Source: Symbiodinium natans
Lineage: Eukaryota; Sar; Dinophyceae; Suessiales; Symbiodiniaceae
Length of the DNA stretch: 64,000 nt
Direction of reading: 5' to 3'
NCBI GenBank assembly: GCA_905221605.1
Contig: CAJNDS010000038.1
Coordinates: 184,129-248,128 of the forward strand
The notes below the pieces were generated by a model, which saw only the letters and a list, made by a program, of their open reading frames with translations, searched no databases and was not told the origin of the DNA. Shown one piece after another: positions 1 to 64,000 of this stretch. The number at the start of each line of letters is the position of its first letter. Position 1 is the stretch's first letter. The translations under genes and the position numbers were made by a program.

Positions 1-2076
1 CACGAGCAGGGCGCTCTGTATTCGGCCCTCAGCTCCTTGCCCTTCTGAGGCCCAGAGCCGGTACATGATCCCTGCCTTGAACTACCTGGTGAGGCACGAC
101 TCCATACGACTCCTTAATTTCAAATGTCGAGGGCCTTGCACTCCATCGTGCATTGCCTGGCACTCAAGGATCTCCATGGGCCCCAACGAGGACGTACCCA
201 CACTCAAGTAGTCTTGCTTGTGAGGGTGATTCAGCAATTCTGTACTAATTCAGTGCTGCCTTTAGTACGCAGGAGACCTTCAAAATCTGCGTTGAGTTCT
301 GGCAGACTTTCAGCAAGGGTCCCAATTGACACGGCAACTCTGACTGGCCGCACTGCGGTACTCAGCAGTTGGCAATAGCTCATACTTCACGCAGCTCGCA
401 GTTCAGGTGCGCGCGTCTACCTGGAGAATCAGGCACCCCAACTTTCCCACATGCAGGCACCGCGGCTTGGCAGCAGGCGCTTTGATTTGCCAAATGTCTG
501 CACATCATTGCAGATCACTTCATACTGATGCCATGCCGAAGCGCCTTATCCGAGGCTGCTGATGGACACCTATCGCGACAACAGCCGATGCCTCGGAGCT
601 CCACATGAGAGCAGGAATCTCCATGCAGCGTACAGTAGGAAAACCGAAGATGACAGAGACCCCTTCTCCAAGGCCAACGCGAGAAGCTGAAGCTTTACGC
701 CCCAGTCTTGGCAGAGGCAGCGGCTCTTGGTGGCTGGACTTTAGCCCCACGCTTTTGACTCTTCCAAGATCGGGGGGGGGAGTTCGAAAGCCACGCCACC
801 TTCATGCACCCTCTCCGCTTTTGCTTAAGCCCTTCGGTTATGTGATTTGTTTTTTGGTACTGTGGGCGGGGGAATATACTCACGTAAACGCAAGCCCTGC
901 TGAAGGTTTGGGAGTCTCTCGGGGTGTAGGGCGGACAAAGACGAGCCATTCCCAGCATGAACATCCGAACGGGGAAACTTTGCTTCCTGAACCCCCTTTC
1001 CTAGCACGGGCCCATGGCTTGGCCGTGAACTGTCAGGTGCGGCAGGTGCTGATCTCCAAAATGGCAAAACCTCCGGAGGCAAATGGCTTCAGCAAGGTTT
1101 AGGGGAAGCTTCACTAGCCATGACCCCCTGGCACGTTGATGCTTGCAGTTTTGCAGCCCCTGGTTTTAGCACGTCAGCTCTCAACCTAAATGATTGACAG
1201 ATGAAAGGTGACCATCAAAGAGAACGAGGAGGGGCATATCGTGCAATAGCTCAGAGCACTTGTGAGCAGGCCCAACATAGGGAGACCTTTCAGTGGCCTC
1301 ACGGACTCTCGGAATTTGCCGGACCTCGTGCTGGAACGATGTGGCCAAGCTGTCCGGCTCTATGAACATGAAGCATATGAAGCCGTAACGCAGATGTAAG
1401 CCCTTGTGCATGCGCATGCTGGAACTTTAAGCCCACTCACATAATTAACAAGAGCGCCAAGAAGAGAGCCATGTGCTCTTGATGGCCGCGGCCCAATTTG
1501 TGGCTGTATAGAGCCTTCACCTCAGCCAAGCTGCGTTGGCCGCATCGTCCAAGGGCAGTTTCAATAGATGGAGCCGTTCTCTCTGCGTGGGTATCCAGGC
1601 TGGACCGGTTCCCGATGTCGCAGCGGTTCCGGCTTTCATGGAGGATGACCTGTCAGGCCATGCCATCCGCTGTAGCGTAGCATGGCTGAAAACATCTGAA
1701 AACCATGCGATGCTGCGCGCCACTTGTGAGGCGTAGTAGCTTTGCCCCGGCGGCAAAGCGCAACTTGACGGCATTGAACCGACCTGCTGCTGCTGCTTGC
1801 GTGAAGGAATGTATGCCTGAAAAAGGGTCTTTAGGAGTTTGCAGAGTGAGTTTGCAGTGAGGCGCAGACAGAACCGGAGGAGGCGAAAGAGGGTGTACCT
1901 GTCAGTGTGTTGACCAGGACTGCATGCGACAAGGGCAGAGATGAGAGGGTGGGAGGCCTGTAGGTCAGACAAGAAGAAGCTTCAACACCAAAAAAGCGCC
2001 AAGGGCTCTGAATCAGTCTTCTTCCTGACGTAAGCTGCGACATGTTCTTTCCAAAGCCTGCACGACAGGATTGCAG
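1..2076. other. 5' flank, no confident gene
   Basis: I see no recognisable protein family here. An open frame at 605-1102 (+) has no motif, a biased composition and competing frames on both strands, so I do not call it. The channel that starts at 2,077 enters directly at its first membrane segment. Its cytoplasmic N-terminal exons must therefore lie in this stretch or left of the window, but I could not identify them. Confidence 0.4.
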
Positions 2077-4193
2077 AAGACAAGACTTTCGAGACTGCAA
2101 CGCTCATTGTGATTGTGATTAATGCCTTGTGGATGTTTGTAGCACCTCGGCGGATGGAGCTTTCAGACTGTCCTTGAGTCGCGTGCTGTGCGGCCGCGCG
2201 TCCTGCATCGTCTTGTTCTCTACACACGCGCTTTCTTTCGCTTGCCACGAGCTCTGATCCGAGGATGTGGAGTGGAATCATGTCAACTTGATGGCGAATG
2301 GAAAGCTGCCCCTGGAGCCCTGGAGCATCGTGCTGGAGAACTGCTTCTGCGGTTGGCCACCACAGAGCTGTTTGCAGATCCGGTTGCAGGTTTCAATCGG
2401 GACTGTCCAACAGCCGTTTCACCTCTCAGGTTATTTCACCATGGAAATAATTATCCGATTCGGTGGAGCTAGAACCTGGTGTTCCTGCTGCAACTTGGCT
2501 GCGCGGTAACCGCGGCAAATTCCGAACGCATTTGGAAACTGATATGCTGGTAACTTCAAACCTGAGGTAGAGATGCTTGGTTTATGTTCGACCTGGCCCT
2601 GGCACTTTGGCACAAAGTTGAAGACGGAGGATTTTCGAATAGATCGGAGGCTTTGTTCATCGTCAGGTGCTTTTGATGGTGCTGGAGACCTGGGTGCTGC
2701 CACTGGTGGAACTTCTCGGCCAAGGCTACGGGGCTCAGAACACATGGGCACACTGCGTGTCGTCGCAACCAGTCCTAGCCCATGTCAGGCGGCCCAGACG
2801 TTTCGGGCCTCTCAAGCCTTCGTCTGCTGCGATTGCTGCGCTTGACACGCCGCTGGGCATGAGAACTCGTGTGGCCGTGTGAGCTGTGTTCCCTGAGACG
2901 CTGAGGCATGGCCCTGCGCTCAGCCCACGATCTCTTTTCACTTGGTCGCCTGCAGATGATTTTTCGTATGCGCAAGCACTGTCTGCAGGTCCGCTTCATG
3001 CGATTCTTCCCAGAGCTCCTGACGCTGGTGCGAGGAATGGCGCGTGCCATGCAGCGGGGTTCCCGGTCGTGGGGGTGAACAAGGCGTACAACAAAACAAT
3101 ACCAAAATGTCATAACGATACATTAGTACAAGCGTACAACAAATGACCGTATTATATAGTACACATGTCATATACCGTACTTACATGATGTTCTAAGAAC
3201 TGGTGCTACAAGTCCAAGAACATCACACAACATTGCGGAGATATAGTAAACACAATATGCCGTAATACAGTAGTACAATGATTTATTGCTGCGGTCATTT
3301 GCTCTGCAAGGTCCGTTGCGTGGGTCTTGCTCTTTCTCCTCATCGTCACGTACATCTTCGTTGCTCGGCATGCCGGATGCGCTGATGAGTACTGCAAAAG
3401 TTAAGCTACTTGTTATTGTTGTTTGCACCATAGCCTTAGCTGTCACGGAGTCATCGCTTGTGCTTCGAGGCTATCGTGTTCACCAGTCAGCTCGGCACTC
3501 CGAACTACCAAAGACCACCAGAGCTCATAGACGCCGAGGATCCACTTGACGCGTGCTTACGCGGCTCTTGACCACAACTGCTTGAGATGAAAAAGGGGAA
3601 ATGCATCCGCATCCCAAGGCCCCGGAGCTTTTCAGCGACATGCCTTCAAGCATGATGTCGCTCTTCACGCATGGGATTCTGGGTGCCTTGGTGAAAAGTG
3701 CGCAGCTGCTGTCGCAGAGTCGAGCGTCGAAGTTGCTGAAGAAGGATCTGATGTTTCTAGTGCACAGGTGACAACTTGCACTTTTTCCTGATCACTTTGC
3801 AGGAGGACAGAGCATGTGGCATGGTCCATCTACCGTGTGAGACTCCTTGCATTCTGTGTAGGAGAGCGTGCTGTTGATGTGGCTGGGCATCGTCTTCCTG
3901 GTGCTGCCCCTTGTCTCAGCCAGAGCCCACTATAAGGTCACGGCCCACTACAAGGTCACGAAGCTCCAACTGTTCCAGTGTCGGTCAATGTATGATGAAA
4001 TGGTATGTAACATACTGTGATACAACGAGATCATAATATACTAGTATACTGGAACAACATATTATGAATAGCGTCATAAGATCATCTTAGTAAACGAGAA
4101 TATTGCAATAATTCTATCAACATAGGAATGCGCTCTGAAGCCTCGAGGTGTGGCATCAGCTTGCTCAACATGCTTATTGGAATTCTTTGCCAG
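2077..4193 (+). CDS. Voltage-gated cation channel, membrane domain exons (S1-S6)
   Basis: Short exons rebuild one six-segment ion-transport domain in the plasma membrane. S1 (2077-2138) reads ATLIVIVINALWMF. 2264-2351 and 2430-2462 give the S1-S2 loop and S2 (YFTMEIIIRFG). 2567-2601 and 2667 to about 2740 give S3 (MFDLAL, then LLMVLETWVLPLVELL). About 2797-2850 is S4 (SLRLLRLLRLTR, arginine every third residue). 2989 to about 3053 is the S4-S5 linker (RFMRFFPELLTLVRGMARAM). 3311 to about 3390 is S5 (AWVLLFLLIVTYIFVA). 3617-3759 is the pore region (FSDMPSSMMSLFTHGILG). 3862 to about 3915 and 4148-4193 are S6 (GISLLNMLIGILCQ). Frames join across these exons with GT or GC donors. No potassium-channel TVGYG filter is visible, which fits a Ca2+/Na+-type channel. 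This single-domain type with an EF-hand tail is common in dinoflagellates. The N-terminus is unresolved. Confidence 0.85.
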
Positions 4194-4418
4194 GTCCGGG
4201 CCCCCAAATCTTCCGCAGCTCAATCATCAGACAGACTCGCTTGCTTCTCGCAGGTAATTGCAGATAGAGCCTTGCCTGCAATGGATGAAAAGAATCACAA
4301 CACGTAGTCCAAAAAATCATATACGCATGCATTTATGTTTACAAATCTTGATGTATAAAGCAGTTGTGTGACGCTTCCTGCACTTTTATGGAAGAACTTA
4401 CTAGTATGGCTTTTCCAG

Positions 4419-7070
4419 TGTCATGCAAAGCCAGGTTCCAAGGAGGAGGAGAAAGCGCAAGAGCAAGCCGATCTGGAGAGACTTCTAAAGGAACTCTTCG
4501 AGGCATCAGAGCGCTTTCATGAGTATCCTTAGTCGAGTGACTATAGTGACTATAGTGATACACCAATATTATACACACTCACTAGTGGTTACGCACTTAT
4601 ATTTGCACTTGTATGGTCTCTAGGCAAGAGTGGCAGGGCTTCGGGCCTCTTGCAGCAATGCACGGCCGTGCACGCATCGTGCCCTCAGCACCCACTTGGA
4701 AGGGATAATCGCAGGATCCATTGGGTTGAGCCTTGTACCAACGACACGGTGGCAACGCAGACCTAAGTACTGTCGGTTGTTGAAGCGCCTCTCGGCCCAT
4801 GGTTCACCGCACTTTTGAGTAGATTACACATAGGTGGTTGTGAAACCGCCTCGGTCTGCAAATGCGGGCCTGTGACGGAGGCCGCCGACCGGAACGGAGA
4901 TGGATCGATCTCGGAACAGGACCTGGGAACCGGGCGCCTGGTGCGATGCTAGGATTCCAGGATATTCCAGGCATCTAGGTATCTAGGCATCTGTGACAGT
5001 TGCATTCGGGTAATCCGAGGTCGAGGTCTCGTTCACTAATCAGATTGCGAAGGTCTCCTTCTTGAGGCTAAGGATTGCAATTGTGCAGTTCATATTATTT
5101 GAGACTTCTATAGGTGCAACAGACACGGGAGGTAATGCGACCGCCACTGACCTTGTTCTTGAGGGTCTTCCCAATCAAGATGAACTTGTTTAATTGGAGT
5201 CGACAGGTGCTTTCCGTTTTGACTTTGGTTTCACAATAAGGCAAATACATGCTGCAATATGCTAGAGATAGTCTAGATTTACGGAGATTACGAGATTAGA
5301 CGAGACCATGACAGCAAAAGCCCCACGGGTACCTGTTCTAAGGGGCCCTATATCAGTCTCGAAGTTCGCGGACGATGTGCAGGAATGGTCACGGGTGGCA
5401 TCAAGTAAGCGCTGCCAGCAGCTGATGAAGAGGCACGTCGGCATGAGGGAACCGATCTCCTGAACTCAGGGGGCTGTGACACTCGTTTCCAAGGTAGAGC
5501 TGTATATTTTGTTTTTCTCGTTTGGTCCCAGACAACCACTCGGTGGACGTGTGGTGATGTGCATGGCTGTGAAGGGCTAGCGGCTAGTCCAGCTGCCTCT
5601 GGTCAGGCTCGAGTTGGACGAGCGCAAGCCCGTGGCCGAGCGCCTGTCGGAGCTCCAGTCGACCATCTTTGGAGGTTGGGGGAGCCACGCGGGCATTTGG
5701 GGCGAAGGGGGGTGGGGGGGCGGGGGGCGAATAGGGTTTAATGCTTTTGCCATGCTTTGTTTCTTTTGTGCCGTTGGTTCCTGCCTGGTTGCCGCGCTTG
5801 CCGGATGACGACGTCCACGACAGCAGGCAGGAACAATAACAACAAGATCGTGTTCCTGTACCAGATCACGTGCTTTTCTTGCCTGTAGAAAGCACTGACA
5901 GGCTTGCTTTTTCGCAGCAGGGTTTCGCATGGGTTTTAGCACCATGGACGTGCAAAGTCAGGGTCTGGAGATCACAAAGCCAAGAGCTTCTGAAATGGCG
6001 ATGTTCTGGGGCCATGATTATTTGGAAATGTTATGTGCGTTGGCTTTTGTCAAGGCTGCGTTGTTTGTTGGTTTTGTGTGTGTTTGTGGGGGGGAAGAAA
6101 AAGGAGCCGCTGTACATGCAGTGAATGCCACAAGATGCTTGGCATGGCAAGAAAAGAGATGCCTCGCAGCAGTGAATATTCACAGGCACGGATATTGTAA
6201 GCAGGGGAGACTCTGGATGCCGCAACCCCAAACATACCACAGCCACAGCTACAACCACAACAACCACATCAGCATCATCATCACCAGCACCACCACAGCA
6301 ATCATCATTATGAAGGCCAGGGACCAGCCAACCAAGAGGCACAGGACGGAACCCCTGTCCAAATCGTTAATACACCTACCAGTAACTATGCCTCACGTAG
6401 CGTTTGCAGCTCTCTGCTGATTGGGCTTCGGATTTATGAGGGCTGTTGAGATGACAGGTTTCATGGCGCGGGCTAGCACATGCCACTGAAGTAGCATGAC
6501 GCAGCGCCTCGCGGAGGCGTGGCGGATGATGAGGATGAGGATGCCCAGGCACCTGCACTGCAATCGAAGAAGCGGTCGGGACAGCCGCTGGTGTTTGACC
6601 AGGTCGAGGAAAGGGAAGCAAAGAAGATCTACCTCGACTTCGACCAGTTTCAAAGCCAGGCGTGGAGAGAGCTGAGATAGTACAGGGGCCTAAGCGGCCC
6701 AGGGGGCCCCCAGTGGCCCAGGCACGCCTAGGAATTCTCTTCTGGAATTCCGCCAGGTGCTGGACTTGCGGAAAGATGCTGAGATCGGCCATTTCGACCT
6801 TCAAAGGCTTGAAATCAAGGTACAGCAAAAGGAGCCAGCGGGAGATGTATAAGGGTGCTTTTTGTGATTTAGAAGCCGCTTCTTTGTTCCGCTTGTTTTG
6901 TTTTTTTTATGTTTCTCCGTCTTTTGCGCTGGACGTCTCCTTGCCAGGACCGCACGCTGAGCTCGCAGCTGGCAGATCTTCAAGCTGATCTTTGCCAACT
7001 CTTGGGTGGCGATCTTCGAAGTTCTCCACTCCCTCCAGGACAGCTGGAAAGTTAGCACAAGCAGAGACCT
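4419..7070 (+). CDS. Voltage-gated channel, cytoplasmic tail exons with EF-hand and coiled coil
   Basis: This continues the channel in phase. Exon 4419-4522 is an acidic helix (EEEKAQEQADLERLLKELFE). An EF-hand loop lies at 4887-4922 (DRNGDGSISEQD) with acidic residues at loop positions 1, 5 and 12. Pieces at about 5350-5460 (ISVSKFADDVQEW) and 5607-5674 (ERKPVAERLSELQSTIFG) follow. 6205 to about 6400 is a Gln/His-rich linker. 6517 to about 6645 (KKIYLDFDQF), 6732-6819 (EFRQVLDLRKDAEIGHFDL) and 6948 to about 7010 (DRTLSSQLADLQADLCQLL) end as a coiled coil. The order of EF-hand, then a (V)LxLR segment, then a coiled coil is usual for dinoflagellate channels and suggests Ca2+ feedback on gating. 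The middle exons are the least certain, and I cannot fix the stop codon. Confidence 0.7.
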
Positions 7071-7157
7071 GAAGAGTTCGTCCATGCTTGACATGCTCCT
7101 GTAGAATTGCTGTAGAATCTGAGGCGTCGGTTTAAGTACCTTACCTAGCACCTGTGC

Positions 7158-8145
7158 AGAGAAGAACATCCAAGTTGATGAGCCCAATTTCCAACGAATC
7201 GTGTGATGTTGTGGTGCCAGGAAAAGGCCCCATGCCAGGGCAGCTCATGGTTGAGGAGTTCGATCAAGAGCATGAGCTGAAGGTGCACGCTTTGAAAATC
7301 TTAGAGATGCTGAAAACAGCCAGTGTGGTAAGAGAACTCGTTGGACAAGGCGCCGCCTCTTCCACAGAGACCGAGCACACCAGCCATGCCTGTCGGAATG
7401 CCATGGTCCTGGGCTCCATGCCACTTGCAGACGACTTGACCTGTGTTGCGCACAATCGATTTCGATGAGAGACTAGGCAGCCGGTGCTTCCGGGTCAACT
7501 GGAAGATGTGGAGGATTGACACCCAGAGCAGCCAGCCAGAAAGTGCAGTCGCAGGATGTTAAGAGGCATAGGATGATACACGGTGACAGGAGCATCGGGC
7601 ACGGCCACAAGATGAATCTCCAACCGGTGCAGCCAGGCGTGACTGGCTGCGCGAGGTGGGACGGGCACTGGGGGGCACACTTCTCTTAGATGCTCTCTCG
7701 GAGATGCTCTTGGACTATCTTTTACTCTTGTGCAGAGGTGCCGACTGAGATTCTCCTCGACGTGTTGCAATCACGAGCCCAGGAGCCCAATGCAAGAATA
7801 GAGCAAAGTGTGAGAAGAACTGGGGAACTGGGGGTCAAATTCTTGTGCTGGCGTGGGTTCGCTGAGGCCAATACCTGGAAGCTCTAGCGTTACTTGAGCG
7901 AGTCGAATCGCTGCGGCCACTGAATCCTTCGGAGATCTTCGAAGGACATGCTTTCATGATGGCCAGAATAATGCAGGCCTAAAAAAGGTAACTGCAATAT
8001 TCTGCAATTCTTGAACTTTGTTCGGCCCCCCAATGGAGTTTCTGAGCTCCGGACGTGGGGCAGCTCTCGAATGAGGAGCACTTGCAGTATAGAATCAGAA
8101 GAAGGGCACTGCGTAAAACGCACCCTTCCGATGGTAAGCAGGCTC
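7158..8145 (+). CDS. Exon-like segments of unknown protein, possibly channel C-terminus
   Basis: Several short in-frame stretches look coding from their acceptors, donors and charged helical composition. They are about 7158-7200 (NIQVDEPNFQRI), 7221-7327 (VEEFDQEHELKVHALKIL, with a canonical GTAAGAG donor), about 7736-7810 (VPTEILLDVLQSRAQEP), about 7890-7980 (RVESLRPLNPSEIFEGHAF) and about 8045-8135 (VGQLSNEEHLQYRIRRRAL). I do not recognise the family. They match no part of exportin-1, which starts just downstream, so they probably belong to the tail of the preceding channel or to a small separate gene. The boundaries are approximate. Confidence 0.4.
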
Positions 8146-8270
8146 CGATGTGAAAAAAAAACCAGGCATGAAACGAAGCGGTAATTGGCTGGGATGGGCT
8201 TTTGGATTGCTAGAGCTGCTAGAGTCTGCTAGAGCCAGATGGCCACCGCATATCTGAAGGTAAGTATCAC

Positions 8271-11200
8271 AGATGAGGTGCGAGTGGAGGAGGAGGACAC
8301 GGACGAGCTTGCTCTGTACAAGATGATGCGTGAAGCCTGCCCCTGAGACGATCGCCTGATAAACTTGCCATTTTATAGGTGCTACGTGCCCACAGGCTTT
8401 GATCTATCTGACCCACCTGGACTCCAGCCACATGGTGCCTTGCCTTTAGATCTTGCGATGGAAGCTCATGGAATCACGAACTTGGAAAGCTGCAAATTGC
8501 GAGTGAGGAACGCATTGTGCTGCAGCGGGTGGAGCAGGCTCTGGCAAAAATTTCTGCATGTGTTTAGGCATGCCTCCCAAGAAGCACAAAGAGTGCCTAG
8601 CACTGTTTCCCCCCCCCCCCCCCCCCCTTGATTCAAGTACTGCACATTACACATCCTGGTCCTGAGCCTGAGCAATGCATGCCAGGAATGCTTGGAGAGG
8701 AAGGACCTGGAAAAGTGGTCCCCTTTGATGTTAAACCGCCTGTGCTATGCCATCGGGTCTATCAGCGGTGCCATGCAGGCATGGGGACACTGCTGTGCTC
8801 CAGATCGACTTCTCTTTAAGGGGCATCACCAACCACCTGCCTTCAGGAACCGGACGAGAGGAAGTTCGTGGTCGCGGCCGCTCGACTGAGTTGCAAGTCT
8901 GCGTAGGGGGGGAAGCACCGTTGTCTTCAGGTGATCAAGGACCTCTTGAACCTTTGTGACATGAAGAAGGGGAAGGCGAGCCATCAAAAGGCAGAATGTC
9001 AGCGCAGAGCAGCTTGCAACGCTTCTCCGCAGGACAACAAAGCAGCAGTGGCCAGCAACATCATGCACCCCTTGCTTGCCCGTGTTCTCTTGCACCGATT
9101 TTTTTGCCGTAGCTTTGCAGCAATTGGGTGGCTCAGGTACGTGGTGGGTCAGTATCCTCGATTCCTGAGGGCCCACTGGAAGTTTCTGAGGACTGCGCCT
9201 TGCTCGCAGCTTGCCATTCCCGAACACAGCATCAAAGCCCTCTCAACTCAGTAGCGCCGATCCCGCAACCCTTCTCTTGCCTTCCCGTTAATTAAGAGGC
9301 TTATAAGTTGTCAGTTGTTGCATATGATGTTAATGTTTAGGAAATCATGTTGCATGGAGAATACTGCAAGGTGGTCTTCAAGCTCTTCGAGTTCATGCAC
9401 GAAACCTTTCCGGGGGTCCAGACATTTGGTCGCAAAATCTCACGCAAGAAAGTGTTTGCTTCCATTGCCGGCCCCTTTTGCCCACTCACACCGCCCGCAT
9501 GAGGCAGATGGCAGTTGACACCTTCCTTCGGATATGCCAGAAGTGCAAGAAGAAGTTCATCGTGCAGCAGGCTGGCTTTGGGAGCCCCTAGGTGCTTAGG
9601 CCAGTACACAGATCAGAATGGGCAGTGTCCTCCGCGTGCTGTGCAACAGAGCAACGAGCCTGCGCCCTTCATCGAGACAATGCCAAGCCACATTGCGCAG
9701 GCGGGTGTGCTTAAGGTGCGTTTTCTTTCAGGAGACCAAAACATGTGCTCTGCAGGACATCTCGGAACTGGAGCCGTTGCAAATCTGCGCTTTGGTCACA
9801 TGGATCGGGAAGGTGAAGAGGGATTGAGGGATTGCCTGGACCATTGACCTGCTGTAAGGCACTTTCTTTGAGGCGGTCGGACACATGATAAGCGCCGCCT
9901 CGTCGGACCAGAAGGCCAGCGGATGCCAGCAGATGCCAGGAGGTGCCTAGCGGAGACTTTCCGACATGGGGCTGCGTAGGTGCGCTTGATCGCCCTCCTC
10001 ATGGGCCCGCTCCCGAACATCCCGAAGTCGATGAGCCTTTCGAAGCCTTTGGAGGGGCAGTGCACCAAAGCCGAGGAATCTTCAACGAGAAGTGGGCCTC
10101 CATTTTGAGAGGACCGGGCTCTAACTGGGTTTCGGGCGCGTCTGAGGGGTCCAAGTCCAGGACTCTCAGCTACAGGGTCTTTGGAAGTCTTCGTGCAGAA
10201 CCAGCAGGCATGGCTGCGTGCGAATCTGCGAGATCTTTGTTCTTGCCTGTCCTCCTGGTCCATGGTTGCACAAAGAGCTCGAAGGTCTTGAGGGAAATCT
10301 CGCTGATTCTGCGCGTGAATGAGCGCATGGTCATCGCCATTGGCACGGCCTGCCACGCACAGCTTGCAGGCCCCCTTAGACCTACACCTGCAGAGACTTC
10401 TGCCAGAGACTTGAACTTGGACAGGTATGTACTGCGATATGTTGAAGATCTACAAGGTCCACTCTTTTGTTTGAGGATGCGCATCATAGCACAACTCTTG
10501 CGTGGAGGTCTGCAGCGACTTCATCTCCCACAGTACGGCGCAGCAGGGTGCACAAGTCATGCACCTGGCAAATGCCCGGAACCTTGGGGGCCGCGAGACA
10601 TCACTTCGCTGCATCATGCTGCATCACCTGCCCGAACAGAGGTGAAGCTGCTGCGGAATGTCAAGCGCTCCGCGGCTGCCAAAGTCATGAGTTTCTAAGG
10701 ATGGGAAGCTTCGAGGAAACGCGAAATCTTCCGAAGAGAGGGAAGTGGGGGGTGGCGGGGGGGGGGGGGGGGGGGCGTGAATGAACGTCCCTTTGAAGCA
10801 GAGCCGAGTCCTAAGTGATCAGAGCCTCAAAAACAAGTCCAAAGCTTGTTTTTACAATGCAAGCTTTTCTCTGCCAGAGGGTAGGCAGTAAGGGGATCAG
10901 CTGGGAGGCGACACCCTGCGGCTGGTCCGATCCTTTGTGGACGCGGCCACACCGCAGGGCGCCGCGGAGGTGCGGCTGACTCCGGCGCAGCGCGCAGCCC
11001 AGAAAGGAAGCAACACGAGATACTGGATTTAAAAAAAATATGTGTGTGTAGATGTATCGATACATACTAGTAGAATTACAAGTCTGCGATGCTGCATGTA
11101 GTATGCTCTCCGCTGGATGGAGCCATGGATTGCACTTATGTGTTAATGCTTGTTTCGGACTACGTGTGTATGAGTGGAAGATGCTCAGAAAGGTGGAGGT

Positions 11201-14200
11201 TTGGTGCTTGGGCTGATGGGGAAGTGGCGGCTCATGTGGACCGGGTGTTGTTGGTGCCCATAACCCACGCCTTCCAGGCGTTCACCGAGCTGAGTTTGGG
11301 GGATTCATTGTTGCGGTTTCTGCTGGGTCGGACTGTTGCGGGTGAGCAGTCGGACCAACTTCTTTCGAGTCGGGTCGTGGTTCCTGAGGCGGTTACACGA
11401 TCATACACCCCGGTGACTCCTTCCTCTTTCGTTTCCTGAGGTTCCGTTGGCTCGATTGATTCCTGAAGGGATGCGTCGCTGCACCCGATCGCAATCTTGC
11501 GGAGAGCATCATAGCATCATAGCTGGCACCTTAGGCTGTGTAGCTCTCCGCCCGTTCGTCCTCTTGTTGTCCTTGTTTTTTTTTTTTTTCTCTCTCTCGC
11601 TCTCTCCTTTTTGGCGGGCCGGGTTGGCTGTTGGCTTCTATTACCCACGGCAGGGGCCGGGGGGGGGGGGGGGTTGAGGTAGTGACGAGTCGGGGAGCAT
11701 ACATGGGGCTTTTGATGCGCCTCCCTCTTGATCCGTTTCGCCATCGCGGCTTCATATGGCTTCATTCCTGAGCCTCCTTGGTTGTCGGAGAACGGAGGGT
11801 CCAGGGTGGACTCGGTTGTGGACTGCTTAAGGTTCAACTTGCTGATTGGGCCATGTGAGCAGGGTCGCGTGGGCTACGGGCAGCTAAAGCAAACATCCGT
11901 TGACTGCCTGGCTGACTGGCTGACCGACTGCACTGTCGAGTATACACTTTTATAAAATACAGAATCTAAGGCATTATCGACGGTACAGAAGAGGAGACAG
12001 AGAACTTAAGAAACGACTGGAGAACCCGAGAGACGAGCATCCTTAAAGACCTCATCTCGTTCACCGAGGATCGCGCAGCGCTTCGTCCCGCCATTGCTGG
12101 AGCACTCGCCAGTTGTGCAGACATGCAGACAGCAGTCGCAAAGCAAATTCCCTGCAACATGCCATCACGTCTGCAGGAGCCGGTTTTAGCAGACTACCGC
12201 AGTAACATGCCCCAGGCAGCTGGTGAAGCTTGAAGCTGTAGTGCAACAGAGACTATGCAGAACATTTCATGAAAACATCTCAAGAAGCAGGCGCGGGATG
12301 CAGAAGTCTTAGCGACTTGGCTGACAATTCCTTTGTAGCGAATTCTGAGAGTGCCTGGAAGGCGACCCAAGCGAAGCTTCTGAATTCCAACTCTTCCCAC
12401 ATGCCCGAATGTCTGCTTAGGACTTGCTTGCTGTCCTGGCGACCAGGATACATGAGTCTTGGCATGGCAATGATCGGGCACGAAAATGGGTCGTACTGGC
12501 TCGTACCTCTCTTCAGCTTCCCTTTTGTTTGCTGAGGAATCCATTTCGCAGGAAGCCATGGGCCCCGAGTGTCATGAGCGCAATGCCATTGCTTCACGCT
12601 GCCTGGGACATGTGGCTACGCCCCAAGCAATCCTGAGGTGGGGAGGATATTCGAGATGGTGCTGGAGTGCACGTATGCGACCCAGCATGCAAGCCAACAA
12701 GCCGACAATGGCTGACAAGGCTGTGCCAGAAGGCCAGACGCGTGTATTCCTTTGGTGCGGTACTACGAAGTCCGTGGAGCCAAATGCAACTATTTTGGCC
12801 TTAGGGGAACCAATCAGGAACAGATCGTGCATCGAGGGCCCCGAGAACCCAAAGTCCGAAACTCTTCCCGTAGCCATTTTGGCTCAAGACAGCTATACAA
12901 TCAATAAACGTTGGGTCGGATTGTCTTTGCAGCGCTCTTCTGCTCTAATGGTGGTTCCGTTCTGCACCCCCTCGACGCAATACGGCACAGATGCCGAGTT
13001 GCGTTCGTTGCCGACGCCCATGCCGCCGCAGTCACAGCAACAATGTGTACTTGCCATGCTTGTGCCGGCGGGCCAGTTCCCCTACGCCGCAACGCAGCCG
13101 TCCATGATGTGCCAGACAGAGAAGTTCGGACCGCACGTGGCGCTTCAACCTCCTGTTCCGCCGGAGATCCTGCACCCGAACATGCAGCTGACCCCAGTCC
13201 TGAAGCCTGTGCACGCTCCCGGCGTCGGCAGCAGCACCTGCAGTGAGGATGAACACGGCGCAGCCCAGAGGGAGCTGCCTTCGCCGCCCGACACCGCCTC
13301 CGAGGCTGATCGCGCTGAGGGCCTGGCCAAGCTCAGCACCAGCGCCGCCCGCCGGCTCCGCCGGAAGCGCGCCTCGCAGAGGGCGCTGGCGAGCCCGGCA
13401 CCGAAACCCTGGGCCAGCAACGGTCCAGTTGCAGTTGGGCGTGTCTGGAATCCATTGACGGAAATCTTTGACTCTGCTGCATACGAAGATCTGCAGCAGC
13501 AACTGCAAGGAAGCCCCGAGCAGGTCTCCTCGGCCTTAACGTTGTTGAAGGACCATTGTGTAGACCATGTTTGGGACCTCTCTTGCCATCCCCTGGGCTG
13601 CCGCCTGATTCAGCTGGCGCTTGAGCGTGCCACTCCTCGTGAGGCTGCCGAGCTGGCGAGGGAACTGCGAGGCCACATTCGCGAGGCGTTGATGTCGCCG
13701 CATGCCAACTACGTGGTACAAAAAGTCGTAACTCAATTGACATGGAACAGCTGCAGCTTCGTGGCAGATGAACTGGAGGGCTTTGCATCGAAGTTTGCTC
13801 GCCACCGATTTGGATGCCGTATTTTCTGCCGCTTGCTTGAGTTCTACGCATCGCAAGACGGCACCCTGCGGTTGGTGGACGAGGTACTTCAGGAAGCAGA
13901 GGATTTGTGCTGTCATCCGTTCGGTCACCACGTTGCCCAGTCCGTACTGGAGCATGGTACCGACTGCCACCGCGATGCCGTGGCAAAGACGATTTGCTCG
14001 AATCCCATGGGCTTCGCTCAGAATCAGAATGCAAGCTACCTCGTGGAGAAGGTCCTGTCTTTCTGCTCGCCGCACTACCAGCGCTCCCTGCTCGCCGAGT
14101 TGACGGAATCTTTGGAAGAATTGGCTCTGTCAAGGTACGGCTGCTATGTCGTCCGGGTCCTGGTGGAACACCCAGATACAGATCGATCCGCGGCAGTGTC

Positions 14201-16995
14201 TCGGCTGTGGAGCTGCATCGGCGAGCTCAGGAGAACGAAGCATGGACAGCACCTGATGACCGATCTGGGCATGAGCATGAATCGCGGCCGACGATGAGCT
14301 CAGATGTCATGTTGCTGTTCCATCCAAGACTGTACATAGACAACGTTGGTGGCGGATCCTTGCAATCCCAAAGCCTGCCCTCCCAATTTCTTGTCGTGGC
14401 GGTTACATTACCCCTAAAGAGCTCCAACCTCCGACTTTGTGGGCACTTGGCCCACCTTTTGCCCGGGATCAGCCTCATCCTTCCAGCTGCCAGTTGGAAC
14501 ACTTGCTTTGCTCCTATGAAGGCTGTATGTAAATATAGCCCAAAGACCAAAGATCCTAAATCCCAGGTGGCAGCAGTCCAGTGTGGCATTGCCCACGCCC
14601 ACATATTCCTCAGCCTGCTGACACGCAGCAGTGCTCCCTGCATGCCGCCATCGCCCCACGCGGAAGGGCTGTTACGGTTGGACCAGCCCTTCGTTGCAAA
14701 GCCGTTGAGCGATTTCAATTGAGTCTTTCGCCCCTGGCACAAAGCCATGGCAGGTTTTCGGGTCTAATGGCAAGGAAGCTGCATGCAGCTTCCTGGCCCC
14801 TGTCGCAGTTGTGAAGGAGACATGGGGCTGGCTTCCCGCCTCTCGAGCACTCGCTACGAGCCCGTGAAGAGCTCGCGGTGCAGGGGGCTTCCCAGTCAAT
14901 GCCAACCAGGGAGTTTGTCAAAGGGAACGGGGTCATTTTGTAAGGTGAGGTGTCATCATTGTCGGTACATTTCTTCGGGCCTTTTTCAAAGGGCCTTTTC
15001 AGAGGTACCACCGTTAGCCCCTGACAAATCCCACAGAAACTATTGTCCCCTCGCTTGTACAGCCAACTGTGGCCCGACCTCCACTTCTCACGTCTTCGAC
15101 GGAGAGAAAGCCTTCTGTCGCGTGAGGTAGCTTATTGCTTGAACGCAATATATTGTATGTGTTCTTAATGTCGAATAGGTACGCTGACCTCTGAACAGGT
15201 AAGACCTGAATTAAGGTGTGACATGATCAAGGGCGACTTCCAAAGTTACCCGGACCACAGGACATCTCTGGGTTGCCGCACTGAAGCGCGTTGTGAACAG
15301 GGTGTCCACTTCTCACCTTCGGCCCTTGTGCTTGTAGCTCTGAGCTAGTTAGCGCCGGGAGGGTGAAGTTCTACGACTTGCTCAAGGCAATCAATGCAAA
15401 TTGCTTCCAGGCCCGGCCTCGCCTTGAAAGAGTTTGGTGCCGTGACGGCAGATGAATGGCAGGCCCTGTTCTATTTGCCAGAGGCCCAACTGATTCTCTT
15501 CGTGGCACGCGCCTCAAACCTCCGGGCAGATGGAACAGCTATAATCACATTGGCAAGCTTGGCCCAGGACTCGTTGATTTGGGCCATGAAGCATGAGCAG
15601 CCACAAGTGGCCGACAGCGGCCTGCAGGTTGAACCGCCTTAACAAGAGCCCTAAACGCCCCACATCCAAGAACCCCGATGGTCTGCAACTGTCCAGCTGC
15701 CAGGTGCTCTCACAGTTTCTGGAGCGCCTTCTGAGTGGCCCAAGTAGTATTTATGCCTTGCGGCCCGGTGTTTGAAAGAACTTTCCACAAGGCGTCGCTA
15801 GAAGCGTCGCAAGAAGCGTCGCTTGTCGCCGAGCTTCAGGTTCCTTTCTTCAAACAGTACTACTTCCTCATCCTTCAAGCCGTCCGGGAGCCTCATCAGT
15901 GAGTGTGTCTCGTCCAACTTGGCGATAGCTGAACAGGTCATTGGTGTTCTTACAGACACCTCCCACAAGAGTGGCTTCAAGCTGCAGCAGCACATTCTGC
16001 TGCTCCTGGGCTCTTGAAGAGAGGGAGGATTTTCTTAAAAAACCCAGCTGCTTCCACGTCTCGGCTGAACCATTGCAAGGCAACTCATCGTTGCCGCTGA
16101 GAACCAAATGCTCAGCGACGCAGCGCCAAAGCAGCGCGTGATGGAGCTGCACGGCTGCATCATTTGCATTTCCTGAGCTCGAGCTTGGAAGAAGAGGCTC
16201 CGAAATTCAAATGGCTCAGCAGCCAGGTTCCTTTTCGAGCTAATTGGCAAGCTGGGGCCCAAGCCGGGAGATTTGGGATCCGGAAGTTGAGTGGGCTCCA
16301 CCACGCTACTTGAGGTCATTCCCAACTCTGAACAAGAGCCAGGTGCATTGCAAGCTACAGGGCAATACAGATACTACAGGCCTGATCACTGTATAGAAAT
16401 CCCAAATTGTGGAGAGGCTGAGATTTTTGTGCTCCACTGCTTCAACAAGTCGCGGCAGCCTGCCGAGCCCGGGCCCTCATATTTTGGATCAAAAACTGAG
16501 AAGTGTCGACTCTTCGAGTCAGCTTGGGCTATGTCTCACAGCGCATGAAACCCGCGGTATTCAATCTCAGTCTTGCGCCTTGGTTCTTGGTTCTTCGGGG
16601 TTTTTGATTCCTTTTGTGTTGGGTGGATCTTGGAGGTTCCAGCAGCACATACGCGACTTCCTCATCCAGCTCAAGGAGAGTTGTTGTTGCTCCCGCACCT
16701 CCTGTATGACCCCTTTTGCGACACTGCGAGCAGATGCCCGTGAAAAGTGTGCACAGTGTACATCGGCCTTCGGAATTCAGAAAGCGCCCTTTTTCCTCCT
16801 GTTACAATTGTGAGGAGTGGGGGAGCCACGAGTCGGCCTTGTACGAGGAGCTGCTCTGTTCGTGAATTCCTCTGCTCACGCAGAAGCTGGGACCAGGGCG
16901 GTGCATGTGTGGAGGCTGAAAGAAAGTCAGCACAAGACGAGCAGCAGCAGCTGGAGCGACAATGGAGGATGCAGGCCTTGCCAAGCTGGACCTAG
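8271..16995 (+). CDS. XPO1: Exportin-1 (CRM1), C-terminal half, about 30 exons
   Basis: Exportin-1 is the Ran-GTP-dependent receptor that carries proteins with leucine-rich export signals through nuclear pores. Exons in order match its HEAT-repeat solenoid: 8271-8334 ([13 protein letters not shown]), 8396-8434 (LIYLTHLD), to 8778 ([12 protein letters not shown]), 8847-8876, 8931-8975 ([15 protein letters not shown]), 9033-9064 ([11 protein letters not shown]), 9137-9194 ([19 protein letters not shown]), 9371-9420 ([10 protein letters not shown]), 9508-9570, 9650-9700, 9732-9786, 9859-9914 (FFEAVGHMI), 10285-10365, 10425 on, 10508-10573, 10642-10674, 10910-10969, about 11150-11290, 15216-15260 ([14 protein letters not shown]), 15362-15410, 15463-15504, 15568-15627 ([20 protein letters not shown]), 15704 on, 15840-15881, 15937 to about 16008 ([10 protein letters not shown]), 16636-16675 ([11 protein letters not shown]) and 16915-16995 with stop TAG. 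Donors are mostly GC. The N-terminal half, with the Ran-binding CRIME region, is not in the window. Confidence 0.88.
8609..8627. repeat. Poly(C) tract
   Basis: A run of 19 C lies in an exportin intron, a few bases upstream of the exon encoding [12 protein letters not shown]. It is simple sequence with no other feature. Confidence 0.9.
10757..10775. repeat. Poly(G) tract
   Basis: A run of about 19 G sits in the exportin intron between exons 10642-10674 and 10910-10969. Homopolymers recur in introns throughout this window. Confidence 0.9.
11576..11674. repeat. T/CT-rich and poly(G) tracts in exportin intron
   Basis: A poly(T) run passes into CT repeats (11,576 to about 11,610), followed by a poly(G) run at about 11,658-11,673. 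Both lie in the long exportin intron that also carries the Pumilio retrogene, upstream of that retrogene. Confidence 0.85.
12868..12888 (+). other. Relic dinoflagellate spliced-leader (DinoSL) sequence
   Basis: Twenty-one consecutive bases starting CCGTAGCC and ending GGCTCAAG match the conserved 22-nt dinoflagellate spliced leader from its second base to its end. Only the degenerate first base (normally T, A or G) differs, being C here. The spliced leader is trans-spliced onto the 5' ends of mature nuclear mRNAs, so a genomic copy directly upstream of an ORF is the accepted mark of an mRNA that was reverse transcribed and reinserted. It ends 59 bases before the Pumilio start codon and so marks the original mRNA 5' end. 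Confidence 0.93.
12948..14297 (+). CDS. Pumilio-repeat RNA-binding protein, intronless retrogene
   Basis: This 449-residue protein is uninterrupted. I chose the ATG at 12,948 because the frame stays open upstream to 12,486, but the spliced-leader relic at 12,868-12,888 shows where the ancestral mRNA began, and this is the first in-frame ATG after it. The N-terminal 160 or so residues are low-complexity (Pro, Gln, Ser). The C-terminal 280 carry about seven Puf-type helical repeats, each with an aromatic or small/Gln core: [76 protein letters not shown] and [11 protein letters not shown]. Puf proteins bind 3' UTRs and repress or localise mRNAs. The gene lies on the same strand inside an exportin intron. 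The ORF is intact, so it may be functional. Confidence 0.9.
   Translation: MVVPFCTPSTQYGTDAELRSLPTPMPPQSQQQCVLAMLVPAGQFPYAATQPSMMCQTEKFGPHVALQPPVPPEILHPNMQLTPVLKPVHAPGVGSSTCSEDEHGAAQRELPSPPDTASEADRAEGLAKLSTSAARRLRRKRASQRALASPAPKPWASNGPVAVGRVWNPLTEIFDSAAYEDLQQQLQGSPEQVSSALTLLKDHCVDHVWDLSCHPLGCRLIQLALERATPREAAELARELRGHIREALMSPHANYVVQKVVTQLTWNSCSFVADELEGFASKFARHRFGCRIFCRLLEFYASQDGTLRLVDEVLQEAEDLCCHPFGHHVAQSVLEHGTDCHRDAVAKTICSNPMGFAQNQNASYLVEKVLSFCSPHYQRSLLAELTESLEELALSRYGCYVVRVLVEHPDTDRSAAVSRLWSCIGELRRTKHGQHLMTDLGMSMNRGRR
14298..15215. other. 3' flank of retrogene within exportin intron
   Basis: This stretch holds the probable former 3' UTR of the Pumilio retrogene and the remainder of the exportin intron. 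I see no poly(A) run and no second gene. The ORF-like stretch in other frames (to about 14,750) is a shadow of biased composition. The next exportin exon starts at 15,216. Confidence 0.5.
15790..15822. repeat. Short tandem repeat, about 11 bp, three copies
   Basis: A GCGTCGC core recurs three times with an AGAA spacer immediately upstream of the exportin exon that begins at 15,840. It is intronic, and its function is unknown. Confidence 0.7.
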
Positions 16996-17399
16996 ACGAA
17001 GATGTAGCAGATTGCTTGAATTTGCTTGAACAATGTCCGTGGCTGGTCCAGCTTCAGAACTTCAGAACTGTGCGAAATCCTGCCCATGTGTGCTGACCGG
17101 TGTTGCTGTGATCTTTGAACCTCTGGCGCAGCAGCCTCAAAAGCGGAAAGCACGGCTAAAGTCCCATTTCGGACCCATTTCGAATATACCTTTGGAGCCT
17201 AGAGATTTGCAGGCCGGGTCTGCCGTTGAGGCATGTCATAAGTTTAGTGGTTGCGCTTCCCAGAGTTAGCGCGTCTGGCAATTCAATGCCATGTTCGATC
17301 CAAATTTTCGGAAGGCCCAGTTTTTGCATGTTTTGATTGTTTTTGAGAGCCATTTGGTTCGAACTTTGGGGGGATCGGCATCAACTCACCGTCAGGGTC
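16996..17399. other. Exportin 3' flank / intergenic spacer
   Basis: About 400 bases separate the exportin stop from the next start codon. An alternative open frame starting at 16,963 ([19 protein letters not shown]) overlaps the exportin terminus and runs to about 17,094. It is acidic and helix-like and could be an alternative C-terminus, but it has no family match. A degenerate spliced-leader-like string lies at about 17,344-17,363. Confidence 0.4.
17344..17363 (+). other. Possible degraded spliced-leader relic
   Basis: The string AGCCATTTGGTTCGAA resembles the 3' part of the dinoflagellate spliced leader, with one T missing, one C-to-T change and one inserted G. It ends 37 bases before the start codon of an intronless ORF, as expected for an old retrogene. 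The match is short and imperfect, so chance remains possible. Confidence 0.35.
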
Positions 17400-18596
17400 A
17401 TGAAGCTCTTGCTGTGGATTGCAGCAGCGTGGTTATCTCTCTCCGCGGCAACCTCTGATGAATGCGAAGGCTCTGAGGATGACAGCTGGGTGGCCTTCAG
17501 CTTGAAACAGCGGAAACACCTGAAGCATCATAATGCCGGCCCTGTCGGGCAAAGTGCAACGTGGTCTTCCTTTTCAGATGTGGCAACAAAGATGACGCAG
17601 CTGCCATGGAAAGATATCACATGGGGTCCGCTTGACAAGTACGGGAAGCCTGAGAACAACTTTGCTTTGGGTGGTTGCATTGTCAATGGCCTCCTATACA
17701 CGATGGCCTTTGCTGACAGTGGTGGACAGAATTGGGAGGACTATGTCCAAGGCATCGGAACTGTTGTGGGTGGACTTGTTGGTTTGGTGCCCGGCGCTGG
17801 CCCCATCCTCAGCATGGTAGTCACCTTCGCCATGTCCCTCTTCCACGATGACTCCGAGTCAGCCTTGACCAGCCTGTACAAGCAGATCATGAGCGAGGTG
17901 CGAGCGATTGTGCGGGCTCAAGAGGTTCAGGATGCAGTGGCTGCAGCCAAGGGGCAGTTGGCCGGCTTCATGCAGATGCTGGCTGGTATGCCTCTGGACT
18001 TCTTGGTGGACGACAAGACCTCGCAAGTTGAGAAATACCAGCATTGGTACAGAGTACTGGAAAGGTACATCAACATCATGGACGCGTCAGAATACAACAT
18101 TTTCGGGAATGAAGCAAATTGTACCCTCGCACTTGCCGTTCCTATGCAACCAAATGACTTGCCAAGCCCAGATTGCTTGGAATTTTGGAAATCTGGCGCC
18201 ATCTTCTTTCAGTTTCAATACGTTCTGATGCATCTCAACATCATGGCCCAGATGGCTGTTTTCGCCACGTTTGAAACTCAAAGAACCACCGTGCTCTCAG
18301 CCCTGCGAGGGAAAGCTGCGACGTATCACAAGCTACTGAACGCCTCTTACCAAGGCTTCGTCCAGGGCATAGATCCACCAATGAAGTGCATCTGGGAGAA
18401 CGGTATAGATAAGAGTAGTGGTAAGCCCATTTGGGTCTTGAAGTACACCAAGTGGGACAACGAAGACGTGTCCTGTGTGACTGGTTGTGTGGCCTCGTTT
18501 CCCTTCAAGTTCCCACAACCGCAGCGTCTGTGCCTCGCACCCGATCCACATTTCCCCAATGCCTGCAGGCAGGCTGACTTCTACTCGATGTATTAG
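17400..18596 (+). CDS. Secreted protein with Cry-like helical domain
   Basis: The ORF encodes 398 residues from the ATG at 17,400 to TAG at 18,594-18,596. I chose this start because it begins a clear signal peptide (MKLLLWIAAAWLSLSAAT), so the product should enter the secretory pathway. Residues of about 110-200 contain a Gly-rich hydrophobic hairpin (VPGAGPILSMVVTFAMSLF) followed by amphipathic helices with a W/L-spaced pattern. This resembles the N-terminal helical pore-forming domain of Bacillus delta-endotoxins and related helical toxins. The similarity is by pattern only, and toxicity is not shown. The ORF is intronless amid intron-rich genes, which suggests a retrogene. The same frame continues past the TAG, so the ancestral product was longer (next entry). 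Confidence 0.7.
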   Translation: MKLLLWIAAAWLSLSAATSDECEGSEDDSWVAFSLKQRKHLKHHNAGPVGQSATWSSFSDVATKMTQLPWKDITWGPLDKYGKPENNFALGGCIVNGLLYTMAFADSGGQNWEDYVQGIGTVVGGLVGLVPGAGPILSMVVTFAMSLFHDDSESALTSLYKQIMSEVRAIVRAQEVQDAVAAAKGQLAGFMQMLAGMPLDFLVDDKTSQVEKYQHWYRVLERYINIMDASEYNIFGNEANCTLALAVPMQPNDLPSPDCLEFWKSGAIFFQFQYVLMHLNIMAQMAVFATFETQRTTVLSALRGKAATYHKLLNASYQGFVQGIDPPMKCIWENGIDKSSGKPIWVLKYTKWDNEDVSCVTGCVASFPFKFPQPQRLCLAPDPHFPNACRQADFYSMY

Positions 18597-19067
18597 ATCA
18601 AGGTTGGCGAGGCCAAGGCAACCTATGAACCCATGCTGGCAAAGCTCCTGAACCTCTCTCTCTCCTCCTATTCTGATGAGGCCAAGGGGATGGTTGATTG
18701 GATCCTGAATGATCCTCCACCGCCAAACAAGACCATCCCCCGCAGCGTGCTTGAGTTCTGCGAGAAGGTTGTCGATGCTCTCGCTGACAAAGCGGTCCAA
18801 ACAGTACCCGACAACGCAAAAAACATCAAGGAGAGTCTCAATGGGGCCTGCCCTGCAGCTTTGAATGTTGCTTCCGCAACACCCACTCGGTGCTCTTGCA
18901 AAACCAACAAGCTTTGTTCTGGGCTGAGCAACACGTTCATTCAAATCCTACCATCTATCCCTGCAGGTCGCTTGTGGGTGTCACTTCTGGGCCCAGGCAG
19001 CTATTTTATGGAGCACTGCAACTCAAGGTGCGATGATCTCCCCATGAGTACTTTGCCAGAACCCTAG
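18597..19067 (+). pseudogene. In-frame continuation of the secreted protein after TAG
   Basis: Immediately after the TAG the same frame stays open for 156 codons to a stop at 19,065-19,067. The composition is clearly protein-like (EAKATYEPMLAKLLNLSLSS; a later Cys-rich stretch with RCSCKTNKLC and HCNSRCDD). The first part is helical and the last part resembles a disulphide-rich C-terminal domain. A single nonsense change in one long ORF of about 555 codons is the simplest reading. Alternatives are stop-codon readthrough, an unrecognised small intron that removes the TAG, or a sequence error. The end of this frame is the likely true end of the ancestral protein. Confidence 0.6.
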
Positions 19068-19279
19068 CAGAAGCCTAGGAGTTCCATAAATGTTGGCGAA
19101 AACATGACCAACTGCGCGAGTTCGGACCGGGAGAAACATGTCACAAGGTGATTTTAGTAATTGTGAGCATGTTGAGTTTTTTTTCGCTTTGAGGGTCAAG
19201 AATCTCTGTCTGGTTGAAACCCGAGCGCTCTTCAGATTCGGGTGCTGCGCAGCATGCCATGGAGCATCTCCGGGCATGG

Positions 19280-20390
19280 CTGAAGGTGGTCCTACAGGCA
19301 CATCTCAGTTCTGCCGTGCCTTCGTTCACTCAAATTTTGGGGCAGGTGAGGCAAATGCAACCCGAGCATGCTCAGTGCCCGCTGGTGAGGGGAAGTGCTT
19401 CCAGCCTGCTCATGCTTCCGATGGCAACATGATGCTTTTGAGGTACTTCCTCACTTATCTGGCGCAAGGCATCGGTCGAGTCGGCAAGGACTACTTGAAG
19501 AGCTCCTTTTGGCTGAACAACAAACGGGGGGGGGAAAGCTAGAAGATGTGAAAAGGGCGTATACTGGGCCGGCGCACATTCAGCTTTTTCAGGGGGCTTG
19601 GACGTGCGAAGGTTCAGCTGCGCAGCTCCTCAGCATGCGCGAACTCCAGCTCTTCAGCAACCTGCTGCCAGAGTTCGGCCGGATCCTGAGCTCACCCGAA
19701 GCCGCCCGACTCGGGAGGGCCTCTCACACAGCTGATGGATCCTTTAGGAAGCCTCCCCTGGGCGCTGAAGCCCGTGATTGTGAGACCCGGCAGCACTTAT
19801 CGAACGATACAGCGCAAGCTTCGTGTTCCCTCGTGCACCACTTCCTGCGGCTTCGTCGCATTTCTCGGAGGTTGCTCATCGAGCGGACCGTGCCAGCGAC
19901 GCGGCAGTTGGCGCTGCTTGGGCAGCGCAGAGAGAGCTGTTTGGACATGTCCAGAAACTTCACCGGAGTTTTTTGTGTCCCCTGCCCCAGGCTTGTAACA
20001 GCCGTGGCCGTCACGGCCATGCCGTGGTTCTTCCTAAGCGTGTACCCACCGATGCCAATGATGCTGCTGCTCGCAACCGGTCTCGCATCTCTGGGCTCGG
20101 CGGCCCCTCGGACGACAGCTTCACGTCAGACCTTCGCGACCTTTTTTTGGCCGTCTCTGATCTCCTAGACCCCTGGCAATCACGTGCAATCATTTAAGAA
20201 CATACTGACATTTTGCACTGTTCTGTATGCCTTGTCCTCAGCCTGGCTCTCCTTGAGGTGGTGGATGGTCTCACCGACGGAAGGCTGGCTGCTGAATCGA
20301 CAGAGGCATCTGCTGCTGCTCTGCAGCGCCTCGCTTCGACCCCTCCCCAATTTTATGGGACATCATGTAATGCTTCGCAAAATACCATGA
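19280..20390 (+). CDS. Exon-like segments, unknown protein
   Basis: Open frames here look partly coding. The segment 19,823-20,197, ending in TAA, has an even, charged composition (AAWAAQRELFGHVQKLHRSF; SDLRDLFLAVSDLLDP). The segment of about 20,242-20,345 follows a clean AG acceptor (LALLEVVDGLTDGRLAAEST). Overlapping frames at 19,395-20,168 compete with the first. I recognise no domain. They could be exons of one gene on the + strand that continues towards 23 kb. Confidence 0.3.
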
Positions 20391-20399
20391 AAACAGCCT

Positions 20400-21290
20400 C
20401 AATATTCAATCTCAATATTCAGACATTATCTTTATTAAACAATAAAGTGTAGCATAGTAACGCAGCATGGAACATCAAGGTACTTGTTTTATGTCTGATG
20501 CTTTTCTCAGATTGCAGTTATGTGAATCGCCATGTGCTTACCACGACGTTTGCTTTTGTGTGCTCAGCACCTTCCCTTTGTGTCTGTCCGCGTCGTCCAT
20601 AAGGTCTCTGTGCCAGACGGGGTACAGCATCGGTGCCACCCGGCCTTAAGGGAACCCGGAAAATAGACCCTGGAGGCCCTAGAGCCTAGAGCCTAAAAAT
20701 TAAGGCGACTTTGCAGTCAGGCCAGGCGGGTAGCATAGAACAAACCTAAGGCTTTTCTCGTCGGCTTCGCAGCTTGGGCCCTGGAGCTGCCGCCACTCGG
20801 CACTGACGTTGCGGGGGAATGCCCATTGGGGACATTGGGGAGATACTTGGGGGCACCCTTTCGCGTGCCAGGACCCAGCTTTCCCTGATGGTCACCGCCG
20901 CGGCCTGGGCATCGATTCTCGTTGCGCTTCGGCCGACTCGCTCCTCGGACACGCAAGGCCCCCGCAAGGCGCCCGCAAGGCGTAAGCAAAGGCTGGCCGA
21001 AAGGCGAAGAAATTTTGCAGTAACTTTGCTGCAGGTTTGTGCTCGCACCGCTCTCAGAAGTAGGGTTGGGTGAGACCTAAGGCTCCTGTGCTGAGTGAAG
21101 GGCTAAATCTCGAAAACTCAAGGCTCGCAGCAGGAGCCGGGCGCGGACGCTGGCTGGCGACCATTTGCTTGGAGAGAGCTGGCCAAGCCCAACATATTGT
21201 GTGTGGCTGTCTTGGGCTTCGCCGTTTGCTTGGCTCCAGCTGCTGCAGGGGCCTTGGAAAGTTGAAGACCGGCAGAGGTTAGCATCTGCT
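20400..21290. other. No confident gene
   Basis: Mixed AT-rich sequence (20,400-20,470) passes into GC-rich sequence. An open frame at 20,819-21,073 (+) encodes a short basic peptide without a motif and has competing frames on the other strand. I see nothing I can name. Confidence 0.4.
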
Positions 21291-21818
21291 GTGGGTGATG
21301 TCTGTGCTTTGTGGATGTCAGTGGGTGCTTGCATCAGGACACCTTCCTTTATCGCCAGTTTGTGCTGGGCTTGAAAAGCTCTCAGCAGCCATTGGTATCC
21401 ATCGCTGGGACAGTCCCGAGTCTGAGATCTTCACCCCATGCCACACTGAAGCTGCAAGAGGCCGCCGAGAGCGGGCCTTGCATGTGCTAGAGTTGTGCCA
21501 GGTTGGGTGGTTCCTGGGCACCTTCACATACCGGGAGAAGATAGCTTTCGGCCGCACTGCAACAGGCAGCACTTTCCGGACGGAAGCGAAGAGGAAGAGA
21601 GAGAGGGAGCGAGAGCGAACCACTGAATGCTCCAAGAGCTCAGTGAGCTCAGAAGGTCCCTTCAATGATTCAACGGCAAAATCCAGAAGCCTGCTTTTGT
21701 CCTCGGTCGAGTCGGCTCAGGAGCCTTGCGCTTCTCCCTTCTGCTCTGGGCGCTGCCGCTCTTTGCGAAGGCACGCGTTCCCCTTTGAGGCAATCCGCTT
21801 TGAACTTGAAATCAGTTC

Positions 21819-22480
21819 GTGTCCTGGAGTTTCGGGGAGTTGGCTGCTAAGACCTCGGCGTTGTCTAATGATACGGAAAGCCACCCACCCTGCCGAGATA
21901 GTGAGGTGTTGCTACTGGCTGTGGATGAATCTCTGGCGCTTCCTGCGGCCTTGCTGGAGACTCCTGCACTCCCAATTGAGGCCAACTGTGACAAAAGTCT
22001 AGTTAGAGCGATACGAGATCCAATTATGAGCGGAATGTCTCGCCATCAACAAAAAGCTGATGTATCAGCCACTTGCTATGGTCCGATGGAATGGGGCTTC
22101 CAACAGAGCATGGCTTGTCGATGGATCTTACTTCTTGGTTTCGTGGACACACATCGTGGCTGTTTGTCGAAAGCTGATGATTCGGGTGGGGCGTGTTCGA
22201 GCTCGCAGCCTAGGAAATCTAAAACCTGGAGACTTCCAGTCAGATAAGTGCAGCCAAGGAACGCAGCGAGCGAGCAGCTTGCTCATGACTGATGTGTGAT
22301 TTGGTTTCTTTTCGTCACAAGGACTGAAGGGACGCAGGGTCAGCAGGCAGTCTGCAGCATGAGGTTTGGTAAGGCCCTGACGTTCATGCCGACCACGATC
22401 CTGCAGCAGCTCCACGCGACAAAAGGCTGCGAGGGCACAGCATTCACTTTGATGCAGAGCCTCGGAAGATGCAGAGATTT
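21819..22480 (+). CDS. Exons of unknown protein, possible Hint-like segment
   Basis: Three open segments look coding: 21,819 to about 22,010 (SEVLLLAVDESLALPAALLE), about 22,031-22,239, and about 22,374-22,480 (DVHADHDPAAAPRDKRLRGH). The middle one holds YFLVSWTHIVAV followed by RVRARSLGNLKPGDFQ. A hydrophobic strand with a conserved His, then ARxLxxLxPGDF, is the pattern of the second half of Hint (hedgehog/intein-type) autoprocessing domains. The N-terminal catalytic Cys of a Hint domain is not visible, and the exon order is not proven. Confidence 0.35.
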
Positions 22481-22759
22481 CTCTTTCACGTCAGATATTC
22501 GAGCAACATATCATTCGGGCAGAACAATGCACGCTGCTCTTTGTTCTGAGGAGTGGCGGCACCCTGGGCCACGCAGCTGCAAAAAATGGAGTCTGCAAGC
22601 AGTCGTTCCCCAGATTTCTGCTTCATCAGAAAAAGAGAGGACAGAGAGAACCCATTGAGTAGGCATGCCAGTTGCAAAATGCAGTAAACCGGAGTACCGC
22701 AAGGCATGGTGCTGGGACGAAACCTCGAATGGCGGCTGCTACTGTGGTGTGGAATTGAT

Positions 22760-23040
22760 GCCACCGAAGGCGCTGTTGGCTTCTCCCGGTTCCCGGTTGT
22801 TATCGCGCTGGCCGCCCTTTGGCGCATTCTGACTGCGGCTGCCATCATCTGGCTCCTGATGCCCCAGCTAACGCAGCCGACGGAGCAGCCGCGCAGGAAA
22901 GAGAAAAGGGACCCTCCTGCCCAGCAGCTGATGTAGGAGAAGATGTGGGACGATTGATGGCTTGGAGCAGGTACCCGGCCTGGTCCCGCAGTACGACCCC
23001 GGGCGCGCGGACATGGACGATCTTTAGAGGCCAGTGCAGA
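22760..23040 (+). CDS. Exon-like segments with one membrane helix
   Basis: About 22,770-22,870 encodes a hydrophobic helix (FPVVIALAALWRILTAAAII) followed by a basic, Gln/Pro-rich stretch to a stop at 22,936. About 22,968-23,027 gives VPGLVPQYDPGRADMDDL after an AG acceptor. They may be the C-terminal exons of the gene just upstream. No family is recognised. Confidence 0.3.
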
Positions 23041-23082
23041 GCAGAGTTCTCATCAAACCTGGTCAGCTAGGACCTGGTTAAC

Positions 23083-23286
23083 GAAAAACATCGAAATCTC
23101 TTAATCCATCAGAGCCTCTCCTCCTAAACAATCCGCTCGAGACGGCTGGGTGGACCAGGTGCCCTGTGGAGCCTCGCTGGCGCCTCGCTCTGAAATCTCT
23201 GAACCGCAAGGAGACGCAAGACACAAGCGAAGACCAGCGGCTGCCGCTGCGAGCGTGGAAAAGAGGTCTCAAGGCCCTGAGTAGAT
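23083..23286 (+). CDS. Small open frame of coding character
   Basis: This frame is open for 67 codons with a protein-like composition (PRWRLALKSLNRKETQDTSE; ending RAWKRGLKALSR before TGA). It has no ATG start, so it would be a terminal exon. It lies about 230 bases upstream of the next signal-peptide start. No domain is recognised. Confidence 0.3.
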
Positions 23287-23520
23287 GAGTAGACGAGACG
23301 GAAATGACAGGCCTGCGAGGTGTGCCCTCCACCAAGCAAACCGCGAAGTGCTGCAAGGACTTTCCTCGCCTAGCACATTTGATGGCCTAAGGAGATCTCC
23401 AAAGAGGGGTTTTCAGGGGTCGTGAGTAGAGAGCCGCATCTCTGCAGTGCAGTAGACAAGGTGGGAAATGGGGAAGCTGCACATGCGGCTTCAGCAGCCC
23501 GCCTGCTCCTATTTTAATCA

Positions 23521-23810
23521 ATGGCCATGGTTCGGTTGGGAGTTCTCGTCGTTGCTCTTGTGAGCTTCGCCGGTCTTGTTTTTCCTCACAACGTCACAGG
23601 CGACTTGGCACCGAAAGGCAGAGTCAGATGACATGCGTGAGAAGAGCGGAAGAGCCGGCAGCTTGCAGCAGCCTCTCATTCTCTCTGTTACTGTTGTAAT
23701 CCTAGGGCCTTCGGCGTCCCTAACTCTGGCGAGCTCCGCTCTGGGAAGTGTGGCGCCAGCCTTGCTGCTCTTCACCCCTGGCCTCACGCAGGACGATGTG
23801 TATGGATGTC
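23521..23810 (+). CDS. First exons of giant secreted protein (signal peptide)
   Basis: The ATG at 23,521 opens a textbook signal peptide (MAMVRLGVLVVALVSFAGLV). It runs to about 23,599, where a GC donor follows ACGTCACAG. The next exon, about 23,706-23,800, has SLTLASSALGSVAPALLLF, a beta-strand-like segment of the type repeated along this gene, and ends at a GT donor. The product should be exported or surface-exposed. The start is chosen by the signal peptide. Downstream exons to beyond 55 kb share the same module style, so I treat this as the 5' end of that gene. Confidence 0.6.
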
Positions 23811-24482
23811 TGTTCGTCAGGCCATGTCAGGCCCGTCCACTCTTGTGTTTGGCCCGTGTCTTTCTTGCTGTGGTAGAGATGTCCGTCTGTGGTTGCCGTT
23901 GCGTTCTGAAGACATGACTATGCAATGTTTCCCTTCATTTTGCCGCACGCATGCTGCTGCACCGTAGAACTACAAGATGTCTAGCTTCGCCCAAGAGGCC
24001 CAAAACCTAAAACGACCCTGAGGCCCGAACGCCTACGAGCTGTCAGCAGCGAACAAGCTACAGTTACAGATGCACTCAAAGCATGCCATGTACTGTCACA
24101 AAATGACCGGCATGCGTGTTCCTGACAAGCAGCTATGGCATGTACGTCACGCTCTAGCCTTTGTCTTGGCTGGCTCCCGAGCACGTAGAATATTGGCCGC
24201 TGTTGCTCTCGGCCATATCCTGCAAGGAGGATATCGAGCCGTATGATGGTTGGTGGGAGTTGCAGATCCGACTCTTGGAAGAAATGTTCGACTCACAGGT
24301 ATTCCGGTCCGGTACGCTGGGCCTTTGCTGTGGCACTTTGGACACACTGAGGCTTTCTGGCAGTGTGGCCAAGGACGACACATCTGCAAGAACCCCTGAC
24401 GCAGATGCCTTGCTGCACAGCCGTTTCTGGTTTCTGTCGCGCAGTATGACTACTATAGCTATGGCAAGTAGTTCTCGCTTTC

Positions 24483-25796
24483 GTGATGGTTGGACCATGT
24501 TGGACCTGCCGCACCGGTCTGAGGCAGCCCTGCGGCGGCTGGTTCCTGGATCTGGCAGCCGAATCCCAAGATGGAGCTGGCTTTCCTGGCTTTCCTGCCA
24601 CCACTGGGTGCTTCTGGAACGAGAGCGTTCCAGAGGTCTCCCTGCAGCTCCGTTCCGGTACATTGCTGACCGAGTCGTGCGGAGATGGCTCTTGCAGCTT
24701 TCAACTGGCCCTCAACGTGGAGTTGACACAGCCATTTCGGGAGGGTACTGAAGTGGCGCAGATTGCCGCGATATGTAAAGGAACCGAGAACTGCTCCATG
24801 CACGAAGGCATTGAGGTCCTGACTCTGGCGGTGCATGCTGCAGGGAGCACCCGGCGCTCTCTGAGCTCTCTGAGTCCTGGGCTTAAGTTGGTGTTTGAAG
24901 ACCTTCCTCGACACAGCCAGGTACTGGAGCTCATGGAGGACCACGGCGCAGAACTCCCGATGAACGTGAGCTTCAGCCTGCAACTGCCTTCGGGCGGATT
25001 GGATTTCCGACCCATTGCGAATCTCTCCAGCCTGGTTTTCCGGATCGCTCTCTTTCCTCCGCAGTCCTGGAATGCTGAGTCCTGTGAGGTGACTTTCGCG
25101 AGTCTGACAGGGGACGTTGCTTGTGAGACCCAACTCTTTGGACTGCACCGTAGCTTGGTTTTGGTGGACATGTCCGCGACAGCACCAGACTCGCTCGACC
25201 CGTCGCGGGACCTTTGGGATCCAGGCATTTGGCACCTGGCGCTTCCGACTCCCCGTAGCGCTTTCTTCCCGAGCCGGGCCGTGGCAGAGCTTCAAGTGAG
25301 CGGCGAGGATGAGAATGCATCCTATGTCGAGTTCAGTGGCTTCTTCCCTTTCGCAGCGCTGTGGAGATTTCGCAGCCAAGAGCCCGGGCCCAGGTGGCCC
25401 AGGCCCGTGCCGGCTCAGCTGCTGGTGTTTGGTCGTTCCGGGTACGGCCCATCACCGTTTCCTTCCAGAAACAACGAGGTCCTCGTGCGCCTTGTGCTTC
25501 CTGCCACGGTGAGTCGCAGCACGCGAGGAGGGGCTGGCCTCTCTCTACTCCTGCCACAGGACTATGAGTGCCTCAGCGCAGTGACCCTGCTCGGGCTCGA
25601 CACCTTCCAGGATCAAGTGCTCATGGCACCTGAAGCGCTCGAGCTTTCGAACGATTTGGCAGTCCTCTTCAGCTCCTTGCAAGCAAGGCCAGACTCCCAA
25701 GATCTTTGGAGACAGCGAGGCACTCGTCCCAGCGAGTGCTTCCAGGACCTCGAGCAGTGGGAGGCTTTCTATGCTGGCCAACAGATCTTTCTTCAG
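24483..25796 (+). CDS. Giant secreted protein, long exon
   Basis: This frame is open for over 430 codons and ends at a GT donor after IFLQ. It is strongly coding from about 24,650 on; the part before that competes with another frame, so the true acceptor may lie inside. The residues are beta-rich with scattered Cys and alternating polar/hydrophobic strands (MNVSFSLQLPSGGLDFRPIA; SLVFRIALFPPQSW). A recurring Ser/Leu-rich strand (RLVLPATVSRSTRGGAGLS) leads into LPQDYECLSAV, a module end seen again downstream. I do not recognise a named domain. It looks like a series of extracellular beta-sandwich modules. Confidence 0.7.
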
Positions 25797-26751
25797 GTGA
25801 TACTTGGCAGTTCCAAGGTGTTTGTGAGAGGGGAGGGGGGGAGGGGGGTTAAGCTGGTGCATGCTGCTTCGCTTGATTCGCTTTGCAACGAAAACGCTCC
25901 CCACCACCTTTGAACCTTCCTTTGATCGTAGCACTGCATTGCGCCGCCGAGACGGGGTTGGGCCTGTGGGGAGAACATCTCTCCAACATGGTTTTCTATT
26001 TGACGGAATTGGGCGGAAGCAAAGGACGTTTCGCAACCCAGCAGCTGCGCGTCCAGCAGAGTGCCGGCCTCAGCGACCATGCACTGAAGTTTGCTCCAGG
26101 AGCGTGTTGATTGAAGACGGTGTGATTGGTGCTTTGATGTCAACAACCATATCTCAACACCGCCGACATTCAGAAATGCACTGCCTGCTAGCTCTCTCCT
26201 ACACTTGACCCCCGTATGGGCTCTACCACAGATGCGTGAGTTCCAACAAAGAAGAGGAAACAACGACTCTTGCTTCCTGCAGCTTTTGCAGCACAGTTAC
26301 CAGGCCTTGGCACCTCGAGCTTCGCAGCCGAGGCCAGGAGACAAAACATGGAGTAAAGTTGAGTAAAGTAAAGTTTGAGTAAAGATGGGGGGAGGTGTTA
26401 AAGCATGGGGTGGGAGTGATTCTTCGAGTTTTGACTAAGTTTTGGCCAGGTGATGCCTGGGAGGTTTCGAGTCCCGAAGCACTGGTGTTCGAAACCTCTG
26501 CCTTTGCTGGGCCATTCTGGTTGCTTGGCCGAATGTCGAGCTTATCATACAAGGCAAGGTTGTCGTAAGCCCATCTCCGCCAACTTCCCAAGAAACAATG
26601 AAGGCAGGGTGATCTCGGCGTGCTTGGCGAGATGCGTGATGTGTTCCTGCAGCCTTCAAGCTTGTCCCTGACGGCAGCTTCTTGGCCAGTCTGACTCTTG
26701 TTGTGTCTTTTTTTGTGCGGCTGGAGACAGTCGGAGCAAGCTGGGCTCAAG

Positions 26752-28626
26752 GCCACCTTTTGGCTGACGGTCAGCTTACGGCCGATGCAGAGTGCATCAG
26801 CTCTCGTCCTCGATGGCCCCAAAAGCTTCGACTTTCGAGGATGCTCAGTTCAGGTGCTGCATGAGGCTGCCGATGGCCATGCACAGGTCTCGTGTTGCCA
26901 ATCCGAGTTCTGCTTAAGTCCTTGCAACGCTTGAGGCCCTTCGTGCAGAAGGCATCAGCCCGTTGCCAGTCGTGTCCTGGCAGCTTAAGATAGCATTCGC
27001 CTTGACGGCAGGGGCAGGAGACAAGCACAGAGCAACGCTTCAGGTGGAAAACTCAGATTGCATCGCGGGCATTTGGCCCTGCATTTGGGGGCTGGAACGA
27101 CCACTTTGCACTGCAGACCCGGGCATGGATCTGCCACGGAATCGAGCCGCTCAGATGGAAGTGATGACGGAAGGGCTCAAATCATCACTGACAACCGTGC
27201 CAAGGCCTACGTTCTTCTCCGAGAGCAGACAGACCCCGGTCGTCTGTATGGTAGCTCAGCTCATGCATTCGAATTGATCCTGTTTTTGCTCAACTGTGAC
27301 TCGATTCTGCGGACATGGCGCCAGGCTTCCAGGTGTCTGTGCGCCCTTCGAGCCTGGTGGCGGGGGAGTGGTACGTATGGACGCAGACGGAACGCAGCCC
27401 TAGGCTCCTTGAGGGGTGCCTGGACTTTGAGTTACACAGCGCGACGCGACCTGAAGTGAAGTTGTCAACCCTTGGGCCGTGGAGTTGCATGTTGAGGTCG
27501 CGGGCATCCTTCAACCCCGACCACAACCAAGAGCCCTGGCAGCTTTCAGCCGAGGAGCTGCAGGCGGGGGTTGGATTCGGCTCAGTCTGCGCACAAGCCA
27601 AGTCAGAAGGACAAACCGTTGCGGGAGAGGAATGGGGGGGCGCCCGATCAGGTCAACATCTCCCTCTCGGACCGAAGGCTGTGTCTGTGTTGTGGCTGTG
27701 CGTCAAGGGAGTGAGGTGGTACAATTAACCAACTGACCTTCAGCCTGCGCTTTCTATGAATAATGTTGCACCCTGTTTAGTATATCCTGCAAGACGATCC
27801 TCTGCGATTACAATGCCGTGTGCGCTATTTGTTTGCACTACGAACTGTATAATGTTTCTGTTTTTGACAGAGAGGCCCTTCCTCCTGACCGCCGCGACAT
27901 CTGCCGTCGAGATTCGCTTCGTCAGCCCGCGCAGCGGCAGGCAGAAGGGTCTGTATGTCACGAGTCTAGAGCATACTGAGTCCCTCCATTCATCACGAGA
28001 TTTTTCTTGCGTTTTGGCTTCGCGCACCCGCTTTTAGGACCAGCTTGCGGGTCGTAGCCCCCAGCGGCTATGTTTGGGGCCCGCCCGTCGCGGCTGCTTT
28101 GTCTCGCAGCTGCTGGGCAGCGGCTGTGCCTGGCTGGCCGTGTGAGACAGCGTCACGGAAGAATGATAAGTGTGACTCAGGGGTTGCAGATCCACTGTAG
28201 TTGCCCGTAGCCCGTAGCTTGCAACACGGATGGCAGCGTATGTTCAAGGCTACGAGGTTTGTCACTCACCAGATCAGGTCGCCAATGTTGTGACTTGGCA
28301 TGCGGTGGACCTTTCCTACCTGGAGTCGTACCCCTTGCACTTGGAGGTTCTCGCGGGGTGCTTGCTGCTTTCAAGGTACAATGCTACCAATCCTGGCAAA
28401 CATCACCTTGCGGGAATCTTGAGAGGTCCAGTTGCCATCCCGAATGCCAAACTTGGGAAGCAACGCCTTCTTTGTGGAGTTGGGTGCCTTGAGCTCATCC
28501 CCGGAGGCACCGCCGCCAAGTGTGGTACCGTGCATGAAGCCTTCTTGAGCGCAGGATCGCTGGGCCGGGGCGGCTGTGAGCAACGACCAGACGGGCGAGC
28601 CGTTCCTGATTTTGGCAATCTCAGAG
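26752..28626 (+). CDS. Giant secreted protein, exon cluster before the satellite intron
   Basis: Exons with the same module signature: about 26,752-26,885 (SLRPMQSASALVLDGPKSFD, then a Cys); about 27,309-27,470 (APGFQVSVRPSSLVAGEW); 27,871-27,940 (AVEIRFVSPRSG), which splices through a GC donor to 28,038-28,196 (TSLRVVAPSGYVWGPPVA, Cys pair); 28,426-28,524 (NLGSNAFFVELGALSSSPEA); and about 28,566-28,626 (AAVSNDQTGEPFLILAIS) with a GTGAGC donor. The repeating logic is a strand ending VxF, a LRVVAPxGYxW strand, a Cys, then NPxxNxFFxELG. Near 27,490-27,560 the module motif changes frame, which is either a small indel or an exon boundary I cannot resolve. The donor at 28,627 opens the intron that holds the satellite array. 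Confidence 0.65.
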
Positions 28627-31529
28627 GTGAGCGTGGCTTGTGACTCGGTGTTGCAGAAATGACACCCAAGTTGAGCAGCAGGGTGCTCCCCTCCAGCCTG
28701 GTAAAATGACCGCACTCACTGGGGCAGATGGTTTTGCAACATCTGGAGTCTAGGGGGGCCATGTGGCCGGAAATGTGCCCAGCTGATGCTCGCGATGCTC
28801 CCCTCCTGCCTCGTCAAATGCGAGCAATCACTGGGCAGATGGTTTTGCAACATCTGGAGTCTAGGGGGGCCATGTGGCCGGAAATGTACCCAGCTGATGC
28901 TCATGATGCTCCCCTCCCTGCCTCGTCAAACGCGAGCAATCACTGGGGCAGATGGTTTTGCAACATCTGGAGTCTAGGGGGGCCATGTGGCCGGAAATGT
29001 ACCCAGCTGATGCTCATGATGCTCCCCTCCTGCCTCGTCAAATGCGAGCAATCACTGGGGCAGATGGTTTTGCAACATCTGGAGTCTAGGGGGGCCATGT
29101 GGTCGGAAATGCACCCAGCTGATGCTCATGATGCTCCCCTCCTGCCTCGTCAAATGCGAGCAATCACTGGGGCAGATGGTTTTGCAACATGTGGAGTCTA
29201 GCGGGGCCATGTGGCCGGAAATGTACCCAGCTGATGCTCACGATGCTCCCCTCCTGCCTCGTCAAATGCGAGCAATCACTGGGGCAGATGGTTTTGCAAC
29301 ATCTGGAGTCTAGGGGGGCCATGTGGCCGGAAATGTACCCAGCTGATGCTCATGATGCTCCCCTCCTGCCTCGTCAAATGCGAGCAATCACTGGGGCAGA
29401 TGGTTTTGCAACATCTGGAGTCTAGGGGGGCCATGTGGCCGGAAATGTACCCAGCTGATGCTCATGATGCTCCCCTCCTGCCTCGTCAAATGCGAGCAAT
29501 CACTGGGCAGATGGTTTTGCAACATCTGGAGTCTAGGGGGGCCATGTGGCCGGAAATGTACCCAGCTGATGCTCATGATGCTCCCCTCCTGCCTCGTCAA
29601 ATGCGAGCAATCACTGGGGCAGCAACATCTGGAGTCTTGTGGCCGGAAATGTACCCAGCTGATGCTCATGATGCTCCCTTCCTGCCTCGTCAAATGCGAG
29701 CAATCACTGGGCAGATGGTTTTGCAACATCTGGAGTCTAGGGGGGCCATGTGGCCGGAAATGTACCCAGCTGATGCTCATGATGCTCCCCTCCTGCCTCG
29801 TCAAATGCAGCAATCACTGGGCAGTTGGTTTTGCAACATCTGGCGTCTAGGACGGCCCTGTGGCCGGAAATGTACCCAGCTGATGCTCATGATGCTCCCC
29901 TCCTGCCTCGTCAAATGCGAGCAATCACTGGGGCAGATGGTTTTGCAACATCTGGAGTTTGGGGGGGCCATGTGGCCGGAAATGTACCCAGCTGATGCTC
30001 ATGATGCTCCCTTCCTGCCTCGTCAAATGCGAGCAATCACTGGGGCAGATGGTTTTGCAACATCTGGAGTCTAGGGGGCCCATGTGGCCGGAAATGTACC
30101 CAGCTGATGCTCATGATGCTCCCTTCCTGCCTGGTAAAATGCGCGCAATCACTGGGGCAGATGGTTTTGCAACATCTGGAGTCTAGGGGGGCCATGTGGC
30201 CGGAAATGTACCCAGCTGATGCTCATGATGCTCCCCTCCTGCCTGGTAACATGCGCGCAATCCCTGGGGCAGATGGTTTTGCAACCTCTGGAGTCTAGGG
30301 GGGCCATGTGAGCGGAAATGTACCCAGCTGATGCTCATGATGCTCCCCTCCTGCCTGGTAACATGCGCGCAATCACTGGGGCAGATGGTTTTGCAACATC
30401 TGGAGTCTAGGGGGGCCATGTGGCACCCAGCTGATGCTCATGATGCTCCCCTCCTGCCTGGTAAAATGCGCGCCATCACTGGGGCAGATGGTTTTGCAAC
30501 ATCTGGAGTCTAGGGGGGCCATGTGGTCGGAAATGTACCCAGCTGATGCTCATGATGCTCCCGTCCTGCCTGGTAAAATGGGCGCAATCACTGGGGCAGA
30601 TGGTTTTGCAACATCTGGAGTCTGGGGGGGCCATGTGAGCGGAAATGTACCCAGCTGATGCTCATGATGCTCCCCTCCTGCCTGGTAACATGCGCGCAAT
30701 CACTGGGGCAGATGGTTTTGCAACATCTGGAGTCTAGGGGGGCCATGTGGCCGGAAATGTACCCAGCTGATGCTCATGATGTTCCCCTCCTGCCTGGTCA
30801 AATGCGCGCAATCACTGGGGCAGATGGTTTTGCAACATCTGGAGTCTAGGGGGGCCATGTGGCCGGAAATGTACCCAGCTGATGCTCATGATGCTCCCCT
30901 CCTGCCTCGTCAAATGCGAGCAATCACTGGGCAGATGGTTTTGCAACATCTGGAGTCCAGGGGGGCCATGTGGCCGGAAATGTACCCAGCTGATGCTCAT
31001 GATGCTCCCTGCCTCGTCAAACGCGAGCAATCACTGGGCAGATGGTTTTGCAACATCTGGAGTCCAGGGGGGCCATGTGGCCGGAAATGTACCCAGCTGA
31101 TGCTCATGATGCTCCCCTCCTGCCTGGTAACATGCGCGCAATCACTGGGGCAGATGGTTTTGCAACATCTGGAGTCTAGGGGGGCCATGTGGCCGGAAAT
31201 GTACCCAGCTGATGCTCATGATGCTCCCTTCCTGCCTCGTCAAATGCGAGCAATCACTGGGGCAGATGGTTTTGCAACATCTGGAGTTTGGGGGGGCCAT
31301 GTGGCCGGAAATGTACCCAGCTGATGCTCATGATGCTCCCTTCCTGCCTCGTCAAATGCGAGCAATCACTGGGGCAGATGGTTTTGCAACATCTGGAGTC
31401 TAGGGGGCCATGTGGCCGGAAATGTACCCAGCTGATGCTCATGACGCTCCCCTCCTGCCTGGTAAAATGGGCGCAATCACTGGGGCAGATGGTTTTGCAA
31501 CATCTGGAGTCTAGGGGGGCCATGTGAGC

Positions 31530-33936
31530 GGAAATGTACCCAGCTGATGCTCATGATGCTCCCCTCCTGCCTGGTAACATGCGCGCAATCACTGGGGCAG
31601 ATGGTTTTGCAACCTCTGGAGTCTAGGGGGGCCATGTGAGCGGAAATGTACCCAGCTGATGCTCATGATGCTCCCCTCCTGCCTGGTAACATGCGCGCAA
31701 TCACTGGGGCAGATGGTTTTGCAACATCTGGAGTCTAGGGGGGCCATGTGGCCGGAAATGTACCCAGCTGATGCTCATGATGCTCCCCTCCTGCCTCGTC
31801 AAACGCGCGCCATCATCACTGGGGCAGATGGTTTTGCAACATCTGGAGTCTAGGGGGGCCATGTGGCACCCAGCTGATGCTCAAGATGCTCCCCCCCTGC
31901 TAAAATCACTGGGGCAGATGCTTTTGCAACGTCTAGGGGGGCCATGTGGTAGGAAATGTACCCAGCTGATGCTCATGATGCTCCCCTCCTGCCTGGTAAA
32001 ATGGGCGCAATCACTGGCGCAGATGGAACATCTGGAGTCTAGTGGGCCATGTGGCTGGAAATGTACCCAGCTGATGCTCATGATGCTCCCCTCCTGCCTG
32101 GTCAAATGCGCATAATCACTGGGGCAGATGGTTTTGCAACATCTGGAGTCTAGGTGACGTGGCCGGAAATGTACCCAGCTGATGCTCATGATGCTCCCCT
32201 CCTGCCTGGTAAAATGCGCGTATTCACTGGGGCAGATGGTTTTGCAACATCTGGAGTCTAGGGGGGCCATGTGGCCGGAAATGTACCTAGCTGATGCTCA
32301 TGATGCTCCCCTCCTGCCTGGTCAAATGTGCGCAATCACTGGGGCAGATGCTTTTGCAACATCTGGAGTCTAGGTGATGTGGCCGGAAATGTACCCAGCT
32401 GATGCTCATGATGCTCCCCTCCTGCCTGGTAAAATGCGCGTATTCACTGGGGCAGATGGTTTTGCAACATCTGGAGTCTAGGGGGGCCATGTAGCCGGAA
32501 ATGTACTGATGCTCCCCTCCTGCCTGGTCAAATGTGCACAATCACTGGGGCAGATGGTTTTGCAACATCTGGAGTCTAGGGGGCCATGTGGTCAGAAATG
32601 GACCCTGCTGATGATGCTCCCCTCCTGCCTGGTAAAATGGGCGCAATCACTGGCGCAGATGGAACATCTGGAGTCTAGTGGGTGTGGCTGGAAATGTACC
32701 CAGCTGATGCTCATGATGCTCCCCTCCTGCCTGGTAAAATGCGCGAAATCACTGGGGCAGATGGTTTTGCAACATCTGGAGTCTACGGGGGCCATGTGGC
32801 CAGAAAAGTACCCAGCTGATGCTCATGATGCTCCCCTCCTGCCTGGTAAAATGCGCGCAATCACTGGGGCAGATGTTTTTTGCAACATCTGGAGTCTAGG
32901 GGGCCATGTGGCCGGAAATGTATCCAGCTGATGCTCATGATGCTCCCCACCTGCCTGGTAAAATGGGCGCAATCACTGTGGCAGATGGTTTTACAAGATC
33001 TGGAGTCTAGGGGGGCCTTGTGAGCGGACATGTACCCAGCTGATGCTCATGATGCTCCCCTCCTGCCTGGTAACATGCGCGCAATCACTGGGGCAGATGG
33101 TTTTGCAACATCTGGAGTCTAGGGGGGCCATGTGAGCGGAAATGTACCCAGCTGATGCTCATGATGCTCCCCTCCTGCCTGGTAACATGCGCGCAATCAC
33201 TGGGGCAGATGGTTTTGCAACATCTGGAGTCTAGGGGGGCCATGTGGCCGGAAATGTACCCAGCTGATGCTCATGATGCTCCCCTCCTGCCTCGTCAAAC
33301 GCGCGCCATCATCACTGGGGCAGATGGTTTTGCAACATCTGGAGTCTAGGGGGGCCATGTGGCACCCAGCTGATGCTCAAGATGCTCCCCCCCTGCTAAA
33401 ATCACTGGGGCAGATGCTTTTGCAACGTCTAGGGGGGCCATGTGGTAGGAAATGTACCCAGCTGATGCTCATGATGCTCCCCTCCTGCCTGGTAAAATGG
33501 GCGCAATCACTGGCGCAGATGGAACATCTGGAGTCTAGTGGGCCATGTGGCTGGAAATGTACCCAGCTGATGCTCATGATGCTCCCCTCCTGCCTGGTCA
33601 AATGCGCATAATCACTGGGGCAGATGGTTTTGCAACATCTGGAGTCTAGGTGACGTGGCCGGAAATGTACCCAGCTGATGCTCATGATGCTCCCCTCCTG
33701 CCTGGTAAAATGCGCGTATTCACTGGGGCAGATGGTTTTGCAACATCTGGAGTCTAGGGGGGCCATGTGGCCGGAAATGTACCTAGCTGATGCTCATGAT
33801 GCTCCCCTCCTGCCTGGTCAAATGTGCGCAATCACTGGGGCAGATGCTTTTGCAACATCTGGAGTCTAGGTGATGTGGCCGGAAATGTACCCAGCTGATG
33901 CTCATGATGCTCCCCTCCTGCCTGGTAAAATGCGCG
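31530..33936. repeat. Higher-order duplication in satellite, 1,496-bp offset
   Basis: The block 31,530-32,440 recurs almost exactly at 33,026-33,936, an offset of 1,496 bp. It includes rare monomer variants such as the truncated TGGCACCCAGCTGATGCTCAA unit and units reading GGTGACGTGG and GCGCGTATTCAC. Sharing of rare variants in the same order shows duplication of a multi-monomer segment rather than independent change. Confidence 0.9.
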
Positions 33937-35860
33937 CAATCACTGGGGCAGATGGTTTTGCAACATCTGGAGTGTTGGGGGCCATGTGGCCGGAAATGTA
34001 TCCAGCTGATGCTCATGATGCTCCCCACCTGCCTGGTAAAATGGGCGCAATCACTGGGGCAGATGGTTTTACAAGATCTGGAGTCTAGGGGGGCCTTGTG
34101 AGCGGAAATGTACCCAGCTGATGCTCATGATGCTCCCCCTCCTGCCTGGTAAAATGCGCGCAATCGATGGTCTTGCAACATCTGGAGTCTAGGGGGGCCA
34201 TGTGGCCGGAAATGTACCCAGCTGATGCTCATGATGCTCCCCTCCTGCCGCCTCAAATGCGCGCAATCACTGGGGCAGATGGTTTTGCAACATCTGGAGT
34301 CTAGGGGGGCCATGTGGCCAGAAATGTACCCAGCTGATGCTCATGATGCTCCCCTCCTGCCTGGTAAAATGCACCAATCACTGGGGCAGATGGTTTTGCA
34401 ACATCTGGAGTCTAGGGGGGGCCATGTGGTCGGAAATGTACCCAGCTGATGCTCATGATGCTCCCCTCCTGCCTGGTAAAATGGGCGCAATCACTGGCGC
34501 AGATGCAACATCTGGAGTCTAGTGGGCCATGTGGCTGGAAACGTACCCAGCTGATTCTCTGGTAAAATGCGCGTAATCACTGGGGCAGATGGTTTTGCAA
34601 CATCTGGAGTCTAGGGGGGCCATGTGGCCGGAAATGTACCCAGCTGATGCTCATGATGCTCCCCTCCTGCCTCGTCAAATGCGTGCATCACTGGGGCAGA
34701 TGGTTTTGCAACATCTGGAGTCTAGGCGGGCCATGTGGCCGTAAATGTACCCAGCTGATGCTCATGACTGATGCTCATGATGCTCCCCTCCTGCCTCGTC
34801 AAATGCGCGCAATCACAGATGGTTTTGCAACATCTGGAGTCCAGGAGGGCTATGTGGCCGGAAATGTACCCAGCTGATGCTCATGATGCTCCCCTCCTGC
34901 CTGGCAAAATGCGCGCAATCACTGGGGCAGATGGTTTTGCAACATCTGGAGTCTACGGGGGCCATGTGGCCCGAAATGTACCCAGCTGATGCTCATGATG
35001 CTCCCCTCCTGCCTGTGAAATGCGCGCAATCACTGGGGCAGATGGTTTTGCAACATCTGGAGTCTAGGGGGCCATGTGGCCGGAAATGTACCCAGCTGAT
35101 GCTCATGATGCTCCCCTCCTGCCTCCTCAAATGCACGCAATCACTGGGGCAGATGGTTTTGCAACATCTGGAGTCTAGGGGGGACCCAGCTGATGCTCAT
35201 GATGCCCCCCTCCTGCCTGGTAAAATGCGCGCCATCACTGGGGCAGATGGTTTTGCAACATCTGAAGTCTAGGGGGGCCATGTGGTCGGAAATGTACCCA
35301 GCTGATGCTCATGATGCTCCCCTCCTGCCGGCAGATTGTTTTGCAACATCTGGAGTCTAGGGGGCCATGTGGCCGGAAATGTGCCCAGCCGATGCTCATG
35401 CTGCTGCAACATCTGGAGTCTAGGGCGGGCATGTGGCCGGAAATGTACCCAGCTGATGCTCATGATGCTCCCCTCCTGCCTGGTCAAATGTGTGCAATCA
35501 CTGGGGCAGATGGTTTTGCAACATCTCGAGTCTTGGGGGGCCATGTGGCCGGAAATGTACCCAGCTGGTGCTCATGATGCTCCCCTCCTGCCTGATAAAA
35601 TGGGCGCAATCACTGGGGCAGGTGGTTTTGCAACATCTGCAGTCTCGGGGGGCCATGTGGCCGGAAATGTACCCAGCTGATGCTCATGATGCTCCCCTCC
35701 TGCCTCCTCAAATGCGCGCAAGCACTGGGGCAGATGGTTTTGCAACATCTGGAGTCTAGGGGGGCCATGTGGTCGGAAATGTACCCAGCTGATGCTTATG
35801 ATGCTCCCCTCCTGCCTGGTCAAATGCGCGCAATCACTGGGGCAGATGGTTTTGCAACAT

Positions 35861-36597
35861 TGCTCGCATTTGACGAGGCAGGAAGGGAGCATCATGAGCA
35901 TCAGCTGGGTACATTTCCGGCCACATGGCCCCCCTAGACTCCAGATGTTGCAAAACCATCTGCCTGATTGCTCGCATTTGACGAGGTAGGAGGGGAGCAT
36001 CATGAGCATCAGCTGGGTACATTTCCGGCCACATGGCCCCCCTAGACTCCAGATGTTGCAAAACCATCTGCCGAGGCAGGAAGGGAGCATCATGAGCATC
36101 AGCTGGGTACATTTCCGGCCACATGGCCCCGCTAGACTCCTCATGTTGCAAAACCATCTGCCCAGTGATTGCTCGCATTTGACGAGGCAGGAGGGGAGCA
36201 TCATGAGCATCAGCTGGTTCCGGCCACATGGCCCCCCTAGACTCCAGATGTTGCAAAACCATCTGCCCAGTGATTGCTCGCATTTGAGGAGGCAGGAGGG
36301 GAGCATCATGAGCATCAGCTGGGTACATTTCCGGCCACATGGCCCCCCTAGACTCCAGATGTTGCAAAACCATCTGCCCCAGTGATTGCTCGCATTTGAC
36401 GAGGCAGGGAGGGGAGCATCATGAGCATCAGCTGGGTACATTTCCGGCCACATGGCCCCCCTAGACTCCAGATGTTGCAAAACCATCTGCCCCAGTGATT
36501 GCGCGCATTTGACGAGGCAGGAAGGGAGCATCATGAGCATCAGCTGGGTACATTTCCGGCCACATGGCCCCCCTAGACTCCAGATGTTGCAAAACCA
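35861..36597 (-). repeat. Inverted block inside the satellite array
   Basis: At 35,860/35,861 the forward monomer stops within TTTTGCAACAT and continues as reverse-complement monomers (TGCTCGCATTTGACGAGG). The orientation returns to forward near 36,597 with a junction CCACTGGAGTCTGGAGTC. The block is 737 bp, about seven monomers. All inverted copies carry the GAGCAATCAC-type variant typical of 28.8-31.4 and 36.8-38.1 kb, not the GCGCAATCAC type of the copies on its left. Both junctions fall inside a monomer. Confidence 0.95.
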
Positions 36598-38502
36598 CTG
36601 GAGTCTGGAGTCTAGGGGGGCCATGTGGTCGGAAATGTACCCAGCTGATGCTCATGATGCTCCCTTCCTGCCTCGTCAAATGCGCGCAATCACTGGGGCA
36701 GATGGTTTTGCAACATCTGGAGTCTAGGGGGGCCATGTGGCCGGAAATGTACCCAGCTGATGCTCATGATGCTCCCCTCCCTGCCTCGTCAAATGCGAGC
36801 AATCACTGGGGCAGATGGTTTTGCAACATCTGGAGTCTAGGGGGGCCATGTGGCCGGAAATGTACCCAGCTGATGCTCATGATGCTCCCCTCCTGCCTCG
36901 TCAAATGCGAGCAATCACTGGGGCAGATGGTTTTGCAACATCTGGAGTCTGGGGGGGCCATGTGGCCGGAAATGTACCCAGCTGATGCTCATGATGCTCC
37001 CTTCCTGCCTCGTCAAATGCGAGCAATCACTGGGCAGATGGTTTTGCAACATCTGGAGTCTAGGGGGGGGCCATGTGGCCGGAAATGTACCCAGCTGATG
37101 CTCATGATGCTCCCCTCCTGCCTCCTCAAATGCACGCAATCACTGGGGCAGATGGTTTTGCAACATCTGGAGTCTAGGGGGGCCATGTGGCCGGAAATGT
37201 ACCCAGCTGATGCTCATGATACTCCCTTCCTGCCTCGTCAAATGCGAGCAAGCCATCTGGCCGGAAATGTACCCAGCTGATGCTCATGATGCTCCCTTCC
37301 TGCCTCGTCAAATGCGAGCAATCACTGGGCAGATGGTTTTGCAACATCTGGAGTCTAGGGGGGCCATGTGGCCGGAAATGTACCCAGCTGATGCTCATGA
37401 TGCTCCCTTCCTGCCTCGTCCAATGCGAGCAATCACTGGGCAGATGGTTTTGCAACATCTGGAGTCTAGGGGGGCCATGTGGCCGGAAATGTACCCAGCT
37501 GATGCTCATGATGCGCCTCGTCAAATGCGAGCAATCACTGGGGCAGATGGTTTTGCAACATCTGGAGCCTAGGGGGGCCATGTGGCCGGAAATGTACCCA
37601 GCTGATGCTCATGATGCTCCCTTCCTGCCTGGTAAAATGCGCGCAATCACTGGGGCAGATGGTTTTGCAACATCTGGAGTCTAGGGGGGGCCATGTGGCC
37701 GGAAATGTACCCAGCTGATGCTCATGATGCTCCCCTCCTGCCTCGTCAAATGCGAGCAATCACTGGGGCAGATGGTTTTGCAACATCTGGAGTCTAGGGG
37801 AGCCATGTGGCCGGAAATGTACCCAGCTGATGCTCATGATGCTCCCCTCCTGCCTCGTCAAACGCGCGCCATCATCACTGGGGCAGATGGTTTTGCAACA
37901 TCTGGAGTCTAGGGGGGCCATGTGGTCGGAAATGTACCCACCTGATGCTCATGATGCTCCCCTCCTGCCGGCAGATTGTGTTGCAACATCTGGAGTCTAG
38001 GGGGGCCATGTGGTCGGAATTGCACCCAGCTGATGCTCATGATGCTCCCCTCCTGCCTCGTCAAATGCGAGCAATCACTGGGGCAGATGGTTTTGCAACA
38101 TCTGGAGTCTAGGGGGGCCATGTGGCCAGAAATGTACCCAGCTGATGCTCATGATGCTCCCCTCCTGCCTGGTCAAATGCGCGCAATCACTGGGGCAGAT
38201 GGTTTGGCAACATCTGGAGTCTAAGGGGCCATGTGGTCGGAAATGTACCCAGCTGATGCTCATGATGCTCCCCTCCTGCGCAACATCTGGAGTCTAGGGG
38301 GGCCATGTGGCCGGAAATGTACCCAGCTGATGCTCATGATGCTCCCCTCCTGCCTGGTAAAATGGGCGCAATCACTGGGGCAGGTGGTTATGCAACATCT
38401 GGAGTCTAGGGGGCCATGTGGCCGGAAATGTACCCAGCTGATGCTCATGATGCTCCCCTCCTGCCTCGTCAAATGCGAGCAATCACTGGGGCAGATGGTT
38501 TT

Positions 38503-40732
38503 GCAACATCTGGAGTCCAGGGGGGCTATGTGGCCGGAAATGTACCCAGCTGATGCTCATGATGCTCCCCTCCTGCCTCGTCAAATGCGCGCAATCACTG
38601 GGGCAGATGGTTTTGCAACATCTGGAGTCTAGGGGGGCCATGTGGCCAGAAATGTACCCAGCTGAGGCTCATGATGCTCCCCTCCTGCCTGTGAAATGCG
38701 CGCAATCACTGGGGCAGATGGTTTTGCAACATCTGGAGTCTAGGGGGGCCATGTGGCCGGAAATGTACCCAGCTGATGCTCATGATGCTCCCCTCCTGCC
38801 TCCTCAAATGCACGCTATCACTGGGGCAGATGGTTTTGCAACATCTGGAGTCTAGGGGGGCCATGTGGTCGGAAATGTACCCAGCTGATGCTCATGATGC
38901 TCCCCTCCTGCCGGCAGATTGTTTTGCGACATGTGGAGTCTAGGGGGCCATGTGGCCGGAAATGTGCCCAGCTGATGCTCATGATGCTCCCCTCCTGCCT
39001 GGTAAAATGCGCGCAATCACTGGGGCAGATGGTTTTGCAACATCTCGAGTCTAGGGAGGCCATGTGGCCGGAAATGTACCCAGCTGATGCTCATGATGCT
39101 CCCCTCCTGCCTTGTCAAATGCGCGCAATCACTGGGGCAGATGGTTTTGCAACATCTGGAGTCTAGGGGGGCCATGTGGCCGGAAATGTACCCAGCTGAT
39201 GCTCATGATGCTCCCCTCCTGCCTGGTAAAATGGGCGCAATCACTGGGGCAGGTGGTTTTGCAACATCTGGAGGCTAGGGGGCCATGTGGCCGGAATTGT
39301 ACCCAGCTGATGCTCATGATGCTCCCCTCCTGCCTGGTCAAATGCGCGCAATCACTGGGGCAGATGGTTTTGCAACATCTGGAGTCTAGGGGGGCCATGT
39401 GGTCGGAAATGTACCCAACTCATGCTTATGACGCTGCACCCCTCCTGCCTGGTAAAATGCGCGCAATCACTGGGGCAGATGGTTTTGCAACATCTGGAGT
39501 CTAGGGGGGCCATGTGGCCAGAAATGTACCCAGCTGATGCTCATGATGCTCCCCTCCTGCGCAACATCTGGAGTCTAGGGGGGCCATGTGGTCGGAAATG
39601 TACCCAGCTGATGCTCATGATGCTCCCCTCCTGCGCAACATCTGGAGTCCAGGGGGGCTATGTGGCCGGAAATGTACCCAGCTGATGCTCATGATGCTCC
39701 CCTCCTGCCTCGTCAAATGCGCGCAATCACTGGGGCAGATGGTTTTGCAACATCTGGAGTCTAGGGGGGCCATGTGGCCAGAACTGTACCCAGCTGAGGC
39801 TCATGATGCTCCCCTCCTGCCTGTGAAATGCGCGCAATCACTGGGGCAGATGGTTTTGCAACATCTGGAGTCTAGGGGGGCCATGTGGCCGGAAATGTAC
39901 CCAGCTGATGCTCATGATGCTCCCCTCCTGCCTCCTCAAATGCACGCTATCACTGGGGCAGATGGTTTTGCAACATCTGGAGTCTAGGGGGGCCATGTGG
40001 TCGGAAATGTACCCAGCTGATGCTCATGATGCTCCCCTCCTGCCGGCAGATTGTTTTGCGACATGTGGAGTCTAGGGGGCCATGTGGCCGGAAATGTGCC
40101 CAGCTGATGCTCATGATGCTCCCCTCCTGCCTGGTAAAATGCGCGCAATCACTGGGGCAGATGGTTTTGCAACATCTCGAGTCTAGGGAGGCCATGTGGC
40201 CGGAAATGTACCCAGCTGATGCTCATGATGCTCCCCTCCTGCCTTGTCAAATGCGCGCAATCACTGGGGCAGATGGTTTTGCAACATCTGGAGTCTAGGG
40301 GGGCCATGTGGCCGGAAATGTACCCAGCTGATGCTCATGATGCTCCCCTCCTGCCTGGTAAAATGGGCGCAATCACTGGGGCAGGTGGTTTTGCAACATC
40401 TGGAGTCTAGGGGGCCATGTGGCCGGAATTGTACCCAGCTGATGCTCATGATGCTCCCCTCCTGCCTGGTCAAATGCGCGCAATCACTGGGGCAGATGGT
40501 TTTGCAACATCTGGAGTCTAGGGGGGCCATGTGGTCGGAAATGTACCCAACTCATGCTTATGACGCTGCACCCCTCCTGCCTGGTAAAATGCGCGCAATC
40601 ACTGGGGCAGATGGTTTTGCAACATCTGGAGTCTAGGGGGGCCATGTGGCCAGAAATGTACCCAGCTGATGCTCATGATGCTCCCCTCCTGCGCAACATC
40701 TGGAGTCTAGGGGGGCCATGTGGTCGGAAATG
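38503..40732. repeat. Higher-order duplication in satellite, 1,132-bp offset
   Basis: The block of about 38,503-39,600 recurs nearly base for base at about 39,635-40,732, an offset of 1,132 bp. Shared rare markers include the GCTGAGGCTCATG unit, the CCGGCAGATTGTTTTGCGAC unit and the TGACGCTGCACCCCTCC unit. The first copy has GAGGCTAGGGGG where the second has GAGTCTAGGGGG, so divergence is very low and the duplication is recent. Confidence 0.92.
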
Positions 40733-43700
40733 TGCCCAGCTGATGCTCATGATGCTCCCCTCCTGCCTGGTCAAATGCGCGCAATCACTGGCGCAGATGG
40801 TTTTGCAACATCTGGAGTCTAGGGGGGCTATGTGGCTGGAAATGTACCCAGCTGATGCTCATGACGCTCCCCTCCTGCCTGGTAAAATGCGCGTAATCAC
40901 TGGGGCAGATAGTTTTGCAACATCTGGAGTCTAGGGGGGCCATGTGGCCGGAAATGTACCCAGCTGATGCTCATGATGCCCCCCCTCCTGCCTCCTCAAA
41001 TGCGCGCAATCACTGGGGCAGATGGTTTTGCAACATCTGGAGTCTAGGGGGGCCATGTGGCCGGAAATGTACCCAGCTGATTGATGCTCATGATGCTCCC
41101 CTCCTGCCTGGTCAAATGTGCGCAATCACTGGGGCAGATGGTTTTGCAACATCTGGAGTCTAGGGGGGCCATGTGGCCGGAAATGTACCCAGCTGATGCT
41201 CATCATGCCCCCTCCTGCCTGGCAAAATGCGCGCAATCACTGGGGCACATGGTTTGGCAACATCTGGAGTCCAGGGGGGCTATGTGGTCGGAAATGTACC
41301 CAGCTGCTCATGATGCTCCCCTCCTGCCTGGTAAAATGCGCGCAATCCCTGGGGCAGATGGTTTTGCAACATCTGGAGTCTAGGGGGGCCATGTGGCCGG
41401 AAATGTACCCAGCTGATGCTCATGATGCTCCCCTCCTGCCTGCTCAAATGCGCGCAATCACTGGGGCAGATGGTTTTGCAACATCTGGTGTCGGGGGGGC
41501 CATGTGGCCGGAAATGTACCCAGCCTGGTAAAATGCGCCAATCACTGGGGCAGATGGTTGTGCAACATCTGTTGTCAGGGGGGCCATGTGGTCGGAAATG
41601 TACCCAGCTGATGCTCATGATGCTCCCCTCCTGCCTGGTAAAATGCGCGCAATCACTGGGGCAGATGGTTTTGCAACATCTGGAGTCTAGTTGGCCATGT
41701 GGCTGGAAATGTACCCAGCTGATGCTTATGATGCTCCCCTCCAAATGCGCGTAATCACTGGGGCAGATGGTTTTGCAACATCTGGAGTCTAGGGGGGGCC
41801 ATGTGGCCAGAAATGTACGCAGCTGATGCTCATGATGCTCCCCTCCTGCCTGGTCAAATGCGCGCAATCACTGGGGCAGATGGTTTTGCAACATCTGGAG
41901 TCTAGGCGGGCCATGTGGCCGGAAATGTACCCAGCTGATGCTCATGATGCCCTCCTGCCTGGTAAAATGCGCGCAATCACTGGGGCAGATGGTTTTGCAA
42001 CATCTGGAGTCTAGGGGGGACTTGTGGCCGGAAATGTAGCCAGATGAAATCTTAAGATGCTCCCAACATCTGGCTTGCTCATGATGCTCCCCTCCTGCCT
42101 GGTCAAATGCGCGCACTCACTGGGGCAGATGGTTGTGCAACATCTGGAGTCTAGGGGGGGCCATGTGGCCGGAAATGTACCCAGCTGATGCTCATGATGC
42201 CCTCCTGCCTGGTAAAATGCGTGGTATCACTGGGGCAGATGGTTTTTCAACATCTGGAGTCTAGGGGGGCCATGTGGCCGGAAATGTACCCAGCTGATGC
42301 TCATGATGCTCCCCTCCGGCCTGGTAAAATGCGTGCTATCACTGGGGCAGATGGTTTTGCAACATCTGGAGTCTAGGGGTCATGATGCTCCCCTCCTGCC
42401 TGGTCAAATGCGCGCAATCACTGGGGCAGATGGTTTTGCAACATCTGGAGTCTAGGGGGGCCATGTGGCCGGAAATGTATCCAGCTGATGCTCATGAAGC
42501 CCTCCTGCCTGGTAAAATGCGTGCTATCACTGGGGCAAGTCTAGGGGGGCCATGTGGCCGGAAATGTACCCAGCTGATGCTCATGATGCTCCCCTCCTGC
42601 CTGGTCAAATGCGCGCAGTCACTGGGGCAGATGGTTTTGCAACAACTAGAGTCCAAGGGCATGTGCTCCCCTCCTGCCTGGTAAAATGCGTGCTATCACT
42701 GGGGCAGATAGCATTGCAACATCTGGAGTGTAGGGGGCCATGTGGACGGAAATGTACCCAGCTGATGCTCATGATGCTCCCCTCCTGCCTGGTAAAATGC
42801 ACGCAATCACGGGGGCAGATGGTTTTGCAACATCTGGAGTCTAGGGGGGCCATGTGGCCGGAAATGTACCCAGCTGATGCTCATGATGCTCCCCTCCTGC
42901 CTGGTCAAACGCGCGCAATCACTGGGGCAGATGCTTTTGCAACATCTAGAGTCCAGGGGCATGTGCTCCCCTCCTGCCTGGTCAAATGCGCGCAATCACT
43001 GGGGCAGATGGTTTTGCAACATCTGGAGTCTAGTTGTCCATGTGGCTGGAGATGTACCCAGCTGATGCTCATGATGCTCCCCTCCTGCCTGGTAAAATGC
43101 GCGCAATCACTGGGGCAGATGGATTTGCAAACCATGCGGCCGGAAATGTACCCACCTGATGCTCATGATTCTCCCCTCCTGCCTGGCAAAATGCGCGCAA
43201 TGACTGGGGCAGATGGTTTTGCAACACCTGGAGTCTAGGGGGGCCATGTGGCCGGAAATGTACCCAGCTGATGCTCATGATGCCCTCCTGCCTGGTAAAA
43301 TGCGCGCAATCACTGGGGCAGATGGTTTTGCAACATCTGGAGTCTAGGGAGGCTGTGTGGCCGGAAATGTACCCAGCTGATGCTCATGATGCTCCCAACA
43401 TCTGGCTTGCTCATGATGCTCCCCTCCTGCCTGGTAAAATGCGCGCACTCACTGGGGCAGATGCTTTTGCAACATCTGGAGTCTAGGGCGCCATGTGGCC
43501 GGAAATGTACCCAGCTGATGCTCATGATGCTCCCCTCCTGCCTGGCAAAATGCGTGCAATCACTGGGGCAGATGCTTTTGCAACATCTGGAGTCTAGGGC
43601 GGCCATGTGCCGGAAATGTACCCAGCTGATGCTCATGATGCTCCCCTCCTGCCTGGTCAAATGCGCGCAATCACTGGGACAGATGGTTTTGCAACTTCTG

Positions 43701-44652
43701 GAGTCTAGGCGGGCCATGTGGCCGGAAATGTACCCAGCTGATTCTCATGATGCTCCCCTCCTGCCTGGTAAAATGCGCGCAATCACTGGGGCAGATGGTT
43801 TTGCAACATCTGGAGTCTAGGGGGGCCATGTGGCCGGAAATGTACCCAGCTGATGCTCATGATGCTCCCATCCTGCCTGGTAACATGCGCGCCATGACTG
43901 GGGCAGATGGTTTTGCAGCATCTGGAATAGGGGGACCATGTGGCCGGAAATGTACCCAGCTGATGCTCATGATGCTCCCCTCCTGCCTGGGAAAATGCGC
44001 GCAATCACGCAGATGGTTGTGCAACATCTGGAGTCTAGGGGGCCATGTGGCCGGAAATGTACCCAGCTGATGCTCATGATGCTCCCCTCCTGCCTGGTAA
44101 AATGCGCGCAATCACTGGGGCAGATGGTTTTGCAACATCTGGAGTCTAGAGGGCCATGTGGCCAGAAATGTACCCAGCTGATGCTCATGATGCTCCCCTC
44201 CTGCCTGGTAAAATGCGCGCAATCACTCGGGCAGATGGTTCTGCAACATCTGGAGTCTAGGGGGGCCATGTGGCCGGAAATGTACCCAGCTGATGCTTAT
44301 GATGCTTTCTCCTGCCTCATCAAATGCGCGCAATCACTGGCACCGTGGGTTTTGCAACATCTGGAATCTATAGGGGGCCATACGTTCATGATGCTCCCCC
44401 TCTCGTCAAATGCGCGCAATTAAGGGGGCCATATGGGCGGAGAAATGCCCGGCTGATGCTCATGATGCTCCCCTCCTGCCTCGTCGAATGCGTGCCATCA
44501 CTGGGGCAGTGGGTTTTGGTCTAGGGGGGCCTTCTGTCCTCATGATGCTCCCCTGGGCCGTCGACAGCGTCACCACACTTCGTAAGAGTTCGTGAAGATC
44601 CTGTGTCGCGGAATGTCATGTATTCCCTGGCTTCCTGCTGAAGTTGCTGCAG

Positions 44653-44770
44653 GTTCCTGCACAGCTGCGGGCATCCGTGCGAACTACGTGCGTTTCACGG
44701 CGCGCCTTCCAGCCTTGGAGACTGGCAATGCTCTCCGAATCTCTGGCGATGTGGTCACAGCAGTGGCCTG
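44653..44770 (+). CDS. Giant secreted protein, first exon after the satellite
   Basis: After a TGCTGCAG acceptor the frame reads SCTAAGIRANYVRFTARLPA and then ALRISGDVVTAVA before TGA. The Cys, then a NYVxFT strand, then a short turn and a final strand match the module style of exons on the left of the array. It lies about 100 bases beyond the last satellite copy. The phase relative to the exon ending at 28,626 is not certain, so a small intervening exon is possible. Confidence 0.55.
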
Positions 44771-45874
44771 AGCTCGACTGCTGAGTTCTCAAGCGCCAGC
44801 AGAAGTGTGTTTTGGACATCTTGGGGCAGGAGAGGAAGGAATCTACGGTCATCAGCCCTCATCCATCGAGGTTTGTGTTTGTTGCACACCCGTTAATGCT
44901 GAATCACCATATTTACAAGATTTCAGCGACCGCCCGCTGGTTGATGTGCCCCACTTGCCTCACCTGCCGCCCACCGCTTGCCTCGCTTGTCTCCTTTATG
45001 AATATTTGATGTGAAAACACACCTCCAGCACCCTGCAAACCCCAACCCCCAATCGTCCCGTCCCCGCCACCTTCCTCCTCTGCTCGTGTCTTTATGGCAG
45101 ACTTCCCCTTTTTCCCCACATCTTTGTGTGGGGTTCTTACTTTTGGGGCTGTCCCGCCTCCTCCTCCTCCTCCTTCTCCTCCTCCTGCTCCTTCTCCTTC
45201 TCCTTCTCCTTCCCCTTCTCCTTCTCCTTCTCCTTCTCCTCCTCCACCTCTTCCTCCGCCTCCTCCTCCGCCTCCTCCTCCTCCCTCCTCCCTCCGCACC
45301 ATACAACACGTCACCGTCATGCACACTCCTCTCACGCTAATTTCATCGGTCCAAACCCCCCCCCCCCCCCCCCCTCCCCACCCCCCCCCTGTTTGTTAAA
45401 CCCCGGGGCCTGCTCGAACCGGCTGTCTTTGAGGCAGATGCCAGGATGCCAGGGTTGCTGGTGCTAGTCATGGCTTCTTCAATTTTGCAAGTGGTTTTTG
45501 CTGAAGCACACACTGCCAATGCAAGAGTTTATCCACTGACACGACTTCGCATCCCCCCCCCCAACTCAACGTGGGGATGCTTGTAGAAGTCGCTTAGCCA
45601 TAACCACGACCCTATTTGCCAAGCAGACACATGCAGGCAGCCAAGTTTCGAGCCTCGCCCAGCACAAAACAGCACAAAACATCGCAAAACAGCGCAAAAC
45701 TCGCGTCTCAGGCATAACCGTACCCAGGAGGAGTCGTCCAATGCTTGCTGTGCACGAGACAGGAACACGGCTTGCGCATGTGCGTGAAAGTGTGAGCGCT
45801 CCGGGGGTGACCACTTTGCGGGTGTTACGTTCGCAGCGGATGTTCAGCGGATGTTCGTGGATCTGCACATGTCC
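44771..45874. other. Intron with polypyrimidine triplet repeat and poly(C)
   Basis: 45,154-45,297 is an almost pure pyrimidine strand of CTC/CTT triplets, and 45,356-45,389 is poly(C) with a few interruptions. At 45,660-45,705 the unit CAAAACAGCA recurs four times with changes. I see no coding exon of the surrounding gene here. The long Leu- or Arg-rich open frames are artefacts of the triplet repeat. Confidence 0.8.
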
Positions 45875-46375
45875 AGCATGAATCACAAGTCACAAGTCTT
45901 TCGGGACCAGGCTCCAGGCTTCTCTGCTACAGTCGCAGCTTGTCTGAATGCCTGGCAGGCCGGATTGACTTTCTCCGCATCCTGCGCCATCCGTGCGCCC
46001 TATGCCACAGACATGCCTGATGGTGCCAACCCCCTGCCTGCTGGCACGGAATGCCACTACCGGACTGTCGAGATGGCTCTATTAGCTCCTCGGACGCAAT
46101 GCCTCACAGGGACACCAAGCTCTCCAAGGCTATGACAAGAGTCTACAGCAGGGCTTAGAATCCAGTACTCGTACCGGAAATAGTCAGGACAGCGGCGGCG
46201 TCGTGCAATCGGTTGCTGCACCTGTCCTGCTTCTGCTCGCTACATCACCGTGGCCTGGGGCGCTCTATGCTGTTGAAGTACTGGCCCGCAACCCGCCTAC
46301 ACCGAGCGCTGCTGGAACGTGGACGCTGGAGGTCTTCGAGGACTCCAGCGAGATAACCCCTCTGCTCCTTGTGGT
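45875..46375 (+). CDS. Giant secreted protein, two exons
   Basis: The first, about 45,875-46,100, contains QAPGFSATVAACLNAWQAGL, a Cys pair and DGANPLPAGTECHYRTVEMA. The second, about 46,200-46,372, has PGALYAVEVLARNPPTPSAA followed by TWTLEVFED and ends near a GT. The ARNPPTP..GTWTLEVFED segment parallels IRNPSVE..WEPWQLQTEKL at 47.6 kb, so the module repeats along the gene. The second exon is too fragmented to appear as a long ORF. Confidence 0.6.
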
Positions 46376-46483
46376 GTGATTTTCACATGTGTCTTATGTC
46401 TTGTATGTCTTATTGAGTCTTCTTGCTGATTCGCTTGGCTTGTGCTGCGCGTTGAAGCATAAGGCTCCTCTCGGCAACTGCAG

Positions 46484-47222
46484 TTGGATGCCCGGTGCGT
46501 CGTGTGCTCTCGGCAGAGTTGTTAGCAGCCCCAGAGCCTTATGGCCAGCAGGCCATCGACTGGGAGGTCACAGGGCAGCCCGGGACATTGGATCATGTGG
46601 TGCTCGAGCTGCAAGTCACAGAGCGTCCGGCAGTCGAAGGCGGTCACCTTCCACTCCGCATCGTCGCTCCGAGGGGTTTTCTCTTCGAGGACGTTTGCTC
46701 CGCCAAAGAGCTGAGAACTGAGGAGTCCACACCTTGGCCCGGTTTGCTAGGAGACTGCCATGGCCGAGGCCGTGAAGCCTTGATCCAGGTACCTCCCAAT
46801 CTCGAGCCACTGAACCGCTACTCCCTCCGCATCGCCGTGGTCAATCCAAGTTATCAGGAGCTTCAAAACCTCCAGAGATCCTCCTCCTCGTCCCTTTGGT
46901 TCCTCGAGCTGGGGGAGGAAGCAAGCCCACCGCTTGTGGGCCCACGGCTACGTTTGCTGCTTGATATCCGAGTGGAGCCCACGAGCACGGCTGCCCAGGG
47001 CCGCACAGCACCTGTGGCACTTGCTTTCGTACCTTCCAGCACCGTACCTTCTGGCGGCCGGCTCCGGGTGACCGCACCTCAAGGCATCGAGTTCAACCCG
47101 AGCAGCTGTCTCTTGGTGGAGTCTGGTGGCGCATGTGAGCAGTGTTCGGCTGTGGCCGAAGCCTTGGAAGACCTGGCAGCCACAAACGCCCGGCCCTCAG
47201 ACACAGAGCCCTCCTTAACAAG
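46484..47222 (+). CDS. Giant secreted protein, long exon
   Basis: The exon runs from a CTGCAG acceptor to a GC donor after TTAACAAG, about 246 codons in one frame. The clearest module is GGHLPLRIVAPRGFLFEDVC, then NRYSLRIAVVNPSYQELQNL, then LWFLELGEE. A second begins RLLLDIRVEPTS and continues SGGRLRVTAPQGIEFNPSSC. So one exon holds a complete unit of about 150 residues and the start of the next: a P-x-G-x-L-R-V-x-A-P-x-G strand, a Cys, a YxLxIxVxNP strand and an FxLE strand. This regularity is the best evidence that the gene is one long array of extracellular beta modules. No named domain is recognised. Confidence 0.75.
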
Positions 47223-47431
47223 GCCGGTAATTATGGAGTAGGTGAGAGCTACTAGAGTATGCAAATAGCGATAAGATTGCTATAAGCTTATAAAGGTAGC
47301 GTCGTATCTTGTTGGGAGTGGGCCTGGTTTCAGCTAGTGCCTGTAGCTGCAGGCTCGAGGCTGGTGCGCTTCGACGTCTGAATGCTCAGAGGAAGCCAGC
47401 GGGTGTCCCGAGGACTACTTCTCCTTCGCAG

Positions 47432-47769
47432 TGGCGTTGTCTACCGCGCAGCAGTCCGAGAGCGTCAGTGTCGGAGCATCCTGCAGCTTTCAGCTACGTC
47501 CAGATGATTTGAGTTGCGCGGCTCTCGCGGATCTGGGTTCCCAGGCTACGCAGTCCCTGACTTTGCAGTTGTCGCAGATGCAGTTTGTGCAGGGCCGGCG
47601 ATATGAGCTTACGGTCCACATTCGAAACCCCTCCGTCGAGGTTTCCGAGAATGCAAGCGGCTGGGAGCCTTGGCAGCTGCAGACAGAGAAGCTTGTCGAC
47701 GGCACGTGGCAACCCTTGGACGTGGGTGAGGCAAGTGATGCAAAAGTGTTCCCTCACACCGGCCTGCCT
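47432..47769 (+). CDS. Giant secreted protein, exon with canonical GT donor
   Basis: The exon opens after CCTTCGCAG and ends at CCT followed by GTAAGTAAGG, a rare fully canonical donor here. It completes the module begun at 47.0-47.2 kb: SFQLRPDDLSCAALADLGSQ, then RRYELTVHIRNPSVEVSENA, then WEPWQLQTEKLVDGTWQPLD. The YELTVHIRNP and PWQLQTE strands match the equivalent positions of the previous module. Confidence 0.75.
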
Positions 47770-47813
47770 GTAAGTAAGGAAAGTTAAGCAGAGTTTGGTG
47801 GATGTGACCTGAG

Positions 47814-48310
47814 GCGCCGAGCTACACTTTGGTTCCGGCATTGGGGCTGGATGTTGAGCCGCAGCCGGGGGCCCCCGTGCGGTTGCGTAACGGATCTGAA
47901 TGCCAGCCAGCCCTAGCTGGTGAGGACGCTGGTGCTGTCCATGTCTCCCTGGACCTGGCCACCCCTTTGCTCGAGGGTGATGAGCTGCTTGTCTGGCTGC
48001 CACCTGGCCCGCGGCTGTCCTCTTGCCAGCTTGTCTCTGTATCACCCCTACAAAGCACGCCTCCCACATCACCATCCTCACCATCCCTTCCGTTCTGCGG
48101 AGACCCTGCAGAGCTCTGGATTGATTGGGAAATGCAAACAACGTGGCCGGTGGAGCCGGATCCAAACGCCACCAGCACTGAACCCACCACAACCACATCC
48201 AGCTCGAGCACAACCCTGACCCACACCAGAACATCAACGACCTACTCGCGGGCACAGGCGTTTGCAGACTGTGACAGCGTTGACGCTGGCTTGTCGCTTG
48301 GCTCGCTCAG
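47814..48310 (+). CDS. Giant secreted protein, exon with Thr/Ser-rich linker
   Basis: The exon follows a CCTGAG acceptor and ends at a GT donor after GGCTCGCTCAG. It starts APSYTLVPALGLDVEPQPGA, contains a Cys-bearing strand (ELLVWLPPGPRLSSCQLVSV), then a linker of Ser, Thr and Pro of about 45 residues (STEPTTTTSSSSTTLTHTRT), and resumes with FADCDSVDAGLSLG. The linker looks like an O-glycosylated extracellular spacer. Confidence 0.7.
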
Positions 48311-48379
48311 GTTCTGGCTTCCTGATCCATGCCTGAGGTTCTGATTATGTGCTGATTCTGGTCAGAGTTCAAGTCCAAG

Positions 48380-50081
48380 GTGCTTGACATGCCACTGTGA
48401 AGCTGACTGTGAGCTGCGTCTGGCGGGCACACAGGCTTTGGGTAAAGTTCGGCTTCAGCTGGAGATCGTCCAGATTCTTGGAAGAGAGGTCACATGTGCA
48501 TGTGTTTTGTTTGTTTGATTTTTGTTTGATTCTTGCTTTGCATTTGGGGATATAGTGCAGACATAAATATCAACACATGGGCTGAGCTGGTTCAAGAAAG
48601 CAGATTTGAGAGCACCAGGGGACAAAGCAACACACACGGTGTCGAGAACTACTGGCGAGCAGCTCACCAGCGCTGCCAAGCTGCAGAAATGGAGTTCGTA
48701 GGAGTTTGCAGGGGCGATGTCGGTGATGTTAAGATTTACAGGCATCCTTCTGAGTCATAGAGTTCCCATGCCGCTCGGCAGGTTGAATCTCAGGCTTTGT
48801 ACACCCAAAACACCGAACCCTACCCTGCTGTGCATCCACAAGTGCGGCAGCGATGCTTCGCATGAACATCAATTCGACATTCGAGCTCGATCGATCTTCT
48901 TGAATCTGAATTGAAGCACCATTGAGTCATTGCCACGAATTGTCCCTGATTAAGGCTTTCCTTGCCGTTTACTGCAGGCTCGGGTATCACCGTGGCATCA
49001 GAGGTGGCTTCTGGGTGGGCCGTGCGGCCAAGGCTTCGTGCAGCAGTGCACCTGAGTGGAGGACGGGCAGTGTTATGCCCACTATGCACTGCTGCCTGCT
49101 GTTGCCTGCATGACTTCCGTACGAGCATCCAGACTTTCCGCAGAGCAGACTGCAAATTCCCCCACAAGGGATTTCAGTGGCTGAAGTTTGTTCAAGGACT
49201 TGTGGTGGAGCCCGGCATTGAGGCTCAGCCGTAGTTACGACCTTGTTCATGCCAGCGTTTGCTCATCGACCGAAGAAGGCCCTGCAATGGCAATCGACAT
49301 GCAGTCACATACTGTAGGCACGCGAGGATGTCTCAACGCTGGCCCAAACCTAGCACGCATGGACAAAGCTAACGTGAACGACCGACCAAGCAGGACAGCA
49401 GGAAACTCGGGAAGGTAACCTGACTCGAGGAAGCGAGTAAGCCACCCTTGATGTTTTGGAAGGCCTGCTTAGAAGCGTCAAGAAAGGATTCGAGCAAGGA
49501 ACCTCCCGGAATGCTAGTATGGAAGGATCGGATATCAAACACAGGCACTTTGAATTGAAATTACATACTCCACTTCTAAAGCGACGACGCGCGCGTTCCA
49601 CTGCAGGCGGCCTACCTTCATCTGTCTGCTGGAAGCAAGTCGATCCTGACCCTGGAGCTGACCCCTCGGCTGGCAGCCTCGCATCTACGTGTGGTGGCCG
49701 TTTCACCACCGGCGCCTTGGGCCAACAGGCCATGCTTTTTTGGCCATGCCTTTTGGTCACGCCTTTTTGGCCATGCCTTTCGCCGGTGCTGCGACATGCC
49801 ACAGTGGCCCAGGAGTTCGACTTCACGGGCACAGGAAGCAACGCAGGCCCAGGGTGCTGGGACAATTGCCGGGGGCATTCGCATCTGCTCAGGCCATAAG
49901 AATTGCTCGAAAGCCTCAACTCGAGAAAAGGGTACACTCACTAGATCTCTAGACGAGGGCACTTTCCCACCCAATCGAGGACTTGTCCTTGAAGCCTCCG
50001 GCCCACGTCTGCTGCTGGCGCTCTCCATGCAGCCCTGGACTCGCCGAGAAATCCAGTCCCTCACAACTGAAAAGACAGGTT
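48380..50081 (+). CDS. Giant secreted protein, scattered exons
   Basis: 48,380-48,488 reads TCHCEADCELRLAG and then KVRLQLEIVQILG, splicing in frame from the previous exon through AG|G. About 48,977-49,070 gives SGITVASEVASGWAVRPR after CTGCAG. About 49,600-49,880 and 49,950-50,081 are open (NRGLVLEASGPRLLLALSMQ; stop TAA near 50,081). The last two are less sure. 49,730-49,795 holds a roughly 17-bp tandem motif (TTTTTGGCCATGCC) that keeps the frame open artificially. Confidence 0.45.
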
Positions 50082-52104
50082 AAATGTGAAGCTGCCATAG
50101 CTGCCTAGACAGAATTGTAGAGAGGATCCTAAAGACCTAAAGGAGACTAGTCGGGAGACTCCAACAGAGCCACTTTGCCACGATGCGGTCGATACGTTTG
50201 AGGCTGCTGCCCGTCCGCTTGGGAAGAGATGGCGGCCACACGACCTTCCACCTGGCTACAATGAACCAAGGCCGGGCCGTTTTTTTTTTTGTTTTATTTT
50301 TTGTTTTTTGTTTGGTTTTTTTTTTTTTTTTTTTGGGGGGGGGGGGGTCGTGTTAAGGGTCGTTGTTTTCTGAGTTTAGAGACCCATACGCTGGTGGGCC
50401 CCTTGTCAACAGCAGCCTAAAGCTGTCAGCTGAGGCGTGGAGAAAGTCGTGGTGGAGGAGGTCCTGAACCTCCAAGGCTTTCGGCTGCCGGGCAGCCTCC
50501 TGCCTGTGGTTCGGTACATTTCTGCCAAAATCATGACTAGGTTTCATAGTCGATTAGTGTGATTATGTGGAGTTGTATTATGCTATACTTCTATATTGTA
50601 CTATTTATATGTTCTCATATCTTCTAACATCTTCAACTTCTGCTAGCATGTTCTTATACAACTATTTTCACATAGCGGAACAGGCTGTTACACCGAGAGC
50701 CTCAGCATGAAGCTGAGGCCTCGAGTGCCTTGAGGCAAGGCTTTCCCGGCAGCTCCTTCCTTCCGAAAATGCGCTCGTCGCCTCCTTACCTGCGAGCCCC
50801 TTGGCTTGAAGCGCCATCGTCATACTTGATAACAAGTTCGCTCTTTTTTCTAGAGAATGTAGACTACACTTGCAGGATATTGTGTTGTACTTAACTTCAA
50901 TATCTTATGCTATGTTTATTTAGAGTGTTGCAGCATCCGACGTCATCCAGCAAAATCATATATGGCTTCTTGATGGCATTGGGCCAAAGCACTGCAACAG
51001 ATGACAGGATTGGGAGAAGCCGCTTGGTTGTCGCTTACATTCTCCTCGGGCCAGCCGGCCAAAGCTATGGCGGCTGGGCCTTTCAATTGTCTTTGTCTTT
51101 GCATCGTGAAAGGGCACAGTGGGCAAAGCGTACGTTCATGCTACGCGGTGCGGCAAGACACTACCCATCTACTGTTCAAAGAGAAGGCCCATTCCATGCT
51201 AACTTTTCCTGCCCAGTTGTACGGCTGAGTTTGCCCTCTTGTCCGCAGTTCGACCCCTGCTTTGAATAGATTGCCCTGGCGTCGGTAACCGGCCCTTAGC
51301 TAAAGTGACTGTTTCACTGCTGCCTGAAATCTTTCGCATTCTTTTTCTTGCGCTGAAGGGTATAAACTGGTCTCGATTTGTCGGTTTTGAGACTTCGAGG
51401 CACGCCTGACACTCGCCGCACCGAGCACTTGGGAGCTCCAGGCAGGCGGCGCAAGCTTCGCGGAGGCGATGCTGCAGCCAACTTGGTCTGGCTTTTCACG
51501 GCAATTGTTGGGGAGTTTAGCATGTAGATTATTCGGCTGTGATGTTCGTTGTGTTCACTGATTTTCTGCGGTAGGTCCGGTTTGTGTTCCTTGTCGGGTA
51601 TTCATGTGCCTACACCTGGCAGACCTAGCCGGGGGTGGGTGAGGGCCACCGGTGTCGGGCCCTGCCAGGTCGAAGTGGGGGAGGTCCTGCGGGCAGTCGC
51701 TCGGAATTCAGCCTCATGTTAGCTGTCGATGCCTTGCACGATCATGCATTGCTCTCATTGCGCAAACGCCTTAAGCCATGGACCAGGCATTGCTGGCGAA
51801 CATGACGTCTTTCACCACGAGCAGCTTCAGCGCGACGATCGTCGAGGGGCTTTTTGCCAGGCCGTTCATCCCAAACATCCCCAACTGCCCAAACAGCTGA
51901 GCATTTTTGTAGTTGTTTGCTCTGAGCTCTCGAACGAATAGACTTGGAATAGAGACCGTATGTGGAGTCCGAGACCAAGCGCTGTGAGGCCGCACGCCTA
52001 TTCGCTGATGGTGCCTGGGCAGTTCAGAGAGCGGGTTCGATGGCTCACAAGCTCAGCCTAGCAGTGATTACTCAGTGATTCTGCAGTGATTCTGCTTCTG
52101 TCAG
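50082..52104. other. No confident exon; T/G homopolymers
   Basis: 50,278-50,347 is a poly(T) tract with G interruptions running into poly(G). 50,560-50,690 and 50,830-50,910 are AT-rich. Open frames at 50,907-51,269 (+) lack motifs and overlap in two frames. This is probably intron of the large gene. Confidence 0.5.
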
Positions 52105-55100
52105 GTTTGGTCACTCTCCTTCAGCTACGAGGTGCCTCCAGGCAGCCTTTGGCGCCTGGACATTTTCGATGGCGGCGAGTTGCCGGCCGCTCTGGACGCA
52201 GCAAGAGTCCATTGAGTTCATTGAGTTCATCCCTCGCGCGGTCTCACAGAACGCCCACGGCCTTTCTTACGTGGGAGTTTTTTGTGCCTCAGGTTGCAAC
52301 CAGCGATGTCGGCTTCAGCTTGCCTCTGAGAGGCGGCTCAGCTTGCTGACTCTTTTGCTCTTCTCTCTCCTCTGAAATCATCTAATCTCTCCGGACATTT
52401 CTCCACATCCAAGGGGCCTGGCCGCTACCGCTCTTATCACTGCAGCTCTCGATGGGGAGCCCTCCCCCTGGTGGCCGCACCTTCGCTCGGCTCGTGCTGA
52501 AGCCGTGGCCACCTGGCAAAAACATGACAAGAGCAAACATATGAGAAAAAGTGGCAACATGCGTTGAGGATGGCACAGTACAGGCGGTGCTCGCGCGTGC
52601 TCACAACCGTCATAACACCTGTGCTTGGATGCTTGTTGAGGCTCCGAAGTTCCTGGCTCCTGGTGCTGCCACCGCCCGGCTGGCTCTTGAGCAACGCGAC
52701 GTCCGGCCCGGAGGGCCGCATGCTGAAATCGCTCGGCTGGCAGGACTTGACTGGTGGTTTCGAGGCTGCCCTCAACACGCAGTTCAAGAGATGTAAGTTC
52801 TCACTGCTGAGTGTCAGAAGCAGCCTGACTAGCTGCGATTGAGCTTGAAGAATACACATCCCAAACACATAGGCACACACACACACACATTCACTCACGT
52901 GGTTTATGGCGCTCCTTGCCCTGCGAGGTGGATCTGCAAGTGGCTGCCTCGCTGGAGCGCCCTTCCTTGTGTTTTCCGGCAATCCATTCCATCTTCGGCC
53001 GAGAGATTTAGCAGGGCCGTTTAGATCATATATAGGACTTTATTGAGCCTGTTTGCCGACGGGCCGGAGTCGAGCCTAGGGGGTAACTCATGATAGCTTA
53101 GGGCTGAGGGAAGTGTAATCAGCTTTTGGGCTGCGGATGGCTGCGAGACGGGCAGGGTCCAGAAGACTCCGAGGCAAAGCCAGCAGCCAACCTGCGTGAC
53201 AGTACACAAAAGTCACCTGTGATAAACTTTGCAATGCATCCTCACATGAGTCACATTCGTCCTCGGTGTCTCGCGAAGGAGACCACCACGGATGCAGCTT
53301 GGTTTGTGCTGGCGGCGGCGAGGGATCAGCAGCGCCTGGAAGAGGGAGAAGCCCTTGCTGCCGAATCCTGGGGCTTTGTGGACGGGGCCAATGTGGCACC
53401 GATGTGGGGGAGCGTGAAGCATGCCAGCTCGGCTGATCTTTTGCAGGAGTTGTTTTAACTGAGTTTTCACCTGCGTTTGTCAGACGGGCATGGTCACGTG
53501 CTGGCGGGTCCCGAGGCCAACCTGGCAGGGCTCAACCTTACGGCCCTTATCTTCACGATGCGCCTGGACCAAGAGGCACAGGTTGGCATCATCCGTATCA
53601 CGCCGCCAGAAGGCCATGGGATGGGCACTTCTTCAGTTTCGGCTGCAGATTCACGATGATTCGCGTGTTCTCATGTGCTTAACATGTGCAAGACATGCGA
53701 ACATCAGGCTATGGCCAGCCGTCGTGCCTAGATGCGGCAACTGTTCGCGGGGAACCCCGCTGGCCAATGTCCTTGAGAAGGTTTGGACCATATTGTCAGG
53801 AATCTGCTGCTCTGCTGAAATTCTGAAATGTGGAGAAGACCATCCCGTACCAACTTAGATACTTTGCGGCGCAGCGGCCCTTACACCTTTTCAAGTGATT
53901 TGGGAGCTTCCTGAGGCCAACGAATCCTTCACGGAGGTCCTTCTCACACAACCTTTGCCCGTGGGCTCCTGGGCCTTTGCCTTGGCCATCACCCTGCCCG
54001 ACGCAGCGGAGGACCCCCGCTTCCGCATCGAGGTCTTCACAGTCGAGAGGCGGGCTTTGCCAAGCAGACCGCCAAACTGGGGGGAAAGCCATGAGTATCC
54101 TAAGTGCCTGCATGAGAAGTTCTTGTGAGGTTGGATCTGAAGTTTCTACCTCTGAAGGGGGCCCATTTTTTTTGGCCCTTTATTTTTCTATTTTTGCCCC
54201 CTTTTTGTTGGCCCTATTTCATCGTTTTCCTCTCTAAACCCTAAACCCTAACCCCCCCCCCCCGAAGAAAAAAAAAAAAAAAACAAGGGACAAAAACAAA
54301 AGATTAAAAGGGCAAAAAAAACAAAAGTGCACCTCTGGCCCAGGGAATTGGTCGACGCGGCTACGGCCCTGGCTGCACCCGACCTGCTCAGTGCAACGCT
54401 CTGGCCGCTGACCGCTCCGGAGTTGACCCAAGTCTGCACATGGGCATCCCTGGGGCAGCAAAAGACTGGGGGTGCTTCTGTGGTGTGATCCTGTGAACGA
54501 GCGCGAAGGATTCTTCGCAGCCGCACCACCGCAGGCTCTGTGCGGTTAGTGCTGGAGATCGCGTTCCGCTTCGAACAGACCTGGGTTCATGAAACTTGAG
54601 GCATAGTTATTGGGTCCCAACATATCCCAACCCGAAGAGAGTCGCAAGGCAATGGAAGCATAGCTTTCGCAGGATGATGTCGGTTGAGACTGGCAGCATT
54701 GAAGCTTTGCGATTGCTGCCCCCCAGCGGCGTGCTGTACGATGAGGACAGCTCCATGGGCAGTCGGGCAGTCCATGAGTTTTGGAGCATTCGGCAGCCCA
54801 ATCGGACAGGAGTTTTCCCTGTCCGTTGAGGGCCTGCTGCTTGCACGAGGCAGCCCAACCGTGACATCCTCGCAGGCGGGGCGCTAAGCCGCTAAGCTCT
54901 CGCCTGTGCTGCTGGACGTATCTAGCTGCCTAGCTGACCGCCCATGTCGCAAAACCCACCGCCCATGGACGCAAAGCAAACCCACAAGGCCTTCATCACC
55001 CTAATGGCTGCTTCAACTGTGACGCCGGGTGACGTGAGCATTCGCTGCGGGGTCAAGTTGGCTGGTGAGCCGGCAGAGAATGTTTGGAGCCATGGAAAGC

Positions 55101-55630
55101 ATTGCATGCCCTCCCTCCAGGCACCGTCCTCCGTTGCCCCTTGTTGACGCTCATGCCCGAATCTCTCTCCGCCTGCAACCTTGCCTATCCAAGGATGCTT
55201 GATATTTGCCGACAACTCACTTGCTCAAGTGGCTTGCCCAACAATAAAGAATAGGCACAATCTTAACACAAAGACACAGAGCATCGTCGAGGGAGTCTGG
55301 ATTGATAATTACGTCTCTTCCTTTTTTGGTCTTGCGGGCTGCTTCGCGGCGATGTCTGCGGCTCGCTTCTTGCGCTCTCTCTCGCTCTCTCTCCCTCTCT
55401 TTGTCTCTCTCTCGCTGGCTCCCGGAGCCCCTCTCCTCTCTCTTGGATATGTGCCTGCTGCCTCTCTCCTTCTCCTTTTTGTGCGTCTCTCTGATCTTTG
55501 ACCCTCCTTTATCCTTGCCGTTCTTTGGTCTTCCTTCCTCCTTTGCGTTTAGATTTCGGATCTTCGAGGTGAAGAGGCGCTCCGCTTCCCACTGGTTGGC
55601 GCCAGCGACGTCGAGGTGCGACTGAGCACG
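52105..55630 (+). CDS. Giant secreted protein, 3' exon cluster
   Basis: Module-type exons continue: 52,105 to about 52,200 (SLSFSYEVPPGSLWRLDIFD); about 52,630-52,790 (LLVLPPPGWLLSNATSGPEG); about 53,280-53,440 (AAWFVLAAARDQQRLEEGEA, then SWGFVDGANVAPM); about 53,484-53,655 (LAGLNLTALIFTMRLDQEAQ, then IIRITPPEG); about 53,890-54,110 (VIWELPEANESFTEVLLTQP, then GSWAFALAITLPD); about 54,690-54,870 (IEALRLLPPSGVLYDEDSS, then EFSLSVEGLLLARGSPT); about 54,985-55,090 (TVTPGDVSIRCGVKLAG); and about 55,570-55,622 (LRFPLVGASDVEVRLST). Each shows an LxxxPPSG / FxLxV strand pair as in the 46-47 kb exons. The stop codon is not located. A similar strand at about 56,810-56,850 (DSIRVSLSGRHANAV) suggests the gene may run to about 56.9 kb. 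Confidence 0.6.
54234..54253. repeat. Interstitial telomere-type repeat
   Basis: About two and a half units of CCCTAAA are followed by poly(C) (54,252-54,263) and poly(A) (54,267-54,283). TTTAGGG-type repeats are the telomere sequence reported for dinoflagellates. The stretch lies between module exons, so it is intronic. Confidence 0.75.
55374..55419. repeat. CT-rich simple repeat
   Basis: CTCTCT/CTCGCT repeats in an intron of the large gene. The Arg/Glu-rich minus-strand frame across it is an artefact. Confidence 0.85.
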
Positions 55631-55639
55631 TGAGGCGAA

Positions 55640-56751
55640 GACGGAGAAGAGAGGGAATGAGAGAAGAGACGGAGAAGCAGAAGAGCACGGTGAGGGGAAG
55701 TGAGGAGACGACGGGCGCATTTCAGGAGCCAATCCCCGATGTGGAAGTTGGCCGTGGCCACGTGCAACACCCCCGGCTGGCCCTTGTGGTCCTGGCGCAT
55801 CTGGCGCGTCTGGCGCGGACAACCGGATCAGGAGGCTGAGGTTAACATATCCTGAGTCTCCAAGCATCGTGGCGATGCAGAAGCCGCAATGTCCTGGCTG
55901 CGTTTGTGTCAGTGTTCCCTCGACAGGTTCTTCAAGAACTTAAGGGCCGGCAAGAGGATCACACATGATCGCACGAGGTAACGGGCCTTCGGCCGTGGGC
56001 CACCACAGACTCGCCAGCTGCTGGCCTTTGCTGGGACTTGGATCACTCGAAGACGGCTTGATGGCTTGGACTCCACAAGCCTTGAATCGTCTCCGCCTTT
56101 TGCGCCTTTCAGGAGCTTCAGCTCTTCGGACTCTGCGAACTCTTCGAGCTCTTCAACCTCTACACATCCTGGCCACCCTGCGCATCCCTGCCCCATTTGA
56201 CGCTGGCCTCCTTCACGTGAAGGAGGACCTGTTTCCGATGCGGGCGATCGCATCTGACCCGTGGTCAGCGAACAATCGCAGGCACGTGCACGCACTTTCG
56301 GAGTGAGGCGGAGCGGGCGGCAAGCACGGCTGCAAGAATTCCAAGCGCAGCTGCAAGCATTGGATGGCGCGGTGAGGTGAGAAGTCTGAAGTTGACAGAT
56401 AGCAGATATCAGATAGCCTCGGGTGCCTGCAGTCCAAAAGGCCTGTCCGCACTGCTGCCAGGGGGCAGGACAGGACCTGCAGAAGCCCTCCAACCGCCAG
56501 AACCAGCTACGTACTTGTTGTAAACCAGCACCCGAAAACTCAATGTCTTGTGAACAACTCTCCCAGCCTTCAGTTCCCGTCTGTGTCTGTCCGGGAATCT
56601 TAGGCATACGATACCGTATCGGATGGATGGAGCACCGCAAAAAGATGTTGCCTGCAGCCCTTTCCAGCACTTACCCAGTCGGCTCGCCGCGTGTGATATC
56701 ACGAAAGATGGGGTGTGGCGGGAGCGCTGGTCTGGACCCCAGCTGTGCAGT

Positions 56752-56782
<31 letters not shown>

Positions 56783-57003
56783 CGGATTCACTGGATCCTG
56801 CACCGGGATCGGATAGCATTCGTGTCTCACTGTCTGGCAGGCATGCGAACGCTGTCGGTGGAGGGAAAGTCAAAAATTGAGGACTGGGCAGGTTTTTAAG
56901 CTCAAGCTTCCAACCACCAGACCGGCTGCGACCCACATGACTCAGATGTGTTTGAGGATGAGTCAGGATGAGGTATCGCCGCAATCGGCCTTCGTCATGC
57001 CAG
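55640..57003. other. Possible last exons of the large gene, then spacer
   Basis: About 56,290-56,370 is open with coiled-coil character (QARLQEFQAQLQALDGAV), and 56,752-56,780 is a (CTG) run of nearly ten units. It is followed by the strand-like DSIRVSLSGRHANAV. Open frames on the minus strand (to 56,670 and 57,158) lack motifs and cross these + strand pieces, so I do not call them. The boundary between the large gene and the EF-hand gene is unresolved. Confidence 0.35.
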
Positions 57004-58173
57004 GAGCTTTTTGACAAGATGGACAAAGACACGAGTGGAACGATCACCAAGGAGGAGGTCACACGAATGGGTTTCTTAAGTGCGAATGGTCGATGCGGAT
57101 GTTTTATGAGCGCCAAAGACTTCAGCCACGGCCGTGCCATGACCCATTGCAGGCCCACAAGTTCTTCAGCAGTTTTGCGAAGGCTTCGCGGGCATGTCGA
57201 TGCGGCCCATGTGCGGGGATTCAGGTTCTAAGGGGGTAGGTCCGTGCTGGTGCTTGTGCAGGTGAATGCCAAGGCCATGTTTGATGAAGTGGATGACGAC
57301 GGCAACGGGAGCATCACCAAGGTCCGATTTTGCGGAGGATATGTGCCAAAAATCAGTTAGCATTTCAAGCTTTTGTTGAGGCGGAGTGGGTCGGCTTCTG
57401 GCAGCAGGTTGGCCACCAAGAGCGCACCGTTTTGATCATGTCTTAAGATCTTGAGCTCACTGCGTCGAGATGCAATATATGGCAGTTGTGCGCGGGTCTG
57501 TGTCCTGCTGCCAAGTCCTGTGTACTCTTCTCGGCCAGGTCAGGTCTGCTGGCTATTCCAACGAGCAGAATCCCATCAGCAAGTTTCCGGGGTGTGCGAG
57601 AGAAAGAAAGAGAGAGGCTGCACGTGGATTTGCAAGGTGTTGTGACTGCTTGTGGGTCGTTGCAAGGATCCTGGAGGAACTGGAGCTCATGACGGACGGC
57701 GGCGATTGGGTGAACTGGAAGGTGCCGTGCTTAGGCCATTGGCCTTTGGCCTGCAGATACGTTCTCAGGGCTTACGGGTGGGAACCAAGGACGGCAAAGA
57801 CGTTGCAGCCATGTCCCGTGACAAGACCGACTTCGCCAAGTCACCTTCGAAAGCACCCGAGACCCCACAGGAACCCGAAGCCAAGGAGGAGACGAAAGCG
57901 GAGGAGCCTAAGACTGAGGAGGCTGCGGCGCCTGCAGAGGAGGCCAAAGTGGAGGAGCCCCAGGCGCCCCAGGAGTCCCAGGAGCCCGTGGCCGAGGAGC
58001 CGCCCAAGGCGGAGCCTCAGGCTGAGGCTGCCGAGCCTGCTGAGCCTGCCGAGCCCGCTGTGCCCGCGGCCGAAGCTGAGGCGCCAGGAGCCGAAGTAAC
58101 CGAAGGAACCGAAGTCAAGGAGGCGGCCGCGGCGGCGCAGGAGCCAGAGGCAAAAGCTGAGGAGCCACAGTGA
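57004..58173 (+). CDS. EF-hand protein with acidic Glu/Ala/Pro-rich tail
   Basis: Exons: 57,004 to about 57,075, EF-hand 1 (FDKMDKDTSGTITKEEV); about 57,140-57,180 (HKFFSSFAKASRA); 57,262-57,321, start of EF-hand 2 (MFDEVDDDGNGSITK, GT donor); 57,381-57,407 (AEWVGFWQQ), which supplies the acidic end of that hand; about 57,544-57,567 (AGYSNEQ); 57,667-57,721 (ILEELELMTDGGDWVNWK); and 57,769-58,173 (VGTKDGKDVAAMSRDKTD), ending in about 110 residues rich in Glu, Ala and Pro before TGA. The ITKAEWVxFW...GYSNEQILEEL...WVNWKDG arrangement is a recurring dinoflagellate EF-hand family. It probably binds Ca2+ through the two hands. The tail is intrinsically disordered. The N-terminal exon is not identified. 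Confidence 0.75.
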
Positions 58174-59562
58174 TGGCGAGAGGACTCTTGACTTGATAAA
58201 GTTGTCAAGCCACCCTGTGCATCTGTGCTATAAATTGCTCCCACGTGGGTACTTGTCGTGCACGATGCCACGTGGCCACGGCCTAGATCACACATTCAGA
58301 TGTCGGGCAGTGTTACAGCTCAGGTGCCACCCATGAATGCTGAGTGAACGGCACTTTAGAGAGGTTTCACCTTCAGAGCCGAGACATGTCCAGACAGGCG
58401 GTTTCTGTAATAGGAAATGCTGACTGGAGTAACAGGCTGAACGAAGCACCACTATCTAGGCATTCTTGCCATCAGAATCTGTGTTGGTTGATTGTTGTTT
58501 GGGAGCTACCTGCCTCCTTGCAGCCGCAGATGAATCAGCCTGCCTGATTTTAAAAACCAGGCAGCAAAATATTCTTTCGTCCTTGGGACCGAATTCATAA
58601 AGCAGCTCATACCTAGGATCGGCCGCTTTCAGTGAGCAAGAGCGGAAAGACTATACCAGAGCTCTCTCATGCTTTGCCGTGGCTTCCTCTCCCCGGTTCT
58701 TCTCACTCTCTCTTTTCCTGTCCCTCCTTCCCACGCAGTGTGATCTATCGCTGCGTCGCGAACCAAGCCGTGGAGGTCAACTTCCCCGACTTAAACTTAA
58801 AGCCGTTGAAACAGAAACACGACACTCATGGCGTGAGGTCGTCAAGTCAACTTGCTACGTATTCCTAGGCTATGCTTTTATGTATGTATGCAATGTATGG
58901 AAGCTTTTGGCAGAAGGGGAGCTATTCAGGATGTCAGGATTTTACGACCGGTGTAAATACTGAGATAGCTTGAGATCTTGAATGCACCGCTGATGGGCTC
59001 CGACAATCGCTGAAGCACGCGTGAGATCATCAGGCATCATGCTCAACTTGCCGATCTAGCTTCTGGGACGCCTGTTTGTCATCCTCTGGCGTGTGATGAT
59101 TGCTGAGGTTTATCAGTACCAGTTTTCATCAAGTCTTGGGTACACACCATCTGCGCATGTGCAATGCCGGCTCTGCCGCCCCAACTCCCGCTGCATGAGC
59201 TTCAGGCTGGTCCGTGCACGATGCACTAAGCAAGACAGAGCAAGACAAAGCAAGAGGGCAAAACGAGGCAGAAAAATCGTTTGCACATTTTGCGTGTTCG
59301 GTGTGTTTGGAGATGGTCTTCGAACGAAATATTGGCGAGGAAGTGGCAAACTAAGACGAAGATTGCCATGTCCGAACTCCTTCCGTGTGTCCAGCAGCAA
59401 TCTCAACAGAACAGTGGGCAGACAGTAAGGAGGGGCGAGGCATTAGCTGCATGGGCATTAGCATGCTGGTATATTGCACCAGCTAGAGGCATGCCAAAAA
59501 CACGGAGTTCTTCAGGGTAGGGTGCGGTAGAGTCATGGCCAAACATGCTCTTGTACTCGTAG
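58174..59562. other. Intergenic stretch, no confident gene
   Basis: About 1.4 kb. A frame at 58,632-58,868 and overlapping frames to 58,963 are short and without motifs. A frame at 59,093-59,428 competes with one on the minus strand. The promoter and N-terminal exons of the channel that follows may be here, but nothing can be named. Confidence 0.4.
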
Positions 59563-62500
59563 GAGCGCCTTCAGCTGGCAAAGTCGCTGTTCGACCAGAA
59601 TGTCGAGAAACTTCGCGCCGAATTTGATGGTGACGCGTCCAACTCTGCTTTCAGAAGGGGCTGGGTGTCTTCCACTCTCTGCTGGCCCTGAGGTGTGCAG
59701 CAGCAAGCGCACGAACTGGCAACATGCCTGGTTCGCCCCTGAATGGCTTGGAGGTTGCAGGACTCTGCACCATGCCAATAGCATGTTCCGTTGAGGCGCA
59801 AGCAACTCCTACGCAACCAGAAGAGTTGGAGACGATTCCGCCGAGCAAGAGCACTCACGAGGCTGAGTGGAAGAGTTCAAGTCGCGGCCACGCGTTCCCA
59901 GGAACAATGCGGCAGTGCCAAGCATAGCTGCAGCTCGAAGTCTGGAAAGGTTGAGCCTGGCTCCATCTCGACGGGCCATGTGCATCATGTACATAGCGAG
60001 CTGAAGGAGATCCCGGAGAGCTCCTTGGCTTTGTGGGCCGCCAGGATGGCGTGCTGAGTGTGTCGCAGAATCGCGAGCCCGTTGTTCGCATCGTCCTTCT
60101 GTTTGGTGTTCTTTTTTTGGAGTTTTCCTTCTGTGAAACTTGAGAAAGCCCAGCCAGGTGCCCAGAAGGAACCTGAGCAGAAAGCGAAGCGAGAGGTGGG
60201 AGCTCAAAAAGCTCCACGGCTGATGAAGACCACCTCAGAGTTCGAGGATGATGCCAAGCCCATGTCTCAGGAAAGCCAATCAGGGCAAAAGGGATCTTAG
60301 AATCCAGCCCCTCATCTGCCCACTCTGCCCACCGTCTGCCCCCCCCCCCTCCCCCCCCCTCAGTTATGATGTAGCGACGCCCAGGCCAACCTCAGACAAT
60401 GGATCGCTGTGGAGCGTTCTGCCAGCTGTGGTCATTGTCGTAAACGCGCTGGTCATTGGGATAAGCCTCGATTTTTATCGCGGCTTGGCTCCGGTACCTC
60501 CCCCAAAAAGCCATTTCCGGAATGCGCAGTCGTTTGGCAGCGACTGCTACCAGCCTGGAAGCATCTGGAAGCCTTCTGTCAAAGAGTCACGAGATCCCGG
60601 CCAGAACTTCAAGAGTCTTGTCGCCAGGCGGCCACTTTGCATGGCAAATCTTGGAATACTTTTTTGCCGCACGATGCATGTTATGCTTGGGTGAGTTGGC
60701 GTTTGAACCCATCCCAGCCACTGCAGAGAAGTTTCTGTCTGTTCTGGTTATGGAGTAGACGTCCCAGACCTAGACAGCTCAGGTAATCTTCTATTCGCTG
60801 GAATTTGCTGCGAAGGCTCCTCAGAGTCGTAAAGGCAGGCATGCCTGGATCAGAAGCAGGCAAGCGGAAAGCATCCAATATGCTTGATTCGGGCTTACAC
60901 GAACACAGTTGATGAGCTCTTTTCACTGAGGTTTGGGTTTTCGGATTTCGCTGGTATTGGTGCGGGCCAGATCGATCATGGAATGCCTTCGATTTCGCAT
61001 GCTTGGTCATCATGTACGTGTCGCACCTAGAGCACGTGTTCTCTGCTTTGCGCGTGCGCTCAGGCTGCTGAGATCCGCATGCGTGCCTTCTGAGGTGGAT
61101 GCCAGCGTTGCCACCAGCTTATACGTGGATGGTGGCGCTGGTGGAGCAGATGGGTCCCAGACGGTCTCAGGCCTTAACCTCATGAAGATCTTCCGCTTGG
61201 CGCGCTTGGCCCGCTTGGTGCGGGCACTTCGCTTCCGCGTCTTCTATGAGCTGAAGCTGCAACTTGACGGAAGATTTGTAGCACAAAAATCACAAGAAAT
61301 GTGCTGCCCGATTGAAGTTTGTCGAGGATCGTCTTGGGCGTGTTCTCGGGACTGCGCGTAATCTGCTGGGCAATACTGCTTCTGGTGGTACTTGTCTATG
61401 CCATCGGAGTGGCCATGCGTGCCAGCCTTGCATGTGGAAGCTGTCGTGCAGCATTCTCAGGGATGTGAGGTAATGGCACCACAGTAGTGTGCTCTTGAGA
61501 AGGTAATTTCGTTGGAGAGGAGGAGGAGCGGCGAGAGCTGTTGGGCAGACTTCCGCTGGAGCAGCTGACGAACCCAACACTTGATGGCAGGAGTTCGAGA
61601 GCGTGCTACAGGCCATGTTTACCTGCCGATGCCTCAGCATATGAACAGGCCTTTCATGCTCGATTCGGCATTTTTTTATTTTTGTTCACATCTTTACCTT
61701 TCTTTTGGCCCGCTCAGGCTTCAGATGCTTCACCGAGGGCTGTGACTCATATAATGGGACCCCTTTGCCCGAGCGCCTGCGTGAGCATTATGGAGGCGGC
61801 TACTTTGTGGCCCACGCCTTAGCATTCTTTCAGCTTCCCTTCGCTTCTTCGAAGTCTTGAAGCCTGCTCCGATCGGATCGTGTGAGACCGGATACATCTT
61901 CGTGACGATGCTAATCAATGTGGGCGTCTTCAACCTTATCATGGCTGTTTTCATTGAGATCTGTAAGCTGCAAGCAGATGCGATTTTGAAGCCAGGCTCT
62001 GGCGACAGCTGTAGAAGTCCTTGAGTCTCAGTCTCAGCATCTTCGCTAAGGAACGTGATGAGTTCCCAGTATGTGCGGAAGCAGAACGAGATTTCCGAGA
62101 CTGCCATGGCCATGGAGATGAAAATCAAGGACCTTCAGATGACAGGGACATCTTCTCTGTGCGCGTGTTGCTGTCGTTGAGCTGACGAAGAGATCTTCGA
62201 AATGCCAGAAAATATGCAGGATAAGATCATCCGCAAGCTGGGCTTGCGAAGAAACAGCTTTCGCAAGTCATCCGACCTCAAAAGTAGATCTGAAGACATG
62301 GACTGGGTCTTGCAGGCCCGCCTGTCATCTTACCTGCTTAGATTTGGCCAGCTGTCCTGCAATGGGCATAGACCCCTGAGAATTGCTCTGTTGCAACTTG
62401 GTCCCTCCAGACAGGCTGGTGGCCGGAGCATCTCCCGCGAAGAGTTTGCCTTCTGGCTCCAGGATCCCGATTTCATCCGGCTGCTTGATGAGGCTGGAAC

Positions 62501-62943
62501 ACTGCAGTCGTCAAAGTCACAAATGTGCTGGGCCCTAGCGGCCCTAGGCCCGCTGGGCATGTCAGTTTGGGAAGACTGCCAGGCCAGCATTGATGTCTCG
62601 GGCAGAGTGGCTCTCTTTGATGTCCTTGATGCAGATGGAGGTGGAGAGTTAAGCGTGGAGGAGTTGCGTGGCGCACGCTTCAGCAAGCAACACACGCTCA
62701 TCATAACATTATGCTAGCACATCCCACGAGATGTGAGAGTGCACCTCTAGTCTGTGCCGAACACGTGAATACATCCTGCTCCTCCTCCTCCTCCTGGTGG
62801 GGCGTTTTGTTTCCCTAAACCCTAAAAACCCTGAATCCCCCCAAAAGGCCCTGAACCGTGTTTGTAGATTTTTTGTTCCAGTTCTCTCCGAGGCTGATCA
62901 CCGGCCTCATGAGTCTCCGGGGGCCGGTCACCAAAGGAGACGT
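59563..62943 (+). CDS. Second voltage-gated cation channel with C-terminal EF-hand
   Basis: N-terminal helix exon 59,563 to about 59,655 (ERLQLAKSLFDQNVEKLRAE). About 60,145-60,300 is a basic/acidic linker (KAQPGAQKEPEQKAKREVGA). About 60,368-60,480 is S1 (LPAVVIVVNALVIGISLDFY). About 60,640-60,710 is S2 (WQILEYFFAARCMLCLGELA). 60,971 on is S3 (SWNAFDFACLVIMYVS). 61,095 to about 61,258 is S4 (MKIFRLARLARLVRALRFR). About 61,331-61,419 is the S4-S5 linker and S5 (LRVICWAILLLVVLVYAIGV). 61,718 to about 61,834 is the pore (RCFTEGCDSYNGTPLPERLR). 61,887 on is S6 (GYIFVTMLINVGVFNLIMAV). Then come 62,051 on (VRKQNEISETAMAMEMKIK), 62,190-62,330, 62,420-62,670 (LFDVLDADGGGELSVEEL, EF-hand) and 62,886-62,943 (RLITGLMSLRGPVTKGDV). 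No potassium filter is seen. This is a typical dinoflagellate single-domain channel. The last exon is not found. Confidence 0.85.
62813..62831. repeat. Interstitial telomere-type repeat in channel intron
   Basis: CCCTAAACCCTAAAAACCCT lies in the intron between the EF-hand exon and the exon at 62,886. It is the second such motif in the window. Confidence 0.65.
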
Positions 62944-62945
62944 GC

Positions 62946-64000
62946 CTCGCCCCTTTTGTGAGAACCGCAGCTCTTCCCCATCCACTTCTGCGAGAGAGAG
63001 AGAGAGGGAGAGGTGGGGCGCGCGGGGGGTTCCTGGGGGCCCCTCCTGCCCCGTAGAAGAAGGAGAGGGTGCGGCGCGTGCGGGGACTGCACGGAGGCCC
63101 CGCGCCGCAAGGTTGCCCTGCCGAGGTGGGAAAGCCCGCTGCCTTAAACGCAGCAGCGTGCAGGAGACAACTCGTCCTGTACCCACTGTTCAGCTCCAGT
63201 TGGCAAGAAACCCGGCGGGAAGAAGCTTCTGAGAAGACCAGGAGCTGGCTATGTGAGCGTGGGTTTGGGGTAGTTCGGGGTAGAACCCGGTGCAATCAGG
63301 TCGAGGGGCGTTCTACCCTTCCATGGAGAGGGGCCAAGTGGCAGGAAAGAAGAGACCGCCCCGCTTAGGCAGGTCATATGCGCAAGGAGGAAGGAAGAAA
63401 GCGAAAAGAGGGAGAAAGAGGGAGAGAGAGAAGACGAAGGACTTGGCCAGCCCACGAGGCACCTAGCTGAGCGTTGCCGCAAACACTGAGCGGGGGCCCC
63501 GTGCCCTCAAGGCCCCCAAGAAAGAAAGAAAGAAAGAAAGAGAGAAAGAAGGGAAGAAGGGCATGACCCATGCAGCCCCAATGTCAGAACGAAGAGTTGA
63601 TGTGAAACAACATCGGGGCCAGCCGTGCCAGAGCAGGCAATAGACACCCCACGCAGCCGTCAGAACCGCCCCTGGCACAAAGCAGAAGCCGGCGCACTAT
63701 CACGACTGTCGCCGTTTGAGGAAGGTCTGTACATCTAGACTACCGATGGCCCTGGCAGTAGACGAAGTGGAGACCGGCACGCCATCGAGTAAGCCCGCCA
63801 ACACTAAAAAGACCTGATCCGGGTCGGGGGAAGAAGAAGAGACGATGATTATGCTCCTCCGACTTTTCAGGCTTCTGTGGGAGGGGAAGGGAGAGGGAGT
63901 CGGGGGAGGAGGAGAAGGAGAGGGGGAGGAGGGAGGAGGGGGAGCGGAGGGAAGAGAGAGGGGCGGAGAGAGGGGAAGGGGGAAGGGGGGGGGGGGGGGG
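62946..64000. other. Purine-rich low-complexity 3' flank
   Basis: GA repeats at 62,993-63,013, GAAA repeats at 63,519-63,560, a G/GGA-rich block from about 63,870 and terminal poly(G) from about 63,978 to the window edge. A 9-bp inverted repeat (GGGTAGAAC at 63,278 and GTTCTACCC at 63,310) could form a hairpin. Open frames on both strands are compositional. I see no gene. Confidence 0.6.

Follow-up and report, generated by a model that had tools for sequence, protein, structure and literature searches.

How can an intact, intronless gene come to lie inside an intron of another gene, on the same strand and shortly behind a copy of the dinoflagellate spliced leader (SL), and could it be expressed from such a place? 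This question is raised by a locus in Symbiodinium natans. It was analysed in a window of 64,000 nucleotides (C38:184129-248128), and genome searches covered the assembly of 759 Mb in 2543 contigs. The initial annotation of the window had described a Pumilio retrogene with a relic SL, nested in an exportin intron, from which trans-splicing could release it as its own mRNA.

An intact PUF reading frame behind a spliced leader, nested in an exportin-1 intron

The sequence CCGTAGCCATTTTGGCTCAAG at positions 12868-12888 of the plus strand is identical to the SL at 21 of 21 bases, with no mismatch. It is the sole SL match in the 64 kb window if up to three mismatches are allowed, and no match was obtained in 100 shuffles. 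The leader consists of 22 bases, the first of which (D) is U, A or G. Since the base preceding 12868 is a C, 21 of the leader's 22 positions are matched. The relic is followed by a 5′-UTR of 59 bases without an upstream ATG (12889-12947) and, starting at the first ATG past the SL, by an intronless coding sequence of 449 codons plus stop (12948-14297). The encoded protein belongs to the PUF family, matching PF00806 with an E-value of 1.1e-26 (92.5 bits, cut-off 26.3). Both the intact Puf-like frame and the exact 21-base SL match 59 bases ahead of it, as initially annotated, were confirmed. The GC content at the three codon positions is 0.64/0.48/0.70 in the ORF, compared to 0.51/0.56/0.55 in the same open frame upstream of 12948, a shift that fits a translation start at 12948. 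A protein search returned record P0001 (603 residues), which is 100% identical and represents the window's own translation; its translation starts ahead of the SL and continues across it. This record refers to a contig of 337,050 bases, whereas C38 has 248,128 bases here.

SL RNA genes also contain the dinoflagellate leader. The match might mark such a gene or have arisen by chance, with the ORF being an ordinary single-exon gene, but we regard this as extremely improbable. The SL is followed by ACAGCT instead of a GT donor, no SL matches are expected by chance, and the intron-bearing relative described below is difficult to reconcile with an ordinary single-exon gene. Rfam and tRNA scans of the whole window gave no match. 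Genome-wide, 205 exact SL copies were found, compared to none for the reversed pattern. We inspected the first 30 of these 205 loci in contig order (L034-L063, the window's own locus included). At 12 of the 30, an ORF with an ATG start and at least 200 residues begins within 300 bases of the SL, and 29 show no GT directly after the SL; these loci therefore resemble relics and not SL RNA genes. The exception, L061, reads GTTTCGGCTCAA and looks like a second decayed relic.

The host gene was traced by tblastn with P0100, the annotated Xpo1 of Symbiodinium necroappetens. Exportin-1 of the window is closest to Symbiodiniaceae proteins, P0100 being the best among the best 120 of 3775 matches. Exportin-1 pieces lie in order on the plus strand, beginning 2.7 kb before the window and continuing to about position 16,977, and cover residues 14 to 1056 of the 1073 residues of P0100; from its sequence, the host gene looks complete. 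The upstream host exon had initially been placed near 11,290, but no exportin match was found between 10,996 and 12,067, and this exon was rejected. That reading overlooked four nearer matched pieces past the one at 10,910-10,996, namely about 12,067-12,102, 12,171-12,218, 12,421-12,459 and 12,635-12,672. The last of these is the exon just 5′ of the copy (12635-12672, in frame, 13 of 13 residues identical to P0100). On the other side, the exon proposed near 15,216 begins exactly there (15216-15261, in frame, 15 residues), and the following exon lies at 15360-15413 (18 of 18 residues). The intron between them, 12673-15215 on the plus strand, is 2543 bases long, contains the retrocopy, has the borders GTATGC...AAG/G and interrupts the gene at P0100 residues 837/838. 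Splicing it out joins ...ECT to CDMIK, matching P0100. Residues 825-837 and 838-852 are consequently encoded by consecutive in-frame exons that flank the copy, which lies in one exportin intron and in the same orientation, as had been claimed. Without the copy, the intron would measure 262 bases.

The window contains no Ns. An assembly search with 12400-12867, in which very common words were skipped, matched only this stretch itself and gave no empty-site paralogue. Judging from the sequence, an assembly join artefact at the copy looks unlikely. A second exportin intron of about 7 kb, at 1244-8277, lies around P0100 residues 432-433. Downstream on the same strand, 17337-19067 holds two adjacent long open frames of 419 and 156 codons; the longer contains a signal-peptide-like stretch, and neither gave a Pfam match at E 0.01. 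Between about 29235 and 43238, several long open frames occur on either strand; they consist of a single repeated unit (QMVLQHLESRGAMWPEMYPADAHDAPLLPRQMRAITG and similar), which indicates a region of tandem repeats and not genes.

The probable intron-bearing parent and the ends of the copied mRNA

Searched against the genome, the 449-residue protein had 24 matches. Apart from the copy itself, the top-scoring relatives are single open frames with 43-49% identity over parts of the protein. Nine short matches on contig C2329, with 54-94% identity, are collinear over 20 kb; two of the nine hold one stop, at the place where the match runs into an intron. Splice-aware alignment of 12868-15215 showed that the copy corresponds to a gene at C2329:259249-280896, with 93.7% protein identity over 445 aligned residues. 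In its coding region this gene has 24 introns with a median length of 289 bases, and all 24 are absent from the copy. All 24 end in AG/G and start with GC, GA or GT, ends and donors that the alignment scoring rewarded. The junction at a 12-base insertion of the copy (13557-13568) was assigned by hand before dN/dS was calculated; the donor there is GC. Three more gaps in the 3′-UTR resemble introns or indels, have unclean ends and are excluded from the 24. The initial annotation had called the window gene a retrogene and suggested looking for an intron-containing parent Pumilio gene. The C2329 gene answers to this description and is, on the basis of the alignment, the probable parent of the window copy, which contradicts the view that the ORF is an ordinary single-exon gene.

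Other PUF genes of the assembly were observed in different arrangements. Five tandem PUF genes lie 2.8-4.4 kb apart at C1989:548835-562822; their open frames have 311-333 codons, and they are 34-38% identical to the window copy. On contig C835 (L010:1063-2307), a single-frame PUF gene is 49% identical over residues 173-417. A decayed SL-like stretch (L010:961-981) ends 81 bases before its ATG, with TTTAGGG repeats about 30 bases ahead of this stretch.

The copy, including both UTRs, extends from 12868 to 15148. Its homology to the parent has its left limit at 12876, inside the SL, and its right limit at 15148, where the 3′-UTR of the copied mRNA (14298-15148) ends without an A-tract. The relic SL (12868-12888, plus strand) is therefore composed of two parts: 12868-12875 has no counterpart in the parent, and 12876-12888 equals a 13-base remnant in the parent. 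The intron-rich parent keeps this remnant, ATTTTGGCTCAAG, at 13 of 13 bases before its ATG (L029:4249-4261, C2329:259249-259261). The bases preceding it are unrelated, and at this place the copy has CCGTAGCC. Since the parent lacks a match to the first eight bases of the SL, the parent's DNA as it is today is not the source of the CCGTAGCC of the copy. A full SL in the parent when the copy was made would imply that 6 of the 8 leading bases but none of the 13 later bases have changed since. The UTRs of copy and parent differ at 11-13%, and by a hand estimate the odds of such a pattern in a once-full parental SL are below 1 in 10,000. Most simply, the SL RNA would have been joined by splicing to the AG at the end of the parent's remnant, and the resulting mRNA would then have been copied. 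We infer that the parental AG used in making this mRNA is homologous to CAAG at 12885-12888, the end of the relic, directly after which copy and parent can be aligned. The parent is intron-rich and nevertheless carries a 13-base relic SL, so its own history is not simple; it may have passed through an mRNA stage itself, or its 5′ end may have been converted by an SL-tagged cDNA.

No A run of five or more was found in 14298-15215. Between 12790-12890 and 14298-15215 there is no common 8-mer or longer, and at the mapped ends the search for a target-site duplication gave one common 6-mer only, away from both ends. As both an A-tract and a target-site duplication are absent, the insertion was not filed as LINE-type. 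A candidate for an older second relic 84 bases upstream of the SL was rejected, as it has three mismatches in the 13-base core and does not surpass the best chance matches at other loci.

Taken as a whole, the locus is very probably best explained by retrocopying of an SL-bearing, spliced mRNA of the C2329 PUF gene into the exportin-1 intron. The PUF pre-mRNA would have been trans-spliced and fully cis-spliced to the mature mRNA. This mRNA would then have been reverse-transcribed from the leader through the 3′-UTR, and the cDNA would have been inserted in sense orientation into an exportin-1 intron of 262 bases.

A separate observation concerns the surroundings of the 30 inspected SL loci. Telomere-type heptamers (CCCTAAA or TTTAGGG) are concentrated on the upstream side, with 253 upstream and 30 downstream (sum of bins), compared to a background of 36 in 113,000 bases. 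A heptamer lies within 150 bases of the SL at 10 of 30 loci upstream and 1 of 30 downstream, and anywhere within about 1.5 kb per side at 15 and 5 of 30 loci, respectively. At L034, L048, L050 and L057, the telomere-type repeats end 1-4 bases before the SL. None was found at the window's own SL copy. The telomere unit published for dinoflagellates is TTTAGGG (PMC11453091, PMC11508785), and the passages of these sources on the telomere unit make no mention of adjacent SLs. The distribution suggests that mRNA copies may often have been joined to telomeric DNA, for example at capped breaks or chromosome ends.

The PUF protein, probable selection on the copy and its possible expression

By sequence, the solved structures nearest to the copy protein are those of PUMILIO 1. 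In an AlphaFold2 model based on 32 aligned sequences, 255 of 449 residues reach a pLDDT of at least 90; block means are 85-98 over residues 181-440 and mostly below 50 before residue 130. The best structural matches of the model are Pumilio domains (Foldseek, 3bsb_A, E 1e-12, TM 0.71 by target length). Seven contact motifs were read in the repeats, and Pfam reports three significant PF00806 stretches. In sequence family, predicted fold and recognisable repeat motifs, the copy resembles PUF/Pumilio proteins of the PF00806 family and the PUM1 structures. It differs from them in the contact triplets C-R-C, H-H-Q, S-Y-E and C-Y-R, which look unusual by what we take to be the PUF convention for base-contact positions. 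Copy and parent share 20 of 21 residues at these positions, for which reason the copy protein probably binds an RNA similar to that bound by the parent protein. At the remaining position, the residue of the copy is also that of the database protein P0002.

The Ka/Ks comparison with the parent, also suggested initially, gave a dN of 0.029-0.030, a dS of 0.12-0.14 and a dN/dS of 0.20-0.25 by four methods, with two columns at the first residues making dN slightly too high. The ORF of the copy contains neither stops nor frameshifts. Two in-frame indels were found in 1350 coding bases, compared to 23 events in 794 aligned bases of the 3′-UTR, where the linear gap cost may overcount. The 3′-UTRs diverge by 0.115 (K80), and in the 5′-UTR 7 of 55 aligned sites differ. 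Neutral evolution of the copy was simulated with different shares of the 3′-UTR divergence assigned to it. With half of the divergence, a mean of 48.7 replacements and 2.5 stops resulted, and all 4000 runs exceeded 24 replacements. Runs without a stop and with at most 24 replacements made up 0.35% at a share of 35% and 12% at a quarter share. The case for selection thus depends on the share of divergence assigned to the copy and weakens at a quarter share. With this dependence, purifying selection on the copy seems likely, and the dN/dS together with the intact frame, set against the neutral expectation, indicates that the copy is probably functional.

P0002 allowed the changes to be polarised. 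In the protein search it ranks next after P0001 (85%); it is 89.9% identical to the parent, compared to 86.3% to the copy. The proteins of copy and parent differ in 28 columns, of which two, at the first residues, result from the alignment. In the remaining 26, P0002 has the parent's residue 18 times, that of the copy 4 times and a residue different from both 4 times. Accordingly, 18 changes fall on the copy, 4 on the parent and 4 are unresolved, and the copy evolves faster. Specific to the copy are the loss of one residue and the gain of four (CVDH) beside the first repeat motif. P0002 was rejected as a sign of expression of the copy, since its identity to the parent (89.9%) exceeds that to the copy (86.3%). 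A more fitting interpretation is that it represents a relative of the parent gene that predates the copying event, and the protein search therefore says nothing on expression of the copy.

The reverse direction, in which the intronless gene of the window would be the older of the two and the 24 introns would have entered the C2329 gene afterwards, is very improbable. Introner elements, which are hypothesised to spread introns into genes, have been reported in related genomes (PMC10522408), and the C2329 gene itself carries an SL remnant. On the other hand, 24 gains within a synonymous divergence of about 0.12-0.14, with none in the copy, are implausible, and P0002 shares 18 sites with the C2329 gene and 4 with the copy. 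The window copy, moreover, lies nested inside another gene's intron and has mRNA-like ends. Assuming retrocopying from C2329, the copy might also be unexpressed, with its decay yet to come. Most amino-acid changes since the split fell on the copy (18 compared to 4), as would be expected in this case. The dN/dS of 0.20-0.25 and the frame free of stops and frameshifts speak against it, as does the neutral simulation, which rejects it at half of the divergence but not at a quarter; we consider it unlikely.

It is instead fairly probable that the retrocopy is expressed as an SL-capped mRNA, with the SL added at the relic's own AG. Two candidate trans-splice acceptors are present on the plus strand, GTAG at 12870-12873, within the relic and preceded by CTCTTCCC, and CAAG at the relic's end. 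Use of CAAG would yield the SL followed by ACAGC, and use of GTAG would yield the SL followed by CCATTTTGGCTCAAG and ACAGC. The latter product would be the published DinoSL-DinoRL tandem (PMC12014239), a link that is our interpretation of the 15-base DinoRL. The leader junction in cDNA can tell which acceptor is used, and the four-residue insertion and one-residue deletion can distinguish the copy from the parent in long-read cDNA.

As the pre-RNA for this mRNA, the exportin transcript is a reasonable candidate, to which we give somewhat less than an even chance. One pre-mRNA molecule would then yield either exportin or PUF mRNA but not both, unless the intron, once excised, served as the source of the PUF mRNA. 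A pre-RNA that starts at or near the relic is conceivable, though we lean against it. The copy could be transcribed on its own from a promoter-like TTT(G)/TTTT box in the relic SL, with the host transcript being irrelevant. According to a published proposal, relics that lie 50-100 bases before the start codon, and their TTT(G) motif, are better conserved (PMC6050394, PMC12014239, in the parts concerned with relics). In the window, 60-80 bases separate the SL from the ATG, and the SL is intact at 21 of 21 bases while the 5′-UTR differs at 7 of 55 sites, and the parent's remnant keeps 13 of 13 bases of the SL part with the TTTT box. The SL part of the copy, however, would stem from SL RNA, so that its lack of mutations covers only the time since the insertion and only 21 bases. 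Taken together, we find such an autonomous promoter possible but doubtful.

The initial annotation had suggested that the host transcript would carry a second complete coding sequence, which trans-splicing could release as its own mRNA without a new promoter. The relic SL would in this way turn the host intron into a two-product unit. From the sequence, we regard this as a tentative and rather unlikely model. If true, the output of PUF and that of exportin would be linked, each being an alternative product of the same transcript. Use of the terminal AG would renew a single complete SL in each cycle, and such retrogenes would escape surveys for SL-relic tandems.

Relation to known retrogenes and nested genes

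DinoSL-tagged retrogenes of dinoflagellates were reportedly described by Slamovits and Keeling in 2008. The window copy shows the features of this class, namely an upstream SL, lost introns and a parent elsewhere in the genome. According to the passages of PMC6050394 on two Symbiodiniaceae genomes, SL-tagged retrogenes make up 22-23% of genes, and parents were paired for just 6.4-9.8% of them. As in the retrogenes described in the relevant parts of PMC6050394 and PMC12014239, the relic SL of the copy lies 50-100 bases before the ATG, the parental introns are lost and the ORF is intact. Unlike most of them, the copy is paired with a parent and is nested in a foreign intron in sense orientation. 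The probable parent, the copy, the host intron, the insertion ends and the divergence are all available within one assembly. The locus therefore lets the question be tested how promoterless mRNA copies survive so often in dinoflagellates.

A genomic SL-like sequence at the exact trans-splice site has been described for the PCP gene of Amphidinium carterae (PMC2488372, in the passages on this gene). The copy is similar in that the SL is present in the DNA at the site, putative in the copy, of leader addition. The PCP gene was surveyed in a study of tandem arrays, whereas the window copy is single and nested.

Intron-nested genes account for 8.4% and 6.5% of genes in two Polarella glacialis genomes, with full-length transcript support, and the copy resembles them in lying within an intron of a multi-exon gene. 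One tool of the Polarella pipeline sought genes only in introns longer than 10,000 bases, a limit that the copy's host intron of 2543 bases falls below. The passages on nesting in this source tie it to neither relic SLs nor orientation, both of which are described for the copy (all PMC7245778, as far as these passages go). For annotation, the locus is a warning in two respects: the 2543-base host intron lies under the 10 kb limit, and the P0001 record reads through the SL. Among the titles and abstract openings listed in literature searches on dinoflagellate nested genes, on retrogenes in introns and on nested retrogenes with trans-splicing, no intron-nested SL-tagged retrogene was found described. 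Each of the two classes, SL-tagged retrogenes and intron-nested genes, is already documented in dinoflagellates. The copy unites both of them with a genomic SL and, in addition, has a mapped probable parent. Their combination is expected from the published frequencies of both, and the copy in the exportin-1 intron therefore belongs to known classes.
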